Part shown: piece after piece, positions 1 through 64,000 of the stretch
How positions within the stretch are numbered: position 1 is the stretch's first letter
Layout of the letters: each line of letters opens with the position of its first letter
Assembly (NCBI GenBank): GCA_016933155.1
Contig: JAFGBM010000007.1
Span: forward strand, 186,001 to 250,000
Length of the DNA: 64,000 nt
From: Demequinaceae bacterium
Lineage (GTDB): Bacteria > Actinomycetota > Actinomycetes > Actinomycetales > Demequinaceae
Direction: 5' to 3'
Notes under the pieces: generated by a model
Database searches by the model: none
The model's input: the letters and a program-made list of their open reading frames with translations, nothing else
Told to the model about the DNA's origin: nothing
Made by a program: the position numbers and the translations under genes

Positions 1-675
1 CCCGGCTGTGTACACGACGACGTACAGCCAGAACACCTCCCCGAAACGGAGCCGGAGCCGCCGGTCGAGGATGAGGATGAGGGCGGCGCCCGCCAGGTTC
101 CAGAGAAGTTCGTACAGGAACGTCGGATGGAAAAGAGTGTCAACGGGGTACTGAGAAGGGAAGGACGGCTGGTAAGGCTGCACCTCCAGACCCCACGGCA
201 GGGTTGTCGGGCCTCCGAAGAGTTCCTGATTGAAGTAGTTGCCGACCCGCCCGATGGCCTGAGCGATGAGAACCCCGGGGGCTGCGGCATCCATGAAGGC
301 GGAGAAGGAGACGTTCAAGCGTCGACAGGCGATCCAAGCCCCCAGAGCGCCGATGGCGACCGCTCCCCAAATCCCCAGGCCTCCCTGCCAGACCTTGAAG
401 GCGTCCAAGGGGCGCCCTTCGGCGCCGAAATATGGGCCCGGAGTCGAGATCACGTGGTAGATGCGTCCCCCGACGATTCCGAAGGGGACCGCCCACAGGG
501 CGATCTCCTCGACCGCCAGGGGGTCTCCGCCCCGAGCCACCCATCGACGACGAGCGAGCCAGATGGCGAAGAAGATCCCCGTGAGGATGGCGATGGCGTA
601 GGCGTGGATCTGAAGGGGCCCCAGGTGGAGGGCATCCCAGCCTTCTGGAGGGCTGGGGATCTTCGTCGCGATCAT
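1..675 (-). CDS. lgt: prolipoprotein diacylglyceryl transferase, C-terminus beyond window
   Basis: Membrane enzyme that transfers diacylglyceryl from phosphatidylglycerol to the lipobox cysteine of prolipoproteins. About 225 residues are visible; the C-terminus runs off the left edge. Hydrophobic segments lie near residues 24-42, 58-72 and 98-116. The family signature (IGRVGNYFNQELFGG) is at about 141-155 and includes the conserved Arg, Asn and Glu of the active site. Its ATG overlaps the trpA stop by four bases (ATGA), so it is translationally coupled to trpA, which is the usual actinobacterial order. Substrates in this same window include the FKBP, RbsB-like, PEBP and 50.5-kb lipoproteins. 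Confidence 0.95.
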   Translation of the reverse strand, partial: MIATKIPSPPEGWDALHLGPLQIHAYAIAILTGIFFAIWLARRRWVARGGDPLAVEEIALWAVPFGIVGGRIYHVISTPGPYFGAEGRPLDAFKVWQGGLGIWGAVAIGALGAWIACRRLNVSFSAFMDAAAPGVLIAQAIGRVGNYFNQELFGGPTTLPWGLEVQPYQPSFPSQYPVDTLFHPTFLYELLWNLAGAALILILDRRLRLRFGEVFWLYVVVYTAG

Positions 676-1472
676 GTTCTCTTCCTCGCTCCCTCGGCGA
701 TCTCGGACACCTTGCCCCTGAGCGCCTTCAAGCCCTCCTCCAGGTTGGGTGCCTCAGCGAGGGCCCGGACGAAGGCACTGCCGACGATAACACCGTCGGC
801 GTACTGGGCGATCTCCGACGCCTGAGTCCCGCTGGATACGCCAAGACCGATGCAGACAAACTCCGCTCCGGCCTCCCGTGTCCGGTTTACCAACTTCTCC
901 GCCTGATTGCCAACGGACGACCGCTCCCCCGTCACCCCCATGAGCGACGTCGCGTACACGAAACCCGTGGACGCCTCAACCGTCATGTGGAGCCTCTCGG
1001 GGGTCGTGCTGGGGGCCACCAGGAAGATGGAATCGAGGCCGTGTCGGGCCGCCGCCGCCCTCCAATCCCGACCGATGTCGGGAGTGAGATCGGGGGTGAT
1101 GACCCCGACCCCTCCCGCAGCGGCTAGATCCAAGGCGAAGCGGTCGAGCCCGTACTGAAGTATGGGGTTGTAATAGGTCATGACGATGGGAAACGCGCCG
1201 ACCTCGGAGACGGCCTTGACGGCCACAAAGGCGTCGGACACCCGGACCCCCGCCTTGAGGGCCGCTTCTCCCGCGTGTTCGATGATCGGGCCGTCGAGAA
1301 CCGGATCGGAGTAGGGTATCCCGACCTCGACGATGTCCGCCCCGGCATCGACCATCGTCCTCATCGCCTCGATCGATCCCTCAACCGAAGGGAAGCCGAC
1401 GGGAAGATACGCGAGGAGGGCGGCCCTTCCTTCGGCTCGGGCCTGTCTCAGGCAATCCGTGAGAGCGCTCAT
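672..1472 (-). CDS. trpA: tryptophan synthase alpha subunit
   Basis: Cleaves indole-3-glycerol phosphate to indole and glyceraldehyde 3-phosphate and passes indole to TrpB through the tunnel of the alpha2-beta2 complex. 266 residues, normal length. The catalytic Glu is residue 49 in [11 protein letters not shown] and the catalytic Asp is residue 60 in VLDGPI, both at canonical positions. The phosphate-binding GLGVSSG segment is in the C-terminal third. ATGA overlaps link it to trpB upstream and lgt downstream. Confidence 0.98.
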
Positions 1473-2674
1473 CCCTCCCCCTCAGGAAGCAGGCCGAACC
1501 ACCGTGCCGCCGTCTCGACGTCCTTGTCCCCCCGCCCAGACAGGTTGACGAGGATGGTCGCCGACGGTCCCTCCTCCTGCCCGAGCTTGACGACCCCGGC
1601 CAGGGCGTGGGCGGACTCGATGGCGGGAATGATCCCCTCGGTCTCGCTCAGCAGCCTGAAAGCCTCCATGGCCTCGGTGTCCGTGATCGGCCAGTACTCC
1701 GCCCGGCCGATCGTCGCGAGCCAGGAGTGCTGGGGGCCGACCCCCGGATAGTCCAATCCGGCGGATATCGAGTGAGAGGTCAGGGTCTGACCGTCCTCGT
1801 CCTGGAGGAGGAAAGAGTGGGAGCCGTGAAGCACCCCCGGCCGTCCCCCGATGATCGCCGAGGCATGCCTTCCTGTCTCGATTCCGTCTCCGGCCGCCTC
1901 GCATCCGATGAGCCGGACATCGTCGTCGAGGAATGCGTCGAAGATCCCGATCGCGTTGGATCCCCCGCCGACGCAAGCGACGATGGCGTCCGGGAGTCCC
2001 CCGATGGCGAGCATCTGCTCCCTCGCCTCGACCCCGATGACCCGCTGGAAGTCCCGAACCATCGCGGGGAAGGGGTGGGGGCCCGCTGCCGTTCCGAAAA
2101 TGTAGTTGGTGGTTTCCACGTTCGTGACCCAGTCTCGATAGGCCTCGTTGATGGCGTCCTTGAGGGTGCGGGAGCCGGACTTGACCGTGACGACGGTCGC
2201 GCCGAGCAGGCGCATCCTCGCCACGTTGAGCGCCTGCCGCTGGGTGTCTTCCTCTCCCATGTAGACCACGCATTCGAGGTCCATCAGCGCCGCGGCGGTC
2301 GCGGTGGCCACGCCGTGTTGCCCCGCTCCCGTCTCCGCGATGACCCTGGTCTTGCCGATGCGCTTGGTGAGGAGTGCTTGTCCGAGCACGTTGTTGATCT
2401 TGTGGGATCCGGTGTGGTTCAGGTCCTCCCGCTTGAGGATGACCCTGGCTCCCCCCGCGTGCTGGGCGAAACGGGGCACCTCGGTCAGGATGCTGGGACG
2501 GCCGGAGTACTCGACAGCCAGTCGGGTGAGTTCCTCATGGAAGACGGGGTCGACTCGCGCCTTGTCGTACGCGTCCGTCAACTCGTCCAAGGCCGCCTGG
2601 AGTGCCTCGGGGACGAAACGCCCGCCGAAATCGCCGAAATACGGGCCGGGGGCCCCTTGAAGGGAATCTGTCAC
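1469..2674 (-). CDS. trpB: tryptophan synthase beta subunit
   Basis: PLP enzyme that condenses indole and serine to tryptophan. 401 residues, matching the TrpB1 type. The PLP lysine is residue 92 in [10 protein letters not shown]. The phosphate-binding glycine loop GGGSNAIG lies near residue 235. The start overlaps the trpC stop (ATGA at 2671-2674) and the stop overlaps the trpA start, so trpC-trpB-trpA-lgt are one translationally coupled set. Confidence 0.98.
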
Positions 2675-3480
2675 GGACGAACCGCCCGAAGCGCGGGGTG
2701 GGCGCCTGCCGCGACCATCTCGGCCACGGCGGTCCGCGGGTCACGATCCTTGACGAGGGCCTCGCCGACGAGGACGGCATCCGCACCCAAGCGGGCGTAT
2801 TCGACGACATCATGTCCGTCGCGGATTCCCGACTCGGCGATCTTGATGATCCCCTCGGGAATCAGGGGGGCCACACGGGAGAAAGTGGATCGATCGACCT
2901 CAAGGGTCTGCAGATTCCGGGCGTTGACGCCGATGATGCGCGCCCCGGCGTCGAGCGCCCGGGATACCTCGTCGGGTGCATGGACCTCGACCAGCGCCGT
3001 CATCCCCAGGGAACACACCCGTTCCACGAGCGATTCCAGGGCCATCTGCTCCAGGGCGGCCACGATCAGGAGGACCATGTCCGCCCCATGGGCACGCGCC
3101 TCCCACACCTGATATGGGGTCACGATGAAGTCCTTGCGGAGGAGGGGAATCTCGACCTTGGCCTTCACGGCATCGAGATCGCACAGGTTCCCGCCGAACC
3201 GTCGCTCCTCCGTGAGGACGGAAATGACCGAGGCCCCCCCGGCTTCGTATTCCGTTGCGAGCGCGGCGGGATCGGTGATGTCGGCGATGTCGCCTCTGGA
3301 CGGGCTGGAGCGTTTGACCTCGGCGATGACCGCCACTTCCTTGCACTGGAGTACCCGAAGGACGTCCTTGGCTTCGGGTTGACGGGAGGCTCGCTCCTTG
3401 AGGGCGTCCATCGGCGTCTTCGATTGACGAGCTTCGAGGTCCTCCAGAACTCCGGCGATGATGCCGTCGAGAATGCTCAT
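2671..3480 (-). CDS. trpC: indole-3-glycerol phosphate synthase
   Basis: Closes the ring of carboxyphenylaminodeoxyribulose phosphate to indole-3-glycerol phosphate. I take the ATG at 3480 ([19 protein letters not shown]), which gives 269 residues, the usual monofunctional length. GGGAG lies about ten bases upstream. An in-frame ATG 24 codons earlier would add an Arg-rich tail with no family match. [14 protein letters not shown] carries the conserved catalytic Lys and phosphate-site residues, and LLRKDFIV carries the second catalytic Lys. trpD, trpF and trpG are not in the window; a PriA-type HisA usually covers the TrpF step in actinobacteria. Confidence 0.95.
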
Positions 3481-3577
3481 GATCCCGTCGCTCCCATGCC
3501 CCCATGGTAGCCGCCGGTGACGCCCCCTCTTCACCGGTCTGGTTCCCTCCACGACCCGTCCGATCGCCGTCGAGGGG

Positions 3578-5131
3578 CTATCGAGAGGGGGTTACTCCCC
3601 TCAGCCTTGAGGCAAGGGACACGGCTCTCACGATGGCGGCAGCCTTGTCCCTGGTCTCTTGGGCTTCACGGACCGGCACGGAGTCCGCCACGATGCCGGC
3701 CCCGGCCTGGACGTGGGCCGTCCCTTCCGCGATGTAGGCGGTTCGGATGGCGATGGCCGTGTCCATGTTCCCGGTGAAATCGAAGTACCCGACGGCACCC
3801 CCGTAGAAGCCCCTGCGGGCGGGTTCCACCTCATCAATGAGGGCGATCGCCCTGGGTTTGGGTGCCCCGGACAAGGTCCCCGCGGGAAAGGTCGCCGTGA
3901 AGGCGTCAAGCGGCCCGTAACGTCCCTCCAGCGTTCCGACGACCGTCGAGCAGATGTGCATGATGTGGCTGTATCGGTTGACTGCCATGAAGTCGACCAC
4001 CTCGACCGTGGTCGGGTCGCAGACCTTGGCAAGGTCATTTCTGGCCAGGTCGACGAGCATGATGTGTTCAGCTCGTTCCTTGGGGTCGGCGAGGAGTTCC
4101 TGCTGGAGCGTGACGTCTTCGTCAGGGGTGGCACCGCGAGGCCGTGAGCCTGCGATGGGGAAGGTGAGGACCCTTCGATCCTTGACGGCGACCATGGACT
4201 CCGGACTCGCCCCGACCACCGCGAAGTCCCGGCCCCCCGCGTCCCGCAACTGGAAGTAATACATGTAGGGACTCGGGTTGAGGGTCCTGAGCACCCGGTA
4301 GACATCCAGCGGAGATGCCGCACACTCGACGTCGAACCTCTGGGAGGGGACAACCTGGAACACCTCCCCGTCCCTGATGGCCTCCTTGCAGACGTCGACC
4401 ACCCGCTCGTACTCGCCCTCTGGGGTCCGATGCGAGACCCTCGGTTCCGATGGCTCTCCGTCAAGGACCGACACCTCCGTTGGGGGTGCCGATTCGAGGG
4501 CCGCCTCCATCGCATCCAGCCTGGCCACCGCATCGATGTATGCCGCCTCGATTCCGGTCTCCTTGGCGTCGGCGTTGACGGCGTTCGCCATGAGCCACAC
4601 GCTGCCATCGTGGTGGTCGATGGCGGCCAGATCGGTCGCGAAGAGGAGGTGGACGTCCGGGACCTCGAGCTCCCTGGGGGCATCCGACGGCAGAGTGGGT
4701 TCCCATTGGTGGATGATGTCCCAGCCGAGGACGCCGACCAGTCCCCCAGTTAACGGAGGAAGACCCCGAATCTTCTCGGATTTCATTTCCTCTAGGGCTT
4801 CTCGGATGGCCTCGAGAGGCGGCCCATCGTGAAGGCCGACGGGAACATCCCCCGTCCATCGGCCCTCCGATCCGGTGGCCGTGAACTGCGCCCGCGAGCG
4901 GACGCCGACGAAGGAGAACCTTGCCTTGGCCCCGTCGGGCTCCGCAGATTCTAAGATGAACGTCCCCGGGGCCTGAGCGGCGAGGGCACGGTAGACCGCT
5001 ACCGGGGTGACCCCATCGGCCAGGAGTCTTCTGACGACCGGAACAACCCGGTGGCTGGACCCCAGGGCGACGAACCCCTCAAGGGTCGGCCAGGTCCTTC
5101 CCCAATCGAGGGAGACCGGATCGTCAAGCAT
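3578..5131 (-). CDS. trpE: anthranilate synthase component I
   Basis: Converts chorismate and ammonia to anthranilate, the first committed step of tryptophan synthesis. 517 residues from the ATG at 5131, which overlaps the hisI stop by eight bases and has AGGGAGAAGG just upstream. The N-terminal half has the ILESAEPDG sequence expected for Trp feedback binding. The C-terminal chorismate-binding domain contains [26 protein letters not shown] and [13 protein letters not shown] 97-bp gap separates it from trpC. I see no leader peptide or attenuator there. Confidence 0.97.
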
Positions 5132-5498
5132 CGGCGCCCTTCTCCCTGGAGCCCTCGACGGCCCCCAGGTCCCCACCGGCGTCAAAGCAGGTCCTCTCCC
5201 CTGTGTGGCAGGCCAGACCCACCTGGTCGACCTTGACCAATACCGCATCGGCGTCACAATCGAGGGAGACGGACTTCACCCATTGAGCATGACCGGATGA
5301 GTCGCCTTTCCTCCAGAGGGACTGCCGGCTCCGGCTCCAGAACACGACCCTTCCCTCGCGCAAGGTCAGGTCCAGAGCCTCGTCATTCATCCACCCGACC
5401 ATGAGCACCTCACCGGTGTCGTGCTGCTGGATGACGGCACAGATCAGGCCGGCGGCGTCCCGCTTGAGTCGGGAGGAAATGGCTGGGTCGAGGGTCAT
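5124..5498 (-). CDS. hisI: phosphoribosyl-AMP cyclohydrolase
   Basis: Third step of histidine synthesis, opening the adenine ring of phosphoribosyl-AMP. 124 residues, the monofunctional length with no HisE domain. The signature [17 protein letters not shown] is at 54-70, DCDADA at 80-85, and the zinc-site cysteines are near 81, 97 and 104. A strong GGAAGG precedes the ATG at 5498. The stop lies inside the trpE start region, linking histidine and tryptophan genes in one operon as in Streptomyces. Confidence 0.97.
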
Positions 5499-5572
5499 CT
5501 TCCCATCCTTCCATGAACGGAGGAAGGGCGATCACGGAGCCCGGGCGATTCCTCGCTTCCTGTGGCGGACCG

Positions 5573-6343
5573 TCACCGGACGGAGAGGCCCGCCTCACGC
5601 ATGGCTTTCTTCACCTCGTCTATGCGCAGAGCCCCGAAATGGAAGACGCTCGCAGCGAGGACCGCGTCCGCGCCGGCCCGGACGGCCTCGACGAAGTGTC
5701 CCGTCGTGCCCGCCCCGCCGGACGCGATGAGCGGAATCGAGACAACCGCGCGAACGTCTCTGATCATGGCGAGATCGAATCCCGAGGTCGTTCCATCGGC
5801 ATCCATGGAGTTCAGGAGGATCTCCCCGGCTCCCAGCACCTGGCCCCGTTCCGCCCACTCGATCACGTCTATACCGGTACCCTTCCGACCTCCATGGGTC
5901 GTGACCTCATAGCCCGAACTCGTCTCAGTCCCCTCCCGACACCGACGAGCGTCGAGGGAGAGGACGAGGACCTGGCTGCCGAACCGTTCGGCTATCTCAC
6001 TGATGAGGTCGGGACGGGAGATGGCCGCCGTATTAACCCCGACCTTGTCGGCTCCTTCCCGCAGCAGTCGGTCGACGTCCTCGACGGCACGGACCCCCCC
6101 ACCGACGGTAAGGGGGATGAAGACCTGCTCAGCCGTCTTCCGGACCACCTCATAGGTGGTCTCCCGTCCGGCAGCCGATGCCGAGACGTCGAGAAAGGTC
6201 AACTCATCCGCCCCGGCCTCGCCGTACCGACGGGCAAGTTCGACGGGATCGCCGGCGTCCCTGAGGTTCTCGAAGTTGACGCCCTTCACCACGCGCCCCG
6301 CATCGACGTCTAGGCAGGGAATGACCCGAATGGCGACGCCCAC
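5573..6343 (-). CDS. hisF: imidazole glycerol phosphate synthase cyclase subunit
   Basis: TIM-barrel cyclase that, with the HisH glutaminase (not in the window), forms imidazole glycerol phosphate and AICAR. 256 residues. The catalytic Asp of the first strand is residue 12 in [15 protein letters not shown] carries the second catalytic Asp; [11 protein letters not shown] and IASGGAG are the phosphate-binding loops. It starts at GTG 6343, three bases after the FKBP stop. A 74-bp gap precedes hisI. Confidence 0.97.
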
Positions 6344-6346
6344 GGT

Positions 6347-7210
6347 TTATTCCGGGGCTCGGACGGCGAGGATGTCCACGACGAATACGAGGGTGTCCTC
6401 CCCGTAGGCGAGTTCGGGAGGAATGACCATGAGAACCTGTGAACCTTCGGTCCGGTCGATCAGGCCCTGATCCCATCCGAGGGGCAGTTCCCCCACCCCG
6501 ACCTGGGCATTCATCGGCCCCTTGCTGTCGTCCCAACTCGATTCGAAGACCTCTCCGGTTTCGAACGAGACGGCAAGGAAATTGACCTTGATGCGCGATC
6601 CTGGCGTGATCTGCTCCCCCGGGCCCTGGATAAGGGTGGCGACCTCCAACCCGATGGGCGCCGTGAGGTTCTCCCCGATGACGATCGTCGGTTTTCCCTC
6701 GTCGTCGACGATGACGACCGGAAGGTCATCTCGACGGGGCAGGGATTCCCCCGCGGCTTTGGTGAGAAGGACATCGACGACGAGGGCTATCGCCCCCTGG
6801 CCCTCGTAGCCCTCGACTGGGGGCGACAGGTGCAGGATGCGCGCCCCGATCCTCTCCTGAGCGAGGACGTCGTAGAGTTCCTGCCCCACCAGTTCGGGCG
6901 CCAGGATGTAGGCGTTTGGAAGGTCGCTGAAGGTGTCCGTCAGGACGGCCCCCGTGTCCAGGCTGACGGCATACATGTCCAGGAGGATCCGGTCCCCCGG
7001 CTTCAGGCGATCGCCCTTTCCCGACCACAACACCTCGGTCTCGACCTTGGAGTACTCCCGGCCGATCGGGTAGTCGATGACGGGGATTCCATCGTCATCG
7101 ACCGTGACGGTGATGTCCCGGATGCTTCCGGCATTCGGGTCCGTGATGACGGCCGAGCAGCCCGAAAGGAACAGGGCCAAGCCGGCTGTGAATACCCCGA
7201 TCCTGCGCAT
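6347..7210 (-). CDS. lipoprotein FKBP-type peptidyl-prolyl isomerase
   Basis: 287 residues with a lipoprotein signal peptide (lipobox LSGC, Cys near residue 18), so anchored outside the membrane. There are two FKBP-like repeats: a degenerate one at about 60-150 (KPGDRILLDMYAVSLDTG) and a fuller one at about 185-287 (ITPGSRIKVNFLAVSFETGEV; LPLGWDQGLIDRTEGSQVL; PPELAYG), which probably holds any isomerase activity. GGAAGG precedes the ATG. It sits 24 bases after pafA and 3 bases before hisF. An FKBP beside pafA is a common actinobacterial arrangement; a link to pupylation is unproven. Confidence 0.88.
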   Translation of the reverse strand: MRRIGVFTAGLALFLSGCSAVITDPNAGSIRDITVTVDDDGIPVIDYPIGREYSKVETEVLWSGKGDRLKPGDRILLDMYAVSLDTGAVLTDTFSDLPNAYILAPELVGQELYDVLAQERIGARILHLSPPVEGYEGQGAIALVVDVLLTKAAGESLPRRDDLPVVIVDDEGKPTIVIGENLTAPIGLEVATLIQGPGEQITPGSRIKVNFLAVSFETGEVFESSWDDSKGPMNAQVGVGELPLGWDQGLIDRTEGSQVLMVIPPELAYGEDTLVFVVDILAVRAPE

Positions 7211-7234
7211 GAAGCCCCTTCCGCCGGTGAACTT

Positions 7235-8659
7235 TCAGTCTACCTGCGTACCGCTTGACGTCATGGAAGCGATGAGATCGTCCACACGACCGTCGTCCGC
7301 ACGGAACGGATCCTTCAAGAGGATCGTCTTGCCCTCGTCCCCAACGACTTTGAGCCGAACCCAATCGGCGGTGATGTCCCGGTGGGACTCGATTCCAGCC
7401 CTGACGAATCGGCCTCGAAGCCTGGCCCGGGTCGTCTCAGGGGGATCGTCAACGGCCCTAAGTATCTGGTCCTCCCCGACTTCCGTGCGGATAAGGCCTT
7501 GGGCGACGAGAGCGGGGTACAGGCCGTGTCCGGGGGCGACATCGTGATAGGCGAGATCGAGCCGGGCGATTCGCGGGTCGTCGAGGGAGGCGCCGGTGCG
7601 TTCCCTGAAACGCTCGATCAAGCGGCGCTTGATCGCCCAGTCGAGTTCGGTTTCCACAGGAGTATGGTCTCCAGCCTGGACCGCCTCCAAGCCTCGGCGC
7701 CAGAGCGAAAGAATTCGCCTGACTTCCGGCGTGGCCTCGATGACGGTCCCGATGCGGGCTTCAACGGCCGCGAGGCATTCCTCCTGCATCTGGATGGGGG
7801 TCAACCGACGCCCGTCCTCGAGGTCGACGAGGGCACACCCTGTCAGGTCATGGGACACCTCCCGAATCGCCTGCATCGGCCGGGCGATGGTGAGATCGGG
7901 TAAGGCCTGCCCGGCTTCGAGCATTCGGATGAGAAGATCCATCGATCCGACCTTGAGGAGGATGGTCGGCTCCGCCATCGAGGAGTCCCCGACGATCACG
8001 TGCATCCTGCGGTAGAGATCGGCGTGCGCGTGGGGTTCATCCCTGGTGTTGATCATGGGGCGGGACCGGGTGGTGGCCGACGACATCGCCTCCCATACAT
8101 GATCCGCTCGTGGGGAGAAGCAATAGCGAGCCGAGGTCCCGGTGCCCGTCACCCCACCCGAGCCGACGAGGATCTGACGCGTGATCAGGAACGGCAGAAG
8201 GGCTCCGGCAAAGGAGGCGAAATCGGGTCGACGCCTGACGAGGTAGTTCTCATGGCAGCCGTACGAGTTCCCAGCGGAGTCGACGTTGTTCTTGTACAGG
8301 TGGATCTCACCTTCGATCCCCGACTCCCGGAGGCGCCGTTCTCCCCCGGCGACCAGGTCGGCGACGATCCTCTCGCCCGCCTTGTCCTGGGCGATGAGGT
8401 CAGTGAGGGTGTCGCATTCGGCGGTCGCATACTCCGGATGGGCCCCGACGTCGATGTACAGCCTTGCACCATTCGGAAGGAAGACGTTCGACGAGCGGCC
8501 CCATTGGACGACCGAATGGAAGAGGGCCCCTGCGACCTCCTCCGCCGTGATCTTGCGGACCGCGCCATGGCGGAAGTGCAGGCCGAATTCCGTCTCAAGC
8601 CCGAAGATCCGTCGGGACGGATCGACGATCAGGGGCGCTGGGGTTTCGTTGACGGTCAC
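7235..8659 (-). CDS. pafA: Pup ligase (proteasome accessory factor A)
   Basis: Carboxylate-amine ligase that phosphorylates the C-terminal Glu of Pup and joins it to a substrate lysine. 474 residues, starting with GTG. RRIFGLETEFG (16-26) holds the ATP/Mg glutamates. GRSSNVFLPNGARLYIDVG (54-72) holds the catalytic Asp (about residue 70). YKNNVDSAGNSYGCHENYL, ATTRSRPMINTRDEPHA and LDLAYHD are PafA hallmarks. The C-terminal domain ends near LKDPFRADDGRVDDLIASM. It starts 10 bp after pup; the prcB and prcA genes that commonly intervene are absent. Confidence 0.97.
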   Translation of the reverse strand: MTVNETPAPLIVDPSRRIFGLETEFGLHFRHGAVRKITAEEVAGALFHSVVQWGRSSNVFLPNGARLYIDVGAHPEYATAECDTLTDLIAQDKAGERIVADLVAGGERRLRESGIEGEIHLYKNNVDSAGNSYGCHENYLVRRRPDFASFAGALLPFLITRQILVGSGGVTGTGTSARYCFSPRADHVWEAMSSATTRSRPMINTRDEPHAHADLYRRMHVIVGDSSMAEPTILLKVGSMDLLIRMLEAGQALPDLTIARPMQAIREVSHDLTGCALVDLEDGRRLTPIQMQEECLAAVEARIGTVIEATPEVRRILSLWRRGLEAVQAGDHTPVETELDWAIKRRLIERFRERTGASLDDPRIARLDLAYHDVAPGHGLYPALVAQGLIRTEVGEDQILRAVDDPPETTRARLRGRFVRAGIESHRDITADWVRLKVVGDEGKTILLKDPFRADDGRVDDLIASMTSSGTQVD

Positions 8660-8669
8660 GGGATGGGGA

Positions 8670-8855
8670 CTACTCGCCGCCCTTTTGCACGAAACTCCTG
8701 ACGAACTGCTCGGCGTTCTGCTGCAGTGTCACGTCGATCTCGTCCAAGAGGGCGTCGACCGCATTGGCTTGTGCTTGCGGAACTCCCCCCGGGGATGTCG
8801 CTGGGGCATCGTCGGGTTCGTCGTACGGATGCTCGCTTGAGGAAACCTGGGGCAT
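8670..8855 (-). CDS. pup: prokaryotic ubiquitin-like protein, C-terminus GGE
   Basis: 61-residue modifier. The first 30 residues are disordered and Asp/Glu/Pro/Ser rich; residues 30-58 (ANAVDALLDEIDVTLQQNAE) form the helix that docks into the ARC/Mpa coiled coil. It ends FVQKGGE. Because the last residue is Glu rather than Gln, it can be ligated by PafA without prior deamidation by Dop. It has its own leaderless-type promoter: TAGACT at 8862-8867 overlaps the dop TAG stop and lies 6 bases before the ATG. Confidence 0.97.
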   Translation of the reverse strand: MPQVSSSEHPYDEPDDAPATSPGGVPQAQANAVDALLDEIDVTLQQNAEQFVRSFVQKGGE

Positions 8856-8861
8856 GGGACG

Positions 8862-8867
8862 AGTCTA
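8862..8867 (-). promoter_or_regulatory. -10 element (TAGACT) of pup, leaderless type
   Basis: On the minus strand TAGACT is followed by 6 bases and the pup ATG; no Shine-Dalgarno is present. The first three bases of the hexamer are the dop stop codon. This suggests that pup can be transcribed independently of dop. Confidence 0.6.
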
Positions 8868-10355
8868 CGGCGCCAGCAACTCATCGAGCAGCGGGTGGCT
8901 GGTCGCGAAGGGATCGTCGAGGTGGATGACCTCGAGGTCCCCGTGCTCCGCCTGCCGGTCAAGGACGACGGTGCTCCATCCGGCCGCATCGACGATGTCG
9001 GCGCGGTGCCCGACCATGCGACCCCTCAGGGTCGCCCTGGTGTCCTGGGGCGGGTGGGTGACGGCGGAGGCGACCTCGGCCCCGGCCGCGATCATGTCGA
9101 ACGAGTCGGCGGCCGCGAGGCGGTTGTACAGCCCTTCCCCCGGGTCGAGGTCGCTCCAGCGGATGTCGGCGGCCGCCAGGCTCGGATCATCCCAGTTGTC
9201 GTCCGCAACCCCGAGCCGCCCCCTGAGCTTCGAGAGCAGGTTGAGTTTGGCCACCCATTCGACCTGGCGTCCGCACGAGAGGGGATCCCGCTCCAGGCCG
9301 TCGAGGACGGCCCCCCACCGTTCGATCACCCGGGAATCCTCCTCATCTGAGGCATGGTCGCCCACGATCTGGATCAACGCCCGTTGAAGCCCGAGGGCGG
9401 TCGTCTCCCCGCCCGAGGCCAGTCGAAGGGTCTGGGAGAGTGAGAGGTCCCGCGACACTGCATGGACGGCCCCCACGGGGTCGTCGAGGACGAGGCCGTC
9501 CAATCGGTCGTCCCCGGCCTCGATCGCGTTGAGGACCAGGCTTGTCGTCCCGATCTTCAGGAAGGTGGGCACCTCGAGGCAGTTGGCGTCCCCCAGGATG
9601 ATGTGCAGTCGCCTCCACCTGGCGGGGTTGGCATGAGGCTCGTCCCTCGTGTTGACGATCGGACGACGGAGGGTGGTCTCCAGCCCGACCTCCTCCTCGA
9701 TGTAGTCGGACCGCTGCGAAATCTGGAACCCCGGGGTTTCGCCCCTCTGCCCGAGGCCCACCCGTCCGGCCCCTGTGTAGACCTGACGGGTGACGAGATG
9801 GGAGGAGATCCTTCTCGCGAGGTCCTCGAACGGGACGGCTCGATCGACGAGGAAGTTTTCGTGCGTCCCGTAGGAGGAGCCCTTCCCGTCGACGTTGTTC
9901 TTGTACAGGGCGATTCGGAAGCCCTCGGTGGCGGCCGCAACGGAAGCTTCCCTCATGACCTCATCCCCGGCCTTGTCCCACACGATCGCATCCGTCGCGC
10001 TCGTCACCTCGGGGCCCGAGTATTCCGGATGTGCGTGATCCACGTACAGACGGGCCCCGTTGGGGAGGACCGCATTCAGGTGTGCCGGATCCTCCCACTG
10101 CCCCCTCCTTCTCCGTCGGGTGATGTACGCCTCCGGCTCGTCCGTGAGGAGGTCCGGATGTGCGGTCTCCCTGCTCCTCCTAAGCCCGCGAAGGTCGTTG
10201 AGGGGATCCTCGCCCCCGTAGTCCCAGTGGGCCGTCGCGGAGCCGACGGATGCCCGATACGACGCGACGAGGGCGCTGCTCAGGAGGATGGGATTCGCCC
10301 CCGGGTCGTTCCGGTCGGTGACCCCGTACTCCGTTTCGATGCCGACGACCCGCAC
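8865..10355 (-). CDS. dop: depupylase Dop
   Basis: 496-residue PafA paralogue that removes Pup from substrates and in other species deamidates Pup-GGQ. The N-terminal VVGIETEYG carries the Mg/ATP glutamates. LPNGARLYVDHAHPEYSGPE (97-116) has the catalytic Asp at about 106. The insertion near residues 38-75 matches the Dop loop that separates it from PafA. LYKNNVDGKGSSYGTHENF and RRPIVNTRDEPHA are conserved. It starts at GTG 10355, two bases after the ARC stop, with AGGGG upstream. Since Pup here already ends in Glu, Dop should act only as a depupylase. Confidence 0.96.
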   Translation of the reverse strand: MRVVGIETEYGVTDRNDPGANPILLSSALVASYRASVGSATAHWDYGGEDPLNDLRGLRRSRETAHPDLLTDEPEAYITRRRRRGQWEDPAHLNAVLPNGARLYVDHAHPEYSGPEVTSATDAIVWDKAGDEVMREASVAAATEGFRIALYKNNVDGKGSSYGTHENFLVDRAVPFEDLARRISSHLVTRQVYTGAGRVGLGQRGETPGFQISQRSDYIEEEVGLETTLRRPIVNTRDEPHANPARWRRLHIILGDANCLEVPTFLKIGTTSLVLNAIEAGDDRLDGLVLDDPVGAVHAVSRDLSLSQTLRLASGGETTALGLQRALIQIVGDHASDEEDSRVIERWGAVLDGLERDPLSCGRQVEWVAKLNLLSKLRGRLGVADDNWDDPSLAAADIRWSDLDPGEGLYNRLAAADSFDMIAAGAEVASAVTHPPQDTRATLRGRMVGHRADIVDAAGWSTVVLDRQAEHGDLEVIHLDDPFATSHPLLDELLAP

Positions 10356-10357
10356 CT

Positions 10358-11761
10358 TCAGCCCCTATCGAGGTGACGGGCGGACACGGCACGGGCCTCC
10401 GCGACCTCCTCGGCGCACGACTCGAGAAGGTGGTCTTGGCTGATGCCCCTGTCCCCTCCGGAGATGACGTCCTTGATGGCCCTGGTCTTCGCCCGGTCGA
10501 CCACATTTCGAAGCATGGCGCCCGACACAAATGCCGCATCGTCCCTTTCGGGAGCGAAGATGTAGTCGACCGCCGCCTTGGCCATGGCCGCGACAGCCTC
10601 TTCCGGGCCGCCGGATGAGGCGAGGATCTCGGGGTGGAGGGGCAGGCTCGGGGTGAGGTACTTGCCGAGGATGTCGATGGCTGCTTCCGCGCCCGGGCGG
10701 GCGATCTCGATCTTGACGTCGAGCCGTCCCGGCCGAAGGATGGCGGGATCGATCATGTCCTCCCGATTGGATGCCCCGATGACGATGACGTTGTCGAGCC
10801 CCTCGATCCCATCAAGTTCGGTCAGAAGCTGAGGCACGATCGTGTTCTCGATGTCGGACGAGACCCCAGATCCCCTGGCCCTGAAGAGCGCGTCCATCTC
10901 GTCGAAGAAGATGACGACGGGTGCCCCCTCGGCCGACTTCGATCGAGCCCGCTCGAAGATCGTCCGAATGTACCTCTCCGTCTCGCCAACGTACTTGTTG
11001 AGCAACTCCGGCCCCTTGACCGCGAGGAAGTAACTGCGGTCGGTGCCCATGGCGTCGGCGAGGGAGTGGGCGACCGCCTTGGCGATGAGGGTTTTACCGC
11101 AGCCTGGAGGGCCATACAGGAGGAGTCCCCTGGGGGGCGTGAGGGCATGTTCCCGGTACAACTCCGGGTGGCGAAGGGGAAGTTCGATGGCGTCGCGGAT
11201 GCGCTCGATCGGGCCGGATAGCCCACCGATGGCCGAATAGTCGACATCGGGCACCTCCTCGAGCAGGAGCGACTCGACCCCGGTCCGTTCGACGCGTTCG
11301 GAGGCGAAACCCGTCCTCGGGTCGATGATGACCGTGTCACCCTCGTGGAGCCGTTCGAGGGCGTGACCGCCCAGGAAGATCACGACCCGCTCGTCCTCCC
11401 CCCTGGCGACGATGAGGACCCGATCGTCGTCCAAGACCTCCCGGACGACGGCGGCCTGACCGACCCTCTCCGGCTCCCCCACATCCACGACGACGTTGAG
11501 GGCGTTGAGGAGGATCTCGGCCCCGGGGATGAGTTCTCTGCTGACGGCCGGGGAGACCGCCACCCTCATCCGGCGTCCCGCGACCATGACATCGGCGTGT
11601 TCTCCCGCCCACCCGAGAAGGGTGCCAAAGGTCTGAGGGGGTTGGGAGAGCTCGCCCAGCCTCTCGCGCAATTCTCCCAGTTGAGCCCTCGCGGCCTCGA
11701 GCAATCGCCCGAGTTCGGCATTCTGCCGCTCGAGCCGTGCCATGTCCTCCGACCCTGCCAT
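10358..11761 (-). CDS. arc: AAA+ ATPase ARC/Mpa (pupylated-protein unfoldase)
   Basis: Hexameric unfoldase that binds Pup and threads pupylated proteins. 467 residues from the ATG at 11761, which shares one base with the trmI stop (TGATG). N-terminal coiled coil about 5-40; two OB-fold regions about 50-165; AAA+ module with Walker A GPPGCGKT (217-224), Walker B VVIFFDEMDA (282-291), pore loop FLAVKGPELL and arginine-finger region. The C-terminus reads SARHLDRG and lacks the GQYL tail, with its penultimate Tyr, that docks Mpa onto the 20S core. This fits the missing prcBA genes. Confidence 0.95.
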   Translation of the reverse strand: MAGSEDMARLERQNAELGRLLEAARAQLGELRERLGELSQPPQTFGTLLGWAGEHADVMVAGRRMRVAVSPAVSRELIPGAEILLNALNVVVDVGEPERVGQAAVVREVLDDDRVLIVARGEDERVVIFLGGHALERLHEGDTVIIDPRTGFASERVERTGVESLLLEEVPDVDYSAIGGLSGPIERIRDAIELPLRHPELYREHALTPPRGLLLYGPPGCGKTLIAKAVAHSLADAMGTDRSYFLAVKGPELLNKYVGETERYIRTIFERARSKSAEGAPVVIFFDEMDALFRARGSGVSSDIENTIVPQLLTELDGIEGLDNVIVIGASNREDMIDPAILRPGRLDVKIEIARPGAEAAIDILGKYLTPSLPLHPEILASSGGPEEAVAAMAKAAVDYIFAPERDDAAFVSGAMLRNVVDRAKTRAIKDVISGGDRGISQDHLLESCAEEVAEARAVSARHLDRG

Positions 11762-12753
11762 CACGGTCCCTTGTCCTCGGTGACGCCTGCGGCCCTGCGG
11801 CTCAGGCGTCGCACCTTCTTCTCGCTGACCATTCTCTCGCCGATGTCCTCTGCGCTCCACGACCCGTCCAGCGGATACGCCCCCTTGGCCGGTCGCCGAC
11901 GTCGCGGGGGAGCCTCGACCCCCGGTGCCAGACGACGGGACATGATGAGGAAACCGGTGTGACCGATCATGCGGTGATCGGGCCGGACGGCCAGGCCCTC
12001 CAGATGCCAGGTCCTCATGATGCTCTCCCAGGCGAAGGGTTCGGTGAAGTGCCCGCACGTGCGGAGGTCTTCCGCAACCCGGGACAGTTGGGTAGCCGTC
12101 GCGACGTAGGCGATCAGCACCCCCCCGGGGGCGAGGACGGTCGCGGCTTCCTCCAGGTTCTCCCAGGGGGCGAGCATGTCCAGGACGATCCGATCGACCG
12201 ACCCCGGCTCACACGCCTCCGTCACGGCCTCGGCGAAATCTCCGATCCGGAGATTCCACGCCGGATGGGGTCCGCCGAAGAATCCCTCCACATTGGCCCG
12301 GGCGATGACGGCGAAGTCTTCTCGGCGCTCGATCGAGAGGAGGGAACCCCCGTCCCCCACGGCCCTGAGCAGCGACAGGGTCAGCGCCCCCGACCCCACC
12401 CCGGCCTCGACGACCCTGGCCCCGGGGAAGATGTCCCCCATGGCCACGATCTGTCCGGCGTCCTTGGGGTAGACGATCGCCGCTCCCCTGGGCATGGAGA
12501 GCACGTAATCCTGGAGCATGGGGCGGAGTGCGAGGTGCTCCACCCCCGTCGCCGTCACCACAACGGAGCCCTCTGGCGACCCGATGATCGAATCGTGACC
12601 GAGAATCCCCCGATGGGTGTGATAGGCCTGGCCCCGTTCGAGGACGAAGGTGTGGTGTCGCCCCTTGACGTCGGTCAACTGGACGCTGTCCCCAGCCCGA
12701 AAGGCGCCCCGTCGCCGATCGGCCCCCGTCGGGGAGGGAATCGGGGATTTCAT
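11761..12753 (-). CDS. trmI: tRNA (adenine-58-N1)-methyltransferase TrmI
   Basis: SAM-dependent enzyme that forms m1A58 in the T loop of tRNAs, usually a homotetramer. 330 residues. An N-terminal beta domain contains HTHRGILGHDSIIG; the Rossmann SAM motif VVEAGVGSGALTLSLLRA is at 114-131. The C-terminal 40 residues are Arg/Lys rich. In actinobacteria it commonly sits just before arc, as here, with overlapping stop and start. The start has a leaderless-type promoter (TAGACT at 12760-12765, 6 bases before the ATG). Confidence 0.94.
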   Translation of the reverse strand: MKSPIPSPTGADRRRGAFRAGDSVQLTDVKGRHHTFVLERGQAYHTHRGILGHDSIIGSPEGSVVVTATGVEHLALRPMLQDYVLSMPRGAAIVYPKDAGQIVAMGDIFPGARVVEAGVGSGALTLSLLRAVGDGGSLLSIERREDFAVIARANVEGFFGGPHPAWNLRIGDFAEAVTEACEPGSVDRIVLDMLAPWENLEEAATVLAPGGVLIAYVATATQLSRVAEDLRTCGHFTEPFAWESIMRTWHLEGLAVRPDHRMIGHTGFLIMSRRLAPGVEAPPRRRRPAKGAYPLDGSWSAEDIGERMVSEKKVRRLSRRAAGVTEDKGP

Positions 12754-12759
12754 CCCCCA

Positions 12760-12765
12760 AGTCTA
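12760..12765 (-). promoter_or_regulatory. -10 element (TAGACT) of trmI-arc-dop, leaderless type
   Basis: The minus strand reads TAGACT, six bases (TGGGGG), then ATG of trmI. It lies between the M50 protease stop and trmI, so it would drive the pupylation genes from the trmI start codon. Confidence 0.6.
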
Positions 12766-12773
12766 GGGGCGGG

Positions 12774-13883
12774 CTAGGCGAGCCGGTCCGACAACTCGGC
12801 GAGCCGGACGACCCCGACGACCTCTCCTTCGTCGAGGACGACTAGGACGTCGGCCTTTCCCCACCATTCCCTGGCCCCTTCGAGGAGTTCCCTGCCGCCC
12901 AGCGTCGCCAAGACCTGAGCCCCTCGGGGGATCGGAACGGTGAGGGAGGCGAGGGCCGTCGTCTCCAGCCGCTCCGGTGGGACCTGCCCCGCGGCTTCGA
13001 GCGAGAAGTGCCCCGCTGGCTCGTAATCGGAGGATAGGACGACGACCTCGTCGCATTCCGCCTTCCTGCAGATGTCGAGGGCGGTGGCGAGAGTGGTGTC
13101 GTGGGGTATACCGACGGCGCCCCTCATTGTCGTGGCGACGGAGAGTCCTTCGAGCTTCTCGAGGACACGGGCTGCCCGGAGGCTCATGCCAGCGGCCGGC
13201 CACAGAATGGAGAAGATGAGGAAGGCCCAGACCAGGTCGAAGAGTTCGGGACTCCTCCCCGCGCCGAAATTCGAAACCAAGACGTAGACGAGGTATCCCC
13301 CCGCGACGACCCGGCCACCCCAGGCGGCAGCCTTCATCCCCGTCGTCCTCTTGCCCGTCACCCCCCACACGATCGCCTCCAGGACCCGCCCACCGTCTAG
13401 GGGCGTGCCCGGGAGGGCGTTGAAGGCCGCGAGGACGATGTTGACGACGGCCACCGCACGGACGACCATGTGGAGGCCCGGGGAGAGGTCGAGGCCCAGC
13501 GCGGCGAGGGCGGCGAGGCCGAGAAATGCGTTGGCCACGGGCCCAGCGAGGGCGGTCACACCGGAGACCGCCGGGGTCATTCTGCTCGCGTCGAATACCG
13601 TGTGGCCTCCGACAAGGGTGATGACGATCTCCTTGACCTCCCGCCGGAAGGCCCGGGCCGCCAGGGCGTGACCCATCTCGTGGATCAGGACCGAGGCGAT
13701 CAACAGGCCAGCCAGGAGGAGGCCCCGCGCGATGCTGGAACCTGTCGTCTCCTCCCGGTCGCCGGAGACCAGCAGGAAGGCGAGGACGACGACGAGGATC
13801 AGGGTGGTCGGATGAAGGACGACCCGGGCCCCCCAGAGGTGCCCGAGCATCCATCCTCGGGTGGGGGGTTGGGCGATGGCCAT
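12774..13883 (-). CDS. site-2-type zinc metalloprotease (M50) with CBS domains
   Basis: Polytopic intramembrane protease of the SpoIVFB/Rip3 type, 369 residues. Hydrophobic segments at about 23-40, 55-70, 110-130 and 140-157. The zinc motif HEMGH is at 68-72 and the third ligand Asp lies in NALPGTPLDGGRVL (about 163). The C-terminal 130 residues look like a pair of CBS domains (VPIPRGAQVLATLGGRELL; DVLVVLDEGEVVGVVRLAEL), which typically sense adenine nucleotides. The substrate is unknown. It is divergent from the RecB-like nuclease, with start codons 57 bp apart. Confidence 0.9.
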   Translation of the reverse strand: MAIAQPPTRGWMLGHLWGARVVLHPTTLILVVVLAFLLVSGDREETTGSSIARGLLLAGLLIASVLIHEMGHALAARAFRREVKEIVITLVGGHTVFDASRMTPAVSGVTALAGPVANAFLGLAALAALGLDLSPGLHMVVRAVAVVNIVLAAFNALPGTPLDGGRVLEAIVWGVTGKRTTGMKAAAWGGRVVAGGYLVYVLVSNFGAGRSPELFDLVWAFLIFSILWPAAGMSLRAARVLEKLEGLSVATTMRGAVGIPHDTTLATALDICRKAECDEVVVLSSDYEPAGHFSLEAAGQVPPERLETTALASLTVPIPRGAQVLATLGGRELLEGAREWWGKADVLVVLDEGEVVGVVRLAELSDRLA

Positions 13884-13889
13884 GCCCCT

Positions 13890-13895
13890 ACGCTA
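13890..13895 (-). promoter_or_regulatory. -10 element (TAGCGT) of the M50 protease, leaderless type
   Basis: TAGCGT on the minus strand, 6 bases, then the ATG at 13883. AGGGG directly abuts the ATG and is too close to be a normal Shine-Dalgarno. Confidence 0.55.
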
Positions 13896-13928
13896 CAGAC
13901 CCGATCCCCCCATGTCCGCAGGCTTCCG

Positions 13929-13934
13929 TAGGGT
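13929..13934 (+). promoter_or_regulatory. -10 element (TAGGGT) of the RecB-like nuclease, leaderless type
   Basis: TAGGGT, then GGAGCC, then the ATG at 13941. It faces the M50 protease -10 on the other strand 33 bp away, so upstream promoter contacts of the two must overlap. Confidence 0.55.
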
Positions 13935-13940
13935 GGAGCC

Positions 13941-14762
13941 ATGGCCCGTCGCGCCCCCGCCCTCTCCCCCTCCAGGGCGAGCGACTTCCGGCAATGCCCC
14001 CTGCTCTTCCGGCTGAGGACGATCGACCAAGTCCCGGAGCCCCCTTCGGCGGCGGCGACCCAGGGGACCCTCGTCCACTCTGTGCTGGAGAAGCTCTTCG
14101 ACCTGCCCGCCCGGGTACGCACCCTTGAGGCCGCGATCGGGATGCTCCGGCCCGCCTGGGATGAGCTCCTCACAAGGAACCCCGGGCTCGGCACCCTCCA
14201 TGAGACGTCGGAGGAGGTCGAGGACTGGCTCGGGGAGGCCGCCCAGAAGTTGGAGACCTACTTCACCCTCGAGAACCCCCAGCGCCTGGAGCCGGATGCC
14301 CGGGAGCAGTTCCTCGAATGGCAGATGCCTGAGGGGCCGCTGCTTCGGGGAATCATCGACCGCGTCGACGTCGCCCCTGACGGTTCGATTCGCATCGTCG
14401 ATTACAAGACCGGCAAGGCCCCGGCCCCCCAGTACGGCCAGCAGGCCAAGTTCCAGATGCGGTTCTATGCGCTCCTCGTCTCCCACCTGAGAGGTCGACT
14501 GCCGAGTGTCCTCCAACTCCTGTACCTCAAGGACGGGGGGACGTTCGCCCTCCACCCGACGGATGAGGATCTCGACCTCGTGCAGCACGAGATCCTGGAG
14601 GTGTGGGCTGCCATCCGGGACGCTGCGACTCGCTCCGAGTGGCCGCCCAGGCGCGGCCAACTCTGCGCGTGGTGCAACTTCCACGCCCTTTGCCCGGAAT
14701 TCGGGGGCACTCCCCCGCCCCTGGATCCCGCCGCCGTCGAGAAGGCCCTCGGGACCGCCTAG
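13941..14762 (+). CDS. RecB-family PD-(D/E)XK exonuclease with Fe-S cluster cysteines
   Basis: 273-residue single-domain nuclease like the C-terminal domain of AddB/Cas4-type proteins. GTLVHSVLEKLFD carries the conserved His. GIIDRVDVAPDGSIRIVDYKTGK holds the Asp...(D)xK active site and QAKFQMRFYALL the following Gln/Tyr motif. Four cysteines, one near residue 19 (DFRQCP) and three at about 242, 245 and 251 (CAWCNFHALC), match the 4Fe-4S layout of AddB. It is widespread in actinobacteria as a stand-alone gene; the precise role is unknown and no CRISPR genes are nearby. Confidence 0.88.
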   Translation: MARRAPALSPSRASDFRQCPLLFRLRTIDQVPEPPSAAATQGTLVHSVLEKLFDLPARVRTLEAAIGMLRPAWDELLTRNPGLGTLHETSEEVEDWLGEAAQKLETYFTLENPQRLEPDAREQFLEWQMPEGPLLRGIIDRVDVAPDGSIRIVDYKTGKAPAPQYGQQAKFQMRFYALLVSHLRGRLPSVLQLLYLKDGGTFALHPTDEDLDLVQHEILEVWAAIRDAATRSEWPPRRGQLCAWCNFHALCPEFGGTPPPLDPAAVEKALGTA

Positions 14763-15457
14763 GAGTGTTTGGAGGGCTCCTCGGCCAGGTCGTCGATGAC
14801 AGCCCCTCCCATGATCCGGGCGATGACCTCGTCCGTGAGGGTGTCGAGGCTTGTCACGCGGGACAGTCCTTCGAGGCGATCGATGTCGGACATCCGCTTC
14901 ACGGCGACCGTTCGGGCTCCCGAGGCGTGGGCCGAGGCGACCCCAGGGCGGGAATCCTCGATGGCGAGGCACCGCTCGATCGGAACCCCCAGCATCTCCG
15001 CCGCCCTGAGGTAGGGCTCGGGATCGGGTTTGCCGTTGTCAACCATGTCCCCGGTCACGACCGCGTCGAATACCGGGGCCTGCTCGGTCAGAGCATCGGC
15101 CAACTGCTGGTAGGACATCGTCACGAGGGCGCAGGGAATCCCGGCGGCGACTGTCCTGTCAAGAAGGCGTCGGGCATCCTCCTGCCAGGGCGCAGCCTCC
15201 CGGACCCGAGCGGAAACCTCGTTGAGAAGGCGTTGGATGATGTCGGGGACGGAGAGTGGCACCCCTCGGGAACGGATGACCTCGGCTGAGAACTCGAGCG
15301 GGCTTCCGATGATCTTGAGGCCATCGTCGTGGGTCCATCTCGCGCCGTGCTCGGAGCACACGCCGATCTCGGCTCGAATCCAGTACGGCTCGGTGTCGAT
15401 GAGGGTGCCGTCCATGTCCCACAGGATCGCCGACGGCGAAAACGAGTTCTCGGTCAT
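14759..15457 (-). CDS. HAD-superfamily phosphatase, beta-phosphoglucomutase-like
   Basis: 232 residues from the ATG at 15457. Motif I WDMDGTLIDTE has the nucleophile Asp14 and acid/base Asp16. The cap domain spans about 25-95. Motif II is LVTMS, and motifs III/IV are GKPDPEPYL and IEDSRPGV. This layout suits small phosphosugar or nucleotide substrates; the actual substrate cannot be read from sequence. The stop overlaps the end of the convergent RecB-like gene by four bases. The start is only 24 bp from the divergent PAC2 gene. Confidence 0.88.
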   Translation of the reverse strand: MTENSFSPSAILWDMDGTLIDTEPYWIRAEIGVCSEHGARWTHDDGLKIIGSPLEFSAEVIRSRGVPLSVPDIIQRLLNEVSARVREAAPWQEDARRLLDRTVAAGIPCALVTMSYQQLADALTEQAPVFDAVVTGDMVDNGKPDPEPYLRAAEMLGVPIERCLAIEDSRPGVASAHASGARTVAVKRMSDIDRLEGLSRVTSLDTLTDEVIARIMGGAVIDDLAEEPSKHS

Positions 15458-15465
15458 GGGCGCAC

Positions 15466-15475
15466 AGTCTAGGCT
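15466..15475. promoter_or_regulatory. overlapping bidirectional -10 elements of HAD and PAC2 genes
   Basis: The ten bases AGTCTAGGCT contain TAGGCT on the plus strand (15470-15475, 6 bases before the PAC2 ATG at 15482) and TAGACT on the minus strand (15466-15471, 8 bases before the HAD ATG at 15457). The two hexamers share the central TA pair. Both genes lack Shine-Dalgarno sequences. Confidence 0.6.
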
Positions 15476-15481
15476 GACGGG

Positions 15482-16333
15482 ATGGCACGCTCGGACCCCC
15501 CACCCGCGATCGCTCCAGACGAATCGGTCCTCATCGCAGCGTTCGAAGGCTGGAACGACGCCGGTTCGGCCGCCTCCGCCGCCCTCGACCACCTGGCCAG
15601 GGTCTGGCATGCTGCACCTTTTGCGGCCGTCGATCCCGAGCCCTATCACGACTTCCAGGTCTCTCGCCCGACCGTATCGAGGAACGAGAGCGGCGACCGG
15701 GTCGTCTCGTGGCCCGAGACGCTCGTCTCGACCACACCGGGTCCCTGGACGGGCGACCGGAGGATCTCCCTGCTCCGAGGCATCGAGCCGTCCATGCGCT
15801 GGCAGAACTTCGTCGACGAGGTCCTGGCCCTGGCCGAGGACCTCGGGATCACCATGCTTCTCACCTGTGGGGCCCTGCTCGTCGACGCCCCCCACACCCG
15901 TCCCCTTCCCACCTACATCACCTCAGAGGACGCCGCCACTCGACGACTGCTCAACCTTGAACGATCCGACTACGAGGGACCGACCGGGATCACCGGCATC
16001 CTTGGGCACGAGGCCCAGCAGCGGGGAATCACGGTCATCTCAGCCTGGGTGGGCATTCCCCACTACGTCGGGTCCCCTCCGAGCCCCATGGCGACCCTGT
16101 CGATCCTCAACCTCCTTGAGCGCCTCCTGGGGGTGAGCATCGACAAAGGCGATCTGAGGTATCAGGCGGAGGCGTGGCAACGGGGGGTCTCCGACCTGGC
16201 CTCCGAGGACGACGAGGTGGCCGCCCACGTCCGCCGTCTGGAGGACGTCGCCGACATGATGAGCCTGCCCGAGGCGTCCGGAGAGGCCATTGCCGCCGAG
16301 TTCGAGCGCTTCCTCTGGGGCCGGAATCCCTAG
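15482..16333 (+). CDS. PAC2-family (proteasome assembly chaperone-like) protein
   Basis: 283 residues of the actinobacterial PAC2 family. It starts with ALIAAFEGWNDAGSAAS-like sequence (residues 16-33) typical of these proteins; GALLVDAPHTRP and the central VGIPHYVGSPPSP loop are conserved, and the C-terminus is helical. Bacterial members are named for similarity to eukaryotic proteasome assembly chaperones, but their role is not established. There is no 20S proteasome gene in the window, so a proteasome-assembly job looks unlikely here. Confidence 0.85.
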   Translation: MARSDPPPAIAPDESVLIAAFEGWNDAGSAASAALDHLARVWHAAPFAAVDPEPYHDFQVSRPTVSRNESGDRVVSWPETLVSTTPGPWTGDRRISLLRGIEPSMRWQNFVDEVLALAEDLGITMLLTCGALLVDAPHTRPLPTYITSEDAATRRLLNLERSDYEGPTGITGILGHEAQQRGITVISAWVGIPHYVGSPPSPMATLSILNLLERLLGVSIDKGDLRYQAEAWQRGVSDLASEDDEVAAHVRRLEDVADMMSLPEASGEAIAAEFERFLWGRNP

Positions 16334-16341
16334 ATCGCTGG

Positions 16342-17208
16342 CTAGTTCGGGACGGCCGGGATGACGTTCGCGAGGAGGAGCCAGGCGATGGCTCCGGCGG
16401 CCGCGATCCGATAGACGACGAAGGGCGTGAACGATCGCCTCTGGATGAGGCGCAGGAACCAGACGATGACGAGGTAGCCGACGACGAACGACACGAGGGC
16501 GGCGATGACCGTCGCCGGAATTCCGGGCGCCCCCTCGGCGGTGAGTCCGTCATAGTTGGCCCCGAGTTCGTAGAAACCCGACCCGAGAATCGCGGGGATG
16601 GCGAGGAGGAACGAGAACCGGGCCGCGGCCTCCCTCGTCAGCCCGAGGAAGAGCCCCGCAGAGATCGTCCCTCCCGACCGAGACACCCCGGGGACGAGCG
16701 CGGCCGCCTGGGCGAATCCAAGCACCACGGCATCGACGCCGCTCAGGGTTTCGAGGCCCCGCCGACGGGAGCCGATCCGGTCGGCCCACCCGAGGATGAG
16801 TCCGAACACCACGAGCACGACGACCGAGATCCAGAGGTTCCGAAGCTCCGTCTCGATCGAGTCCTTGAATGCGACACCGATGATGACGATGGGAAGGGAG
16901 CCCAGGATGATCCACCATCCGAGCCGAGCATCCGGATTGCCGTCACCGAAACGCGCGCGCCATGACCGTCCGTTCCACCCGAGGACGCAGGCGAACCACG
17001 CCCCAAGCATGCGGGTGATGTCGCGCCAGAAGTAGACGATGACGGCCGCCCCCGTGCCGATCTGGATGATGGCCGTGAAGGCCGCACCCGGGTCTCCCCC
17101 GCTCGGAAGGAGCGGGCCGACAGCCCTCACGTGGGCGCTCGAGGAGATGGGAAGGAACTCCGTCAGGCCCTGGACGATGCCGAGGATGATCGATTCCCAC
17201 CAGCTCAC
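16342..17208 (-). CDS. uppP: undecaprenyl-diphosphatase UppP/BacA
   Basis: Membrane phosphatase that recycles undecaprenyl pyrophosphate for peptidoglycan synthesis and confers basal bacitracin resistance. 288 residues from the GTG at 17208. Motif 1 GLTEFLPISSSAH (about 14-26) has the catalytic Glu. Motif 2 PGVSRSGGT has the catalytic Arg/Ser. There are about eight hydrophobic segments. An upstream in-frame GTG at 17217 would lie inside the -10 hexamer TAGGGT (17216-17221), so the later start, 7 bases beyond it, is preferred. Confidence 0.95.
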   Translation of the reverse strand: MSWWESIILGIVQGLTEFLPISSSAHVRAVGPLLPSGGDPGAAFTAIIQIGTGAAVIVYFWRDITRMLGAWFACVLGWNGRSWRARFGDGNPDARLGWWIILGSLPIVIIGVAFKDSIETELRNLWISVVVLVVFGLILGWADRIGSRRRGLETLSGVDAVVLGFAQAAALVPGVSRSGGTISAGLFLGLTREAAARFSFLLAIPAILGSGFYELGANYDGLTAEGAPGIPATVIAALVSFVVGYLVIVWFLRLIQRRSFTPFVVYRIAAAGAIAWLLLANVIPAVPN

Positions 17209-17215
17209 GCAGGCC

Positions 17216-17221
17216 ACCCTA
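17216..17221 (-). promoter_or_regulatory. -10 element (TAGGGT) of uppP, leaderless type
   Basis: TAGGGT on the minus strand, 7 bases, then GTG at 17208. It decides between the two candidate GTG starts of uppP. Confidence 0.5.
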
Positions 17222-17275
17222 CCCCGGGCGTCGACAACCCCCGCGCGCCGCGCCCCTTCGGGCGTCGGGCGCCGG

Positions 17276-17281
17276 TACCGT
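17276..17281 (+). promoter_or_regulatory. -10 element (TACCGT) of the aldo/keto reductase, leaderless type
   Basis: TACCGT, 7 bases, then ATG at 17289; no Shine-Dalgarno. Confidence 0.5.
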
Positions 17282-17288
17282 CGGCGTC

Positions 17289-18224
17289 ATGGAGAGGCGA
17301 CGGGCAGGCACAACGGGCCTCGAAGTGTCCCGGCTCTCCCTGGGAACGATGACCTGGAGCCGAGATACGGACGAGGTCGAAGCTGGGCTTCAACTTGATG
17401 CGTTTCTCGACGCCGGGGGCACCCTCGTGGACACGGCAGCCTCGTATGCGGCGGGCGGGGCGGAGTCCCTCCTCGGGTCCCTCATGACGGGTTCCATCTC
17501 CCGACGGGACATCCAGATCTCAACCAAGGCGGGCGCCACCGGAGCGTCGATAGACGCCCTTCTCGCGACCCTGGACGACTCCCTCTCCAGGCTCGGAACC
17601 GACCACGTCGACCTCTTCCTCGTCCACGCCTTCGACCCCGTGACTCCGATCGAGGAGACCCTGCACGCCCTCGAAATCGCCGTCCAGTCTGGCCGAGCGC
17701 GGTACGTCGGAATCAGCAACTTCCCCGGCTGGGCGACATCACGGGCCGCGACCTTGGCGACCAAGCCCGCCCTCGCGGTCACGGAGGTCGAGTATTCGCT
17801 CGCCCAAAGGGGGATCGAGCGGGAGGTGCTCCCTGCCGCGAAGGCCCTCGGGCTCGGAGTGCTGGCCTGGTCTCCGCTGGGCCGGGGCGTGTTGACCGGC
17901 AAGTACCGGGAAGGAATCCCCGCGGACTCGCGCGCCGGCTCCGACCACCTTGCGGGATTCGTCGAGCCCTACCTCGGGTCTCGAGTGGGAGGCATCCTCG
18001 ATGCGCTCATCACGGCCGCCGACGGGCTCGGCCGGACCCCCCACGAGGTCGCGCTCGCCTGGGTCAGGGACGCCCCCGGGGTGACATCGGCGATCGTCGG
18101 AGCCAGGACGGCGGAGCAGTTGGCTCCGTCTCTTTCGGCCGAGGATCTCAGTTTGCCAGCAGCAATACGTGACGCCCTGAGCGAGGTGTCGGCTCCGATG
18201 GCGGGTTATCCGGAACGGCGGTGA
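17289..18224 (+). CDS. aldo/keto reductase
   Basis: NADPH-dependent oxidoreductase with a TIM-barrel fold, 311 residues. The catalytic tetrad is visible: Asp48 and Tyr53 in LVDTAASY, Lys80 in ISTKAG and His113 in LFLVHAFDP. The cofactor end carries GVLAWSPLGRGVLTGKY and SAIVGARTAEQL, as in the Tas/YajO-like group. It is divergent from uppP with 80 bp between starts. The substrate is unknown. Confidence 0.92.
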   Translation: MERRRAGTTGLEVSRLSLGTMTWSRDTDEVEAGLQLDAFLDAGGTLVDTAASYAAGGAESLLGSLMTGSISRRDIQISTKAGATGASIDALLATLDDSLSRLGTDHVDLFLVHAFDPVTPIEETLHALEIAVQSGRARYVGISNFPGWATSRAATLATKPALAVTEVEYSLAQRGIEREVLPAAKALGLGVLAWSPLGRGVLTGKYREGIPADSRAGSDHLAGFVEPYLGSRVGGILDALITAADGLGRTPHEVALAWVRDAPGVTSAIVGARTAEQLAPSLSAEDLSLPAAIRDALSEVSAPMAGYPERR

Positions 18225-18233
18225 AGAACCGGG

Positions 18234-18581
18234 CTAGTCCCTGAGGTCGAACTCGTCGAGATCCTCGATCTCAGGTTCGTCCGCGTCCTCGTCGAGGATA
18301 TCGCTGTCATCATCGAGTTCGTCCTCTTCGATCTCGTCCTCATCGAAGTCGGCGTCCCCGACGTCCTCCACGACTTCGTCCTCGTCCTCGACGACAAGGG
18401 GGAGGTCCTCGGCGTATTCGGAGTCGAGAAGGTCCTCGTAGCGCTCGAACGCCTCCGCCAGGGCCTCGTAGGCGTCGTCGACCGCGGCGTCGACGGGACC
18501 GCGCCTGAGGATCACGGCCTCCAGGTGGTTCTCGAAGGCGGTGGTCAGGTGACGCAGAGCCTCACGGACGTCCGATTCCAT
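18234..18581 (-). CDS. conserved small protein with acidic tail
   Basis: 115 residues. The N-terminal half (about 1-55) is predicted helical (REALRHLTTAFENHLEAV, DAAYEALAEAFERYEDLL). The C-terminal half is almost entirely Asp/Glu with scattered Ile/Leu/Val (EDEDEVVEDVGDADFDED). Similar helical-plus-acidic proteins occur in actinobacteria without an assigned role; an acidic tail could mimic nucleic acid or bind a basic partner. It has a leaderless-type start and is convergent with the aldo/keto reductase, 9 bp away. Confidence 0.75.
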   Translation of the reverse strand: MESDVREALRHLTTAFENHLEAVILRRGPVDAAVDDAYEALAEAFERYEDLLDSEYAEDLPLVVEDEDEVVEDVGDADFDEDEIEEDELDDDSDILDEDADEPEIEDLDEFDLRD

Positions 18582-18588
18582 GGTGCTG

Positions 18589-18594
18589 ACGTTA
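18589..18594 (-). promoter_or_regulatory. -10 element (TAACGT) of the acidic-tail protein, leaderless type
   Basis: TAACGT on the minus strand, 7 bases (CAGCACC), then ATG at 18581; no Shine-Dalgarno. Confidence 0.5.
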
Positions 18595-18665
18595 CCGGCA
18601 TCCGGGGATGAAAGGGAACTGGGCCTAGGAATTCTCCGCCCAATCGTTACCGACCGAACCCGGCC

Positions 18666-19967
18666 CTAACAGTTGCGGAGGAACCTCTCCGTCACCCTCA
18701 TTCCGAACTCCAGCGCATCGACCGGGATGCGTTCGTCTACCGCATGGAACTGGGAGGGGAAGTCGAAGCCCTCGGGCAGCCGCAGGGGTGCGAATCCGTA
18801 TCCGACGATCCCGAGCCTCGAGAGGTGCTTGTTGTCCGTTCCGCCGGACAAGGCATAGGGGAGGACGGCCGACCCCGGATCCTCCGTGTTGAGGGCCTCC
18901 GTCATCTTGTGGACGAGCGGGGTGTCGAAGGGCTGTTCGAGGGCGATGTCCGTTCGGATGATGTCGACGCTGACCCCGGGGCCGGCAAGTTCCTCGATCG
19001 TCGCGAGGGCCCCCTCCTTCTGTCCTGGGACGAAGCGCAGGTCGATGACGGCCTCCGCCCGGTCCGGAATGACGTTCGACTGGCATCCGGCTTTGAGGCG
19101 TGTCGTGTTCGCGGTATTCCTCACCGTCGGATCGATGAACCTCGCAGCGCACCCGAGGCGGCTCACGAGGTGGTCGACGACATCGGGTTCGGGCGAGAAT
19201 TCCTCGCCTGCGAGGTCGGCAACCCCCCGAAGGAGGGCTTCAACGGTCGGGGACAGCTGAACGGGCCAGGAGTGTCGGCCGATTCGGGCGAGGGCCTCGG
19301 CCAAGCGGGTGATCGCATTGTCCCCGTGGACCAGGCTTCCGTGTCCCGCGGTTCCCACCGCCGTGAGCCTCAGCCAGAGGAGGCCCTTCTCCGCCGTCTG
19401 AATGAGGTAGGCGCGTTTTCCGTCGACGACGGAGGAAAACCCTCCGACCTCCGATATGGCCTCAGTCGCCTCTCGAAAGTCGTCGGGATGGTTATCGACC
19501 ATGAATCGCGATCCCCTGGCCCCTCCGTTCTCCTCGTCCGCGAAGAAGGCCAGCACCACATCGCGAGCGGGTTTGACCCCGTCATGGATCATGCGGGCGA
19601 CGGCCGCGAGGTACATCGCATCCGTCGCCTTCATGTCGACGGCGCCGCGCCCCCAGATCAGCCCTTCGTGGATCTCCGCAGCGAAGGGGGGATGGCTCCA
19701 TCCGTCAGGGTCCGCGGGCACGACGTCGAGGTGACCGTGGAGGACGAGGGGCGGACGGGATCGGTCGGCCCCCTCCCAGAGTGCGGTGAGGTTCGTGCGG
19801 CGGGGGGCGGATTCCCGGATGACGGGCTCAAGTCCGAGGTCGGACAGGAAGCCGGCGACATATTCGGTCGCCTCCCGTTCCCCCGGGCCGCTGTCGTCCC
19901 CGGAATTCGACGTGTCGATGCGGATCAGGTCTCGGGCGATGCTCGCGACGTCGAGGGCTGGGCTCAC
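18666..19967 (-). CDS. M20/M28-family zinc peptidase (ArgE/DapE-like)
   Basis: 433-residue dizinc aminoacylase or dipeptidase. LVLHGHLDVVPA places His77 and Asp81, with His79 next to them; GRGAVDMKA contains the bridging Asp (about 111); FADEENGGARGS contains the catalytic and metal Glu pair; SGGTDNKHL near the C-terminus has the last His. A dimerisation domain spans about 195-310. It starts with GTG and a leaderless-type promoter. Substrate is unknown; related actinobacterial proteins are annotated only as M20 peptidases. Confidence 0.92.
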   Translation of the reverse strand: MSPALDVASIARDLIRIDTSNSGDDSGPGEREATEYVAGFLSDLGLEPVIRESAPRRTNLTALWEGADRSRPPLVLHGHLDVVPADPDGWSHPPFAAEIHEGLIWGRGAVDMKATDAMYLAAVARMIHDGVKPARDVVLAFFADEENGGARGSRFMVDNHPDDFREATEAISEVGGFSSVVDGKRAYLIQTAEKGLLWLRLTAVGTAGHGSLVHGDNAITRLAEALARIGRHSWPVQLSPTVEALLRGVADLAGEEFSPEPDVVDHLVSRLGCAARFIDPTVRNTANTTRLKAGCQSNVIPDRAEAVIDLRFVPGQKEGALATIEELAGPGVSVDIIRTDIALEQPFDTPLVHKMTEALNTEDPGSAVLPYALSGGTDNKHLSRLGIVGYGFAPLRLPEGFDFPSQFHAVDERIPVDALEFGMRVTERFLRNC

Positions 19968-19973
19968 CGGTCC

Positions 19974-19979
19974 AGGCTA
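19974..19979 (-). promoter_or_regulatory. -10 element (TAGCCT) of the M20 peptidase, leaderless type
   Basis: TAGCCT on the minus strand, 6 bases (GGACCG), then GTG at 19967. Confidence 0.5.
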
Positions 19980-20084
19980 TCGGAGCGCCGTCGGGACTCT
20001 CCAGAGAGTCGCCCTCCGACGTCATTCCCCCACGAGTGTCCCGAGACTCCTCCCCCGGGTACGACGCCGACTCCCCAGACCGTG

Positions 20085-20090
20085 TAACGT
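20085..20090 (+). promoter_or_regulatory. -10 element (TAACGT) of the ABC-2 exporter operon, leaderless type
   Basis: TAACGT, 7 bases (GCTCGCT), then GTG at 20098. Sets the start of the ATPase gene; the longer upstream reading frame has no family similarity. Confidence 0.5.
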
Positions 20091-20097
20091 GCTCGCT

Positions 20098-21036
20098 GTG
20101 ACAGCGGTTATCCAGGTCGACGACCTCCACAAGTCCTATGGAGCGACAAGGGCCGTGGACGGCGTCTCGTTCCAGGTCGAACGGGGCGAGATCTTCGGGA
20201 TCCTCGGCCCCAATGGGGCGGGCAAGACCACCTCGGTCGAATGCCTCCAGGGCCTGCGCCACCCCGATTCCGGCACCCTTCGCATCCTTGGCCTCGACCC
20301 AGCCCACGATGTCCGCGAGGTCAAGCGCCGCATCGGAAGCCAGCTCCAGGAATCTGCGCTCCCGGACCGCATCAAGGTGTGGGAGGCGCTCGAGTTGTTC
20401 GCCTCCGCCGTCCCGGGTGCGTCCGATTGGGAAGGCCTTCTCGACGACTGGGGTTTGACGGCCAAGCGCAATGCGACGTACGCGTCGCTCAGCGGCGGCC
20501 AGAAGCAGCGCCTCCTCGTCGCCCTGTCCCTGGTCAACAGCCCCGAGATCGTCTTCCTCGATGAGATGACGACGGGAATGGATCCTTTGGCGCGACGCGT
20601 CGCGTGGGGACTCATCGAGCGCATCCGCGACCGTGGGGCGACCGTCATCCTTGTCACCCACTTCATGGACGAGGCCGAGAGGCTATGCGACCGCATCGCC
20701 GTCGTGAGCAGCGGGAAGGTCGTCGCCCTCGGTTCTCCCGAGGAACTCCGTCGAGAGCATGGAGGAGCCACCCTCGTGCGGTTCTCTGCGAAAATCGGGG
20801 ACGGCGGGTTCCTCAAGAAGATCAAGGACGTCACCGCGGTCAGAATCGACGGTGAATCCGTCGAGATCGAGGGGACCGGCGCGGTGGCGGTGTCCGTCGC
20901 GGCCGCGCTCGCGGCGAAGGGTCTCGCTCCGGTTGACTTCGAGGTCGCCCGCGCTAGCCTCGAGGACGTGTACCTGCTCCTGACCGGCGACACCGGTGAC
21001 GGGTCCGACGAATCCCCGGTCGAGGAGGCGCCATGA
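20098..21036 (+). CDS. ABC transporter ATP-binding protein (ABC-2 exporter type)
   Basis: 312 residues from the GTG at 20098. Walker A GPNGAGKT at 37-44, Q-loop near GSQLQES, signature LSGGQKQRL, Walker B IVFLDEMTTGMDP and the switch His in VTHFMDEAERL. The C-terminal 80 residues form the DrrA/CcmA-like extension. The stop overlaps the permease start by four bases (ATGA). Likely exports a drug, lipid or other small molecule; nothing in the sequence names the cargo. Confidence 0.93.
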   Translation: MTAVIQVDDLHKSYGATRAVDGVSFQVERGEIFGILGPNGAGKTTSVECLQGLRHPDSGTLRILGLDPAHDVREVKRRIGSQLQESALPDRIKVWEALELFASAVPGASDWEGLLDDWGLTAKRNATYASLSGGQKQRLLVALSLVNSPEIVFLDEMTTGMDPLARRVAWGLIERIRDRGATVILVTHFMDEAERLCDRIAVVSSGKVVALGSPEELRREHGGATLVRFSAKIGDGGFLKKIKDVTAVRIDGESVEIEGTGAVAVSVAAALAAKGLAPVDFEVARASLEDVYLLLTGDTGDGSDESPVEEAP

Positions 21037-21797
21037 GGATGGTTCTGAGGCTCGCTTGGCTCGAGGGGAAACTCCTCCTCCGGGAGCCCATCACCCTGGT
21101 CTTCGTCCTCGTGCTTCCTGTCGTCATGATGATCGTCATGTGCGGGGTCTTCGGCAACGAGGTCGAGGTCGAGGACGACGGACAAGTCTTCTTCATGGGG
21201 GTCGGGGCGACCGACTACTACATGGGGGCCTACGTGGCTGTCGTCGTCGCGGCGCTCGGCCTCATCAACCTCCCCACACACCTTGCCACGTATCGAGAGC
21301 GGGGCGTCCTCCGCAGGTTTGAAGCGTCCTCGATCTCGCGCTGGTCGCTTCTCTGGGCGCACACCCTGATCATGATCGTGCTGTCGGGAATCGGAGCCAC
21401 CCTCGTGGTCGTCACCGCGAAGCTCATCTACGACCCGACCGATCCCGCCAGTCCCGGCCTGCTCATCCTGGGATTCCTCCTCGCGGCAGCCACCTTCGCC
21501 GCCTTCGGAACCCTTCTGGGAGTGCTGATGCCAACGGCGCGGGCCGCCCAAGGGATCGGGATCATGCTGTGGTTCGTCATGTTCATGCTCGGCGGAGTGG
21601 GACCACCGCCCGAGGTGCTTCCCGATGCGATGGGGGCGGTCGGCGAGGCTACCCCGCTCCTTCACGCGGTCCGGCTCCTGCAGGGAACCTGGCTCGGAAC
21701 CGGTTGGGACTGGGGCCGGGCGGGGATCCTCGTGGGCATCCTCGTCGCGTCACTGGGGTTGACGGCCCTGGTGATGAGGCTCCGCTCCGCCCGCTGA
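21033..21797 (+). CDS. ABC-2 family transporter permease
   Basis: 254 residues with about six hydrophobic segments (about 19-37, 65-90, 105-130, 140-165, 172-190, 225-248) and the ABC-2 layout of a large loop after the first segment. THLATYRERGVLRRFEASSIS is the cytoplasmic coupling region typical of DrrB-like permeases. Partner of the preceding ATPase. A hairpin follows 24 bp after the stop. Confidence 0.9.
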   Translation: MRMVLRLAWLEGKLLLREPITLVFVLVLPVVMMIVMCGVFGNEVEVEDDGQVFFMGVGATDYYMGAYVAVVVAALGLINLPTHLATYRERGVLRRFEASSISRWSLLWAHTLIMIVLSGIGATLVVVTAKLIYDPTDPASPGLLILGFLLAAATFAAFGTLLGVLMPTARAAQGIGIMLWFVMFMLGGVGPPPEVLPDAMGAVGEATPLLHAVRLLQGTWLGTGWDWGRAGILVGILVASLGLTALVMRLRSAR

Positions 21798-21821
21798 CAC
21801 GCCATGTCCGATTACACACGA

Positions 21822-21843
21822 AGGGCCGGGAAAACCCGGCCCT
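21822..21843. terminator. hairpin between ABC-2 permease and tRNA-Leu
   Basis: Perfect 9-bp stem AGGGCCGGG / CCCGGCCCT around an AAAA loop, with no T-tract on either side. It lies between a rightward operon and a leftward tRNA gene, so it may end transcription from both. Confidence 0.55.
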
Positions 21844-21860
21844 CGCATTCGGTCCTATCC

Positions 21861-21949
21861 TGGTGTCCGAGGGGGGACTTGAACCCCCACGCCCGTTAAA
21901 GGGCACTAGCACCTCAAGCTAGCGCGTCTGCCAATTCCGCCACCCGGAC
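21861..21949 (-). tRNA. leu tRNA: tRNA-Leu(GAG), CCA encoded
   Basis: The minus strand folds as a class II tRNA. The acceptor GTCCGGG (21943-21949) pairs with CTCGGAC (21865-21871) with one G-T; the discriminator is A and CCA is encoded. The D-arm carries GGCGGAATTGGCAGACGC-like sequence. The anticodon stem CTAGC/GCTAG encloses the loop TTGAGGT (anticodon GAG). There is a long variable arm (GTGCCCTTTAACGGGCGT) and T-arm GGGGGTTCAAGTCCCCC. Confidence 0.96.
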
Positions 21950-22110
21950 AGGTGGTTTGCGGGCAAGAAAACTGTCCGCAACGCGACCGACAGATTAGCA
22001 CGACGGGCCCTTCTCGCGTTACTGTCGGGGCCGTAGCACACCTAGCCCGGTTGGACCGAGAGAGGTCTTCCGAAGATCGATTTCCCGATCGGATAACACA
22101 TGGAGGCGCG

Positions 22111-22476
22111 ATGGGGCTGAACCGGAGGGATGCCGGGGCGACCGCGCTCGTCGTGGTGATAGGGGTGCTGGCCTGGGCGTACTTCACCGCTCAGGGTTGG
22201 CCCTTGGTTTCCGGACCGAGGGTGCTCGCCGTCCTGGCTTTCGTCCTGGGCGTCATGGCGTCGGCCATTTCCTCGAGGTCCATACACAAGAAGCTGGCGG
22301 ACCTCACGATGGCGGAGCGACTCGTCCGCCTCCGGGCGCCCGGAGGGTTCCTGCTCATGTTGTGGGCGGCCGTCACCGGCGACGAGGTGGTCCTGGGGCT
22401 GCTGATCAGCCTCATCGGAGTGGTGTGGCTGGGCTCCACCATCCAGCACGCGTTCGGCAAGCGATCCGCGACCTAG
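22111..22476 (+). CDS. small integral membrane protein, unknown function
   Basis: 121 residues with GGAGG eight bases before the ATG at 22111; a longer upstream frame crosses the tRNA region and is rejected. Hydrophobic segments lie at about 9-27, 37-54 and 75-113, the last probably a hairpin of two. A conserved-looking cytoplasmic stretch HKKLADLTMAERLVRLRAPG lies between. I do not recognise the family. It is convergent with the gene that follows the mutasome. Confidence 0.7.
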   Translation: MGLNRRDAGATALVVVIGVLAWAYFTAQGWPLVSGPRVLAVLAFVLGVMASAISSRSIHKKLADLTMAERLVRLRAPGGFLLMLWAAVTGDEVVLGLLISLIGVVWLGSTIQHAFGKRSAT

Positions 22477-22489
22477 CCCCGAGGGGTGG

Positions 22490-22957
22490 TCAATCCGTCC
22501 ACACCAGACGATCGCCGTCGTCGGTGGCGCCTTCCCCGAAGTCGACCCTCCTCATCGGCCACGGCCCGACGGTGTAGGGGGCGAACACGGCGATCGCCGG
22601 TCCGTCGCGATGCTCGAGCGTGAAGCGAATCGCATCCGAACCCAGAGCCTCGACGGCGACGTCCTCGACCACGATCACTGCCTTGAGGGAGTCTCGATCC
22701 TTCCGCAGGCCGTCGACAAGCAGGCTGCGGGCGGCGAGCGCGAGGGGGGCCACGCCCTCGGGAAGAGATCCCACGAGCCGTGTTTCACCCGAGTTCTCCA
22801 GGGCCGCCCCGAACGGGACGAGGCGGCGGAATCGGGTGATCGTCTTGAGCGCGAAAGGCTCGACGAGCCCGAAGAGCCGATCCATGTCGTCCTGAACATC
22901 CCGAGGAACACCGTCTCTCCACGAAGCCGCCACGGATTCAGTCTGGCACACCCGCAT
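22490..22957 (-). CDS. conserved protein following dnaE2, unknown function
   Basis: 155 residues from the ATG at 22957; an AGGAGG starting within the dnaE2 stop codon lies about 12 bases before it. The sequence RRLVPFGAALENSGETRLVGSLPEG, an internal two-helix stretch, and a C-terminal RFTLEHRDGPAIAVFAPY motif resemble a widespread uncharacterised alpha/beta family; no catalytic residues can be assigned. An alternative GTG at 22933 is preceded by CAGACT at 6 bases. It is the last gene of the SOS mutasome operon by position, which suggests damage-induced co-expression. Confidence 0.7.
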   Translation of the reverse strand: MRVCQTESVAASWRDGVPRDVQDDMDRLFGLVEPFALKTITRFRRLVPFGAALENSGETRLVGSLPEGVAPLALAARSLLVDGLRKDRDSLKAVIVVEDVAVEALGSDAIRFTLEHRDGPAIAVFAPYTVGPWPMRRVDFGEGATDDGDRLVWTD

Positions 22958-22974
22958 CCTGGTCCGAGGCCCTC

Positions 22975-25900
22975 CTACCGGAAGTCCCTGGAGCACGCCG
23001 GCACCTTGAGGCCGAGGGGGGCGATCTGGTCGGCCAGGAGGTTCGTGGCCCCGTCGGCGCGCTCGATCCTCCCCCTGACGATGAGAGCGGAGGATCGTCG
23101 GGCGACCGTCCGGTAGCGCCCCCACACCCCGGCCGTGCAGATGACGTTGAGGACCCCCGTCTCGTCCTCGAGGGACAGGAACGTGACCCCGCCTGCGGTG
23201 GGCGGACGCTGGCGGTGGGTGACGACCCCCGCGGCCTTCACCCGGCGGTCGGCCTCGTGGGTGAGGACATCGGAGACCCGGAGCACCCCCTCCGAATCGA
23301 GCCGCTCCCGGACGAACACGGTCGGATAGGCATCCGGGGACACCCCGGAGGCCCAGACATCCGCGACCGCCAGTTCGACATCGCTCATCCCGGGCAGGGT
23401 GGGCGCCTCGACCCCCACCGCGACCCCGGGAAGCGTGTCCGGACCCTCGATGGCCAGTGCCCCCGACGCCCACAAGCCTTCCCGCCGCGTCACTCCGAGT
23501 GCCTCCAGTGCCCCCGCCGTCGCCAACCCCTCCCACTGGGCGACCGTCAGCCCCCGCTCGGCCGCGAAACCCAACTCCCCCGCCGGGGTCGTGGGCCTCA
23601 CTCGCACCCGTCGGGCCGCATCCCTGAGGCCACGGAACGGCCCCTCCTCCCTGGCCGAGACGATCGCGGCCGCGGCCTCCTCCCCGAGGCCCCTCACCGA
23701 GGCCAGCCCCATCCGGACCGCGAGGGTCGGGTCGGCGTCGACCAGGGCGGCGAGGTCCTCCCTCTGGTCCGCTTGCGGCCCCGCTGCCCGGTCCAGCTTC
23801 TCGACCCTGGCCTTGACGTCCGACCGGGCGAGGCAGGGCCGAAGGACGGCCACCCCGTGCCGTCGGGCGTCGGCCACGAGCGACTGCGGGGAGTAGAAGC
23901 CCATCGGCTGGGCCGAGAGCAGCCCGGCGTAGAAGGCGGCCGGATGGTGGACCTTGAGCCATGCGGAGGCGTAGACGAGGTAGGCGAAGGAGAATGAGTG
24001 GGACTCCGGGAACCCGAAACCCACGAAACCCAGAAGCTGCTCGAAGATCCGCTCGGCCACCTCCCCCTCGATCCCCTTCGACGCCATCCCCTCCATGACC
24101 CTCGGCCGGAGCGCCTCCATGCGCTCCACGCTGCGCTTGGAGCCCATCGCCCGGCGCAACTGATCGGCCTCCGAGCCGCTGAAGCCCGCGGCGTCCATGA
24201 CGATCTGCATCAGCTGTTCCTGGAAGATGGGCACCCCGAGGGTCTTCTTGAGGGCCGGCTCCAGCAGGGGGTGGAGGTAGGTGACCTGCTCCCGGCCCCG
24301 GGCACGGTTGATGTAGGGATGGACGGATCGTCCCTGGATGGGGCCGGGCCGGATGAGGGCGACCTCGACGACGATGTCGTAGAAGGTGCGGGGCTGAAGC
24401 CTGGGCAGGGTCGCCATCTGGGCGCGGCTCTCCACCTGGAAGACCCCGACGGTGTCGGCCGCACACAGGAGGTCGTACACCCGGGGATCCTCCTGGGGAA
24501 GGCCGTGCAGCGTCAGTTCGGCCCCCTCGGTCTCCCTGACGAACTCGAAGGCGTGCTTGAGGGCCGAGAGCATGCCCAGCCCGAGGAGGTCGAACTTGAC
24601 GAGGCCGGCGTCCGCGCAGTCGTCCTTGTCCCATTGCAGGACCGTCCGGCCGGGCATCCTCGCCCACTCGACCGGGCACACGTCGATGACGGGCCGGTCG
24701 CACAGGACCATTCCGCCGGGGTGGACGCCGAGGTGCCGGGGGAGGCGGAGGAGCCGCTCGCCGAGGTCGAGGACGGGCGCGGGGATGTGGTCGAGGTCTC
24801 CCGAGGGAGGAGGCGGGGTCGGCCGTTGCGGGGCGTGGTAGGCGGCGGCCCAATCCGAGTGGTCCCTGTCCCGCGACTTCAGGGTCGACCAGCGGTCGAT
24901 CGACTTGGACCACGCGTCCTGCTGGCCGACGTCGTACCCGAGGGCCCGGGCTGCGTCGCGGACGGCGGAGCGGGGACGATACGAGATGACGTTCGCGACC
25001 ATCGCGGCGTTGATCCTCCCGAACCTCTCGTAAACGTACTGGATGACCTCCTCGCGCCGGGCGGACTCGATGTCGACGTCGATGTCCGGCGGCTCGTTCC
25101 TCTCCGGGGCGAGGAACCGCTCGAATAGGAGCTTGTGGGTCACGGCGTCCACGGCCGTCACCCCGAGGGAGTAGCAGACGGCGCTGTTGGCGGCCGAGCC
25201 CCGCCCCTGACAGAGGATGTCGTTCTCCCGGCAGAACCCGACGAGGTCGTGGACGATGAGGAAGTAGCCGGGGAAGCCGAGCCTCTCGATGATCCCCAAT
25301 TCGTGCTCGAGTTGGGCGTAGGCGCCCGGCACCCGCTCGGCCTCGGGCGGGCCGTATCGCTCGGAGGCGCCCCGCATCGTCAGTTCCCGGAGCCACGAGG
25401 CCTCGTCGTGGCCGTCCGGGACGGGATAGGGCGGAAGGCGGGGGGCGACGAGCCTCAGGTCGAAGGCGCATTCCCGGCCCAGGCGATGGGAGGTGGCGAC
25501 AGCCTCGGGGTGGCGACGGTGGAGGTGGAGCATCTCCGCAGGCGAGCGAAGGTGGGAGGCCGAGGCCCCCGGGAGCCATCCGTCCATGTCGTCGAGGGAC
25601 GAGCGGGCGCGGACGGCGGCGACGGCCGCGGCGAGGTCGGCGTCCCCGGGCGTCGCATAGTGGGCGTTGGAGGTGGCGACGAGGGGGACGGAGAGATCCC
25701 TCGCGAGGCTGGCGAGGGCGTCGTTGCGCTCCCCGTCGTACGGCCCCCCGCGGTCGGTGACCTCGACGGCGACGTTCTCCCTCCCGAAGAGGGCCACGAG
25801 CCGGTCGAGCTCCCGGCGGGCCGCCGCGACCCCTTCCGCCCGGATGGGGGACGACTCTCCCCGCCCGGCCGCCAGGGCCTGCCGCACCGGTCCCTTGCGG

Positions 25901-26361
25901 CACCCGGTCAGGATCAGCCACTCCCCCGCCGCCGCCTCGGCCAGGCCCTCATCCGTGTAGCGGGCCGCCCCCTTCTCCCCGGTCGCGAGGTGCCCCAGCC
26001 CGATCGTCCGGGAGAGACGGGCGTACCCGGCCGGCCCCCTGGCGAGGACGACGAGGTGGGTGGCTCGGGGGTCGGGGATCCCCGTGGGAGGATCGAGGAC
26101 GGGCCGACCGGAGAGGTCCGTGGCCGGGAGATGGAGTTCCGCCCCGAAGACGGTCGGGAGGCCGACGGCGCGAGCGGCCTCGGAGAAGCGGACGATCCCA
26201 TACAGCCCGTCGTGGTCGGTCACGGCGAGGGCGGACAACCCGAGCCTGGCGGCCTCGACGGCCATGGCCTCCGGTTGGTTCACCCCGTCGAGGAACGAAT
26301 ACGCCGTATGGGCGTGGAGTTCGGCGTACTGGGTCACGAACGGCACCCGCTCATATACCAC
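22975..26361 (-). CDS. dnaE2: error-prone DNA polymerase III alpha subunit DnaE2 (ImuC)
   Basis: C-family polymerase that extends over lesions in SOS mutagenesis with ImuA' and ImuB. 1128 residues. N-terminal PHP domain (YAELHAHTAYSFLDGV, VTDHDGLYG); polymerase core with GRGSAANSAVCYSLG and the catalytic Asp motif PPDIDVDIESARREEV (about 400-430); fingers and helix-hairpin-helix region; C-terminal OB fold (GVVTHRQRPPTAGGVTFLSLED). DnaE1-type C-terminal tau/clamp extensions are missing, as in DnaE2. GTG start two bases after the imuB stop. Confidence 0.96.
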   Translation of the reverse strand: MVYERVPFVTQYAELHAHTAYSFLDGVNQPEAMAVEAARLGLSALAVTDHDGLYGIVRFSEAARAVGLPTVFGAELHLPATDLSGRPVLDPPTGIPDPRATHLVVLARGPAGYARLSRTIGLGHLATGEKGAARYTDEGLAEAAAGEWLILTGCRKGPVRQALAAGRGESSPIRAEGVAAARRELDRLVALFGRENVAVEVTDRGGPYDGERNDALASLARDLSVPLVATSNAHYATPGDADLAAAVAAVRARSSLDDMDGWLPGASASHLRSPAEMLHLHRRHPEAVATSHRLGRECAFDLRLVAPRLPPYPVPDGHDEASWLRELTMRGASERYGPPEAERVPGAYAQLEHELGIIERLGFPGYFLIVHDLVGFCRENDILCQGRGSAANSAVCYSLGVTAVDAVTHKLLFERFLAPERNEPPDIDVDIESARREEVIQYVYERFGRINAAMVANVISYRPRSAVRDAARALGYDVGQQDAWSKSIDRWSTLKSRDRDHSDWAAAYHAPQRPTPPPPSGDLDHIPAPVLDLGERLLRLPRHLGVHPGGMVLCDRPVIDVCPVEWARMPGRTVLQWDKDDCADAGLVKFDLLGLGMLSALKHAFEFVRETEGAELTLHGLPQEDPRVYDLLCAADTVGVFQVESRAQMATLPRLQPRTFYDIVVEVALIRPGPIQGRSVHPYINRARGREQVTYLHPLLEPALKKTLGVPIFQEQLMQIVMDAAGFSGSEADQLRRAMGSKRSVERMEALRPRVMEGMASKGIEGEVAERIFEQLLGFVGFGFPESHSFSFAYLVYASAWLKVHHPAAFYAGLLSAQPMGFYSPQSLVADARRHGVAVLRPCLARSDVKARVEKLDRAAGPQADQREDLAALVDADPTLAVRMGLASVRGLGEEAAAAIVSAREEGPFRGLRDAARRVRVRPTTPAGELGFAAERGLTVAQWEGLATAGALEALGVTRREGLWASGALAIEGPDTLPGVAVGVEAPTLPGMSDVELAVADVWASGVSPDAYPTVFVRERLDSEGVLRVSDVLTHEADRRVKAAGVVTHRQRPPTAGGVTFLSLEDETGVLNVICTAGVWGRYRTVARRSSALIVRGRIERADGATNLLADQIAPLGLKVPACSRDFR

Positions 26362-26363
26362 CC

Positions 26364-27959
26364 CTAGTCATAGACCGCCTCCAGCGCCCACTCCCCTGGG
26401 TGGGGGGCGACCTGACCGGCGACCAGGACGGCCCGCCCGTCCGCCAGAAGAACCTGGAGGAACGCCCGTCGGGAGCCGTCCTCCGCCCACCACCGCTCGA
26501 CAACGGGCCACGGACCCGCCCAGGCCTCGACGGCGACGCTCTCCCCGTAGAGGACCGCCCAAGTGGGAGGTGCGCTCACGTAAAGCCGGGAAGTCACGGA
26601 GACGGGGCTCCCACCGGCGTCCAGAAGCCCGATGGGTTCGGGGGCGACGAGGACGGTCGCGGGGGCGGGATCCGGGAGGCGTCCCGGCCAGGGGAGGTCG
26701 ACGCGCCGACCCCCCCTCGGCTCCTGCCCCCACGGAACGAGGAGGGCGCGATCCCTCGGGGTCCGGCCTCCTTGCTCCTCGGCGATGAGCACAGATTCGG
26801 CCCCCACAAGCCCCTGGATGCGCTCCAGGGCCCGATGAGCCCTGGAGTCGGCCCCGGAGACCCCTCCCCAGAGGAAGTCCTGCTCCGCGCCCGCGGCGAC
26901 GACGTCGAGGGCCGTCAGGGTCAGGGACGTGAGGGTGGAGGCCTCCGGGCCCCCGGAGGTGCCGCTCAGCCAGCCCTCGAGCTGCCACCGGACCCTGTCC
27001 GTCATATGCCGGACGAAGGCCCCCGGGCGGGCTCCCACGTCGGTCCGCCAGATCCGCTCCAGAACCTCCCCCCGCTCGGTCGTCACGGCGACCGAGACCC
27101 TGAGGCACCTCACCCCCGCCCCCGACAACTCCCGGTCGAGAGCCTCCGCGACCCTCCCCGCGGCGAACACCAGCCTTTCGACGCTCTCCGCCCCATCCTC
27201 GAATTCCTCCCTGACCTCGATGTCCCGCTCGATCCGCCTCTCCACGGGGGGAGCGAGGTCCCCGCCGGACGCCAGCCGCAGGGCCCAGGCACCCACGGCC
27301 CCGAATCGGGCCAGGACGTCCCCGGGAGGGAGGGCGGCCACGTCCCCGAGGGTGCGGAGCCCGAGCCGGTCGAGGACGCCGACAAGGTCGGAGACGGCCT
27401 GGCGCTGGCGGGGCTCCATGGCGGCCTGGACGAGGTCGGAGGCGGGGCGGGGCGCGAGGAACTCCCGGGAGGACCTCTTGGGGACGATGACGTTCTCCCT
27501 CGCGGCGACGACGGCGGCCAGCAGTCCGTCGGCCACCCCGACCCCCGCCTCGCAACCGGTCGCCTCAACGACCACGGTGACGAGGGCCTCCGCGAGGACG
27601 GCCTCGGACCCGTGGAAGCGGGAGGCCCCTGTGGCTGGAATCATGAGGATTCCCGGTCGGGACACCTCGAGCCCGGAGACGACCCCTTCGGCCGCGACGG
27701 CGACGGCCTCGAAGGCGCGGACGTCTCGCCCCTCGTCGTGGGGGAGGAGGGCGATCGAGGGGCAGAGCCGCTGAGCCTGCCGCTTGCGCATCCCCCTCCG
27801 CACCCCCTCCCGTCGCGCGGCGGCGGAGACCGCGACAAGCCCCCTCCCGTGGAGGATCCCGGCCGGGGTCTCCGCCCCGAGGTCGGCCTCCGCGAGGGCC
27901 GCGACGATGGGCCAGTCCGGCACCCACAGGACCGCCCGGCGGACGACCTCTCCTCTCAT
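26364..27959 (-). CDS. imuB: ImuB, inactive Y-family polymerase-like mutasome hub
   Basis: 531 residues. The N-terminal palm begins RRAVLWVPDWPIVAAL, where active Y-family enzymes have catalytic acidic residues; as in known ImuB proteins the acidic triad is absent, so it should act as a scaffold. Fingers and little-finger regions follow; a helix-hairpin-helix-like segment DRLGLRTLGDVAALPPGD lies near 200-220. The long C-terminal tail contains VDLPWPGRLP, which sits where the beta-clamp-binding motif occurs in mycobacterial ImuB. ATGA overlap with imuA'. Confidence 0.94.
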   Translation of the reverse strand: MRGEVVRRAVLWVPDWPIVAALAEADLGAETPAGILHGRGLVAVSAAARREGVRRGMRKRQAQRLCPSIALLPHDEGRDVRAFEAVAVAAEGVVSGLEVSRPGILMIPATGASRFHGSEAVLAEALVTVVVEATGCEAGVGVADGLLAAVVAARENVIVPKRSSREFLAPRPASDLVQAAMEPRQRQAVSDLVGVLDRLGLRTLGDVAALPPGDVLARFGAVGAWALRLASGGDLAPPVERRIERDIEVREEFEDGAESVERLVFAAGRVAEALDRELSGAGVRCLRVSVAVTTERGEVLERIWRTDVGARPGAFVRHMTDRVRWQLEGWLSGTSGGPEASTLTSLTLTALDVVAAGAEQDFLWGGVSGADSRAHRALERIQGLVGAESVLIAEEQGGRTPRDRALLVPWGQEPRGGRRVDLPWPGRLPDPAPATVLVAPEPIGLLDAGGSPVSVTSRLYVSAPPTWAVLYGESVAVEAWAGPWPVVERWWAEDGSRRAFLQVLLADGRAVLVAGQVAPHPGEWALEAVYD

Positions 27960-28756
27960 GCGAGCCCCAGGACCCGTCGAGCCTCCTCCCGCGCCACGGA
28001 CGGGCGCCCCCCGGCTCCCACGTTCCCCTCAGAAGCCTCGGCGTCGAGGACGATGGCAACCTCGTCGGGAGCCCCCATGCGGCGCCCCGAGCGGGCGACG
28101 GTCAGGGTGCGTTCCCTCAGGCGACCCTCCCCCGCGCCGAGCCCGACCCACTCCGAGCGGAGCACACGGAGCGCGACGTGGGTTCCGGGGTGGGGGGAGG
28201 TGCCGACGAGGACGACCCCCCGCTCGCGGGCGCGGGCCGCCAGCCGACGGAGGTCGGGATCGGTCAGGGCCAGGTGGGGGCCCAGCACGACGATGTCCAT
28301 GCCGTCGATTGAGGCCGCAACGATGGCGGCGGCCTCGGCCCCGGGATGGGGCACGAGGGCGAGGCGGGAGAGATCGATCCCCCAACGGGCGGCGGCCACC
28401 ACCCCGATGTGGGGCAACCCCAGGATCGCGGCCCAGGACCCCTCCCTGGAGGCACGGGCGATGAGCGCGAGGATGAGGGAGGTCGATCCCTCAGCCGAGA
28501 CGACCGCACCCCGGCGAAGCACGTTCCCGGGAAGCAGCCCGGCGACGCGGGAGTCGACCGGGAGGGCCCCCGCCCGCGGAGAAACCGTCGCCCCCGTCTC
28601 CGGGTCGAGGGCGAGGCCGGAGATCACCCCGAGACGTCCCTCGGCCCCGGCAAGGGCGGCGCGGGCTCGGGCGAGGCGGTCTTCCGCCGTCTCGAGCACG
28701 GTTTCGCGGGAGGCTGGACCCGAGGTCTCCGTCTCGGGAGATGCCGTGACCGTCAT
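27956..28756 (-). CDS. imuA': ImuA'-like mutasome protein
   Basis: 266 residues from the ATG at 28756 (MTVTASPE), preceded by AAGGAG five bases upstream; an ATG five codons earlier has no Shine-Dalgarno. It has a RecA/SulA-like core without a Walker A motif: an N-terminal coiled stretch (VLETAEDRLARARAAL), then LVPHPGAEAAAIVAASIDGMD and MDIVVLGPHLALTDPDLRRLAARARERG. First gene of the operon, placed 60 bp downstream of a LexA box, with imuB coupled by a 4-base overlap. Confidence 0.9.
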   Translation of the reverse strand: MTVTASPETETSGPASRETVLETAEDRLARARAALAGAEGRLGVISGLALDPETGATVSPRAGALPVDSRVAGLLPGNVLRRGAVVSAEGSTSLILALIARASREGSWAAILGLPHIGVVAAARWGIDLSRLALVPHPGAEAAAIVAASIDGMDIVVLGPHLALTDPDLRRLAARARERGVVLVGTSPHPGTHVALRVLRSEWVGLGAGEGRLRERTLTVARSGRRMGAPDEVAIVLDAEASEGNVGAGGRPSVAREEARRVLGLA

Positions 28757-28817
28757 CGGGGCTCCTTCCATGAGGACCGGTCTATGAGAACTGGGGCCCT
28801 ATCGAGATCCGGCCCAT

Positions 28818-28833
28818 TCGAACGTATGTTCGA
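28818..28833. promoter_or_regulatory. LexA (SOS) box upstream of imuA'-imuB-dnaE2
   Basis: TCGAACGTATGTTCGA is a perfect 16-bp palindrome matching the actinobacterial/Bacillus-type LexA consensus TCGAAC-N4-GTTCGA. It lies about 62 bp before the imuA' start codon, so the mutasome should be repressed by LexA and induced by DNA damage. Confidence 0.92.
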
Positions 28834-28855
28834 TTGTCTCACGACTTCCCGACAC

Positions 28856-28880
28856 GGGGAATGCCTATGGGGCGTTCCCC
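28856..28880. terminator. hairpin after the sugar operon, before the SOS operon
   Basis: GGGGAATGCC pairs with GGGCGTTCCCC (one G-T) around a short loop; about 10 bp of stem, no T-tract. It sits 80 bp after the fucU-type stop codon in a 205-bp spacer that otherwise holds the imuA' promoter and LexA box. Confidence 0.4.
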
Positions 28881-28961
28881 CTCGATCACGGAATCAAACC
28901 TAGGCGAATCGCCCCATGCGAGGACGGCGGAGCTCCTTTGACGTGACGGCCCGGGCGAGGC

Positions 28962-29402
28962 CTAACCGCCGCCAGACGTGATGACGCCCTTGTGCAGGAT
29001 GAAACAGCCGTAGGGCTCGGCTTCGAGGGTGTGCACGACGGCGAACGCGGCCTTCGCGCGCTCATAGAACTCGAGCCGGGGAACGACGCCCCATTCGAGG
29101 GTTCGATCGTGATAGGTGCGGGCGATGTCGAGGATCCTCTCCTGAACCGGGGCGACAATCCTGGGGTCGTCGTCGACCTCCATGCGCTCCATCGGTGCGG
29201 GGACGAATGTGTCGAGGGGAAAGACGCTGAGGATGGCACGCAGCGCCCTCTCCACGCCGATCTCGCCCAATCGGACGACGGGGCGGCCGGCCGCAGCCGC
29301 GGGGTAGTTCCGGTCGACGAGCAGCAATTGGTCTCCGTGACCCATGTCGTCGAGGATGCGGAGAAGGCCTCCGTTCAGGACCGGATCAATCCCCTTGAGC
29401 AT
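28962..29402 (-). CDS. RbsD/FucU-family sugar mutarotase
   Basis: 146 residues from the ATG at 29402 with GGAGG six bases upstream. FucU-type signature: MLKGIDPVLNGG, MGHGDQLLLVDRNYPA (catalytic His22, Asp30) and FYERAKAAFAVV near residues 116-127. These enzymes interconvert alpha and beta anomers of pentoses and fucose and feed ring-specific isomerases. Last gene of the leftward sugar operon, 37 bp after the SorC-type regulator. The sugar is probably the one imported by the RbsACB-type transporter; it reads closer to FucU than RbsD. Confidence 0.88.
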   Translation of the reverse strand: MLKGIDPVLNGGLLRILDDMGHGDQLLLVDRNYPAAAAGRPVVRLGEIGVERALRAILSVFPLDTFVPAPMERMEVDDDPRIVAPVQERILDIARTYHDRTLEWGVVPRLEFYERAKAAFAVVHTLEAEPYGCFILHKGVITSGGG

Positions 29403-29439
29403 GTGCCCCTCCAAAGTCTCCGGCGTGGCTCGGACGCCC

Positions 29440-30423
29440 CTAAGCGTCGATCAGCCGCCGAGCAACGGCGACGTCGGTGATGAGCACGTCGATCCACTTT
29501 CCAAGCGCGGCGGCGTGTATCGCCTCGAACTTGCGGCCCCCGCCGGCGATCCCCACCTTGCGGGGCACCGCCCTCAGGTCGTCGCTGCTGATGCCCACCA
29601 CACGGGAGTCGAGTTCGGTCTTGACAAGTTCGCCGTTCGCATCGAAGTAACGGAGGCAGACGTCCCCGACCGCTCCCACATCCCGAAGAAGCGCGAGGTC
29701 CGACTCTGGCACCGCGTTTCCCGATGCCGCCAGCAAGGTCGATGGGTTCAGGCTTCCGATCCCGGCGAGGAGGACGCTGAGGTTCTTCCATTCGGCGCAC
29801 AGTTCGCTGATGTAGGGATCCTCCATGAGCGTGTCGCGTGCGGCTTGGCTTCCGACGATTCCCGGGGCGTGGAAGAACTTGGGCTCCCCCCCGGTCACCT
29901 GGGCGAAACGGTCGGTCAGGCGCGTCGCCTTCACCTGCACGCTGGGGTTCCCCACACCCCCGATGACCTGCACGACCTCGCTCGCGGTGCGCACCGTGCG
30001 TGGAGACATGGCATCGGCCGTCGCCAACAAGGTCGACGACCACGACGAGAGCCCAACCCGGTCGCTTGCGGAAAGGGTGGTCTCCAAATAGGCGGCACCC
30101 GCCGCGCCGAGAGCCGCGATGACCGCAGCATCGTCGTCCGCCGACGTGTCCGCGATGACCACATCGGCAAGCCCGTACTTGTCACGAACGGCTTCCTCCA
30201 GATCGGGGTGCACCCCCGGCGGGGGAATCACGACGGTCCGGACGATCCGAAGGGCGACAGCCTCCTTGAGGAAGCGGGAAACACGAGACTGCGAAATGTG
30301 GAGACGCTCGGCTATCTCTGGTTGACGAAGACCCTGCTCGTGATACAGCCGTGCGATCTTCGTCACCAGAGACATCCGGTCCGGTGACAGCCTGCTCGCG
30401 GAATGGTGCGGTTGCGTGGACAT
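29440..30423 (-). CDS. SorC-family transcriptional regulator
   Basis: 327 residues: a winged helix-turn-helix at about 18-62 (LYHEQGLRQPEIAERLHISQSRVSRFLKEA) and a C-terminal sugar-phosphate sensing domain of the SorC/CggR type (VIGGVGNPSVQVKATRLTDR; LLAGIGSL; VVGISSDDL; GIAGGGRKFEAIHAAALGKWI). Such proteins bind a phosphorylated sugar as effector. It sits inside the operon it probably controls, 58 bp after the isomerase gene. Confidence 0.92.
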   Translation of the reverse strand: MSTQPHHSASRLSPDRMSLVTKIARLYHEQGLRQPEIAERLHISQSRVSRFLKEAVALRIVRTVVIPPPGVHPDLEEAVRDKYGLADVVIADTSADDDAAVIAALGAAGAAYLETTLSASDRVGLSSWSSTLLATADAMSPRTVRTASEVVQVIGGVGNPSVQVKATRLTDRFAQVTGGEPKFFHAPGIVGSQAARDTLMEDPYISELCAEWKNLSVLLAGIGSLNPSTLLAASGNAVPESDLALLRDVGAVGDVCLRYFDANGELVKTELDSRVVGISSDDLRAVPRKVGIAGGGRKFEAIHAAALGKWIDVLITDVAVARRLIDA

Positions 30424-30481
30424 CCTCCTCGTCTACCGTTCTTCCCGCTGCGTGGATCCTGTCACGTCACTCAACTCCTCT

Positions 30482-31465
30482 TCAGTACGAAGAAAACAAC
30501 GCTCGCTGCGCGAGGGCAAGCGCCCCAATCGCATCGTGTTGGTCCTGAGCCTTCTGAAGGGCTTCACAATCGAGTTTATCGAGCCCGCGATCGACTGCCT
30601 TGAGGAAGTCTATGGCGTGATCCGCCGCCGCGACGGAATCCTCGCGGAACGGGAACTGATCTAACTGCCACACGCCTTCCCACTTGTTCTTCCGCAGCGT
30701 GTAGAAGAATTCGAACAGCTCGATCGGATTGAGCGAACCCGCCACCAGGTCATCGTCCCAACCTCGATAGTTGTCGTTGACATCCATGCCGAAGAGCCGC
30801 CCGTAGTCGATGGCGAGTTGGGCCGAATCGGCCGGAGACTCTCCCCCATACAGGGCGTGCCCATAGTCGAGAAGGATGCCGACATTCGGCAGTCCGATCT
30901 TCTCCATGCCGAGAAGCGTCCGGGCACAGGAGTGGTAGCTCATGTGGACTCGGGGTTCCCGCGGCTTGTATTCGACGACGAACTTCAAGTCGGGGTTCTC
31001 GCTCGCCAACTGGCCGACGCCGTCCATCGATGCCTTCCACAACGCCCCGTGGTCTACCTGGAAGGGGTAGTCCCAGCCATCCTGCCCCGGCCAAAGCTTG
31101 ACGTAGTCCGCGCCGAAGTGCCGAACGACGTCCGCGGCTTCGGTGATGAGGTCGTGGGCGAGTTTGCGGATCCCCGGATCGGGGTTCGTGAAGGAGCCCT
31201 TCGCGAAGACCCGGGTGTAGATCTCCGGTGTGATGCCGACGACGCGAAGCTTGTTTCGCTCCAGAGCCTCGTCGATTTGCTCATTTGTGTATTCGCCCCC
31301 GAAGTAGGGGTAGATCAGGTCGACGACGGAAAGATCCCGCACCTTTCCCGCGAGGTCGATCGCGTCGAGGATGGTTCTTGGCTCGCCGTAGCCGTCGGTC
31401 GCATATCGATCGACATAGGTCGCGAAGTGCCAGATTCCTGCTCCATACACCTGTTTGCTGGCCAT
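30482..31465 (-). CDS. TIM-barrel sugar isomerase (xylose isomerase/AP endonuclease 2 fold)
   Basis: 327 residues with GAGGAAGAGG upstream. The metal-ligand pattern of the PF01261-type barrel is visible: Glu in [14 protein letters not shown], Asp in [12 protein letters not shown], Asp in FGMDVNDNY and a C-terminal [12 protein letters not shown] strand. This fold includes L-rhamnose, D-tagatose and D-apiose isomerases. In this operon it should convert the imported aldose to a ketose for the FGGY kinase; D-apiose to D-apulose is the best fit to the gene set, an inference. Coupled between transporter and regulator genes. Confidence 0.82.
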
Positions 31466-31526
31466 CGTGGTTCCTCTTCCTCATGTCTGTCTCGTTGCTG
31501 CATGCTGTCATACCATGTCAGGGGGC

Positions 31527-31602
31527 GGCCGGGACGGTTTCCCGCCCCGGCCCTCCCTGTTTCAAGGAGGAGGGATGGTCAGGGCGGTTTCCCGCCCTGG
31601 CC
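31527..31602. repeat. two tandem hairpin units after the sugar-binding protein gene
   Basis: Two 26-base units, 31527-31552 and 31577-31602, start 50 bp apart. Each is an 11-bp stem with loop TTTC (GAAA on the minus strand), and each is followed by CCCTCCC. The stems differ at two positions that keep pairing mostly intact (one A-C/G-U or U-G change in each). They lie 20-95 bases after the rbsB-type stop in the operon, the usual place for mRNA 3-prime stabilisers that raise binding-protein yield. Confidence 0.75.
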
Positions 31603-31620
31603 CTCCCTTCTGGGGAATGA

Positions 31621-32592
31621 CTAGTCCGAAAGGCCCCAGTCGGCATACTTGTCAGCGTTCTCGATCGTGATGTTCTGGCAGTTGATCGACTGCTTCTCCG
31701 GCTGTCCGGTGGAACCGGTCTTGAGCCAAAGGTCAGCCTGCTCAACGGCCAACTCAGCACTGAGGATCACGGGCTGAAGGCCCGTCACCAGCAACGTGCC
31801 AGCCTTGATGGCCGCAACGGCGTCCGGGCTTCCATCGAAGCCACCGACGACGATCTGTCCGGTCAGACCGGCAGCATCGATGGCAGCGACGGCGCCGAGC
31901 GCCATGGTGTCGTTACCGGCGATAACACCGACAACATCCGGGTTGGCCTGAAGGAGGGTCTCCATTACAGTGAAGGCCTCTTCCTGGCTCCAGTTGGCGG
32001 TCTGCTGGGCAACCATCTCGAACTCCGGGTGCTGGTCAATAACGCTGTGGAAGCCCGTAGACCGCACTCCAGCGTTGGTGTCCGTTTCCCGCCCGGTGAG
32101 CTCGATGTACTTACCGCCGTCGGGAAGAGCGGCAACCCACTCTTCTGCAACGGCCGTAGCACCCTGAGCGTTGTCCGCGACGATCTGCGAGATGGCAATG
32201 CCAGTCGCGTTGATCTCACGGTCAATGAGGAACACGCCGATGCCGGCGTCGGTCGCGCGCCGAACGGCGCCGATCGAGTCGTCCGCACCTGCGTTGTCCA
32301 GGATGATCGCCACAGCCCCGGCCTCGATGGCCGCGTCGACAAGGTCGCTCTCCTTCTGAGCGTCACCGTCGTGCGACTGGTAGGTCGTGGTGTATCCCAG
32401 CTCTTCCGCCTTGGCAACTGCAGCCTCGCCTTCAGCGGCGAAGAACGGGTTGTCAAGCTCCGGCACAATCACCGCGATAAGTCCACCCTCCGTGGGTCCG
32501 CTCTCCTCGGGCTCATCCGAGGAGCAGCCTGAGAGAGCGGCCGCGGAGAAGGACGCAATCGCCGCAACGGCGAATATCTTCCTTCGAATCAT
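31621..32592 (-). CDS. sugar ABC transporter substrate-binding lipoprotein (RbsB type)
   Basis: 323 residues from the ATG at 32592 (GAAAGGTG upstream). Lipoprotein signal with lipobox ALSGC (Cys23). Periplasmic-binding-protein-4 domain: AVIVPELDNPFFAAEGEAA, LIDREINATG, ELTGRETDTNAGVRSTGF, VIAGNDTMALGAVAAID, VGGFDGSPDAVAAI. The ligand contacts resemble ribose/allose-type pentose binders, but the sugar is not readable. By eye the gene is a little less GC-rich than the mutasome region. It is followed by tandem hairpins that may stabilise its mRNA. Confidence 0.93.
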   Translation of the reverse strand: MIRRKIFAVAAIASFSAAALSGCSSDEPEESGPTEGGLIAVIVPELDNPFFAAEGEAAVAKAEELGYTTTYQSHDGDAQKESDLVDAAIEAGAVAIILDNAGADDSIGAVRRATDAGIGVFLIDREINATGIAISQIVADNAQGATAVAEEWVAALPDGGKYIELTGRETDTNAGVRSTGFHSVIDQHPEFEMVAQQTANWSQEEAFTVMETLLQANPDVVGVIAGNDTMALGAVAAIDAAGLTGQIVVGGFDGSPDAVAAIKAGTLLVTGLQPVILSAELAVEQADLWLKTGSTGQPEKQSINCQNITIENADKYADWGLSD

Positions 32593-32647
32593 GTACTGCA
32601 CCTTTCTCTTGGTACCGGGCGACGATATTGTCGTCCGGCTATTCTGG

Positions 32648-33781
32648 TCAGCCGCCTTTGACCGCCGTCTGATCAGAAATCTCTGTGGTTTGAGAAGCCG
32701 ATGAACCGCTGGCAGCCGCGATGGCCGCGTTCTTCGTGCTCTTGATGCGTTGTTGGGCCTGGTCGATGATCACCGCCACGATGATCACGACACCCTTGAT
32801 GGCCGTCTGCCAGAACGAGGAGACTCCGACGTTCACAAGCCCGTCATTGAGGAAGCCGATGACAAAGGCCCCGAGGAGCACGCCGCGAATCGTGCCACGG
32901 CCGCCCATGAGGGAGGCCCCACCGATGACGCACGCCGCGATCGCGTTGAGCTCGAAGGTCTCGCCCGATCCCGGGATGGCGCTGGTCAGTTGGGACGCGG
33001 TCACCAAGCCAGCGATGCCTGCACAGAATCCAGAGATCATGTAGGCGCGGATCTTCACCTTCTTGACGGGCACACCTGCGAGTTCGGCCGCGCGTTCATT
33101 GCCCCCGACGGCATATACAGAACGACCGAATGGGGTCTTCGTCAGGATGAACGCGGCGATGATCGCGAGGACCAGCATGATCCATATCTGCATGGGTACG
33201 CCAAGCGGCCGAGATACCCCGAGAATGTCGAATCCCTCGTTCCCGAGTTCGGGCGAACCCTGAAGCCGGGGCATCGTCTTGCCATTGGAAATGAGCAGCG
33301 CCGCCCCGCGGGCGACGTACATCATTCCTAACGTCGCAATGAAGGGAGCGACTTCGAATCTTGTTATGAGGTAGCCGTTGATCCACCCGACGAGGGTGCC
33401 GACGGCCAAGGCGAGCAGGATGACCACCCACACCTGCGGGTAGAGAATAACGTTGAGCGAATCGATCTCCCATCCCTGAAGGAAGACGCCCGCGACGATA
33501 CCGGTTAAGCCGAGGGTGGAACCTACGGAGAGGTCAATCCCTCCCTTGATGATGACGAACAGCATGCCGATCGCGAGGAACGCGTTGATCGCGACGTGCT
33601 TCGACATTGTCAGGACATTCGAATAGCTGAGGAAGGTGTCCGAGAGCATCGAGAACATGATGATGAGCACGATCAGGGCGATGAACGCCCGGCCCTCCAG
33701 GAGGATGCCCCCGACATCGATCGACCTTCCACGTACGGTGATGAGCCCCTTCTTCTTGGGCTCAGCCTGTGTCGCGCTCAT
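32648..33781 (-). CDS. sugar ABC transporter permease (RbsC type)
   Basis: 377 residues with about ten hydrophobic segments and the family signatures IKGGIDLSVGSTLGL, FIATLGMMYVARG, and the coupling loop NERAAELAGVPVKKVK. The last 35 residues are a polar Ser/Thr/Ala-rich tail. ATGA overlap with the ATPase gene upstream; 55 bp precede the binding-protein gene. Works as a homodimer with the RbsA-type ATPase. Confidence 0.95.
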   Translation of the reverse strand: MSATQAEPKKKGLITVRGRSIDVGGILLEGRAFIALIVLIIMFSMLSDTFLSYSNVLTMSKHVAINAFLAIGMLFVIIKGGIDLSVGSTLGLTGIVAGVFLQGWEIDSLNVILYPQVWVVILLALAVGTLVGWINGYLITRFEVAPFIATLGMMYVARGAALLISNGKTMPRLQGSPELGNEGFDILGVSRPLGVPMQIWIMLVLAIIAAFILTKTPFGRSVYAVGGNERAAELAGVPVKKVKIRAYMISGFCAGIAGLVTASQLTSAIPGSGETFELNAIAACVIGGASLMGGRGTIRGVLLGAFVIGFLNDGLVNVGVSSFWQTAIKGVVIIVAVIIDQAQQRIKSTKNAAIAAASGSSASQTTEISDQTAVKGG

Positions 33782-35361
33782 CGCGCTCCCGCCTTTCCTC
33801 GTGCAGCGGTCTCGCCGCTCGCCACCATTAGTTGTTCCCGAGTTGTCTTTCGCGGATCGAATTCGCCCACGATCTGTCCTTTGGACATCACCACCACCCG
33901 ATTGGCGGCATTGAGAGCCTCGCCGACCTCGCTCGTCGCGAAGAGAACCGCCAGCCCCCGGCGGGCCTCACGGGTCATGAGGGTGTAGATCTCCGCCTTC
34001 GCGCCGACGTCGATGCCGCGCGTGGGCTCATCGAGAAGGAGGACGTGGGGCGTCGTGAGCAGCACTCGGGCGAGGACGACCTTCTGCTGATTTCCTCCGC
34101 TCAGGGAGTCGATCGACGCCGCCTCGCTTTCGGTCTTGACCGTGACGTCACGGATTCCGTTGTTGACGGCGTCCGTCATTTGCCGTTTCCTGAGCCAGAA
34201 ACCCTTGACGAACGCCTTGAGGCTCGAGAGGGCGATGTTTCCGCCGACGCTGAGGCTTGGGATGAGTCCGTCACGCTGCCGGTCCTCCGGAACCAAGGTC
34301 ATTCCGAGATCGATTCGATCGCCGACCGTCTCGTCGACGACGGACCGGCCGAGCACCGTGACGGAGCCATTGACGATCGGCAATCGTCCGGCGAGTGCTT
34401 CCAGGAGCTCGGTCCGCCCGGCCCCCATGAGCCCGTAGAGGCACACCATCTCTCCGGCGCGCACGTCGAGATCCAGGCCGTCGACGGCGAGGCGTGACGT
34501 GTTCATCTGGTCGACAATCTTGATGTCGCGAAGAGAGAGGGCGACGTCGCCGTAATCCTCTCGCAGTTCGAACTTGAGGTCGTCCGCGGCGCGACCCACC
34601 ATGCGGGTGATCACCCAGTTCAGGTCGACGTCAGCGCGGTCGGCCTCCGCCACTAGGGCACCATCGCGGAAGACCACTACCCGGTCCGCGATCTCAAGCG
34701 CCTCCTCGAGGTGGTGGGAGATGTAGACGATGGCCACCCCCGCCGCCTTGAGTTCCCGGATCACGCGGAACAGGACGACGACCTCGTTGCCCGACAGGGC
34801 CGACGTCGGTTCGTCCATGATCAGGACACGCGCTTCGGAGGCGAGCGCCCGGGCGATCTCTACGATCTGCTGCTGGCCGAGCCGGAGGTCGGCCACGAGC
34901 GTGTCGGGGCTGAGGTCCTCCTCGAGGTGCTTCAGGACGGCCCCGGCCGCCTCGCTCTCGCTGGCCCGGTCGATCGTGCCCCCTCGGCCCGTGATGTCGC
35001 GACCGATGAAGATGTTGTCGCTGATGCTGAGGTTGGCGCAGAGGTTGAGTTCCTGGTGGATGATCGAGATGCCTTGTTGTGAGGCATCGATCGTGTTCTT
35101 GAGGGAGATCTCTTCGCCATCGAGTTCGAGGGTTCCCGAGGTGGGGCTCTCGATGCCGCTCATGATCTTCATCAGGGTCGATTTGCCCGCCCCGTTTTCC
35201 CCGAACAGAACCGTGACCTGCCCGCGCTTGATCGTGAAGTCGACACCCTTGAGTGCATGGGTCGCCCCGTAGTGCTTTGTGATGCCCCGCGCTCGCATGA
35301 CGATCGCGGAAACGGTGCCATTTGCCACTTCGGTGTCTGCCTTGACCTTTGTCCGAATCAT
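33778..35361 (-). CDS. sugar ABC transporter ATPase (RbsA type, two NBDs)
   Basis: 527 residues. First domain: Walker A GENGAGKST (about 55-63), signature near LRLGQQQIVEIARAL, Walker B VLIMDEPTSAL. The second domain has a degenerate Walker A (GLMGAGRTE) and intact LSGGNQQKVVLAR and LLLDEPTRGIDVG, as is normal for RbsA/MglA proteins. It follows the DUF2291-like gene by 8 bp and overlaps the permease gene by 4. Confidence 0.95.
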   Translation of the reverse strand: MIRTKVKADTEVANGTVSAIVMRARGITKHYGATHALKGVDFTIKRGQVTVLFGENGAGKSTLMKIMSGIESPTSGTLELDGEEISLKNTIDASQQGISIIHQELNLCANLSISDNIFIGRDITGRGGTIDRASESEAAGAVLKHLEEDLSPDTLVADLRLGQQQIVEIARALASEARVLIMDEPTSALSGNEVVVLFRVIRELKAAGVAIVYISHHLEEALEIADRVVVFRDGALVAEADRADVDLNWVITRMVGRAADDLKFELREDYGDVALSLRDIKIVDQMNTSRLAVDGLDLDVRAGEMVCLYGLMGAGRTELLEALAGRLPIVNGSVTVLGRSVVDETVGDRIDLGMTLVPEDRQRDGLIPSLSVGGNIALSSLKAFVKGFWLRKRQMTDAVNNGIRDVTVKTESEAASIDSLSGGNQQKVVLARVLLTTPHVLLLDEPTRGIDVGAKAEIYTLMTREARRGLAVLFATSEVGEALNAANRVVVMSKGQIVGEFDPRKTTREQLMVASGETAARGKAGAR

Positions 35362-35369
35362 GGGTCGTC

Positions 35370-36089
35370 CTATGGTTCCGAAACGATCTCGATGGAGACG
35401 GCGATGACAGTGACGACCTTGGGCACGTTGTCGATGAAGGCTCCGGTGATCTGTAGAGTTTGGCCCGCGAGGGTGTCTGCCGGGTGCTCTTCAAGGAAGG
35501 GCTCCAGGACCAACTCCTCGGCCTTGTAGTTGAATTCCAGCGAGACCTGCAGGTACTCGACCTGGTTGAGGAACTGGTTGAGGTCCACGAACCCGGTCAC
35601 GTCCCTGAGCGCCGTCTGAGTCCCCGGGACGATCTGGAGTTGAACGGTGTAGTCCGGTGACAGTCCATCGACCGTCAGCGCGACCGTCTTGCCATTCTCC
35701 GACACCTCTCCCGCGACCGCGGTCAGGATGACCGGATAGGAGTAGGGGTTGTAGGGATTGGAGGAGTTCCCGTATTCCTCCTTCGCCTGATCCTCGTCCT
35801 CTTCGATGGCCGCCAGAACCGTCTGGAGGTCCACCGCCGTATCGAGGATCGCGGGCATGGTGACGGACTCGAAGTACGTTTCCGCGTATTCCTTTGCGTC
35901 GAAGACATGTCTGCCGGTGTCGTCTTCGATGCTGACCACCTTGGTCGATAGGGCCGCGGCAATCACGACGAGAACTAGGGCCACCCAGAAGACGCTCCGG
36001 CCGGTGGTGAGTCGTCGGAAGACCGACATCTGGTCATGGCCTGTTGCTTTGACTGAAGGCTTCACGGGAATCCTCTCTTTCGAACTCAT
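35370..36089 (-). CDS. DUF2291-like membrane-anchored exported protein
   Basis: 239 residues from the ATG at 36089, which overlaps the kinase stop (ATGA). One N-terminal transmembrane anchor (SVFWVALVLVVIAAALST, about 32-50); the rest should be extracytoplasmic. Sequence features FDAKEYAETYFESVTMPAI and GSSNPYNPYSYPVILTA-like Asn/Pro/Tyr stretch followed by a beta-rich domain fit the DUF2291 family, which is seen beside RbsABC-type sugar transporters but has no proven function. Possibly assists the binding protein or transporter. Confidence 0.7.
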   Translation of the reverse strand: MSSKERIPVKPSVKATGHDQMSVFRRLTTGRSVFWVALVLVVIAAALSTKVVSIEDDTGRHVFDAKEYAETYFESVTMPAILDTAVDLQTVLAAIEEDEDQAKEEYGNSSNPYNPYSYPVILTAVAGEVSENGKTVALTVDGLSPDYTVQLQIVPGTQTALRDVTGFVDLNQFLNQVEYLQVSLEFNYKAEELVLEPFLEEHPADTLAGQTLQITGAFIDNVPKVVTVIAVSIEIVSEP

Positions 36090-37612
36090 GTCTGCCCGCC
36101 TCGATCCGCGGCCTGCTCTGGTTGCGATGCGGCTAGACTCGCTCCCCGCGCCCTTGCGACGGCTCCGAGCCATGCGGCCCGACGCTCGGTCGCTGTGTCG
36201 GTGTCCAGTCCTGGGTGTGTCGTCCCGGCCGAGTCGGAGAATGTCGCGGCATCGGAGTCCGACCACAGGCCAACCGAGGACCCGGCTAGGTACGCGACCC
36301 CGAGGGCGGAGAGGTCCGCAACAGAGGAGGCCACGACGTCGCGTTGGCTGAGATTTGCTTGGAGCTGCATCAACCAACTGTTCGACGAGGGACCCCCGTC
36401 GGCGAGGATGGTGTGAATGCGCCGCCCGCTCCCCGCGTCGGCGGCGACCAGAACGTCCTCGATCTGAAAGGCGATCGATTCGAAGGCGGCGCACGCGAGG
36501 TCCGCCTCCGAAGAACCCAAGGTCAATCCCGCCATGATTCCGAGGGCCTCGTCATCCCACCACGGCGCGCCCAGGCCCGCGAAGGCGGGCACCAGGAACA
36601 CCCCATGAGAATCGCCGGCCTGCTCCGCGAGGGCTCCGAGTTCTGAGGGAGTCTTCGACAACAACTGCGCCAGCCATACCACGGTCGCCCCGGTGGACAG
36701 GATGTTCCCCTCGAACGCTTGAACCGGCTTCCCGAAGTCCCAGGCGATGGTGCGAACCAACCCCTCGCCGGGATGTGCTCCAGGCGCGAGAAGTCCCATG
36801 ATCGAGGACCCGGTCCCGTAGGTGACCTTGACGGCCCCCGGTTCACGGACTCCATGGCCGTAGAGGGCGGCGTGGGAATCCGCCAGGACTCCGGAAATGG
36901 GCACACCCGAGGGGACTCCCTCCACGTCCTTGATGGGGGCTGTATGCTCCTGCGACGATGCGATCCGAGGCAAAGCCTGTCGGGGTATCCGGAAGAGTTC
37001 CAGCAGCGAGTCCTCCCAGTCGCCGCTGTCCAGATTCAGCACCTGCGTGCGGCTCGCGTTCCCCGTTTCGATCCGATGCTCCCCTGTCAGGGAGTGGACA
37101 ATCCAGGAATCCACCGTTCCGAGTGCGATCTTCCCGGCCTCGGCGCGCGACCGGTCGGGATCGATCGAATCGAGCAGCCAAGCAAACTTGAGAGCCGAGA
37201 ACATGGGATCGATCGGAAGCCCGGTGATGGCGCGCACCCGGGCCTCGTGGCCTTCTGCCTGAAGACGCTGAGCCTCTCCCTTGGTCCGCCGGTCCTGCCA
37301 GCCCAACATCGGGCCCAGAGGTTCAAGGGTCTGACTATCCCAGGCAAGGGCGGACTCCCGCTGGCTGCTGATCCCCATCGCCACGATCGTCCCGGAGACC
37401 TTCGAGGCCACCTTCTGGATGGCTGACTTGACGCTCGAAAGCAGTTCGAGGGGGTCCTGCTCCACCCATCCGGGCTCCGGATGCGTCTGCCCGAGCGGAA
37501 CCGAGGCTTGCCCCACGACCTTTCCGGAGGCGTCGACGACGATGGCCTTCGTGGAACTCGTTCCCTGGTCGATTGCGACAACAAGCGCGTCGGCCGGCAT
37601 GCGGTCAGCCAT
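36086..37612 (-). CDS. FGGY-family carbohydrate kinase
   Basis: 508 residues. ATP/phosphate motifs: ALVVAIDQGTSSTKAIVVD (1-25) and KVTYGTGSSIMGLL; the FGGY signatures fall in GVPISGVLADSHAALYGHGV and ILADGGPSSNSWLMQLQANL. It resembles glycerol/xylulose kinases. In an operon with an isomerase and a split transketolase it should phosphorylate a ketopentose; D-apulose kinase is one candidate, L- or D-xylulose another. AGGAGG precedes the ATG, and the gene overlaps the transketolase C-subunit by 8 bases. Confidence 0.9.
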   Translation of the reverse strand: MADRMPADALVVAIDQGTSSTKAIVVDASGKVVGQASVPLGQTHPEPGWVEQDPLELLSSVKSAIQKVASKVSGTIVAMGISSQRESALAWDSQTLEPLGPMLGWQDRRTKGEAQRLQAEGHEARVRAITGLPIDPMFSALKFAWLLDSIDPDRSRAEAGKIALGTVDSWIVHSLTGEHRIETGNASRTQVLNLDSGDWEDSLLELFRIPRQALPRIASSQEHTAPIKDVEGVPSGVPISGVLADSHAALYGHGVREPGAVKVTYGTGSSIMGLLAPGAHPGEGLVRTIAWDFGKPVQAFEGNILSTGATVVWLAQLLSKTPSELGALAEQAGDSHGVFLVPAFAGLGAPWWDDEALGIMAGLTLGSSEADLACAAFESIAFQIEDVLVAADAGSGRRIHTILADGGPSSNSWLMQLQANLSQRDVVASSVADLSALGVAYLAGSSVGLWSDSDAATFSDSAGTTHPGLDTDTATERRAAWLGAVARARGASLAASQPEQAADRGGQT

Positions 37613-38573
37613 GGCCGATCGCCTCCTTCGCCGAATCCACGATTGCCTCGGGAGTCAGGCCGAAGTGTTCCAGCAGGTACTCCGTGCTTCCCGTGGGGGC
37701 GAACTCCGTGAGGCCGAGGATTCGGACCGGGGACCGGGCCCCATCCTCGAGTTGGGCGACCACGGAGGCCACCGCGGCTCCGAGCCCCCCGGCGACATTT
37801 GCTTCCTCCGCCGTGACGATCGCCCGTGTTTGACGCGCAGCCACCTGGATGGCCTCAACGTCGAGCGGCGCAAGGTAGACGGCATTCAGAACCCTCGCGC
37901 TCACCCCCTGGGCTTCGAGGATGTCCGCAGCGTCGAGGGCCCGAGACACCATCGTCCCCGTCGCGATGATGGTCACGTCCTTCCCGTCGCGGATGCCCTG
38001 AAAACGACCCCGATCAAGGGACATGCCGGCGGGGGTGACGTCAGGAACCTGGAATCGTCCGACACGGATGAACATGGGCCGAGGGTCATCGACGGCCGAC
38101 CGAATCGCCTGTCGGGTCTGGAGGCGATCAGCAGGCACAACGATGTCCAATCCGGGTATCGCGCGGAGCCACGACAGGTCTTCGACGGAATGGTGGGTGG
38201 GTCCGAGTTCGCCGTATGCCATCCCCGGGCTCATCCCGCACAGGATGACCCGGTGTTGGCTATAGGCGATGTCGGCCTTGATCTGCTCCAGCCCCCGCCC
38301 CGTCAGGAAGGGGGCCGCCGCGCAGACGAAGGGGATGAGTCCGGAACTCGCCAGCCCCGCACCCACTCCGATGAGATCCTGTTCCGCGATTCCCACGTTG
38401 ATCAGTCGATCAGGGAAATCCTTCCGGAAACCGACAAGGTTGCTGGAGCCAACGGAGTCATTGCACACGGCGACGATGCGATCGTCGTGCGCGGCTAGTT
38501 CGATGAGTTCTTCCGCAAAGGCCTTCCTGTTGTCGTAGGAGGGTCGTTCGGTTGCCACCGTCTCCGTGATCAT
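37605..38573 (-). CDS. transketolase C-terminal subunit (split type)
   Basis: 322 residues from the ATG at 38573 (MITETVATERPSYDNRKA), overlapping the N-subunit stop by four bases. It holds the pyrimidine-binding domain (NVGIAEQDLIGVGAGLA with the catalytic Glu; FVCAAAPFLTGRGLEQIKADIAYS) and the C-terminal transketolase domain (TIIATGTMVSRALDAADIL). Separate N and C subunits are typical of catabolic or DXS-like transketolases, including apulose-4-phosphate transketolase AptB. Together with its partner it forms one enzyme. Confidence 0.93.
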   Translation of the reverse strand: MITETVATERPSYDNRKAFAEELIELAAHDDRIVAVCNDSVGSSNLVGFRKDFPDRLINVGIAEQDLIGVGAGLASSGLIPFVCAAAPFLTGRGLEQIKADIAYSQHRVILCGMSPGMAYGELGPTHHSVEDLSWLRAIPGLDIVVPADRLQTRQAIRSAVDDPRPMFIRVGRFQVPDVTPAGMSLDRGRFQGIRDGKDVTIIATGTMVSRALDAADILEAQGVSARVLNAVYLAPLDVEAIQVAARQTRAIVTAEEANVAGGLGAAVASVVAQLEDGARSPVRILGLTEFAPTGSTEYLLEHFGLTPEAIVDSAKEAIGHG

Positions 38574-39502
38574 GCGAGTTCCGCCAATGCTCGTTTCGTC
38601 TCTTCTGCGCTCGGTACCTTGTGGTGCCACTCGACGCGGTCCTCCATAAAGGAGACGCCCTTGCCCTTCGTCGTGTGGGCGATGACGGCGACCGGTTTGC
38701 CCGTCGTAGACGGAAGGAAGGCGTCGAGCAGGGCTGAGTAGTCATGCCCATCGGCCTCCCTCACCTCCCAGCCGAAACTCGTCAGTTTGTCGGCCAAGGG
38801 TTCGAGGCGGTTGGTCTCTTCCGTGCGGTCACCCTGTTGAAGGAGATTGCGATCGATGACGATGGTCAGGTTGTCCAGGCCGCGGTGGGCGCCAGCCATG
38901 AGAGCCTCCCAGTTGCTGCCCTCCTGCATCTCCCCATCGCCGAGAACGACGAACACCCGCGAAGGCGACTTCAGAAGCTTGGCCGCGATGGCTTGGCCCA
39001 CTCCGATGGGCAGGCCGTGTCCGAGCGGACCGGTGTTGGACTCGACGCCGGGAACCTTCGTGCGATTGGGATGACCATTGAGCGCGGACAGCGGCTGCAT
39101 GAAACTCATGAGTTCAGCCGGTGCGAAGTATCCGGCATATGCCAGCGTGGAGTAGAACGAGGCGGCACAGTGCCCCTTGCTCAGGATGAACCGATCGCGA
39201 TCGGGCCATTCGGGGTTTTCTGGGTCGATGCGCAGAACCCCGATGAACAGCGTGGTGAGGATGTCGGTCACGGACAGGTCTCCGCCGATGTGTCCCATTC
39301 CGGCATGGGAAATCATGGTCAGGACGGATCGACGGGTGTGGGTCGCTCGCTCACGAAGGATCTTCTGCTTGCCTTGGGAGTCCGCCGATTCGAAGGACTC
39401 GCGCGCACGGCGCCACACGCCTGCCTCGGTGACGTCACTGTCCAGCATGCTGTTCCATTCTTCGAGATACGGTTGTAGCGACGAGGGCGCCGCTCCCATC
39501 AT
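38570..39502 (-). CDS. transketolase N-terminal subunit (split type)
   Basis: 310 residues, first gene of the leftward operon. TPP-pyrophosphate domain: HAGMGHIGGDLSVTDIL, RFILSKGHCAASFYSTL, LGHGLPIGVGQAIAAKLL and the TPP motif GDGEMQEGSNWEALM...DRNLLQQGDRTEET. The ATG at 39502 is followed by a second ATG; an ATG at 39448 is also possible, and all have weak Shine-Dalgarno sites. The substrate would be a keto-sugar phosphate made by the FGGY kinase (AptA-like if the pathway is D-apiose). Confidence 0.92.
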   Translation of the reverse strand: MMGAAPSSLQPYLEEWNSMLDSDVTEAGVWRRARESFESADSQGKQKILRERATHTRRSVLTMISHAGMGHIGGDLSVTDILTTLFIGVLRIDPENPEWPDRDRFILSKGHCAASFYSTLAYAGYFAPAELMSFMQPLSALNGHPNRTKVPGVESNTGPLGHGLPIGVGQAIAAKLLKSPSRVFVVLGDGEMQEGSNWEALMAGAHRGLDNLTIVIDRNLLQQGDRTEETNRLEPLADKLTSFGWEVREADGHDYSALLDAFLPSTTGKPVAVIAHTTKGKGVSFMEDRVEWHHKVPSAEETKRALAELA

Positions 39503-39547
39503 GAATATCCATTCACTGCTGCGATTTCTTGCATCATCGTGTCATGC
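39502..39547. promoter_or_regulatory. candidate operator dyads between transketolase and ribokinase
   Basis: The 100-bp divergent spacer holds a perfect TGAAT-N4-ATTCA dyad at 39502-39515 overlapping the transketolase start and an imperfect GCATCA...TCATGC dyad at 39531-39547. Either could be the SorC regulator's site. No second copy was found elsewhere in the region. Confidence 0.25.
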
Positions 39548-39602
39548 TGGTTCCGTCAATGTCAACGAATCCCCCAGCCTTTCTCACGAAATCAGGTAAC
39601 GA

Positions 39603-40520
39603 ATGCATAACGATGACCAGGTTCCGGGCCAGGGATCCCCTGCCCTTCTCATGGTTCTTGGAAGCATCAACCGCGATCACGCGGTGGTCGTCGACCACCA
39701 TCCGAAGCCGGGTGAAACGGTCCTGGGCGATTCCTACACCTATGGGAGCGGCGGCAAGGGCGCGAACCAAGCGGTCGCCGCCGCACTAGCAGGAGTCACC
39801 CCAATCCTCCTGTCGGCCGTCGGTGACGACTCCGCTGGCGAAGAACTCCTGGCCGACCTCAGACGGGTCGGCGTCGACACCACACACGTCACACGTCACG
39901 CGGGTATGCCCAGCGGCATCGCCCTCATCACAGTGTCCCGAGACGGGGAGAACGCCATTGTCGTGGCCCCTGGAGCCGGCGCGGCTGTCGATGCCTCAAC
40001 GACGGCGAAGACCGTCGCTTCGATCTCCACACCGGGCTCGGTGCTCCTGTCGCAACTCGAATTGCCCTTGCCCGCCGTCGTCGCGTCCGGCGTTGCCGCC
40101 CACGAGGCCGGCGCCCGGGTGGTGCTCAATCTCTCCCCCTTTCAAGCCGTTCCAGAGGAACTCATCCGCCTCGCCGACCCCTTGGTGGTGAATGCGGGAG
40201 AAGCCGAGGGCCTTGCGGGGGAACGCATCGCTTCGGTTGCCGACGCGGAGAACGCCGCGCGGACACTTGCGTCCCGTTGTCGCTCCATCGTCATTACCCT
40301 GGGTGCCGAAGGCGCCGTCGCGGCAGAGGCCGACTCTGTCCGGAGCTTTCCAGCGCGCAAGGTTCCGGTGGTGGACACCACGGGAGCAGGCGATTCTTTC
40401 GCAGGAGCATTGGCTGCCGCGTTGGTGACGGGAGCCTCCCTGGATCGGGCTGTGCTAGCCGGGATAGACGCGGCCGCGATCACCGTTCAGCACCTCGGGG
40501 CGCAAGGGCCTATCCCCTAG
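39603..40520 (+). CDS. rbsK: ribokinase (PfkB family)
   Basis: 305 residues. MVLGSINRDHAVVVDHHPKPGET opens the PfkB fold; GSGGKGANQAVAAALAG (about 40-56) is signature 1; VDTTGAGDSFAGALAAAL (about 257-274) is signature 2, with the catalytic Asp in GAGDS. Phosphorylates D-ribose or a related sugar at O5. Weak AGGT before the ATG. Transcribed away from the transketolase operon, so likely under the same SorC-type control but in its own transcript. Confidence 0.9.
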   Translation: MHNDDQVPGQGSPALLMVLGSINRDHAVVVDHHPKPGETVLGDSYTYGSGGKGANQAVAAALAGVTPILLSAVGDDSAGEELLADLRRVGVDTTHVTRHAGMPSGIALITVSRDGENAIVVAPGAGAAVDASTTAKTVASISTPGSVLLSQLELPLPAVVASGVAAHEAGARVVLNLSPFQAVPEELIRLADPLVVNAGEAEGLAGERIASVADAENAARTLASRCRSIVITLGAEGAVAAEADSVRSFPARKVPVVDTTGAGDSFAGALAAALVTGASLDRAVLAGIDAAAITVQHLGAQGPIP

Positions 40521-40552
40521 CCGCTCGACGGCGAGTGCCGAGTGCAAGGATT

Positions 40553-40578
40553 CCGGACTCCTTGAACCGGAGGTCCGG
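40553..40578. terminator. bidirectional hairpin between ribokinase and hydrolase genes
   Basis: CCGGACTCC pairs with GGAGGTCCGG (one bulged G) around TTGAACC, between two convergent genes. There is no T-tract. Confidence 0.4.
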
Positions 40579-40583
40579 GCGGA

Positions 40584-41378
40584 TCACGCGACCGCTTGCC
40601 AGCGAAACGCGTCTCCTAACCTCTCAATACGGCCGAGACCGGGCATCGGGAAGTGGCATTGCGCCAGAACCAAGCCCTCGTCTGCCGCCCGACCCAAGAG
40701 CGCCCGGCGACTCGCGACCACATCCTCCGGGAGTAGTTCGAACGAGGCGACCCACTCGGGATGTTCGATGTAGACGATGTTGAGCACGGCGTCGCCGGTG
40801 TGAAGCACCCGGCCATCGATCAGGACCGCCAGGTGTCCCGAAGAGTGGCCGTGGGAATCGATCGCCTCGACGCCGGGGACGATCTCCCCCTCCCCCTCGA
40901 GGAGCACGACCTGATCCTCGAGGGGCTTGAGGATCTCGCGGAAATTCGCGGCGTGGTCGGGCTCCGGGTTGTCGGGATCCATCCAGTGCTCCCACTCCCG
41001 GCGGGTGAGGAAGATCTTGGCGTTCGGGAAGGCCGGGCTGCGATCGGCCCCGACGCAGCCCCAGTAGTGGTCGGCGTGTCCATGGGTCACGACGATCGTG
41101 TCTATGGACGTAGGGTCGATCCCCTCCTCCTGGACGGCATCCTTCACCCCGTCCGTCCACCCGAGTCCTCCGGGATCGACGAGGACGCGGTTCGTCCCGG
41201 TGTCGACGAGAAGGGCGTTCGTGTGGAATCGGATGGGGTCTGCCAGGCCGTGGCGGGCGAGGGCGCCGGCGCGCTCCCCCGGGTCGGCATTCGCGAACAA
41301 CACCTCCGGACTCATGTCGAAGCCGCCCGTATCCATGACGACGTATGTGAGATCGCCGATCCGAATGCGCTCAGCCAT
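40584..41378 (-). CDS. metallo-beta-lactamase-fold hydrolase
   Basis: 264 residues. The metal motif THGHADHYWG (HxHxDH), a His in DSHGHSSGHLAVL, an Asp in RVLHTGDAVLN and a final His in LAQCHFP are all present, so the dinuclear zinc site looks complete. The layout resembles lactonase/glyoxalase-II-like enzymes. The substrate is unknown; proximity to the sugar region may be accidental, as it is convergent with the ribokinase. Leaderless-type start. Confidence 0.88.
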   Translation of the reverse strand: MAERIRIGDLTYVVMDTGGFDMSPEVLFANADPGERAGALARHGLADPIRFHTNALLVDTGTNRVLVDPGGLGWTDGVKDAVQEEGIDPTSIDTIVVTHGHADHYWGCVGADRSPAFPNAKIFLTRREWEHWMDPDNPEPDHAANFREILKPLEDQVVLLEGEGEIVPGVEAIDSHGHSSGHLAVLIDGRVLHTGDAVLNIVYIEHPEWVASFELLPEDVVASRRALLGRAADEGLVLAQCHFPMPGLGRIERLGDAFRWQAVA

Positions 41379-41384
41379 GCGCCG

Positions 41385-41390
41385 ATCGTA
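41385..41390 (-). promoter_or_regulatory. -10 element (TACGAT) of the MBL-fold hydrolase, leaderless type
   Basis: TACGAT on the minus strand, 6 bases (CGGCGC), then ATG at 41378. Confidence 0.5.
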
Positions 41391-41414
41391 CTAGCGGCAC
41401 GGGGCTCCAGAATC

Positions 41415-41543
41415 GCCCCGCAGACAACCAGTGCCGAGATGGGCACCGAAACCGGCACCCACCGTCTGCAGGGGAACACCAAGTGCCCCTGCCGACCACC
41501 AGTGCCGAGATAGGCACCGAAACCGGCACCCACCGTCTGCAGG
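41415..41543. repeat. head-to-tail pair of a 58-bp palindromic repeat
   Basis: Unit A 41415-41472 and unit B 41485-41543 share a 46-base core with one mismatch (GATGGGC against GATAGGC). Starts are about 70 bp apart. Unit A has outer arms GCAGAC / GTCTGC and inner arms GTGCCG / CGGCAC, so it can fold into a nested hairpin; unit B keeps the inner arms and has a decayed left outer arm. The pair lies in the 170-bp spacer before the convergent-reading rRNA methyltransferase end. Looks like a REP/MITE-type element, not CRISPR. Confidence 0.85.
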
Positions 41544-41548
41544 AATGC

Positions 41549-42355
41549 TCAGGATCCCCGGGTCGCCCAGAAGGCCACGGCCGAGGCGGCCGCGACGTTG
41601 AGGGAGTCCACCCCGGACCCCATCGGAATGGTGACCATGACATCGGCCCCCTCCATGGCCCCCCGCGACAGTCCGTCTCCCTCCGCCCCGAGCATGAGGG
41701 CCAGCCGCTCGGGCAACCCTCGCGCCACGAACACGTCCAGCGGGACGGCCGCATGATCCAGGGCGAGGGCGGCCACGACGAACCCCGCATCTCTCAGATC
41801 GTCGAGCCCACCGGGCCACGGCTCGAGCCTGGTCCAGGGCACCTGGAAGACCGTCCCCATCGAGACCCGGACTGATCTGCGATAGAGAGGGTCCGCGCAC
41901 CTCGGCGAGATCAGCACCCCCTCGACCCCCATCGCGGCCGCAGACCGGAAGACCGCCCCGACGTTCGTGTGATTGACGAGGTTCTCCAAGATCGCGATCC
42001 GCCGAGCGCCTCCGATCACGTCCTCGACCGCCAGCGGGTCCGGCCTGCTCATCGCCGCCAGCGCCCCCCGGTGCACCAAGAACCCGGTCACCCGTTCGAG
42101 GACATCCTCCGATCCCACGAGCACGGGGACCTCCGGCCAGCCCGAGACGAGGGGCTCAAGGGTGGGCAACCACTTCTCCGAGCACAGGAACGACCTGGGC
42201 TCGTGCCCCGCCCCGAGGGCCCGGGCGATGACGGGCCTGCTCTCGGCGATGTACAACCCCCGAGACGGCTCGACCCGGCGCCGGAGGGCCACGTCCGTGA
42301 GGTCGCGGTAGTCCTCGAGCGCCGGGTCGTCGATGTCGCCGATGCGGCGGATCAC
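41549..42355 (-). CDS. TrmH/SpoU-family RNA 2-O-ribose methyltransferase
   Basis: 268 residues from the GTG at 42355, four bases after the SPFH stop; the longer frame to the right is only Arg/Ser-rich read-through. N-terminal substrate-binding domain (RGLYIAESRPVIARAL, typical of the 23S rRNA enzymes). SPOUT motifs: ILENLVNHTNVGAVFRSAAAMG (motif 1), LALMLGAEGDGLS (motif 2) and VTIPMGSGVDSLNVAAASAVAFW (motif 3), forming the SAM knot. It acts on rRNA or tRNA; the exact site is not readable. Confidence 0.92.
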   Translation of the reverse strand: MIRRIGDIDDPALEDYRDLTDVALRRRVEPSRGLYIAESRPVIARALGAGHEPRSFLCSEKWLPTLEPLVSGWPEVPVLVGSEDVLERVTGFLVHRGALAAMSRPDPLAVEDVIGGARRIAILENLVNHTNVGAVFRSAAAMGVEGVLISPRCADPLYRRSVRVSMGTVFQVPWTRLEPWPGGLDDLRDAGFVVAALALDHAAVPLDVFVARGLPERLALMLGAEGDGLSRGAMEGADVMVTIPMGSGVDSLNVAAASAVAFWATRGS

Positions 42356-42359
42356 GTGC

Positions 42360-43427
42360 CTACTTCTGCCCTTTCTCCACATCGGGGTCGAACGGCTTCC
42401 CACTCGTCCGCCCCGACTCCGAGACGTCCTGGGTCGCCTCTTTGAGCTCCCTCTTGGCCTCGGCGAGCGCCTTGGAGGGATCGACGAGCGACGACTTCTG
42501 CGCCGTCGACTTGCGGACCGCCGAGCGCTTGAGCGCTTGCGGCTCGTCCACCTGGCCGAATCCGGCCGAGATGGCCTTGAGCGCCGTCGTGAACTCCGTC
42601 GGGACGAACCAGATCTTGCTCGACTCGGTCTTCGCGATCTCCGGCAGCATCTGGAGGTACTGGTAGGCGAGCAGCTTGGAATCCGCGTCGCCCTCGTGAA
42701 TGGCGTCGAAGACCTGCAGGATGGCGCGGGCCTCACCGTCGGCCTCAAGGATCTTGGCCTGAGCGGAACCCTCGGCCTTGAGGATCGCGGACTGCTTGTC
42801 TCCTTCGGCCGTGAGGATCGCGGACTGCTTGACACCCTCCGCGGTCAGGATCGCGGCGCGACGGTCACGCTCGGCCCGCATCTGCTTCTCCATCGAGTCC
42901 TTGATGGACATCGGGGGTTCGATGGTCTTCAGCTCGACGCGGTTCACACGAATACCCCACTTGCCCGTCGCCTCGTCGAGGACTCCACGGAGCTGGCCGT
43001 TGATCTGGTCACGGCTCGTCAGAGTCTGCTCGAGGTCCATGGTGCCGACGACGTTACGGAGTGTCGTGACGGTCAACTGTTCGACACCGATGATGTAGTT
43101 CGCGATCTCGTAGACCGCAGACTTCGGGTCCGTCACCGTGAAGTAGATGACCGTGTCGATCTCGACCACCAGGTTGTCACTCGTGATGACCGACTGAGGG
43201 GCGAAGGACACGACCTGTTCCCAGACGCTCACCTTCGCACGCACGCGATCGACGAACGGCATGAGCAGGTGCAAGCCGGGGTCAAGCGTCCTCTTGTACC
43301 GCCCCAGCCGCTCGACGACAAAAGCCTTCGCCTGAGGGACGACCTTGATCGATCGAGCGACGATAGATATTACGAAGATGCCCAGTACAACGAGCACCAC
43401 CACCAGAAATACTTCACCGTCAGTCAT
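42360..43427 (-). CDS. SPFH/stomatin-family membrane protein
   Basis: 355 residues with GGAGAGG before the ATG at 43427. N-terminal transmembrane anchor (about 6-26), SPFH domain with RLGRYKRTLDPGLHLLMPFVD, and a coiled coil with near-repeats RRAAILTAEGVKQ / SAILTAEGDKQ / SAILKAEGSAQ (about 185-225). A charged C-terminal tail follows. Forms large oligomers thought to organise membrane microdomains. Pairs with the upstream NfeD-like gene, the usual slipin/NfeD operon. Confidence 0.93.
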   Translation of the reverse strand: MTDGEVFLVVVLVVLGIFVISIVARSIKVVPQAKAFVVERLGRYKRTLDPGLHLLMPFVDRVRAKVSVWEQVVSFAPQSVITSDNLVVEIDTVIYFTVTDPKSAVYEIANYIIGVEQLTVTTLRNVVGTMDLEQTLTSRDQINGQLRGVLDEATGKWGIRVNRVELKTIEPPMSIKDSMEKQMRAERDRRAAILTAEGVKQSAILTAEGDKQSAILKAEGSAQAKILEADGEARAILQVFDAIHEGDADSKLLAYQYLQMLPEIAKTESSKIWFVPTEFTTALKAISAGFGQVDEPQALKRSAVRKSTAQKSSLVDPSKALAEAKRELKEATQDVSESGRTSGKPFDPDVEKGQK

Positions 43428-43469
43428 GTGCCTCTCCACTTCTTGGACGCGCGTACCGGTTGGCCGCGC

Positions 43470-43898
43470 TTACTTCTTCTCCACGATGGCGATCGCCCCG
43501 TTGATGCGGAGGACCTTCACCGCCGTATCGGCCGGAATCGCGGAAGACCCCTCCTCCGTGCGGGCACTCCAAACCTCTCCGGCGAGCTTGACGCGGCCCT
43601 GCCCATCCGTCACCTCGATCAAGGTCTTGGCGTCCTTGCCGACGAGGGCCGAGACGTTGGTCTCGATCAGGGGTGTCCTCTCCCGAAGGGACTTGAGCAG
43701 GAACGGTCGGAGCGCCCCCAGCAGCAGGCCCGCCGTGATGATCGCGACCAGGGCCGCGACCCACCATTCGCCCCCCGCAAGCGCAACCGTGCCACCTGCG
43801 ATAGCACCACCGGCACACATCAGGAAGGTCAGATCTAGGGTGAAGATCTCGACCACTCCGAGCAGGATCGCCCCAACGAACCACCACATCGAATCCAT
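43470..43898 (-). CDS. NfeD-like membrane protein
   Basis: 142 residues from the ATG at 43898 (MDSMWWFVG), with GGAGG upstream. Three hydrophobic segments at about 4-22, 25-42 and 46-66, then a soluble OB-fold domain (about 82-142; KTLIEVTDGQGRVKLAGEVWSARTEEG). The protease domain of long NfeD proteins is absent, so this is the short NfeD1b type that partners SPFH proteins. 42 bp upstream of the stomatin gene. Confidence 0.9.
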   Translation of the reverse strand: MDSMWWFVGAILLGVVEIFTLDLTFLMCAGGAIAGGTVALAGGEWWVAALVAIITAGLLLGALRPFLLKSLRERTPLIETNVSALVGKDAKTLIEVTDGQGRVKLAGEVWSARTEEGSSAIPADTAVKVLRINGAIAIVEKK

Positions 43899-44025
43899 GT
43901 CGCCACCTCCCGGCGCCGTTTGCGCCCTTCTTGGCATCCTAGCGATGGGGGTGACCCCCTGCCCATCATCCGGTGGGATGACGCCGGATCGGGCCTGACG
44001 GCCGAATCGTCATTCCCCGGGAGGA

Positions 44026-44808
44026 TCAGGCCCTCCGAGCCGACCACCGCCCGTTCTGGTGATCGAGTTCGATCGGGATCCCGTACGCCTGAGAGAGGCG
44101 GGGGGCGGTCAACGCCTCGGCGATCGGTCCGGACGCGACCACCCGCCCGGCGGCAATGAGGAGTGCGTGGGTGAACCCTTCGGGAATCTCCTCGACGCGG
44201 TGGGTGACCAGGATGAGGACGGGAGAGCGGGGATCGGAGGCAAGGGCCCCGAGGGCGTCGAGCAACTCCTCCCTCCCCTTGAGGTCGAGGCCGGCGGCCG
44301 GTTCATCCAACGCCAAGATCTCCGGGTTCGGCATCAGGGACCTGGCCAGGTGGACCCGTTGCCTCTCGCCCTCGCTCAGGGTCCCGTAGTCGCGGCCCAT
44401 GAGCCCGACGAGACCGAATGCTTCGAGAAGGGCCTCCGCCCGGCTCGTGTCGACCGCCTCGTACGGCTCCGCCTGCCGGGAGGTCGTCCCATAGGACGCC
44501 GTCAGCACGACGTCCCCCACCTGCGCGCCCTCGAAGACCCGGCCCGCCACGGCATCGCTCGCGAGCCCAACCCTGATCCGGGTATCCCGGATGATCCCCT
44601 CGCCGAGGGACTCCCCCAGCACCTCGATGGTGCCCGCGGTCGGGCGGGAGCGGGCGGCAAGGAGGGACAGGAGGGAGGTTTTGCCCGCGCCGTTCGGCCC
44701 GAGAACGACCCAATGCTCCCCCCGCCTGACGGTCCAGGAAACATCGGTCAGGACTTCGTTCTCCCCCAGTGTGAGCGACACCCCTCCGAATCGACAGGCC
44801 TCAGTCAT
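44026..44808 (-). CDS. ABC transporter ATP-binding protein
   Basis: 260 residues from the ATG at 44808, overlapping the glgA stop (ATGA). Walker A GPNGAGKTS (about 37-45), signature TLSEGERQRVHLARSL, Walker B ILALDEPAAGLDLKG, switch His VTHRVEEIP. No permease gene is adjacent. The order resembles stand-alone ModF/FecE-like ATPases found next to glgA in actinobacteria. Cargo and partners are unknown. Confidence 0.88.
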   Translation of the reverse strand: MTEACRFGGVSLTLGENEVLTDVSWTVRRGEHWVVLGPNGAGKTSLLSLLAARSRPTAGTIEVLGESLGEGIIRDTRIRVGLASDAVAGRVFEGAQVGDVVLTASYGTTSRQAEPYEAVDTSRAEALLEAFGLVGLMGRDYGTLSEGERQRVHLARSLMPNPEILALDEPAAGLDLKGREELLDALGALASDPRSPVLILVTHRVEEIPEGFTHALLIAAGRVVASGPIAEALTAPRLSQAYGIPIELDHQNGRWSARRA

Positions 44809-45998
44809 GCAAGTGCCGCCTCGTATACGGCGATCGTCTTGTCGCCGATGGCCGTCCAGGAGAAGTGACGTTCGACCCGTTCCCGGCCGGCTCGACCCAT
44901 GGCGGCCAGCCTTTCCTGGTCCGATAGGACGGAGGTGAGGGCCTCCGCCAGGGCCGTCACGAAGGCATCCTCGTCCCTCGGGACGCCGGATTCGTCCCTC
45001 TCGGGGTCGATCGGGACGAGCACTCCGGTCTCTCCGTCCTCGACGACTTCGGGTATTCCTCCGGTATCGGTCGCCACGACCGGCAGCCCCATGGCCATGG
45101 CCTCGAGGTTGACGATGCCCAGCGGCTCGTAGACGGACGGGCACACGAATACCGTCGAGGCTGCGAGGACTGCCTGAAGTTCCCGCTGGGGCAGCATCTG
45201 GTCGATCCAGACAACCCCCGATCGGCGCGTGCGTAGCTCCGCAAGGGCCTTCTCGACTTCGGCCGCCGTCTCCGGTGCGTCTGGGGCTCCGGCACAAACG
45301 ACCACCTGGACGTCGGCGGGCAGGCCCTCGACCGCTCGAAGGAGGTAGGGAAGCCCCTTCTGCCGGGTGACCCTCCCGACACAGACGACGATGGGAAGGC
45401 CGGGATCGATGCCAAACCCCCGGACGATGTCCTCTCCGACCAAACCCTTCTCCTCGGGTCGTTTCCAAGCCTCGACGTCGATCCCGTTGTGGACCACGTG
45501 GACAAGGGCCGGGTCGACGAATGGGTAGGTCCGGAGGATGTCGTCCCGCATCGAGGAGCTGACGGCGATGACGGCGGAGGCCTCGGCGTAGGCCGTCTTC
45601 TCGAGCCAGGAAGACACGCGATACCCACCCCCAAGCTGCGCAGCCTTCCAGGGGCGGAGGGGTTCGAGGGAGTGGGCGGTGAGGACGTGAGGCATCCCAT
45701 GCAGGAGGGAGGCCAGGTGTCCGGCGCCATTGGCGTACCAGGTGTGGGAGTGGACGAGGTCGGCACCCTCGCAGTCCCGGGCAATGGGCAGATCCTGGGC
45801 GAGGACGTCCAAGGCGGCATCGCCCGTGGAGAACCCGAGCGTATAGCCCTCGACCCCCGGCTCCTGCCGGGATCCATCGAAGCATCGGACCCTAACATCG
45901 AGCCTCTCTCGGAGCACCTTGGCCAGCTCGGCCACGTGAACCCCCGCCCCGCCGTACACGTGGGGGGGATACTCCCGGGTCAAGATGTCGATCCGCAT
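44805..45998 (-). CDS. glgA: GT4-family glycogen synthase / maltose-1-phosphate synthase
   Basis: 397 residues from the ATG at 45998. GT-B fold glycosyltransferase: EYPPHVYGGAGVHVAELA at the N-terminus, CVGRVTRQKGLPYLLRA (about 205-221) and the nucleotide-sugar E-x7-E motif in PSVYEPLGIVNLEAMAMG. It uses ADP-glucose from GlgC. Actinobacterial homologues of this GT4 type (Mycobacterium GlgM) make alpha-maltose 1-phosphate for the GlgE pathway, so GlgM is the better functional guess. Divergent from glgC with 79 bp between starts, both leaderless-type. Confidence 0.92.
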   Translation of the reverse strand: MRIDILTREYPPHVYGGAGVHVAELAKVLRERLDVRVRCFDGSRQEPGVEGYTLGFSTGDAALDVLAQDLPIARDCEGADLVHSHTWYANGAGHLASLLHGMPHVLTAHSLEPLRPWKAAQLGGGYRVSSWLEKTAYAEASAVIAVSSSMRDDILRTYPFVDPALVHVVHNGIDVEAWKRPEEKGLVGEDIVRGFGIDPGLPIVVCVGRVTRQKGLPYLLRAVEGLPADVQVVVCAGAPDAPETAAEVEKALAELRTRRSGVVWIDQMLPQRELQAVLAASTVFVCPSVYEPLGIVNLEAMAMGLPVVATDTGGIPEVVEDGETGVLVPIDPERDESGVPRDEDAFVTALAEALTSVLSDQERLAAMGRAGRERVERHFSWTAIGDKTIAVYEAALA

Positions 45999-46004
45999 GC
46001 CCCA

Positions 46005-46010
46005 ACCGTA
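46005..46010 (-). promoter_or_regulatory. -10 element (TACGGT) of glgA, leaderless type
   Basis: TACGGT on the minus strand, 6 bases (TGGGGC), then ATG at 45998. Confidence 0.55.
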
Positions 46011-46065
46011 TCGTGAGGGATTCCGAGTGAAACCACGCAATCTCCCCTAAACGCCTCCACGCCCG

Positions 46066-46071
46066 TAGACT
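46066..46071 (+). promoter_or_regulatory. -10 element (TAGACT) of glgC, leaderless type
   Basis: TAGACT, 6 bases (GGCGAG), then ATG at 46078. With the glgA -10 it makes a compact divergent control region of about 79 bp. Confidence 0.6.
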
Positions 46072-46077
46072 GGCGAG

Positions 46078-47319
46078 ATGCCCGGCCCCACCGTTCTCGC
46101 GATCGTCCTCGCCGGAGGCGAAGGCAAGCGGCTGATGCCGCTCACGGCGTCCCAATGCAAGCCAGCCGTCCCGTTTGGGGGAACCTTCCGTCTTGTGGAT
46201 TTTGCGCTGTCCAACCTGGCGAACTCCAACTATCTCCGCATGGTCGTGCTCACTCAATACAAGTCCCACTCCCTCGACCGGCACATCGCCCACACCTGGT
46301 ACATGTCTCCCCTCCTGGGCAACTACGTCGCCCCCGTTCCCGCCCAGCAGTCGCGGGGCAAGCACTGGTACCTCGGCAGCGCGGACGCCATCTTCCAGTG
46401 CGAGAACATCATTTTGGAAGAGCGGCCGGACTTCGTGATCATCGTCGGGGCCGACCACGTCTACAGGATGAACTTCGCCCAGATGATCGAGTCCCACGTC
46501 GCATCCGATGCCGAGTTCACCGTCGCTGGCATCCGACAGCCCCGCTCGGACGCCCCCCGCTTTGGCATTATCGATGTCGACCCCACCTATCCGAGCCTCG
46601 TGAGGGCCTTCCTGGAGAAACCCGAGGACGCGGAAGGCCTTCCGGACAGTCCCAATGAAGTCCTGGCGTCGATGGGGAACTACGTCGCGACGACGAGCGC
46701 CTTCCTCGAGGTCCTCAACATCGACGCGAACGACCCGACGAGCGCCCACGACATGGGGGGGAACATCGTTCCTCGTTTCGTCGAGCGGGGAACCTGCGGC
46801 TTCTACGACTTCAAGGAGAACCGAGTCCCCGGCTCGACGGATCGCGACCGGGACTACTGGCGCGATGTCGGAACCCTCGACGCCTACTTCGAGGCCCACA
46901 TGGACCTCATCGCGGTCCAGCCGGTCTTCAACCTCTACAACTACAGGTGGCCCATCCACCAGGGGTTCATCCGGGAACCCCCGGCGAAGTTCGTCCATTC
47001 AGAGAAGGGCCGCGTGGGATACGCCGCCGACTCGATCGTCTCCCCCGGGGTGATCGTCTCCGGGGCGGCTGTCACGAATTCGATCCTCTCCCCCGCTGTG
47101 CGTCTGCACTCATGGGCCTCGGTGTCCGATTCGGTGCTCATGCACCGGACGAGGGTCCACCGGCACGCCCAGGTGCATCGCGCCATCCTCGACGAGCGCG
47201 TGATCGTCAAGGAAGGCGCCACCATCGGGATCGATCATCAGAAGGACCTCGATCGGGGCTTCCTGGTCACGGATGGGGGCGTCACGGTCGTGGGGCGGGA
47301 CACCGTGGTCGAGGCATGA
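46078..47319 (+). CDS. glgC: glucose-1-phosphate adenylyltransferase
   Basis: Makes ADP-glucose from ATP and glucose 1-phosphate, the donor for GlgA/GlgM. 413 residues. The nucleotidyl-transfer motif LAGGEGKRLMPLT is at about 11-23; GSADAIFQ, VGADHVYRMNF and the glucose-1-phosphate Lys region FLEKPED are conserved; DFKENRVPGSTDRDRDYWRDVGT precedes the C-terminal left-handed beta-helix that holds allosteric sites. Confidence 0.97.
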   Translation: MPGPTVLAIVLAGGEGKRLMPLTASQCKPAVPFGGTFRLVDFALSNLANSNYLRMVVLTQYKSHSLDRHIAHTWYMSPLLGNYVAPVPAQQSRGKHWYLGSADAIFQCENIILEERPDFVIIVGADHVYRMNFAQMIESHVASDAEFTVAGIRQPRSDAPRFGIIDVDPTYPSLVRAFLEKPEDAEGLPDSPNEVLASMGNYVATTSAFLEVLNIDANDPTSAHDMGGNIVPRFVERGTCGFYDFKENRVPGSTDRDRDYWRDVGTLDAYFEAHMDLIAVQPVFNLYNYRWPIHQGFIREPPAKFVHSEKGRVGYAADSIVSPGVIVSGAAVTNSILSPAVRLHSWASVSDSVLMHRTRVHRHAQVHRAILDERVIVKEGATIGIDHQKDLDRGFLVTDGGVTVVGRDTVVEA

Positions 47320-47338
47320 CCCCACACCTGTACTCCCA

Positions 47339-48316
47339 CTAGCCGGTTGACTGCTGGCGGGCCTCGGCTCGCCGGGCGGCGACGCGGGCGAGCAGGGCGA
47401 AGGCCTGCGCTTCGGCCGAGGTTCCCTGACGGTCGAATCGAGGGGCGCCGCACACATCGCCGACAAGGCCGTCCTCCCCGACTTTCGCCAAGGACGCCTC
47501 CATCCATCGCCTCGCCGGACTGACCCAGTCACTGTCAAGCCAGCCGTCTGCGACCCCGGTGAAGGCCGCGTACGCGAACATCAACCCCGCCGTCCCATCT
47601 CTGAAGGCCGAGGCATCGTCGAGGACATTGGAAAAACGTCCGTCCTCCCGCTCGTGGGGGGCGACGGCCTCAAGAAGCGCCCGGGCATCCTCCCTCCAGC
47701 CCATCCTGACGTCGGCATCCAGCCATCCGGCCCCGATTCGGAGAGCCCGGGCGAGTCCCGCCGCGACCCAGCCGTTGCCGGATGCCCAGGCGTCCTGCCT
47801 CACCCACGCAGAAGCCCCATCATCGTAGATGTGCCCCCACAGGCCGGAGTCCCCGATCCAGAGCCGATCCTTGTGCAGCCTGTACTGGGTCTCCGCCGAC
47901 TCGGCCCGGCCGATGGCGACAAGAAATGGGACGACCATGTAAACGGTGTCCACCCACACCTCCGGGCGTCCCTCCATGTGGAAGAGGATCCCAGATTCCC
48001 CTCGGGGACAGACCTGGGCGAGCCACATCGCCTGCCGGTCGAGGGCGACGGACGCCGCCGGGTCGCCGCCCCTCGCGACGAGGGCCACGGCCTCGCCGCA
48101 GGCCGCGCCGTTCACGAGCCCCGCGTCCCCCGTCGCAGCGAGCCTTCCCTCCGCATCCTGACGGACGATCGCATCGTGGGCGAGCAATCGGGCCAGGTCG
48201 ATCCGATGGGAATCGATCGCAGCATGCGACGCGACCCCCTGTTCCCAAGGGTGCCGCTGCATCGCCAGTAGGGCGTGCCAGAGCCGGTCGTCGAGTCCGT
48301 CGGTCGGATCACTCAC
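47339..48316 (-). CDS. GH88/GH105-like glycoside hydrolase
   Basis: 325 residues from the GTG at 48316, which overlaps the sixA stop by eight bases. An (alpha/alpha)6 barrel is indicated by repeated helical segments. WVDTVYMVVPFLVAIG carries the catalytic-type Asp of the YteR/YesR family and DAWASGNGWVAAGLARAL matches the W-GNGW motif. Known members remove unsaturated uronic acids from pectin (rhamnogalacturonan) fragments. No signal peptide, so it acts on imported oligosaccharides. Conservation of the other substrate residues cannot be judged here. Confidence 0.75.
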   Translation of the reverse strand: MSDPTDGLDDRLWHALLAMQRHPWEQGVASHAAIDSHRIDLARLLAHDAIVRQDAEGRLAATGDAGLVNGAACGEAVALVARGGDPAASVALDRQAMWLAQVCPRGESGILFHMEGRPEVWVDTVYMVVPFLVAIGRAESAETQYRLHKDRLWIGDSGLWGHIYDDGASAWVRQDAWASGNGWVAAGLARALRIGAGWLDADVRMGWREDARALLEAVAPHEREDGRFSNVLDDASAFRDGTAGLMFAYAAFTGVADGWLDSDWVSPARRWMEASLAKVGEDGLVGDVCGAPRFDRQGTSAEAQAFALLARVAARRAEARQQSTG

Positions 48317-48818
48317 CGTTGCGCCCCACCACCGCTCGCAGCCGAGCGGCATCGAGTCCGAGGTCCTCCCACTCGCCGTCATACTCGAGGAGGGCGGCCG
48401 AACCCGTCCTAAGCCCCTGGGCCACCCGTTGGACGGCCTCCTTGTTCGAGCCCTTCCCCGCAAGGTACGCCGCCACCGATGAGATCGTCGGCTCGTGCCC
48501 CACGACCATCACCTTCGAGGCGCCCAGGGGCGTTGCCCGCAGGGCCGCGATCATCGTCGGAACCGTCGTGTTGTACATCTCCCGCCCCCGGTGGACCTCC
48601 GACACCTCCCAGCCCCTCGATGCGATCACCCAGGTTTCGACCGTTCTCGCCGCGTCGGACACGTAGGCGACCTCCGGCTCGAACCCGATGGCGGAAAGGG
48701 ACTTCCCAAGGACGTCGGCATCCTCCCGACCCTTGACGGTCAGGGCCCGGGCATGATCCGGTCGCCTAGGGGAGGGCTCTTCCGCCTTGGCGTGCCTGGC
48801 GAGGACGATGACTCGCAT
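48309..48818 (-). CDS. sixA: phosphohistidine phosphatase SixA-like
   Basis: 169 residues of the histidine-phosphatase superfamily. The nucleophile is in LARHAKAEEPSP (RHG-type motif, His9); the second His lies in VMVVGHEPTISSV. In E. coli SixA removes phosphate from phosphohistidines; actinobacterial homologues are often annotated only as histidine phosphatase. It lies five bases after fabI and overlaps the GH88/105-like gene. Confidence 0.88.
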   Translation of the reverse strand: MRVIVLARHAKAEEPSPRRPDHARALTVKGREDADVLGKSLSAIGFEPEVAYVSDAARTVETWVIASRGWEVSEVHRGREMYNTTVPTMIAALRATPLGASKVMVVGHEPTISSVAAYLAGKGSNKEAVQRVAQGLRTGSAALLEYDGEWEDLGLDAARLRAVVGRNGE

Positions 48819-48823
48819 CTCGC

Positions 48824-49591
48824 CTACTGCCCCATGGCGTGGACTCCGCCGTCGACATGGATGACCTCACCGGTCGTGGCCGGGAACCAGTCGCTCAGCA
48901 ACGCGGTCACGGCGCGGGCCGTGGGCTCGGGATCGTCCGAATCCCAGCCCAGGGGCGCCCGCTCATCCCACTTGCCTTCCATCTCTTCGAAGCCGGGGAT
49001 GTGCTTGGCGGCGGTCGTCTTGATGGGCCCGGCCGCAATGAGATTGCACCGGATCTTCTTCGGACCGAGGTCCCTGGCGAGGTAGCGCGAGGTGGCTTCA
49101 AAGGCGGCCTTGGCAACACCCATCCAGTCGTAGACGGGCCAGGCGAACCTGGCATCGAAGGTCAGCCCGACGACCGATCCGCCCTCGTTCATGAGGGGCA
49201 GAAGGGCGACCGTCAGGGCCTTGAGGGAATAGGCCGATGTGTGGATCGCGACGGCGACATCCGGCCACTCCCCCGCGAGGAAATTCCCTCCCATGACGGA
49301 TTGGGGGGCGAAGCCGATGGAATGAACCACCCCATGGATGGTCGGGACGTGCTCCTTGACCCGCTCGGCGAGGCTGGCGAGCTGCTCGGGGTTCGTGACA
49401 TCGAGTTCGAGGACGGCCGCCTCGATCGGGAGGCGCCTCCCGATGCTCTCGGTAACCTCGAGGGTTCGACCCATGCCCGTGAGCACGACCGTTGCACCTT
49501 CCTGCTGACACAGCCGGGCCACTCCGAACGCGAGCGAGCCCTCCGTCAGGACCCCTGTCACGAGGATGTTCTTTCCCTCCAACATGCCCAT
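48824..49591 (-). CDS. fabI: enoyl-ACP reductase, InhA/FabI type
   Basis: NADH-dependent last step of the fatty-acid elongation cycle. 255 residues from the ATG at 49591; the upstream extension is out of family. LVTGVLTEGSLAFGVA (8-23) is the atypical glycine motif of FabI/InhA; VHSIGFAPQ matches the InhA Ser94/Gly/Phe region; YDWMGVAKAA gives the catalytic Tyr-x6-Lys. Directly after fabG, as in the mycobacterial mabA-inhA pair. Confidence 0.94.
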   Translation of the reverse strand: MGMLEGKNILVTGVLTEGSLAFGVARLCQQEGATVVLTGMGRTLEVTESIGRRLPIEAAVLELDVTNPEQLASLAERVKEHVPTIHGVVHSIGFAPQSVMGGNFLAGEWPDVAVAIHTSAYSLKALTVALLPLMNEGGSVVGLTFDARFAWPVYDWMGVAKAAFEATSRYLARDLGPKKIRCNLIAAGPIKTTAAKHIPGFEEMEGKWDERAPLGWDSDDPEPTARAVTALLSDWFPATTGEVIHVDGGVHAMGQ

Positions 49592-49619
49592 GCGTTCTCT
49601 CCGCTCCTCGTGCAAACGC

Positions 49620-50324
49620 CTAGTGCCCCAGCCCAAGCCCGCCGTCGACCGGAATGACGGCCCCTGAAATGTACCTCGCATCGTCGGAAGCCAGGAAGAA
49701 AGCCGCCCCCGCGACCTCGTCGGCCTCGCCGAACCGCTGGGCAGGAATCGAATCCCTGTAACGTTGCTGGACGTCTTCTGGCAGAGCCTGTGTCATGGCG
49801 GTGTCGATGAACCCGGGCGCGATGACGTTCGCGGTGATCCCCCGCCCCCCCAGTTCGCGGGTGATGGATCGGGCCATGCCGACCAGGGCCGCCTTGGACG
49901 AGGAGTAGTTGATCTGCCCCGGGTTGCCCATGAGGCCCACGACCGAGCCGATGAGGATGATGCAGCCGGCCTTCTGTCGGATCATCGTCTTCGCCACCCG
50001 CCGGACGCACCTGAAGGCCCCGACGAGGTTGATATCGATGACCGCCTCGAAATCCTCGTCCGTCATCCTCATAAGAAGGCCGTCTCGGGTGATGCCCGCG
50101 TTGGCGACCAGGATCTCGATCGGGCCGTGCCTCTCCTCGAAGACGCCGAAGGCCCCATCGACCTGGGCGGCGTCCCGGACATCCCCCTCGATCCCATCGA
50201 TTCCGTCGGGCGGGGGGTCTCCGATGTACAGGGTGCTGACGGTGTCCCCCGCCGCAACGAATCGTTGGGCGATGGCGAGTCCGATGCCCCTGTTCGCCCC
50301 GGTGATGTGGATGTGTCGTGCCAT
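49620..50324 (-). CDS. fabG: 3-oxoacyl-ACP reductase FabG (MabA-like)
   Basis: 234-residue short-chain dehydrogenase that reduces beta-ketoacyl-ACP with NADPH. TGANRGIGLAIAQ is the cofactor motif (8-20); NAGI follows strand 4; catalytic Ser in ILIGSVVGLMG and Tyr-x3-Lys in INYSSSKAAL. C-terminal YISGAVIPVDGG is typical of FabG. First gene of fabG-fabI-sixA-GH, with a leaderless-type promoter (TACCGT at 50332-50337). Confidence 0.93.
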   Translation of the reverse strand: MARHIHITGANRGIGLAIAQRFVAAGDTVSTLYIGDPPPDGIDGIEGDVRDAAQVDGAFGVFEERHGPIEILVANAGITRDGLLMRMTDEDFEAVIDINLVGAFRCVRRVAKTMIRQKAGCIILIGSVVGLMGNPGQINYSSSKAALVGMARSITRELGGRGITANVIAPGFIDTAMTQALPEDVQQRYRDSIPAQRFGEADEVAGAAFFLASDDARYISGAVIPVDGGLGLGH

Positions 50325-50331
50325 GGCTATG

Positions 50332-50337
50332 ACGGTA
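50332..50337 (-). promoter_or_regulatory. -10 element (TACCGT) of fabG, leaderless type
   Basis: TACCGT on the minus strand, 7 bases (CATAGCC), then ATG at 50324. This fixes the fabG start 29 codons inside the longest open frame. Confidence 0.5.
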
Positions 50338-50481
50338 CCCGAAGCGACGCGGCTGATGCACCCGCCTCCCATGGGCGGGACGCTCGAGGACCGTCGCCAT
50401 CTTGCGTCCATTCGATCGGATTGTTGGTAGGGTGTGGCTAGTCATTCGTGAGGAGGCGCTTCGGCGCGGAAGGAAGTGCGC

Positions 50482-51489
50482 ATGATGACCAACGACATGA
50501 CGCCCCCCGGCGGTCCCATGGACGCGCCCATGCGAGTTTCCCGAGGCCTCAGGTCGGCCGGGATCGGGGCCCTGAGCCTGGCGATCGGCCTGGTGCTGAC
50601 CGGGTGCGGCCAGCCCGATGGAACCTACATCGAGGGCTACTGGGACAACGGGGACCCGTTCTACGCCCCGTCGAAGACTGTTCTCTTCGACGACAATGGT
50701 GATCCGACGTGCGCCTACCCCGTGAAGTACCTCCAATTCGAGAGCCGCTCCGGTCCGACCAATCTCGCCCGGGGAGTGTCCTTCGAGATCATGAACCTCG
50801 AGCTCGACCCGGATGGATACCTCAATCCGGCGGATTATCCCGACGAGGCGTCGCAGGCCAAGGAGCGCCTCCGCCGCGAACGGGCCTTGAATAGCCTGGA
50901 TGTCCTGTGGCAGTACACCCACCCGCAGTTCGACGCCGCCTATGGAATCGAATCCCCTGCCGACCTCGCGCCCATCAAGGCAGAGCTCCAGACGCATCTG
51001 TACGGGCTGGGGAAGAATGCCCCCTTCGTCGACTACCTGAAGCTCGTCGAGCAGTATTTCGTCTCCGATCGGGGCACCTTCATCGTCGTCCGCCTGGACA
51101 ACCCCAAGGGGTATCTGGAGGACAACAACATCCCCCTCAAGTTCGAAGGCCTGCTCTACGAGTACTACTCGGCCGATGACGGCGAGGAGGAGTTCCTCCT
51201 GGTGAAGGAGAAGGAAACCGGCGACACCGCGCTCTGGCAAGGGGATCAGGAGTCCGAACTCACCGACGCCATCTGGTTTGCCCGGGTCGAGGTCAGGACC
51301 GGGCTTCCCACCCCCAACGGGCTCCCCCCGGTCATGGCGGAGTTCACCTTCCAGAGCGACGGATGCGCCGACGAGGGCGGACGGGCTTACCAGCGCTACT
51401 ACCTTCGGTCGTACGAGATCATCGAACCGGTGATCGAAGACGACGACGAGGAGCCCGCTCCCGAGCCGAGCCCCAGTCCGAGCGTCTGA
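50482..51489 (+). CDS. predicted lipoprotein, unknown function
   Basis: 335 residues from the ATG at 50482 (GGAAGG eight bases upstream); a GTG two codons earlier is too close to the Shine-Dalgarno. N-terminal signal with lipobox VLTGC (Cys42), preceded by an unusually long n-region; an internal ATG (residue 17) would give a standard signal. The mature part has no motif I recognise; it is rich in Asp/Glu/Tyr and ends in an acidic stretch plus a Pro/Ser tail (EPAPEPSPSPSV). Stands alone between divergent fabG and convergent ABC-F. Confidence 0.75.
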   Translation: MMTNDMTPPGGPMDAPMRVSRGLRSAGIGALSLAIGLVLTGCGQPDGTYIEGYWDNGDPFYAPSKTVLFDDNGDPTCAYPVKYLQFESRSGPTNLARGVSFEIMNLELDPDGYLNPADYPDEASQAKERLRRERALNSLDVLWQYTHPQFDAAYGIESPADLAPIKAELQTHLYGLGKNAPFVDYLKLVEQYFVSDRGTFIVVRLDNPKGYLEDNNIPLKFEGLLYEYYSADDGEEEFLLVKEKETGDTALWQGDQESELTDAIWFARVEVRTGLPTPNGLPPVMAEFTFQSDGCADEGGRAYQRYYLRSYEIIEPVIEDDDEEPAPEPSPSPSV

Positions 51490-51494
51490 TCCGG

Positions 51495-53093
51495 TCAGGT
51501 CAGGGCGACGAGGTCGCGGTACTGCTCCGACCATAGGTCTTCGACCCCGTCTGGTAGGAGGAGGACGCGCTCAGGATTGAGGGCGTCGACCGCCCCTTCG
51601 TCGTGGGTGACCATCACGACCGCCCCCTCGTAGGTGTGGAGCGCCCCGAGGATCTCCTCCCGGCTGGCAGGGTCGAGGTTGTTGGTGGGCTCGTCCAAGA
51701 GGAGCACGTTCGCCCCGGATACCACGAGGGTCGCGAGAGCGAGACGGGTCTTCTCCCCCCCCGAGAGCACGTGCACGCGCTTCTCGGTGTCGTCCCCCGA
51801 GAAGAGGAAGGAGCCCAGGACTCCCCGAATCTCCGCATCATTTAGCTCGGGGGCCGCGTGGCGCATGGCATCGAGCACGGACGCCTCGGGATCCAGCGTC
51901 TCGTGCTCCTGGGCGTAGTAGCCGAGGCGAAGCCCATGGCCGGGCTCGACCTCCCCCGTGTCCGGCGCCTCCACCCCGGAGACGACCTTGAGGAGGGTGG
52001 TCTTCCCCGCACCGTTCAGACCCAGCACCACGACGCGTGATCCCCGGTCGATGGTCAGGTCGATGTCCGTGAAGACCTCGACGGAGCCATAGGACTTGCT
52101 TAGGCGCGACGCCCGAAGGGGGGCCTTGCCACAGGGGGCCGGGGTGGGGAAACGCAGGGCGGCGACGCGATCGGCCTTCCTCACGGCCTCGAGCCCATCG
52201 GTGAGCCTCTCCGCCCGCCGAAGCATGACCTGGGCCGCGACCGCCTTCGTCGCCTTGGCCCGCATCCGGTTCGCCTGGGCGGTGAGGGCCTCGGCCTTCC
52301 GCTCCGCGTTGTCCCGTTCACGCCGCCGCCTCCGTTCGTCCTCCTCCCTCTGGCGGAGGTACGCGTCCCACCCCAGGCTGTACTGATCGAGTTCGGTGCG
52401 GTTGGCGTCGAGGTGGAAGACCTTGTTGACGGAGGCCCGGAGGAGGCTGGCGTCGTGGGAGATGACGATGAATCCGCCGGTGAAGGTGCGGAGGAACTCC
52501 CGGAGCCAGGCGATCGAGTCGGTGTCGAGGTGGTTGGTCGGCTCATCGAGGAGGAGGGTCTCCGACCCGCCGAAGAGGACGCGGGCGAGTTCGACCCGTC
52601 GGCGCTGCCCCCCGGACAGGGTGCCGATGGGCTGACGGAGTCTGGATTCCGTCAGGCCGAGGTTGGCCGCGATGCGGGCCGCCTCGCTCTCGGCGGCGTA
52701 TCCGCCCGCGGACCTGAATCTCTCTTCAATGGCTGGATACTTCTCGAGCGCTCGATCCCTGACCTTCTCGTCCGGTGAGGCCATTGCCTCTTCCGCTTCC
52801 CTCATCTTCCTGGCGTGGGTGTCGAGGCCCCTCGCCTCGAGTATCCGATCGAGGGCGCATACCCCGAGATCCCCGGTCCGTGGGTCCTGAGGGAGGTATC
52901 CGACCCCTCCCTTGCTCGTCACGGATCCCGCGGTCGGTTGAGCCTCCCCTGCAAGGATTCGGGTGAGGGTCGTCTTTCCGGACCCGTTCCGTCCGACGAG
53001 TCCGATCCGATCCCCCTTCGCCACGTGGAGGCTGGTCGGCCGGAGAAGGGTGCGGGGGCCGATCCTGACCTCGAGGCCGGTTGCGGTGATCAC
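51495..53093 (-). CDS. ABC-F family ATPase (ribosome-associated)
   Basis: 532 residues from the GTG at 53093, with GGAG upstream; a TTG four codons earlier is less likely. Two ABC domains: Walker A GRNGSGKTT (about 34-42) with TLSGGQRRRVELARVL and LLLDEPTNHLD; second Walker A GLNGAGKTT with VLSGGEKTRLALATL and LLLDEPTNNLD. The Arg/Lys/Glu-rich linker (about 240-300) is the P-site tRNA-interaction motif of ABC-F proteins. No membrane segments, so it is a translation factor. Ettlike rather than a proven resistance gene. Confidence 0.92.
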   Translation of the reverse strand: MITATGLEVRIGPRTLLRPTSLHVAKGDRIGLVGRNGSGKTTLTRILAGEAQPTAGSVTSKGGVGYLPQDPRTGDLGVCALDRILEARGLDTHARKMREAEEAMASPDEKVRDRALEKYPAIEERFRSAGGYAAESEAARIAANLGLTESRLRQPIGTLSGGQRRRVELARVLFGGSETLLLDEPTNHLDTDSIAWLREFLRTFTGGFIVISHDASLLRASVNKVFHLDANRTELDQYSLGWDAYLRQREEDERRRRRERDNAERKAEALTAQANRMRAKATKAVAAQVMLRRAERLTDGLEAVRKADRVAALRFPTPAPCGKAPLRASRLSKSYGSVEVFTDIDLTIDRGSRVVVLGLNGAGKTTLLKVVSGVEAPDTGEVEPGHGLRLGYYAQEHETLDPEASVLDAMRHAAPELNDAEIRGVLGSFLFSGDDTEKRVHVLSGGEKTRLALATLVVSGANVLLLDEPTNNLDPASREEILGALHTYEGAVVMVTHDEGAVDALNPERVLLLPDGVEDLWSEQYRDLVALT

Positions 53094-53219
53094 GCAATTC
53101 TCCAATTTCGTCGGGCGTGCTTGGCTGATGCGGACAACAAACGGAGGGGAAAGGCGGGAGCGCCGCCGCGGACCATTCTAGGGCGGGTATCGTCGACTGA
53201 GACCAATGGAAGGACGACC

Positions 53220-53867
53220 ATGCCTCACGCACACAAGGCCACAGGGGCCACCCTCGCTCTTGTCTCCATCGGGGCCGCCCTGATCGCCGCCAGCACCCTC
53301 TGGGGGGGCTATCCCTTGGGGAGCGGCGTGCCCATCACCCTCCAGACGCTTTCGGTGCTTATCGTCGGGGCCGTCCTCGGGGCCTATCGGGGCTCCGCGG
53401 CCGTCATGGTGTACCTCGCCCTCGGAACCGCAGGGCTCCCCATCTGGTCCGGTCACGTCGGTGGGGCCCAGATCTGGACGACACCCCGAGCGGGATTCCT
53501 GATCTCCTTCGTCCTGGCCGCCTTCGTCACGGGATGGATGTCCGAGCGCCTCGCTTCGTCCAGGCGGGCTTCCTTCGCGGGCTTCTTGGGCGCGACCTCC
53601 GTCGGGGCCCTGGGAATCATCACCGTCGTCGGCTGGGCGTACGTCGGGTTTCGGGCGGCGATGTCGTTCGACGACACCCTCACGACCCTGACCCCGTTCC
53701 TCCCGGGCGACATCATCAAGGCCTTCGTGGCGGCGGCCGTCGCCTCCGCAGTCCACGCGGCTTACCCCGAGATCCTCGCCCCTCCACCTCCGTCTGCCCC
53801 TGGAGACGACGGCGGAATCGCCGCTCAAGGGAAGGGGAAGCGAGGCGCGCTAGCCTCGACGGCATGA
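53220..53867 (+). CDS. bioY: biotin ECF transporter substrate-binding component BioY
   Basis: 215 residues from the ATG at 53220 (GGAAGG upstream). About six hydrophobic segments; PITLQTLSVLIVGAVLGAYRG and YLALGTAGLPIWSG are BioY signatures for biotin binding. A Pro/Gly/Lys-rich cytoplasmic tail of about 30 residues follows. Overlaps bioM by ATGA. Imports biotin with the BioMN energising module. Confidence 0.95.
   Translation: MPHAHKATGATLALVSIGAALIAASTLWGGYPLGSGVPITLQTLSVLIVGAVLGAYRGSAAVMVYLALGTAGLPIWSGHVGGAQIWTTPRAGFLISFVLAAFVTGWMSERLASSRRASFAGFLGATSVGALGIITVVGWAYVGFRAAMSFDDTLTTLTPFLPGDIIKAFVAAAVASAVHAAYPEILAPPPPSAPGDDGGIAAQGKGKRGALASTA
53851..53856 (+). promoter_or_regulatory. possible internal -10 (TAGCCT) before bioM
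   Basis: TAGCCT, 7 bases, then the bioM ATG, inside the end of bioY. Fits the leaderless pattern and would allow bioMN expression apart from bioY. Confidence 0.3.
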
Positions 53868-54571
53868 TCGAGTTCCGGAATGCGAGCGTCGTCGCGGCGT
53901 CGAGCGACGCGGTTCTCCTCGCGCCGACGACCCTGGCCCTTTCGGAGCGACGCGTCAGCGTGATCGGGGCGAACGGCTCGGGCAAGTCCACCCTCGTCCG
54001 CCTCGTCAATGGCCTCGCCATGCCCACGACGGGATCCGTCCTGGTCAACGGCCGGGACACCCGCAGGCAAGCCTCCTCCGTGCGGCACGACGTCGGCTTC
54101 CTCTTCACCGATCCGTCCTCCCAACTCATCATGCCGACCGCCATCGAGGATGTCGCCCTCTCCCTCCGGCGAACCATCCGGGACAAGGGCGCGCGGACGA
54201 CGGCGGCACTCACCGCCCTCGACGAGATCGGCCTTGCGGGACACTCCCACGTCTCCGTCCACTCCCTCTCGGGCGGCCAACGCCAACTCCTCGCCCTCGC
54301 CGGAGTCCTCGCCGTCAACCCGAGCATCTTGGTGGCCGACGAACCCACCACCCTCCTCGACCTCCGGTGGCGCGCCCACGTCGACGCCCTCCTCGATGCG
54401 CTTCCCGTGCAGGTGATCGAGGTGACCCACGACCTGGACGCGGCCGAGCGGGCCGACCGCACCCTCTTCCTCGACGGGGGCAAGGTCGTCTTCGACGGCA
54501 AACCCTCGCGGGCGGTCGCGCTGTACCGCGACCTGATGTCGAGCCGAGCCGAGGGGAGGGCGGATGCTTGA
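53864..54571 (+). CDS. bioM: ECF transporter ATPase BioM (CbiO type)
   Basis: 235 residues. Walker A GANGSGKST (about 34-42), Q-loop FTDPSSQLIMPT typical of ECF ATPases, signature SLSGGQRQLLALAG, Walker B SILVADEPTTLLD, switch His VTHDLDAAERAD. Single ATPase, so it should form a homodimer as in BioMNY. Overlaps bioY and bioN. Confidence 0.94.
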   Translation: MIEFRNASVVAASSDAVLLAPTTLALSERRVSVIGANGSGKSTLVRLVNGLAMPTTGSVLVNGRDTRRQASSVRHDVGFLFTDPSSQLIMPTAIEDVALSLRRTIRDKGARTTAALTALDEIGLAGHSHVSVHSLSGGQRQLLALAGVLAVNPSILVADEPTTLLDLRWRAHVDALLDALPVQVIEVTHDLDAAERADRTLFLDGGKVVFDGKPSRAVALYRDLMSSRAEGRADA

Positions 54572-55244
54572 CGCCTTTGGGGTCTACCACCCCAGGCGGA
54601 CCCCCCTCCACCTCCTTCCCCCCTGGGTGAAGCTCATCGGCCTTGCCCTATCTGCTGTGGCGATCTTCATCCTCCGGGGCCCCACATGGACGCTCGTCGG
54701 CCTGGTGGCCTCGCTCGCCGTGCTCGCCAGCACCCTCCCCCCTCCCCGCCCGACGCTTCGCGGGCTGTGGCCGATCGCCCTCCTGACGGTCCTCATGGGG
54801 GGGTACCAATGGTTCCGAGGGGACCGCGCCGGGGCCGCCGAATTCGCGGCGGACTTCCTGGCGGTGGCCTGCCTCGCCCTGGCCCTCACCACCTCGACCC
54901 GGCTCGACGACGCCGTCTCGCTCCTCAGCAGGGCCTTCCGACCCCTGCGACACCGGATCTCGCCGGACTCCGTCGGCCTGGTCTTCGCCCTGACCGCCCG
55001 GGCCATCCCCGAGATCACGACGATCCTGGGCGATTCCGCCGACGCCGCCCGAGCGAGGGGCCTGGCGAAAAGCCCCCAGGCGACCCTCGTCCCCGCCGCC
55101 GTGCGGACCTTCGGTTGGGCCCTAGGCGTCGGCGAAGCGATCACCGCGCGAGGCCTCGCGGACGACCCGGAGCCCGACTCGGACGGTGAGACACCGGAGG
55201 ACACCCGGGGTAACGTTGAGTATCCACGGAGGAGGCCGGCATGA
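54564..55244 (+). CDS. bioN: ECF transporter transmembrane component BioN (EcfT type)
   Basis: 226 residues. Four or five hydrophobic segments in about 20-115 and the two EcfT coupling motifs, DAARARGLA and ITARGLADD, whose Arg residues contact the ATPases. The C-terminal tail is acidic. Overlaps bioM by 8 bases and the metallopeptidase by ATGA, so the peptidase is co-transcribed with the biotin genes. Confidence 0.93.
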   Translation: MLDAFGVYHPRRTPLHLLPPWVKLIGLALSAVAIFILRGPTWTLVGLVASLAVLASTLPPPRPTLRGLWPIALLTVLMGGYQWFRGDRAGAAEFAADFLAVACLALALTTSTRLDDAVSLLSRAFRPLRHRISPDSVGLVFALTARAIPEITTILGDSADAARARGLAKSPQATLVPAAVRTFGWALGVGEAITARGLADDPEPDSDGETPEDTRGNVEYPRRRPA

Positions 55245-56137
55245 CGTTCAGGGAAGACGCGAGGCTCGACCCGAGCCGGGTTCAACGGCGGGGTCGTGCC
55301 ACAGGGGCCTCCGGCATGGCCATCGGGGGAGGCCTCGGCGGAATCATCGTCCTCATCGCCATGCTTTTCGGGCTCGACCTCTCCTTCCTCGGCCTCGGCT
55401 CGGACTCCGGATCGGGTGTGACCACCTCCGACCCCGAGACCCAGGCGGAGTTCGAGGCCCGATGCGCCACCGGTGAGGCCGCGAATGAGTATGCCGACTG
55501 CCGGGTCCTGGGCACGGTCAACTCTCTCGACGCCTACTGGTCGACGGCCGTTCCCGCAGCCGGGGCGAAGTACGTCTCACCGGGGGTCGTCGTCTTCGAT
55601 TCCGCGACCTCGACCGCCTGCGGCATGGCATCCTCGCAGACCGGCCCGTTCTACTGCCCGCCCGATGCGACCATCTACATCGACACCACCTTCTTCGACG
55701 TCCTCGTCGCGCAGTACGGCTCGAGCGACGGACCCCTCGCCGAGATGTATGTGGTCGCCCACGAGTACGGCCACCACATCCAGCAGCTCCTCGGGGTCTT
55801 CGAGGTCGCCGACCGGACCGGCACGGGCGCCGACTCCGACAGCGTCAAGGTGGAGCTCATGGCCGACTGCCTCGCGGGCGTCTGGGCGAATCATGCCTCA
55901 TCAACCCCGGGGGTGGACGGAACCCCCTACCTCCTGCCTTTGACCAAGCAGGACATCCAGGACGCTATCGATGCCGCCAGGTCCGTCGGGGACGACCGCA
56001 TCATGGAGGCCTCCGAGGGCTACGCCGACCCGGACAACTTCACCCACGGGACCTCCGAGCAGCGTTCGGAAGCCTTCCTGACCGGATACCGTTCAGGCTC
56101 GCCGAATTCGTGCGACTACTTCGACGTCATCGACTAG
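55241..56137 (+). CDS. neutral zinc metallopeptidase (YpfJ family)
   Basis: 298 residues: short Arg-rich cytoplasmic part, one transmembrane anchor (about 30-50), then an external domain. Zinc site HEYGHH in VVAHEYGHHIQQLLG (about 175-189) and the third ligand Glu in VKVELMADCLAGVWANH. Two cysteines in the front half (CATGEAANEYADC) and more near the end suggest disulfides. Widely conserved, little studied; no link to biotin is known despite the overlap. Confidence 0.92.
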   Translation: MTFREDARLDPSRVQRRGRATGASGMAIGGGLGGIIVLIAMLFGLDLSFLGLGSDSGSGVTTSDPETQAEFEARCATGEAANEYADCRVLGTVNSLDAYWSTAVPAAGAKYVSPGVVVFDSATSTACGMASSQTGPFYCPPDATIYIDTTFFDVLVAQYGSSDGPLAEMYVVAHEYGHHIQQLLGVFEVADRTGTGADSDSVKVELMADCLAGVWANHASSTPGVDGTPYLLPLTKQDIQDAIDAARSVGDDRIMEASEGYADPDNFTHGTSEQRSEAFLTGYRSGSPNSCDYFDVID

Positions 56138-56158
56138 CGGCATCCCCGCCCGGGGCTT

Positions 56159-56488
56159 CTAGACGTTGAAACCCAGGGCCCGAAGTTGGTCCCGCCCTTC
56201 GGGGGTGATCCTGTCCGGACCCCATGGGGGCATCCATACCCAGTTGATGCGCACCCCGGCGGTGAGATCCCTCAGGGCTTCGGCGATCTCCTCCTCGATG
56301 ACGTCCGTCAGGGGGCAGGCAGGACTCGTCAGGGTCATGTCGATAGTGGCCTTGCCGTCCTCGCCCACCACGATCCCGTAGACCAAGCCGAGGTCGACGA
56401 TGCTGATGCCGAGTTCGGGATCGATGACATCGTGCAGGGCCTCCCTGATGTCGGCTTCGTTTCCCGTGGCCACGGCTTCGTCGCTCAT
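56159..56488 (-). CDS. sufT: SufT-like MIP18 (DUF59) protein
   Basis: 109 residues from the ATG at 56488, overlapping the sufU stop (ATGA). DUF59 core: ALHDVIDPELGISIVDLGLVYG, TLTSPACPLTDVIEEEI with the conserved Cys, and VWMPPWGPDRITPEGR. These proteins help deliver Fe-S clusters to targets. Last gene of the suf operon. Confidence 0.93.
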   Translation of the reverse strand: MSDEAVATGNEADIREALHDVIDPELGISIVDLGLVYGIVVGEDGKATIDMTLTSPACPLTDVIEEEIAEALRDLTAGVRINWVWMPPWGPDRITPEGRDQLRALGFNV

Positions 56489-56946
56489 CTCGTCTCCTTC
56501 TGCGCCTGTATAAGGGCGTCCTTGAGGGCCATCCATCCGAGGAGGGCGCATTTGATACGGGCGGGGTAGCGTCCGACGCCGACGAAGGCCGAGCCGTCCC
56601 CGAGCATGTCGTCGATCTCCGGGTCGGGAGGGTCGCCCCTCAAGTCCATGAGGGCGCGGAAGGCGGACGAGAGCTCCGAGGCCTCGTCGAGCGTCGTGCC
56701 CTCGATCAGATCGTGGAGCACCGAGACCGACGCCTGGGAGATGGAGCATCCGTGCCCCTCCCAGGTGACGCCCGCGATTCGTTCACCGTCGAGGGCGACC
56801 CTGAGGCGGATTTCGTCGCCGCAGACGGGATTGACCTGGTGGGATTCGCCGATCCGCGCTCCTGCCGGGGAGTCGAGCCCGAATCCGTGGCGCTCCCGCG
56901 CGTGGTCGATGATCACCTGCTGGTACATCTGCTCGAGGCCGCTCAC
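56485..56946 (-). CDS. sufU: SufU, zinc-dependent sulfur transferase
   Basis: 153 residues. The three conserved Cys lie in NPVCGDEI (about 42), GHGCSISQAS (about 67) and IKCALLGW (about 132), with Asp44 as the zinc ligand. It accepts persulfide sulfur from SufS for the SufBCD scaffold. The 18-residue insert between Cys2 and Cys3 separates SufU from IscU. 4-base overlaps on both sides. Confidence 0.95.
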   Translation of the reverse strand: MSGLEQMYQQVIIDHARERHGFGLDSPAGARIGESHQVNPVCGDEIRLRVALDGERIAGVTWEGHGCSISQASVSVLHDLIEGTTLDEASELSSAFRALMDLRGDPPDPEIDDMLGDGSAFVGVGRYPARIKCALLGWMALKDALIQAQKETR

Positions 56947-58223
56947 GATGCCCCCTTGGGGGCGAAGTAGCGACGCACCCCGGACAGGGCCTCAAGGAGG
57001 CGGTCGATGTCGTCGTCCGACGTGTAGACCTGGGCGGAGGCCCTGGTCGAACTCTGAGCCCCGAGCCGGGCGTGAAGCGGTTGGGCGCAGTGGTGGCCGA
57101 CGCGCACGGCGATCCCTGCATCGTCCAGCACCTGGCCGACGTCGTGGGGGTGGACCCCCTCGACCGTGAAGGCCGCGAGGCCGAGCACCGGATCGGATCC
57201 TCCCCCGATGGGGCCGAGGAGTCTGACCCCCTCAATGGAGGACACCCCCGTGCGGAGCCTGTTCGCGAGCCTCTCGTCGTGGGCCGCGACCTGCGTCATC
57301 CCCAACGCCGAGAGGTACCTCGCGGCTGCGGCCAGGCCGATAGCCTGGACGACGGGTTGGGAGCCGGCCTCGAAACGCGCGGGGGCTCCGAGCCATGTCG
57401 TTTCCGTCATCGTGACGGTCTTGATGGTCGATCCACCATAGACGGACGGTGGAAGGGCATCGAGAAGCCCCCTACGCCCGTACAGAGCCCCGATCCCGGT
57501 GGGTCCTAGCATCTTGTGCCCGGAGAATCCTGCGAAGTCCACGCCGAGGGCAGCGAAATCGACCGGCAGGTGTGGCACGGACTGGCAGGCATCTAGGACT
57601 GTCAACGCCCCGACGGCACGGGCCCGATCGACGAGCCGCCCGACCGGGTGGATCAGGCCGGTGACGTTGCTCGCATGCTGGAACGCCATGACCTTCGTGC
57701 GTTCGTTGACGATCGAGTCGAGTCCGTCCAGGACGAGGTGTCCCACGTCGTCGACGGGAATCCACCGGAGGGCTGCCCCCGTCCGGCGCGCGAGGACCTG
57801 CCACGGGATGATGTTGGCGTGGTGCTCGCTCTCCGTGACGACGATCTCGTCGCCCGCCCCCAGGGCGAATCCCCGGGACTCGCTCCCTCCGATCCCCTGG
57901 GACGCCGCGCCCATCCCCGAAGCGACCAGGTTGATCGCCGCGGTCGCGTTGCCCGTCCAGACGATCTCCCCCTCCCCCGCCCCGACGAAACCCGCCACGG
58001 CCGAACGGGCGGCTTCGAACGCCTCGGTCGCCTCCTCGGCCAGCAGGTGGGCCCCCCTCCCGACGGCGCCATAATGTAGCCGGACGAACTCCTCCTGAGC
58101 CCTCAGGACGTCCGCGGGCTGATGGGAGGTAGCCGCCGAATCGAGGTAGGTCAGTCTCCCCCCTTCCCTCGCCTCCCGGGTGAGGATGGGGAAGTCGGCA
58201 CGGACGTCGCGGAAAGGCACCAT
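56943..58223 (-). CDS. sufS: cysteine desulfurase SufS
   Basis: PLP enzyme releasing sulfur from cysteine, 426 residues. PLP lysine in FAGFSGHKMLGPTGIG; catalytic Cys in VRVGHHCAQPLHARLG; ESEHHANIIPW and DACQSVPHLPVD line the cofactor site. Type II desulfurase, expected to be activated by SufU. Five bases after sufC and overlapping sufU by four. Confidence 0.96.
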   Translation of the reverse strand: MVPFRDVRADFPILTREAREGGRLTYLDSAATSHQPADVLRAQEEFVRLHYGAVGRGAHLLAEEATEAFEAARSAVAGFVGAGEGEIVWTGNATAAINLVASGMGAASQGIGGSESRGFALGAGDEIVVTESEHHANIIPWQVLARRTGAALRWIPVDDVGHLVLDGLDSIVNERTKVMAFQHASNVTGLIHPVGRLVDRARAVGALTVLDACQSVPHLPVDFAALGVDFAGFSGHKMLGPTGIGALYGRRGLLDALPPSVYGGSTIKTVTMTETTWLGAPARFEAGSQPVVQAIGLAAAARYLSALGMTQVAAHDERLANRLRTGVSSIEGVRLLGPIGGGSDPVLGLAAFTVEGVHPHDVGQVLDDAGIAVRVGHHCAQPLHARLGAQSSTRASAQVYTSDDDIDRLLEALSGVRRYFAPKGAS

Positions 58224-58228
58224 CGGCC

Positions 58229-58999
58229 TCAGGTCGCCACGAGGAATCGATCGTACCCCTCGGCTTCGAGTCGCTCGGCGAGTTCGGGGCCGCCCTCCTC
58301 GGCGATCTTGCCGTCGACGAAGACGTGGACGAAGTCGGGGTCGATATACCTGAGGATCCGCGTGTAGTGGGTGATGAGCAGCACCCCGGCACCCGTGGCT
58401 TCCTTCGCGCGGTTGACCCCCTCGGACACGATCCGCAAGGCATCGATGTCGAGCCCCGAATCCGTCTCGTCGAGGACCGCGAACCTCGGCTGGAGGAGTT
58501 CCATCTGGAGGATTTCGTGGCGCTTCTTCTCCCCCCCGCTGAATCCCTCGTTGACGTTCCTCTCCGCGAAGGAGGGATCCATCTTGAGGCGCGCCATGAC
58601 GTCCTTGAGGTCCTTCATCCAGGTCCGAAGCTTGGGGCTCTCCCCGTCGATCGCGGTCTTCGCCGTCCTGAGGAAATTCGAGACACTCACTCCCGGCACC
58701 TCAATGGGGTACTGCATGGCCAGGAAGAGGCCCGCCTTGGCCCGTTCGTCGATCGTCATGGCGAGCACGTCTTCGCCGTCGAGGGTGATGGTGCCGCCGG
58801 TGACGGCATACTTGGGGTGGCCCGCGATGGAATAGGCGAGGGTGGATTTGCCCGAGCCGTTCGGCCCCATGATGGCGTGGGTCTGACCGGACTTCACGGT
58901 CAGGTCGACCCCCCGAAGAATGGGCTTGGGTCCCTCCTTGGTCTCTACGCTGACCTTGAGGCCGCGGATGTCGAGGGTGTGGGTCTCATGGGCGCTCAT
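58229..58999 (-). CDS. sufC: Fe-S assembly ATPase SufC
   Basis: 256 residues from the ATG at 58999, overlapping the Rieske stop (ATGA). Walker A GPNGSGKST (about 45-53), GFSGGEKKRHEILQM signature typical of SufC, Walker B FAVLDETDSGLDIDAL. Forms the SufBC2D scaffold. Confidence 0.97.
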   Translation of the reverse strand: MSAHETHTLDIRGLKVSVETKEGPKPILRGVDLTVKSGQTHAIMGPNGSGKSTLAYSIAGHPKYAVTGGTITLDGEDVLAMTIDERAKAGLFLAMQYPIEVPGVSVSNFLRTAKTAIDGESPKLRTWMKDLKDVMARLKMDPSFAERNVNEGFSGGEKKRHEILQMELLQPRFAVLDETDSGLDIDALRIVSEGVNRAKEATGAGVLLITHYTRILRYIDPDFVHVFVDGKIAEEGGPELAERLEAEGYDRFLVAT

Positions 59000-59352
59000 G
59001 CGTCCTCCTTGGTGAGGTTGGCGGAGGCGCCGACGTCTACAAGGACGTCCCCTCCGTCGATGCGAGTGGGGTACGTGCGGATGGGGGTGGTCGCGGGCGG
59101 GGAGGCCGGGACCCCGGTCGCGAGGTCGAACCTCACGCCGTGCCCCCAGCACTCGATCTCGTGACCGACGACCTCCCCCTCGGAGAGGGAAACCGCACCG
59201 TGAGAGCAGGTGTCGTCGATGGCGAAGTAGCGTCCGTCGTCCGTTCTCACGATGGCGACGGGTGCCTCCGTCCCGTCGGCGAGCGGAAGGTCGACGCGAA
59301 TGACGGAGCCTCCCTCGACATCGGAGGCTGCACAGGCGCGATGCTCAGTCAT
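58996..59352 (-). CDS. Rieske-type [2Fe-2S] ferredoxin in the suf operon
   Basis: 118 residues from the ATG at 59352, with GGAGG six bases upstream; an ATG two codons earlier would lie inside the Shine-Dalgarno spacing. Cluster ligands are in DDTCSHGAVSLSEG (Cys-x-His) and IECWGHGVRFDLATG (Cys-x2-His). Small NirD-like ferredoxins between sufD and sufC are usual in actinobacteria and may supply electrons for cluster assembly. Coupled by overlaps of 8 and 4 bases. Confidence 0.94.
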   Translation of the reverse strand: MTEHRACAASDVEGGSVIRVDLPLADGTEAPVAIVRTDDGRYFAIDDTCSHGAVSLSEGEVVGHEIECWGHGVRFDLATGVPASPPATTPIRTYPTRIDGGDVLVDVGASANLTKEDA

Positions 59353-60517
59353 CGACATCCTCCAGCCTGGCCTCGATCGTCCTGAGGAGGTCCCGCTCGA
59401 TTCGGGGCACCCCCATCTCTTGGATGACGTCGGCGAAGAAGCCCCGGACCACAAGCCTGCGGGCCTCGTGCTCGGAGATGCCGCGGGACTGAAGGTAGAA
59501 CATCTGCTCATCGTCGAATCGACCGGTGGCGGATGCGTGGCCTGCCCCCTCGATCTCCCCGGTTTCGATCTCCAAGTTGGGCACGGAGTCCGCACGGGTA
59601 CCGTCCGTGAGGAGCAGGTTGCGGTTGACCTCGTAGGTGTCCGTTCCCTCGGCCTCCGCCCGGATGAGGACGTCCCCGACCCACACCGTGCGGGCGGTCT
59701 CACCCGCGAGAGCCCCCTTGTAGGTGACCCTCGACCGGCAGCGCGGGGATTCGTGGTCGATGAAGGTCCGGTGCTCGATGTGCTGGCCGGAGTTGGCGAA
59801 GTAGACCCCGAAAAGGTCCGCCCGGCTGTCCTCCCCAGCGAACGCCACCGACGTGTTCATCCGGACGAGGGCTCCGCCCAGAGTGGCTGTCGACGAGTGA
59901 AGCTTCGAGCCCCGTCCCAACCGGATGACCCATTCGGCAAGATGGACCGATTTCTGATCGCACTCCTGGACGACGACGAGGGTGAGGGAAGCGCCGTCGG
60001 CAACATCGACGGAGACGAATTCACCGCATTTGGCGGAGCCCTGATAATCGAGGATCACGGTGGCTGAGGCCCTGGCCCCGACCTCGATGAGGAACTGGCC
60101 CCGCACGTTGTCCCCGGTGCCCTTGATCCCAATCTCCACAGGTTGGGCAACCTCGACGCTGGGGGCGATGTCGAGGACCATCGCCGCCCCGGTGTGCTTG
60201 GCCGCTAAGGCCGAGACGCGGTCCCCCGGTGCCCTGACGGAGAGCCCCTGGGCCTCCTCAGGGTCGACCTCCGTGAGGCTCACCCCAGCGGGAAGCTGAT
60301 CCACGACCCATCGGACGTGCCCGTCGGCCGGGGTGTCCTCGAAGAACGACCGGAGCGATGACACAGGGGTGAATCGCCAATCCTCCTCCCTCCCGGTCGG
60401 CACGGGGAGATCCTCGACGTCGAACGAGGTCTTCCGTGCCGCTCGCGACACGTCAGGAACGACTCCGTGGGAGTGTGCCGAATCGAGTGTCGCCTTGCTG
60501 TGGTCAATCTTCGTCAC
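59345..60517 (-). CDS. sufD: Fe-S assembly scaffold SufD
   Basis: 390 residues with the parallel beta-helix core of the SufBD family and the C-terminal signature [33 protein letters not shown]. Partner of SufB in the SufBC2D scaffold. Starts in ATGA overlap with sufB. Confidence 0.95.
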
Positions 60518-61947
60518 CCGACCGCTCCTTCCATCTGGAGCTCGATGAGCCGGTTGAGTTCGAGGGCGTACTCCATAGGAAGCTCCCTCGCGATGGGCTC
60601 GATGAAACCCCTCACGATCATCGCCATCGCCTCTTTCTCTTCGATCCCCCGCGACATGAGGTAGAAGAGCTGGTCCTCGCTGAGCTTTGAGACCGTCGCC
60701 TCATGCCCCATGCTGACGTCGTCCTCCCGGACGTCAACGTAGGGGTAGGTGTCGGATCGCGAAATCTGGTCGACGAGGAGGGCATCGCACAGGACGTTCG
60801 ACCGCGACCCGTGCGCCCCCTCGAGAATCTGGACGAGCCCTCTATAGGAGGTGCGGCCCCCGCCCCTCGACACGGACTTCGAGACGATGCTCGACGAGGT
60901 ATGGGGCGCCGCGTGGACCATCTTCGCCCCGGCGTCCTGATGCTGCCCCTCACCGGCGAAGGCGACGCTCAGGGTCTCCCCGCGCGCGTGCTCGCCGAGG
61001 AGATAGATAGCCGGGTACTTCATCGTGACCTTGGAGCCGATGTTCCCGTCGATCCACTCCATGGTGGCGCCCTCGCCCGCGGTTGCCCGTTTGGTGACGA
61101 GGTTGTAGACATTGGTCGACCAGTTCTGGACGGTCGTGTACCGGACCCGGGCGTTCTTCTTGACGATGATCTCGACGACGGCGCTGTGGAGCGAGTCGGT
61201 GGAGTACACGGGTGCCGTGCAGCCCTCGACGTAGTGCACGTAGCTGTCCTCGTCGGCGATGATGAGCGTCCGTTCGAACTGGCCCATGTTCTCGGTGTTG
61301 ATGCGGAAGTACGCCTGCAACGGGATGTCGACGCTGACCCCCGGGGGGACGTAGATGAACGATCCGCCCGACCATACGGCCGTGTTGAGGGCGGCGAACT
61401 TGTTGTCCCCGACGGGGATGACCGAACCGAAGTACTCCTCGAAGATTTCGGGGTGCTCCCTGAGCCCGGTGTCGGTGTCGAGGAAGATGACCCCCTTCTC
61501 CTCGAGGTCGTCGCGGATCTGGTGGTAGACGACCTCGGATTCGTACTGGGCTGCCACCCCGGCGACGAGCCTCTGCTTCTCCGCCTCGGGAATCCCCAAC
61601 CGGTCGTAAGTGTTCCTGATGTCCTCCGGCAGGTCGTCCCATGAGGTGGCCTGCTTCTCGGTCGAACGCACGAAGTACTTGATGGTGTCGAAGTCGATGC
61701 CCGAGAGGTCGGCGCCCCACGGCGGCATGGGCTTCTTCCGGAACAGGTCGAGGCCCTTGAGACGGCGGGCGAGCATCCATTCCGGCTCGTCCTTGAGGGC
61801 CGAGATTCTCCGGACGACATCCTCGCTCAGGCCACGCTCGGCGGACAGGCCCGCGGCGTCGCTGTCATGCCAACCGTAGGCGTAGGTTCCGATCGACGCG
61901 ATCGCCTCGTCCTGGGTCAGGGGGGTTCCCCCCGGAGATGTGCTCAC
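60514..61947 (-). CDS. sufB: Fe-S assembly scaffold SufB
   Basis: 477 residues from the GTG at 61947, overlapping the sufR stop by four bases (GTGA). The longer open frame to the right is antisense-free read-through of sufR and not used. Signatures [62 protein letters not shown] (cluster-building Cys) and [23 protein letters not shown]. Builds nascent clusters with SufC and SufD. Confidence 0.97.
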
Positions 61948-62597
61948 GACTGCCTCCCCCCTGCCATCGCCAACGGAATGTTCGTGGTGCAGACGTGGGC
62001 TCCACCGGCAAGGGTGCTCAGGCGCTGGACGTGGACCCCCAGGGCTCGGGAAAGGGCACGGGTCTCGGCTTCGCACCATTCGGGTGAGGCCTCCGCGACG
62101 GTCAGGACGGGGCAGTGTCCCTGGCAGAGCTGGAGGGCGAATCCTCCGGGGAGGGGGCGAACACTCGCGGCGTACCCACGATCGGACAGCGCGGCCGCGA
62201 GGGCATCGACCCGGTCGACGAGGGGGGCGGACTGGTCGATCCTCTCCGCCAGAGCCCGCTCGAGCCTCTGAGCCTCCTCCGCGACGAAGGCCTCCAGTCC
62301 GCCAGCCTTCCGAAGAAAACCGAGGGCGTCGACGGCAACGGAGGCATAGGCGCTGGTGAGGGCCTTCTGACCCTCCGGTGTGGCGACGTAGCATCGAGCG
62401 GGCCTTCCCCGACCGCGTTCGTGTCGGCCCGGGGCTTCGCGTTCGACGATGTGGCCGAGGCCGATGAGGTGGGAAAGGTGGCGCCGGATGCCTGCGGGGG
62501 TGAGGCAAAGATCGTCGGCAAGTTCGGCGACCGACACGGGCCCCTCGGACACGATGAGGTCCAGAACGCGCTCCCGTGTCGGTTCTTCGGCACTCAT
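61944..62597 (-). CDS. sufR: Fe-S-sensing repressor SufR
   Basis: 217 residues from the ATG at 62597 (GGAAGG upstream). N-terminal winged HTH ([37 protein letters not shown]). C-terminal Cys ligands [25 protein letters not shown] and GAHVCTTN match the actinobacterial SufR cluster site. With a cluster bound it represses the operon it heads; cluster loss under iron or oxidative stress relieves this. A dyad like the SufR box lies 24 bases upstream. Confidence 0.94.
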
Positions 62598-62620
62598 GTC
62601 GTCCTTCCGTACCCCTCTAT

Positions 62621-62643
62621 TTAGAAACATTGTCGTTGCCTAA
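62621..62643. promoter_or_regulatory. putative SufR operator dyad
   Basis: TTAGAAAC-N6-GTTGCCTAA. The inner part AAAC-N6-GTTG is one base from the CAAC-N6-GTTG box known for cyanobacterial SufR. It sits between sufR and the divergent PEBP lipoprotein gene, where it could control both. Confidence 0.6.
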
Positions 62644-62664
62644 TTCTATTCCCACAAGGAAGGG

Positions 62665-62670
62665 TATCCT
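62665..62670 (+). promoter_or_regulatory. -10 element (TATCCT) of the PEBP lipoprotein, leaderless type
   Basis: TATCCT, 6 bases (CACCGC), then ATG at 62677. It lies 22 bp from the SufR-like dyad. Confidence 0.5.
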
Positions 62671-62676
62671 CACCGC

Positions 62677-63309
62677 ATGGCCTCTTCAACCCAGCGACGG
62701 GCGTCGGCCATCATGATCGCGACAATCATTCTCGCCGGATGCGCCTCAACCCCCTCGGCTCCTCCGTCCACAAGCCCGACGCCCCTCCCCAGCGCGACCT
62801 CCTCCGCCTCCCCTTCCGTCACCCCTTCCCCCACCGCTAGCGTGATGGATATGGATCCCGTTTTCGTCCTGACCTCCGCGGACTTCAATGCCGACGGCCC
62901 GCTCGACACCCGGCATTCCGCGAACGCCTGGGGGCAGTGCTCCGGGGGGAACCTCAACCCTCAGTTGTCATGGGAGGGGGCCCCCGAGGGGACCGTCGCC
63001 TACGCCATCACCATGCGCGACCTTTCCGCCGGAAACTGGTCCCACTGGGTGCACGTCAACATTCCGGCAGCCATCACGTCCGTGGCCACGGGTGGCAGCG
63101 CATCCCTCCCCGGGATCGTGGGGCGGAACGCCTCTCCCGGGACCGGATACTTCGGACCCTGCCCGCCCGGCCCCGGACACCGATACGAGTTCACGGTCTG
63201 GGCGCTCGATGCCGAGCTCGTTGTCCCGGCCGAGCCCACCTATCCGAACTTCTTCTCGGCCGCCGAGGGGCATATCCTCGACCGGGCGTCGATCATCGGG
63301 GTCTTCTAG
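62677..63309 (+). CDS. PEBP-family (YbhB/YbcL-like) lipoprotein
   Basis: 210 residues. Lipobox ILAGC (Cys22), then a 30-residue Pro/Ser/Thr linker, then a phosphatidylethanolamine-binding-protein fold: NLNPQLSWEGAPEGTVAYAITMRD, WSHWVHVNIPA and GYFGPCPPGPGHRYEFTVWALD, including the conserved ligand-pocket Asp and His. Ligand unknown in bacteria. Its end overlaps the convergent NUDIX gene by 17 bases. Confidence 0.9.
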   Translation: MASSTQRRASAIMIATIILAGCASTPSAPPSTSPTPLPSATSSASPSVTPSPTASVMDMDPVFVLTSADFNADGPLDTRHSANAWGQCSGGNLNPQLSWEGAPEGTVAYAITMRDLSAGNWSHWVHVNIPAAITSVATGGSASLPGIVGRNASPGTGYFGPCPPGPGHRYEFTVWALDAELVVPAEPTYPNFFSAAEGHILDRASIIGVF

Positions 63310-63982
63310 CCGGCCGCGACCGGCCTCGACTTGCCCCAGGGGGCGGCCGGTTCAGGCCTGACCACGGCGCGTCAGCAGGCCGAAGCGTCGACCATCCCGA
63401 CCTGCGTGCGGCGTCGACGGCCAGGAATCCCATGACGGCCGTCGGGCCTCTGAACCTTCCCGAGGCCACCGCCTCCAGAGCCTGCTCCAGGGAAATCCAT
63501 CGGGCCTCGATATCGTGTTCCTCCGCGTCCCGGACGTGCCGCTCGGCCTCGGGGACGGGGTTCAGGTCCCTCGCGAGATACAGGCGGATGGCCTCGGACG
63601 AGCCCCCGGGTGAGGAGAACACGTCGAGAAGGACATGCCAGGTGTCGGCGGTGAGGTCGGCCTCCTCATGGAGCTCCCGCTTTGCTGTCTCGAGCGGATC
63701 CTCGCCCGCAACGTCCAACAGCCCGGCTGGAGGCTCCCAGAGTTCACGTCCGACGGGGTGCCGGTATTGCTTGAGAACGAGGACCTCCCCCGGCTCGCGG
63801 TAGGGAATGACGGCGACGGCCCCGGAATGCTCGACGAAATCCCGGGTCACGATCTCATGCCCCAGGTCGATCCTTTCGCTCACCACGTCCCAGACGTGGC
63901 CGTCGAAGACCTCGATCCTGTCTTGCACCGGCTTCCGGACGACGCGGTCGGAGAGGGGCTCATCCGAATCGATACGGGTCAC
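63293..63982 (-). CDS. NUDIX hydrolase, ADP-ribose pyrophosphatase type
   Basis: 229 residues, GTG start. The Nudix box AGLLDVAGEDPLETAKRELHEEADL (about 87-111) matches GX5EX7REUXEEXGU. VLVLKQYRHPVGRELWEPPAG and FSSPGGSSEAIRLYLARDL are typical of ADP-ribose pyrophosphatases (NudF type). The last 35 residues are low-complexity Pro/Arg/Ser, partly antisense to the PEBP gene end, and may be poorly conserved. The gene that precedes it lies outside the window. Confidence 0.92.
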   Translation of the reverse strand: MTRIDSDEPLSDRVVRKPVQDRIEVFDGHVWDVVSERIDLGHEIVTRDFVEHSGAVAVIPYREPGEVLVLKQYRHPVGRELWEPPAGLLDVAGEDPLETAKRELHEEADLTADTWHVLLDVFSSPGGSSEAIRLYLARDLNPVPEAERHVRDAEEHDIEARWISLEQALEAVASGRFRGPTAVMGFLAVDAARRSGWSTLRPADAPWSGLNRPPPGASRGRSRPARRPR

Positions 63983-64000
63983 GGGGACTCAGCGTGCCGC

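Follow-up and report, generated by a model that had tools for sequence, protein, structure and literature searches.

What kind of element is the palindromic repeat that stands head to tail between two genes of a Demequinaceae bacterium, and which enzyme, if any, could spread it? In the window, by which we mean the whole 64,000-nucleotide stretch of DNA that was analyzed, the repeat occupies positions 41412-41548 on the minus strand as two 66-bp palindromic units with a period of 71. Two copies of 57 nt (41416-41472 and 41487-41543) were found with 93% identity at a spacing of 71, so the pair described in the original prediction is real; its unit length of 58 bp gives way to a better boundary of 56 bp, or 66 bp when the conserved 5-nt flanks are included. 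On the minus strand, unit 1 with its flanks spans 41483-41548 (56-bp core, 41488-41543) and is matched at 64 bits (E 7.7e-12, filters off) by model R2 and at 78.2 bits by R1, a covariance model from ten units of this genome; unit 2 spans 41412-41477 (core, 41417-41472; R2, 55.4 bits, E 6e-10; R1, 77.6 bits), and the 5-nt junction between them (41478-41482) reads TTGGT on that strand. Direct reading bore out the finer anatomy that had been proposed: the copies differ by one base in a 46-base core, the arms are nested, GCAGAC/GTCTGC outside and GTGCCG/CGGCAC inside, and the outer arms are perfect in the first copy and decayed in the second, where the left arm is GCCGAC. The position is non-coding, again as proposed, with the pair lying between a SpoU rRNA methylase family gene upstream (41549-42355, minus strand; PF00588, E 3e-31 over 41552-42355) and a metallo-beta-lactamase superfamily gene downstream (40584-41378, minus strand; ORF; PF00753, E 5.3e-17). 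The stop codon of the methylase gene is 41549-41551, and unit 1 starts 0 nt after it. Elsewhere in the window (36086-39502), adjacent minus-strand ORFs resemble, by eye, an FGGY kinase and both halves of a split transketolase.

Within the window the pair stands alone: no further 56-mer recurred 57-399 bp away with at least 52 matches, and beyond the two units R2 gave no clear match in the 64 kb, everything else scoring E 0.48 or worse with filters off. Rfam 15 held no covariance model that matched at the repeat at E up to 1, in line with its having been called uncatalogued. The fold z-scores were -3.49 and -2.52 for the units and -5.44 for the pair on the plus strand, and -3.52, -1.57 and -7.05, respectively, on the minus strand, so that one unit folds there no better than 16 of 200 of its own shuffles. 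By reading, neither the window nor the A2 flanks show a T-run behind the stems; an intrinsic terminator was therefore set aside as a candidate, the GC-rich hairpin itself being present.

The assembly of this genome (1.885 Mb, 15 contigs) was examined by DNA and covariance searches. At least seven repeat loci were found, each with a start-to-start spacing of 71, among the best 150 of 2926 candidates, which were those scored, a limit that could hide copies of greater divergence. The loci, in which all genes but SpoU and metallo-beta-lactamase are named from a reading of the translations, are the window; contig C11 downstream of clpX; contig C13 between ribF and rpsO, upstream of thyX, and, at the end of the contig, behind tyrS; and contig C1 at its start and at 99.6 kb. 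Five of the seven sit behind a gene co-oriented with the unit. The expectation of a REP-like, duplicated, multicopy element is thus borne out, all loci being tandem, and the pair is not unique in the genome, a circumstance in which the original prediction would have seen a local duplication only. Units within pairs are 89-100% identical, versus 56-84% between loci (five loci compared), which points to homogenization inside each locus. The same difference would suit a local tandem duplication without wider meaning, a reading that the number of loci in the genome and the family-wide distribution described below reduce to a negligible probability.

Nor are two units the rule, as had been supposed. 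The C1 locus at 99.6 kb includes part of a third unit, and two contig ends fall within arrays, the start of C1 interrupting an earlier unit and the end of C13 the second one (G000 C1:1-37 and C13:176520-176567), so that copy counts at these two loci cover the assembled part only; the idea that units always come in exact pairs was dropped on these grounds, and short arrays, some of which break the assembly, appear to be the rule instead. A CRISPR array, which had already been judged inapplicable, was rejected on layout: the unit is one long palindrome, and a similar 5-nt junction recurs at all loci, namely, TTGAG, CTGAG, CTGAA or TTCAG in place of the TTGGT of the window.

The element is dispersed well beyond this genome. 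At E<=0.1, R1 found matches in 31 of 47 genomes of the family, its own included, several of them with one weak match only, and an order survey with R2, in which 17 candidates were scored per genome, returned 31 of 297 genomes at E<=0.001 (23 in the family and 8 in other families, the latter with 1-4 matches each). The copies fetched from Demequina are mostly single intergenic hairpins; with a crude gene caller, 42 of them were placed between convergent (14), co-directional (20) or divergent (4) genes, beside one neighbor (3), or within a called gene (1). The ten units of this genome alone showed no covariation (0 of 20 pairs changed on both sides). Among 47 aligned copies, which had been found with a structure-based model, 16 of 26 stem pairs carried changes on both sides, and 140 cells were changed on both sides, compared with 49.4 +/- 8.1 in shuffles (none of 500 reached the observed value) and at most 42 in slid controls; coarser measures were less clear, the number of both-side pairs being reached by 33 of 500 shuffles and that of pair types by 48 of 500. 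The flanks of the A2 consensus are GCGCC and GGCGC, with columns 1-5 pairing with columns 62-66 in many rows, and some rows read GCGTC.

Paired changes in the stem raise the prospect of an element that acts at the RNA level only, either as a terminator or as an mRNA 3'-end stabilizer under selection. Its placement agrees with this, copies lying at the 3' ends of genes, with that of the window directly at a stop codon, and convergent and co-directional sites prevailing. G.T mismatches also outnumber A.C ones, by 49 to 16 in the Demequina units and by 27 to 9 in those of this genome, an excess that is partly circular, since the model chose the strand. Against it count the lack of a T-run after the stems and the fact that the arms are common to the loci of one genome and different between genomes. 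Three of the four loci of the sister genome G001 coincide in position with loci of the window's genome (clpX, tyrS and ribF-rpsO), whereas the arms mostly differ genome-wide, with CCTGCGGKC in place of CCTGCMGAC. Sites shared under changed arms suggest that the sites are old and that their sequence changes in concert. The elements of G001 (L066, L067, L068 and L069) are, moreover, nested, two left arms being followed by two right arms ~51 bp apart (by eye), rather than side by side. The locus of the window itself is not traceable by orthology, as the metallo-beta-lactamase neighbor finds nothing better than weak matches (28-32% identity), in 10 of the 46 other genomes of the family, and the sister genome has no match. 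An element directly behind clpX was found in none of 28 fetched Demequina clpX regions, with one weak partial match (E 0.011) ~1.2 kb off. Taken together with the evidence from nuclease genes presented below, we consider a purely RNA-level element unlikely.

Short palindromes that recur many times between genes, frequently as dimers and behind genes, are known as REPs, which are common bacterial repeats, and RAYT genes are flanked by repeats of their own; the RAYTs, each distinctive and single-copy, have a phylogeny largely congruent with that of the species, and they are the only enzymes tied to REPs in the available text of the cited REP literature (PMC3116915, PMC8266576, PMC3733652). Di Nocera et al. 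2013 report that CGTC-tagged REPs are without a dedicated transposase and that REPs in general are located mostly downstream of genes; the placement seen here agrees with the latter (PMC3733652). The Y1 transposase (PF01797) was found at E<=0.001 in none of the 47 family genomes, whereas the control search succeeded in 5 of 14 named genomes, and no GTAG or CGTC tag stands at the end of the element. Membership in the RAYT/REP system was rejected for these reasons, and the RAYT-like transposase that had been anticipated did not turn up. A classical REP/REPIN or MITE mobilized by a RAYT or an insertion sequence would account for dispersed intergenic palindromes, dimers and arrays, but the result for Y1, the one enzyme class searched for, and the missing GTAG tag leave it very improbable.

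What the comparison of flanks between copies did reveal was one gene that repeatedly adjoins the element, encoding a Vsr-type PD-(D/E)XK nuclease (DUF559/MTES_1575) of ~300 residues with an AbiEi-like N-terminal part. The original prediction, that a transposase elsewhere could mobilize the repeat, therefore holds insofar as there is a gene bearing the repeat at its end and fails as to a transposase of known class. DUF559 is a domain of unknown function according to its Pfam entry. PF04480 scored above the cut-off in all seven proteins scanned and PF18741 in three of the seven; AbiEi profiles (PADLOC) matched all four proteins scanned, at E 1.8e-8 for that of this genome and 1.5e-10 to 2.9e-4 for the three others; and among solved structures there was one weak match, 3hrl (E 0.0082). 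Matches to the nuclease are present in 46 of 47 family genomes, 176 in total. Six residues of catalytic type (E197, D229, E240, D242, H247 and R259, in the numbering of the protein of this genome) are kept in all 110 nucleases compared, and to judge from this conservation the proteins look active. This genome has one nuclease gene at E<=1e-8 (C11:51480-52385), convergent with clpX; the repeat array begins 29 bp past its stop and is found on that side only. The 64-kb window holds no copy of the gene (best E 0.62).

The association between nuclease and palindrome, established within one bacterial family (Demequina and relatives), was quantified at 110 of the 176 matches, comprising 80 paralogs fetched with 800 bp on each side and 30 loci from the tally. 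A palindrome of the window's family lay within ~200 bp of the nuclease gene (R2, E<=0.05) in 26 of the 80, 18 having it on both sides and 8 on one; these are not unbiased rates, as the 80 were drawn mostly from genomes already shown to have elements and about a dozen were known beforehand to be flanked. Among the remaining 30 loci, the positives were the gene of this genome, that of the sister genome and two weak cases. The palindromes stand ~1.03-1.15 kb apart, start to start, across the gene. Irrespective of the palindrome family, a matched pair of upstream and downstream flanks with a local score of at least 44 was present at 58 of 110 nuclease loci, and 52 had no pair above this threshold, which was set (at 48 and then at 44) after the data had been seen. 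In 55 of the 58, the start of the downstream copy lies between -3 and +53 relative to the stop, and in 11 this copy begins at the stop codon or extends into it. The end of the upstream copy precedes the protein match by 86-350 bp.

No matched flank pair was found in 318 other genes, i.e., 0 of 78 at related loci and 0 of 240 in 400 kb of two Demequina genomes; the control genes are partly mutual orthologs (clpX regions among the 78 and two syntenic genomes for the 240), and their upstream stretch was measured from the called start codon, whereas that of the nuclease genes was measured from the start of the protein match. The set of 78 also held 14 nuclease genes, 4 of which scored at least 44 under the control measure. 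In a cross-locus null, 35 of 1200 pairs reached a score of at least 50, all of them at least 60 and probably from overlapping or orthologous loci, compared with 45 of 80 true pairs. On the RNA-level reading, the flanks of the nuclease would be the terminators of the gene and of its upstream neighbor; one and the same paralog-specific palindrome on both sides of a gene, seen at none of the 318 others, speaks against this. At several of the loci L189-L215, many of which lie beside clpX in Demequina, the nuclease gene is bordered by long inverted repeats of a more complex form than a simple palindrome; in some of them, for example L199 and L215, a motif occurs, by eye, twice in direct orientation within each end.

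The AbiEi-like part of the protein admits another reading, in which the palindromes are operators for autoregulation by this domain and the copies scattered elsewhere make up a regulon or serve to organize the chromosome. AbiEi antitoxins bind inverted repeats, and one copy does lie upstream, ending 86-350 bp ahead of the protein match. The other copy, however, is at or just past the stop codon, few solo palindromes lie between divergent genes, and a pure regulator would not need the nuclease residues that all 110 proteins have kept. We hold this operator model to be improbable, slightly more so than the RNA-level one.

The flank repeats differ between nuclease paralogs, and not all are simple palindromes. 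Eleven paralog palindromes were joined as one query and searched in eight genomes, and the counts given for them are among the 150 matches listed out of a larger number. Each occupied 2 to 40 places in its genome of origin, and ten also occurred at a distance from their gene. The totals per palindrome, followed in parentheses by the number not adjoining the gene, were 40 (38) for G006, 19 (17) for the palindrome of G010 that belongs to the window's family, 13 (11) for G013, 10 (8) for G015, 5 (3), 5 (2) and 3 (1) for the three of G032, 4 (2, one doubtful) for G019, 3 (1) for the second family of G010, 2 (1) for G022 and 2 (0) for G036, the last occurring only beside its gene. P3, P5, P7 and P8 had 1-2 places elsewhere and P4 had two. 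A single match listed, in the case of G022, lay outside the genome of origin; the palindromes are, in other words, specific to paralog and genome. Solo copies of three other families, at 22 sites in 20 fetched regions, lay between convergent (9), co-directional (8) or divergent (1) genes, beside one neighbor (1) or within a called gene (3), the neighbors being called with a crude gene caller, and the protein of this genome, used as the query, had no nuclease match near any of the 22 sites at E<=1e-3. At L325:1001-2302, two solo palindromes of G006 are separated by ~1.24 kb in which the nuclease of this genome finds no match, possibly as the remnant of a unit.

The repeat of the window is, in our judgment, probably a REP-like, intergenic palindrome present as a tandem dimer, its genome-wide populations being matched to AbiEi-like/DUF559 nuclease genes in the fashion of REPs and RAYTs. 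That the nuclease also drives the spreading of the palindromes is a more tentative proposition, whose chances we put a little short of even. The process could run as follows: (i) the AbiEi-like N-terminal part would recognize its cognate palindrome, extruded as a hairpin or cruciform; (ii) the nuclease domain would nick or cut at the palindrome; (iii) repair would copy the palindrome to new sites or homogenize existing copies; (iv) the copies that survive would be mostly those at gene 3' ends, where a hairpin may be harmless or even useful as an mRNA 3' end; and (v) in the genome of the window, tandem expansion with the period of 71 would be added, with units within one locus being homogenized.

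With REPs and REPtrons this arrangement shares the short, intergenic, multicopy palindrome and the enzyme gene flanked by its cognate repeat, the layout being that of a REPtron (PMC3116915, PMC8266576). It differs in the enzyme, an AbiEi-like/DUF559 nuclease rather than an HUH Y1 transposase, and in the absence of a GTAG tag, and also in stems of ~20-26 bp, in contrast to the 6-13 bp given for the GTAG families, and units of 56-66 bp, in contrast to the 20-50 nt given for REPs. CGTC REPs and TIRtrons are likewise palindromic repeats (PMC3733652), but here the stems are long, the GCGYC flank is in most rows base-paired with GRCGC instead of forming an unpaired CGTC tag, and a candidate enzyme exists. 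Other repeat classes compare as follows. Small repeats that have the same ends as an enzyme-bearing unit are known as MITEs, and the units of palindrome, gene and palindrome of ~1.03-1.15 kb seen here are at most candidate parental elements; the target-site duplications that had been expected were not noticed in a non-systematic look at one site differing between two species. MIRU-VNTR of mycobacteria are also short tandem intergenic units, whereas the present ones are strong palindromes of a dispersed family and mostly single-copy in relatives.

One DUF559-domain protein that has been studied is VsrA of Caulobacter, a Vsr-like nuclease of the PD-(D/E)XK superfamily that is active on its own chromosome, elicits an SOS response when its partner methylase is missing and has T:G mismatches at methylated sites as its proposed substrate; palindromic repeats are not mentioned in the available portion of that report (PMC12907096). 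In a survey of HEPN conflict systems, the MTES_1575 REase, of the same domain family (PF18741, PF04480), forms part of giant predicted defense proteins, with no link to repeats in the text available (PMC3710099). The tandem repeat of a Borg-element MTES_1575 protein is made of amino acids and has no bearing on the present case (PMC9879509). In the open-access literature, to the extent that its text was available, no link between this nuclease family and dispersed repeats was found, including in PMC3710099, PMC9879509, PMC12907096 and PMC10459684. We propose, as an idea nearly as probable as its opposite, that a second class of REP-type system, independent of HUH enzymes, is served by AbiEi-like/DUF559 nucleases; each paralog would recognize its own palindrome, spread it through the chromosome and homogenize it, and the pair would co-diverge between genomes. 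Were this true, REPs reported without a dedicated transposase might have partners of this kind, the REP way of life would have arisen more than once, with an unrelated nuclease family as evidence of it, and AbiEi-like DUF559/MTES_1575 proteins would gain a testable substrate; genomes with several nuclease-palindrome sets would allow specificity to be tested by swapping.

On a tree of the 110 nucleases, being flanked by a palindrome of the window's family required 8 changes, compared with 26.0 in shuffled labels (none of 500 as low), with near-copies contributing to the difference and, of two weak cases, L188 counted as flanked and L212 not. The nuclease genes of this genome and of its sister stand apart from the palindrome-bearing Demequina clade, and in this genus only one side of the gene carries the repeat, which leaves geometry and sequence as the grounds for the match there; a change of partners in the palindrome-nuclease set may be the reason for the separate position, as may fast evolution of the genes. 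Twelve of the 20 genes of the palindrome's clade are at one common locus under a same-side rule, and the rest fall into six further groups, in one of which (G020) a gene of the shared neighborhood is on the other side, possibly through rearrangement. The nuclease genes thus appear to be mostly inherited in place. Plasmid and phage searches with the protein of this genome gave no match at E 1e-5; a plasmid search with one Demequina protein gave five weak matches and that with another gave none. Four of the five were examined and had other architectures and no flank repeats, which suggests that the palindrome link may belong to the present architecture only. A scan of IMG/VR for the nuclease returned two partial relatives.

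Turnover at individual sites was followed between two Demequinaceae genomes, G029 and G022, over ~200 kb in blocks of 80-94% identity. No transposition event was caught in this two-species comparison, and four of five G029 elements were at the same sites in G022. The fifth site, between convergent genes (L304:6883-6947 versus the matching L308 stretch at ~3700-4220), has a palindrome of the window's family in G029 and, by eye, a sequence resembling the palindrome of a different nuclease in G022, which indicates that element sites persist and that their occupants can change.
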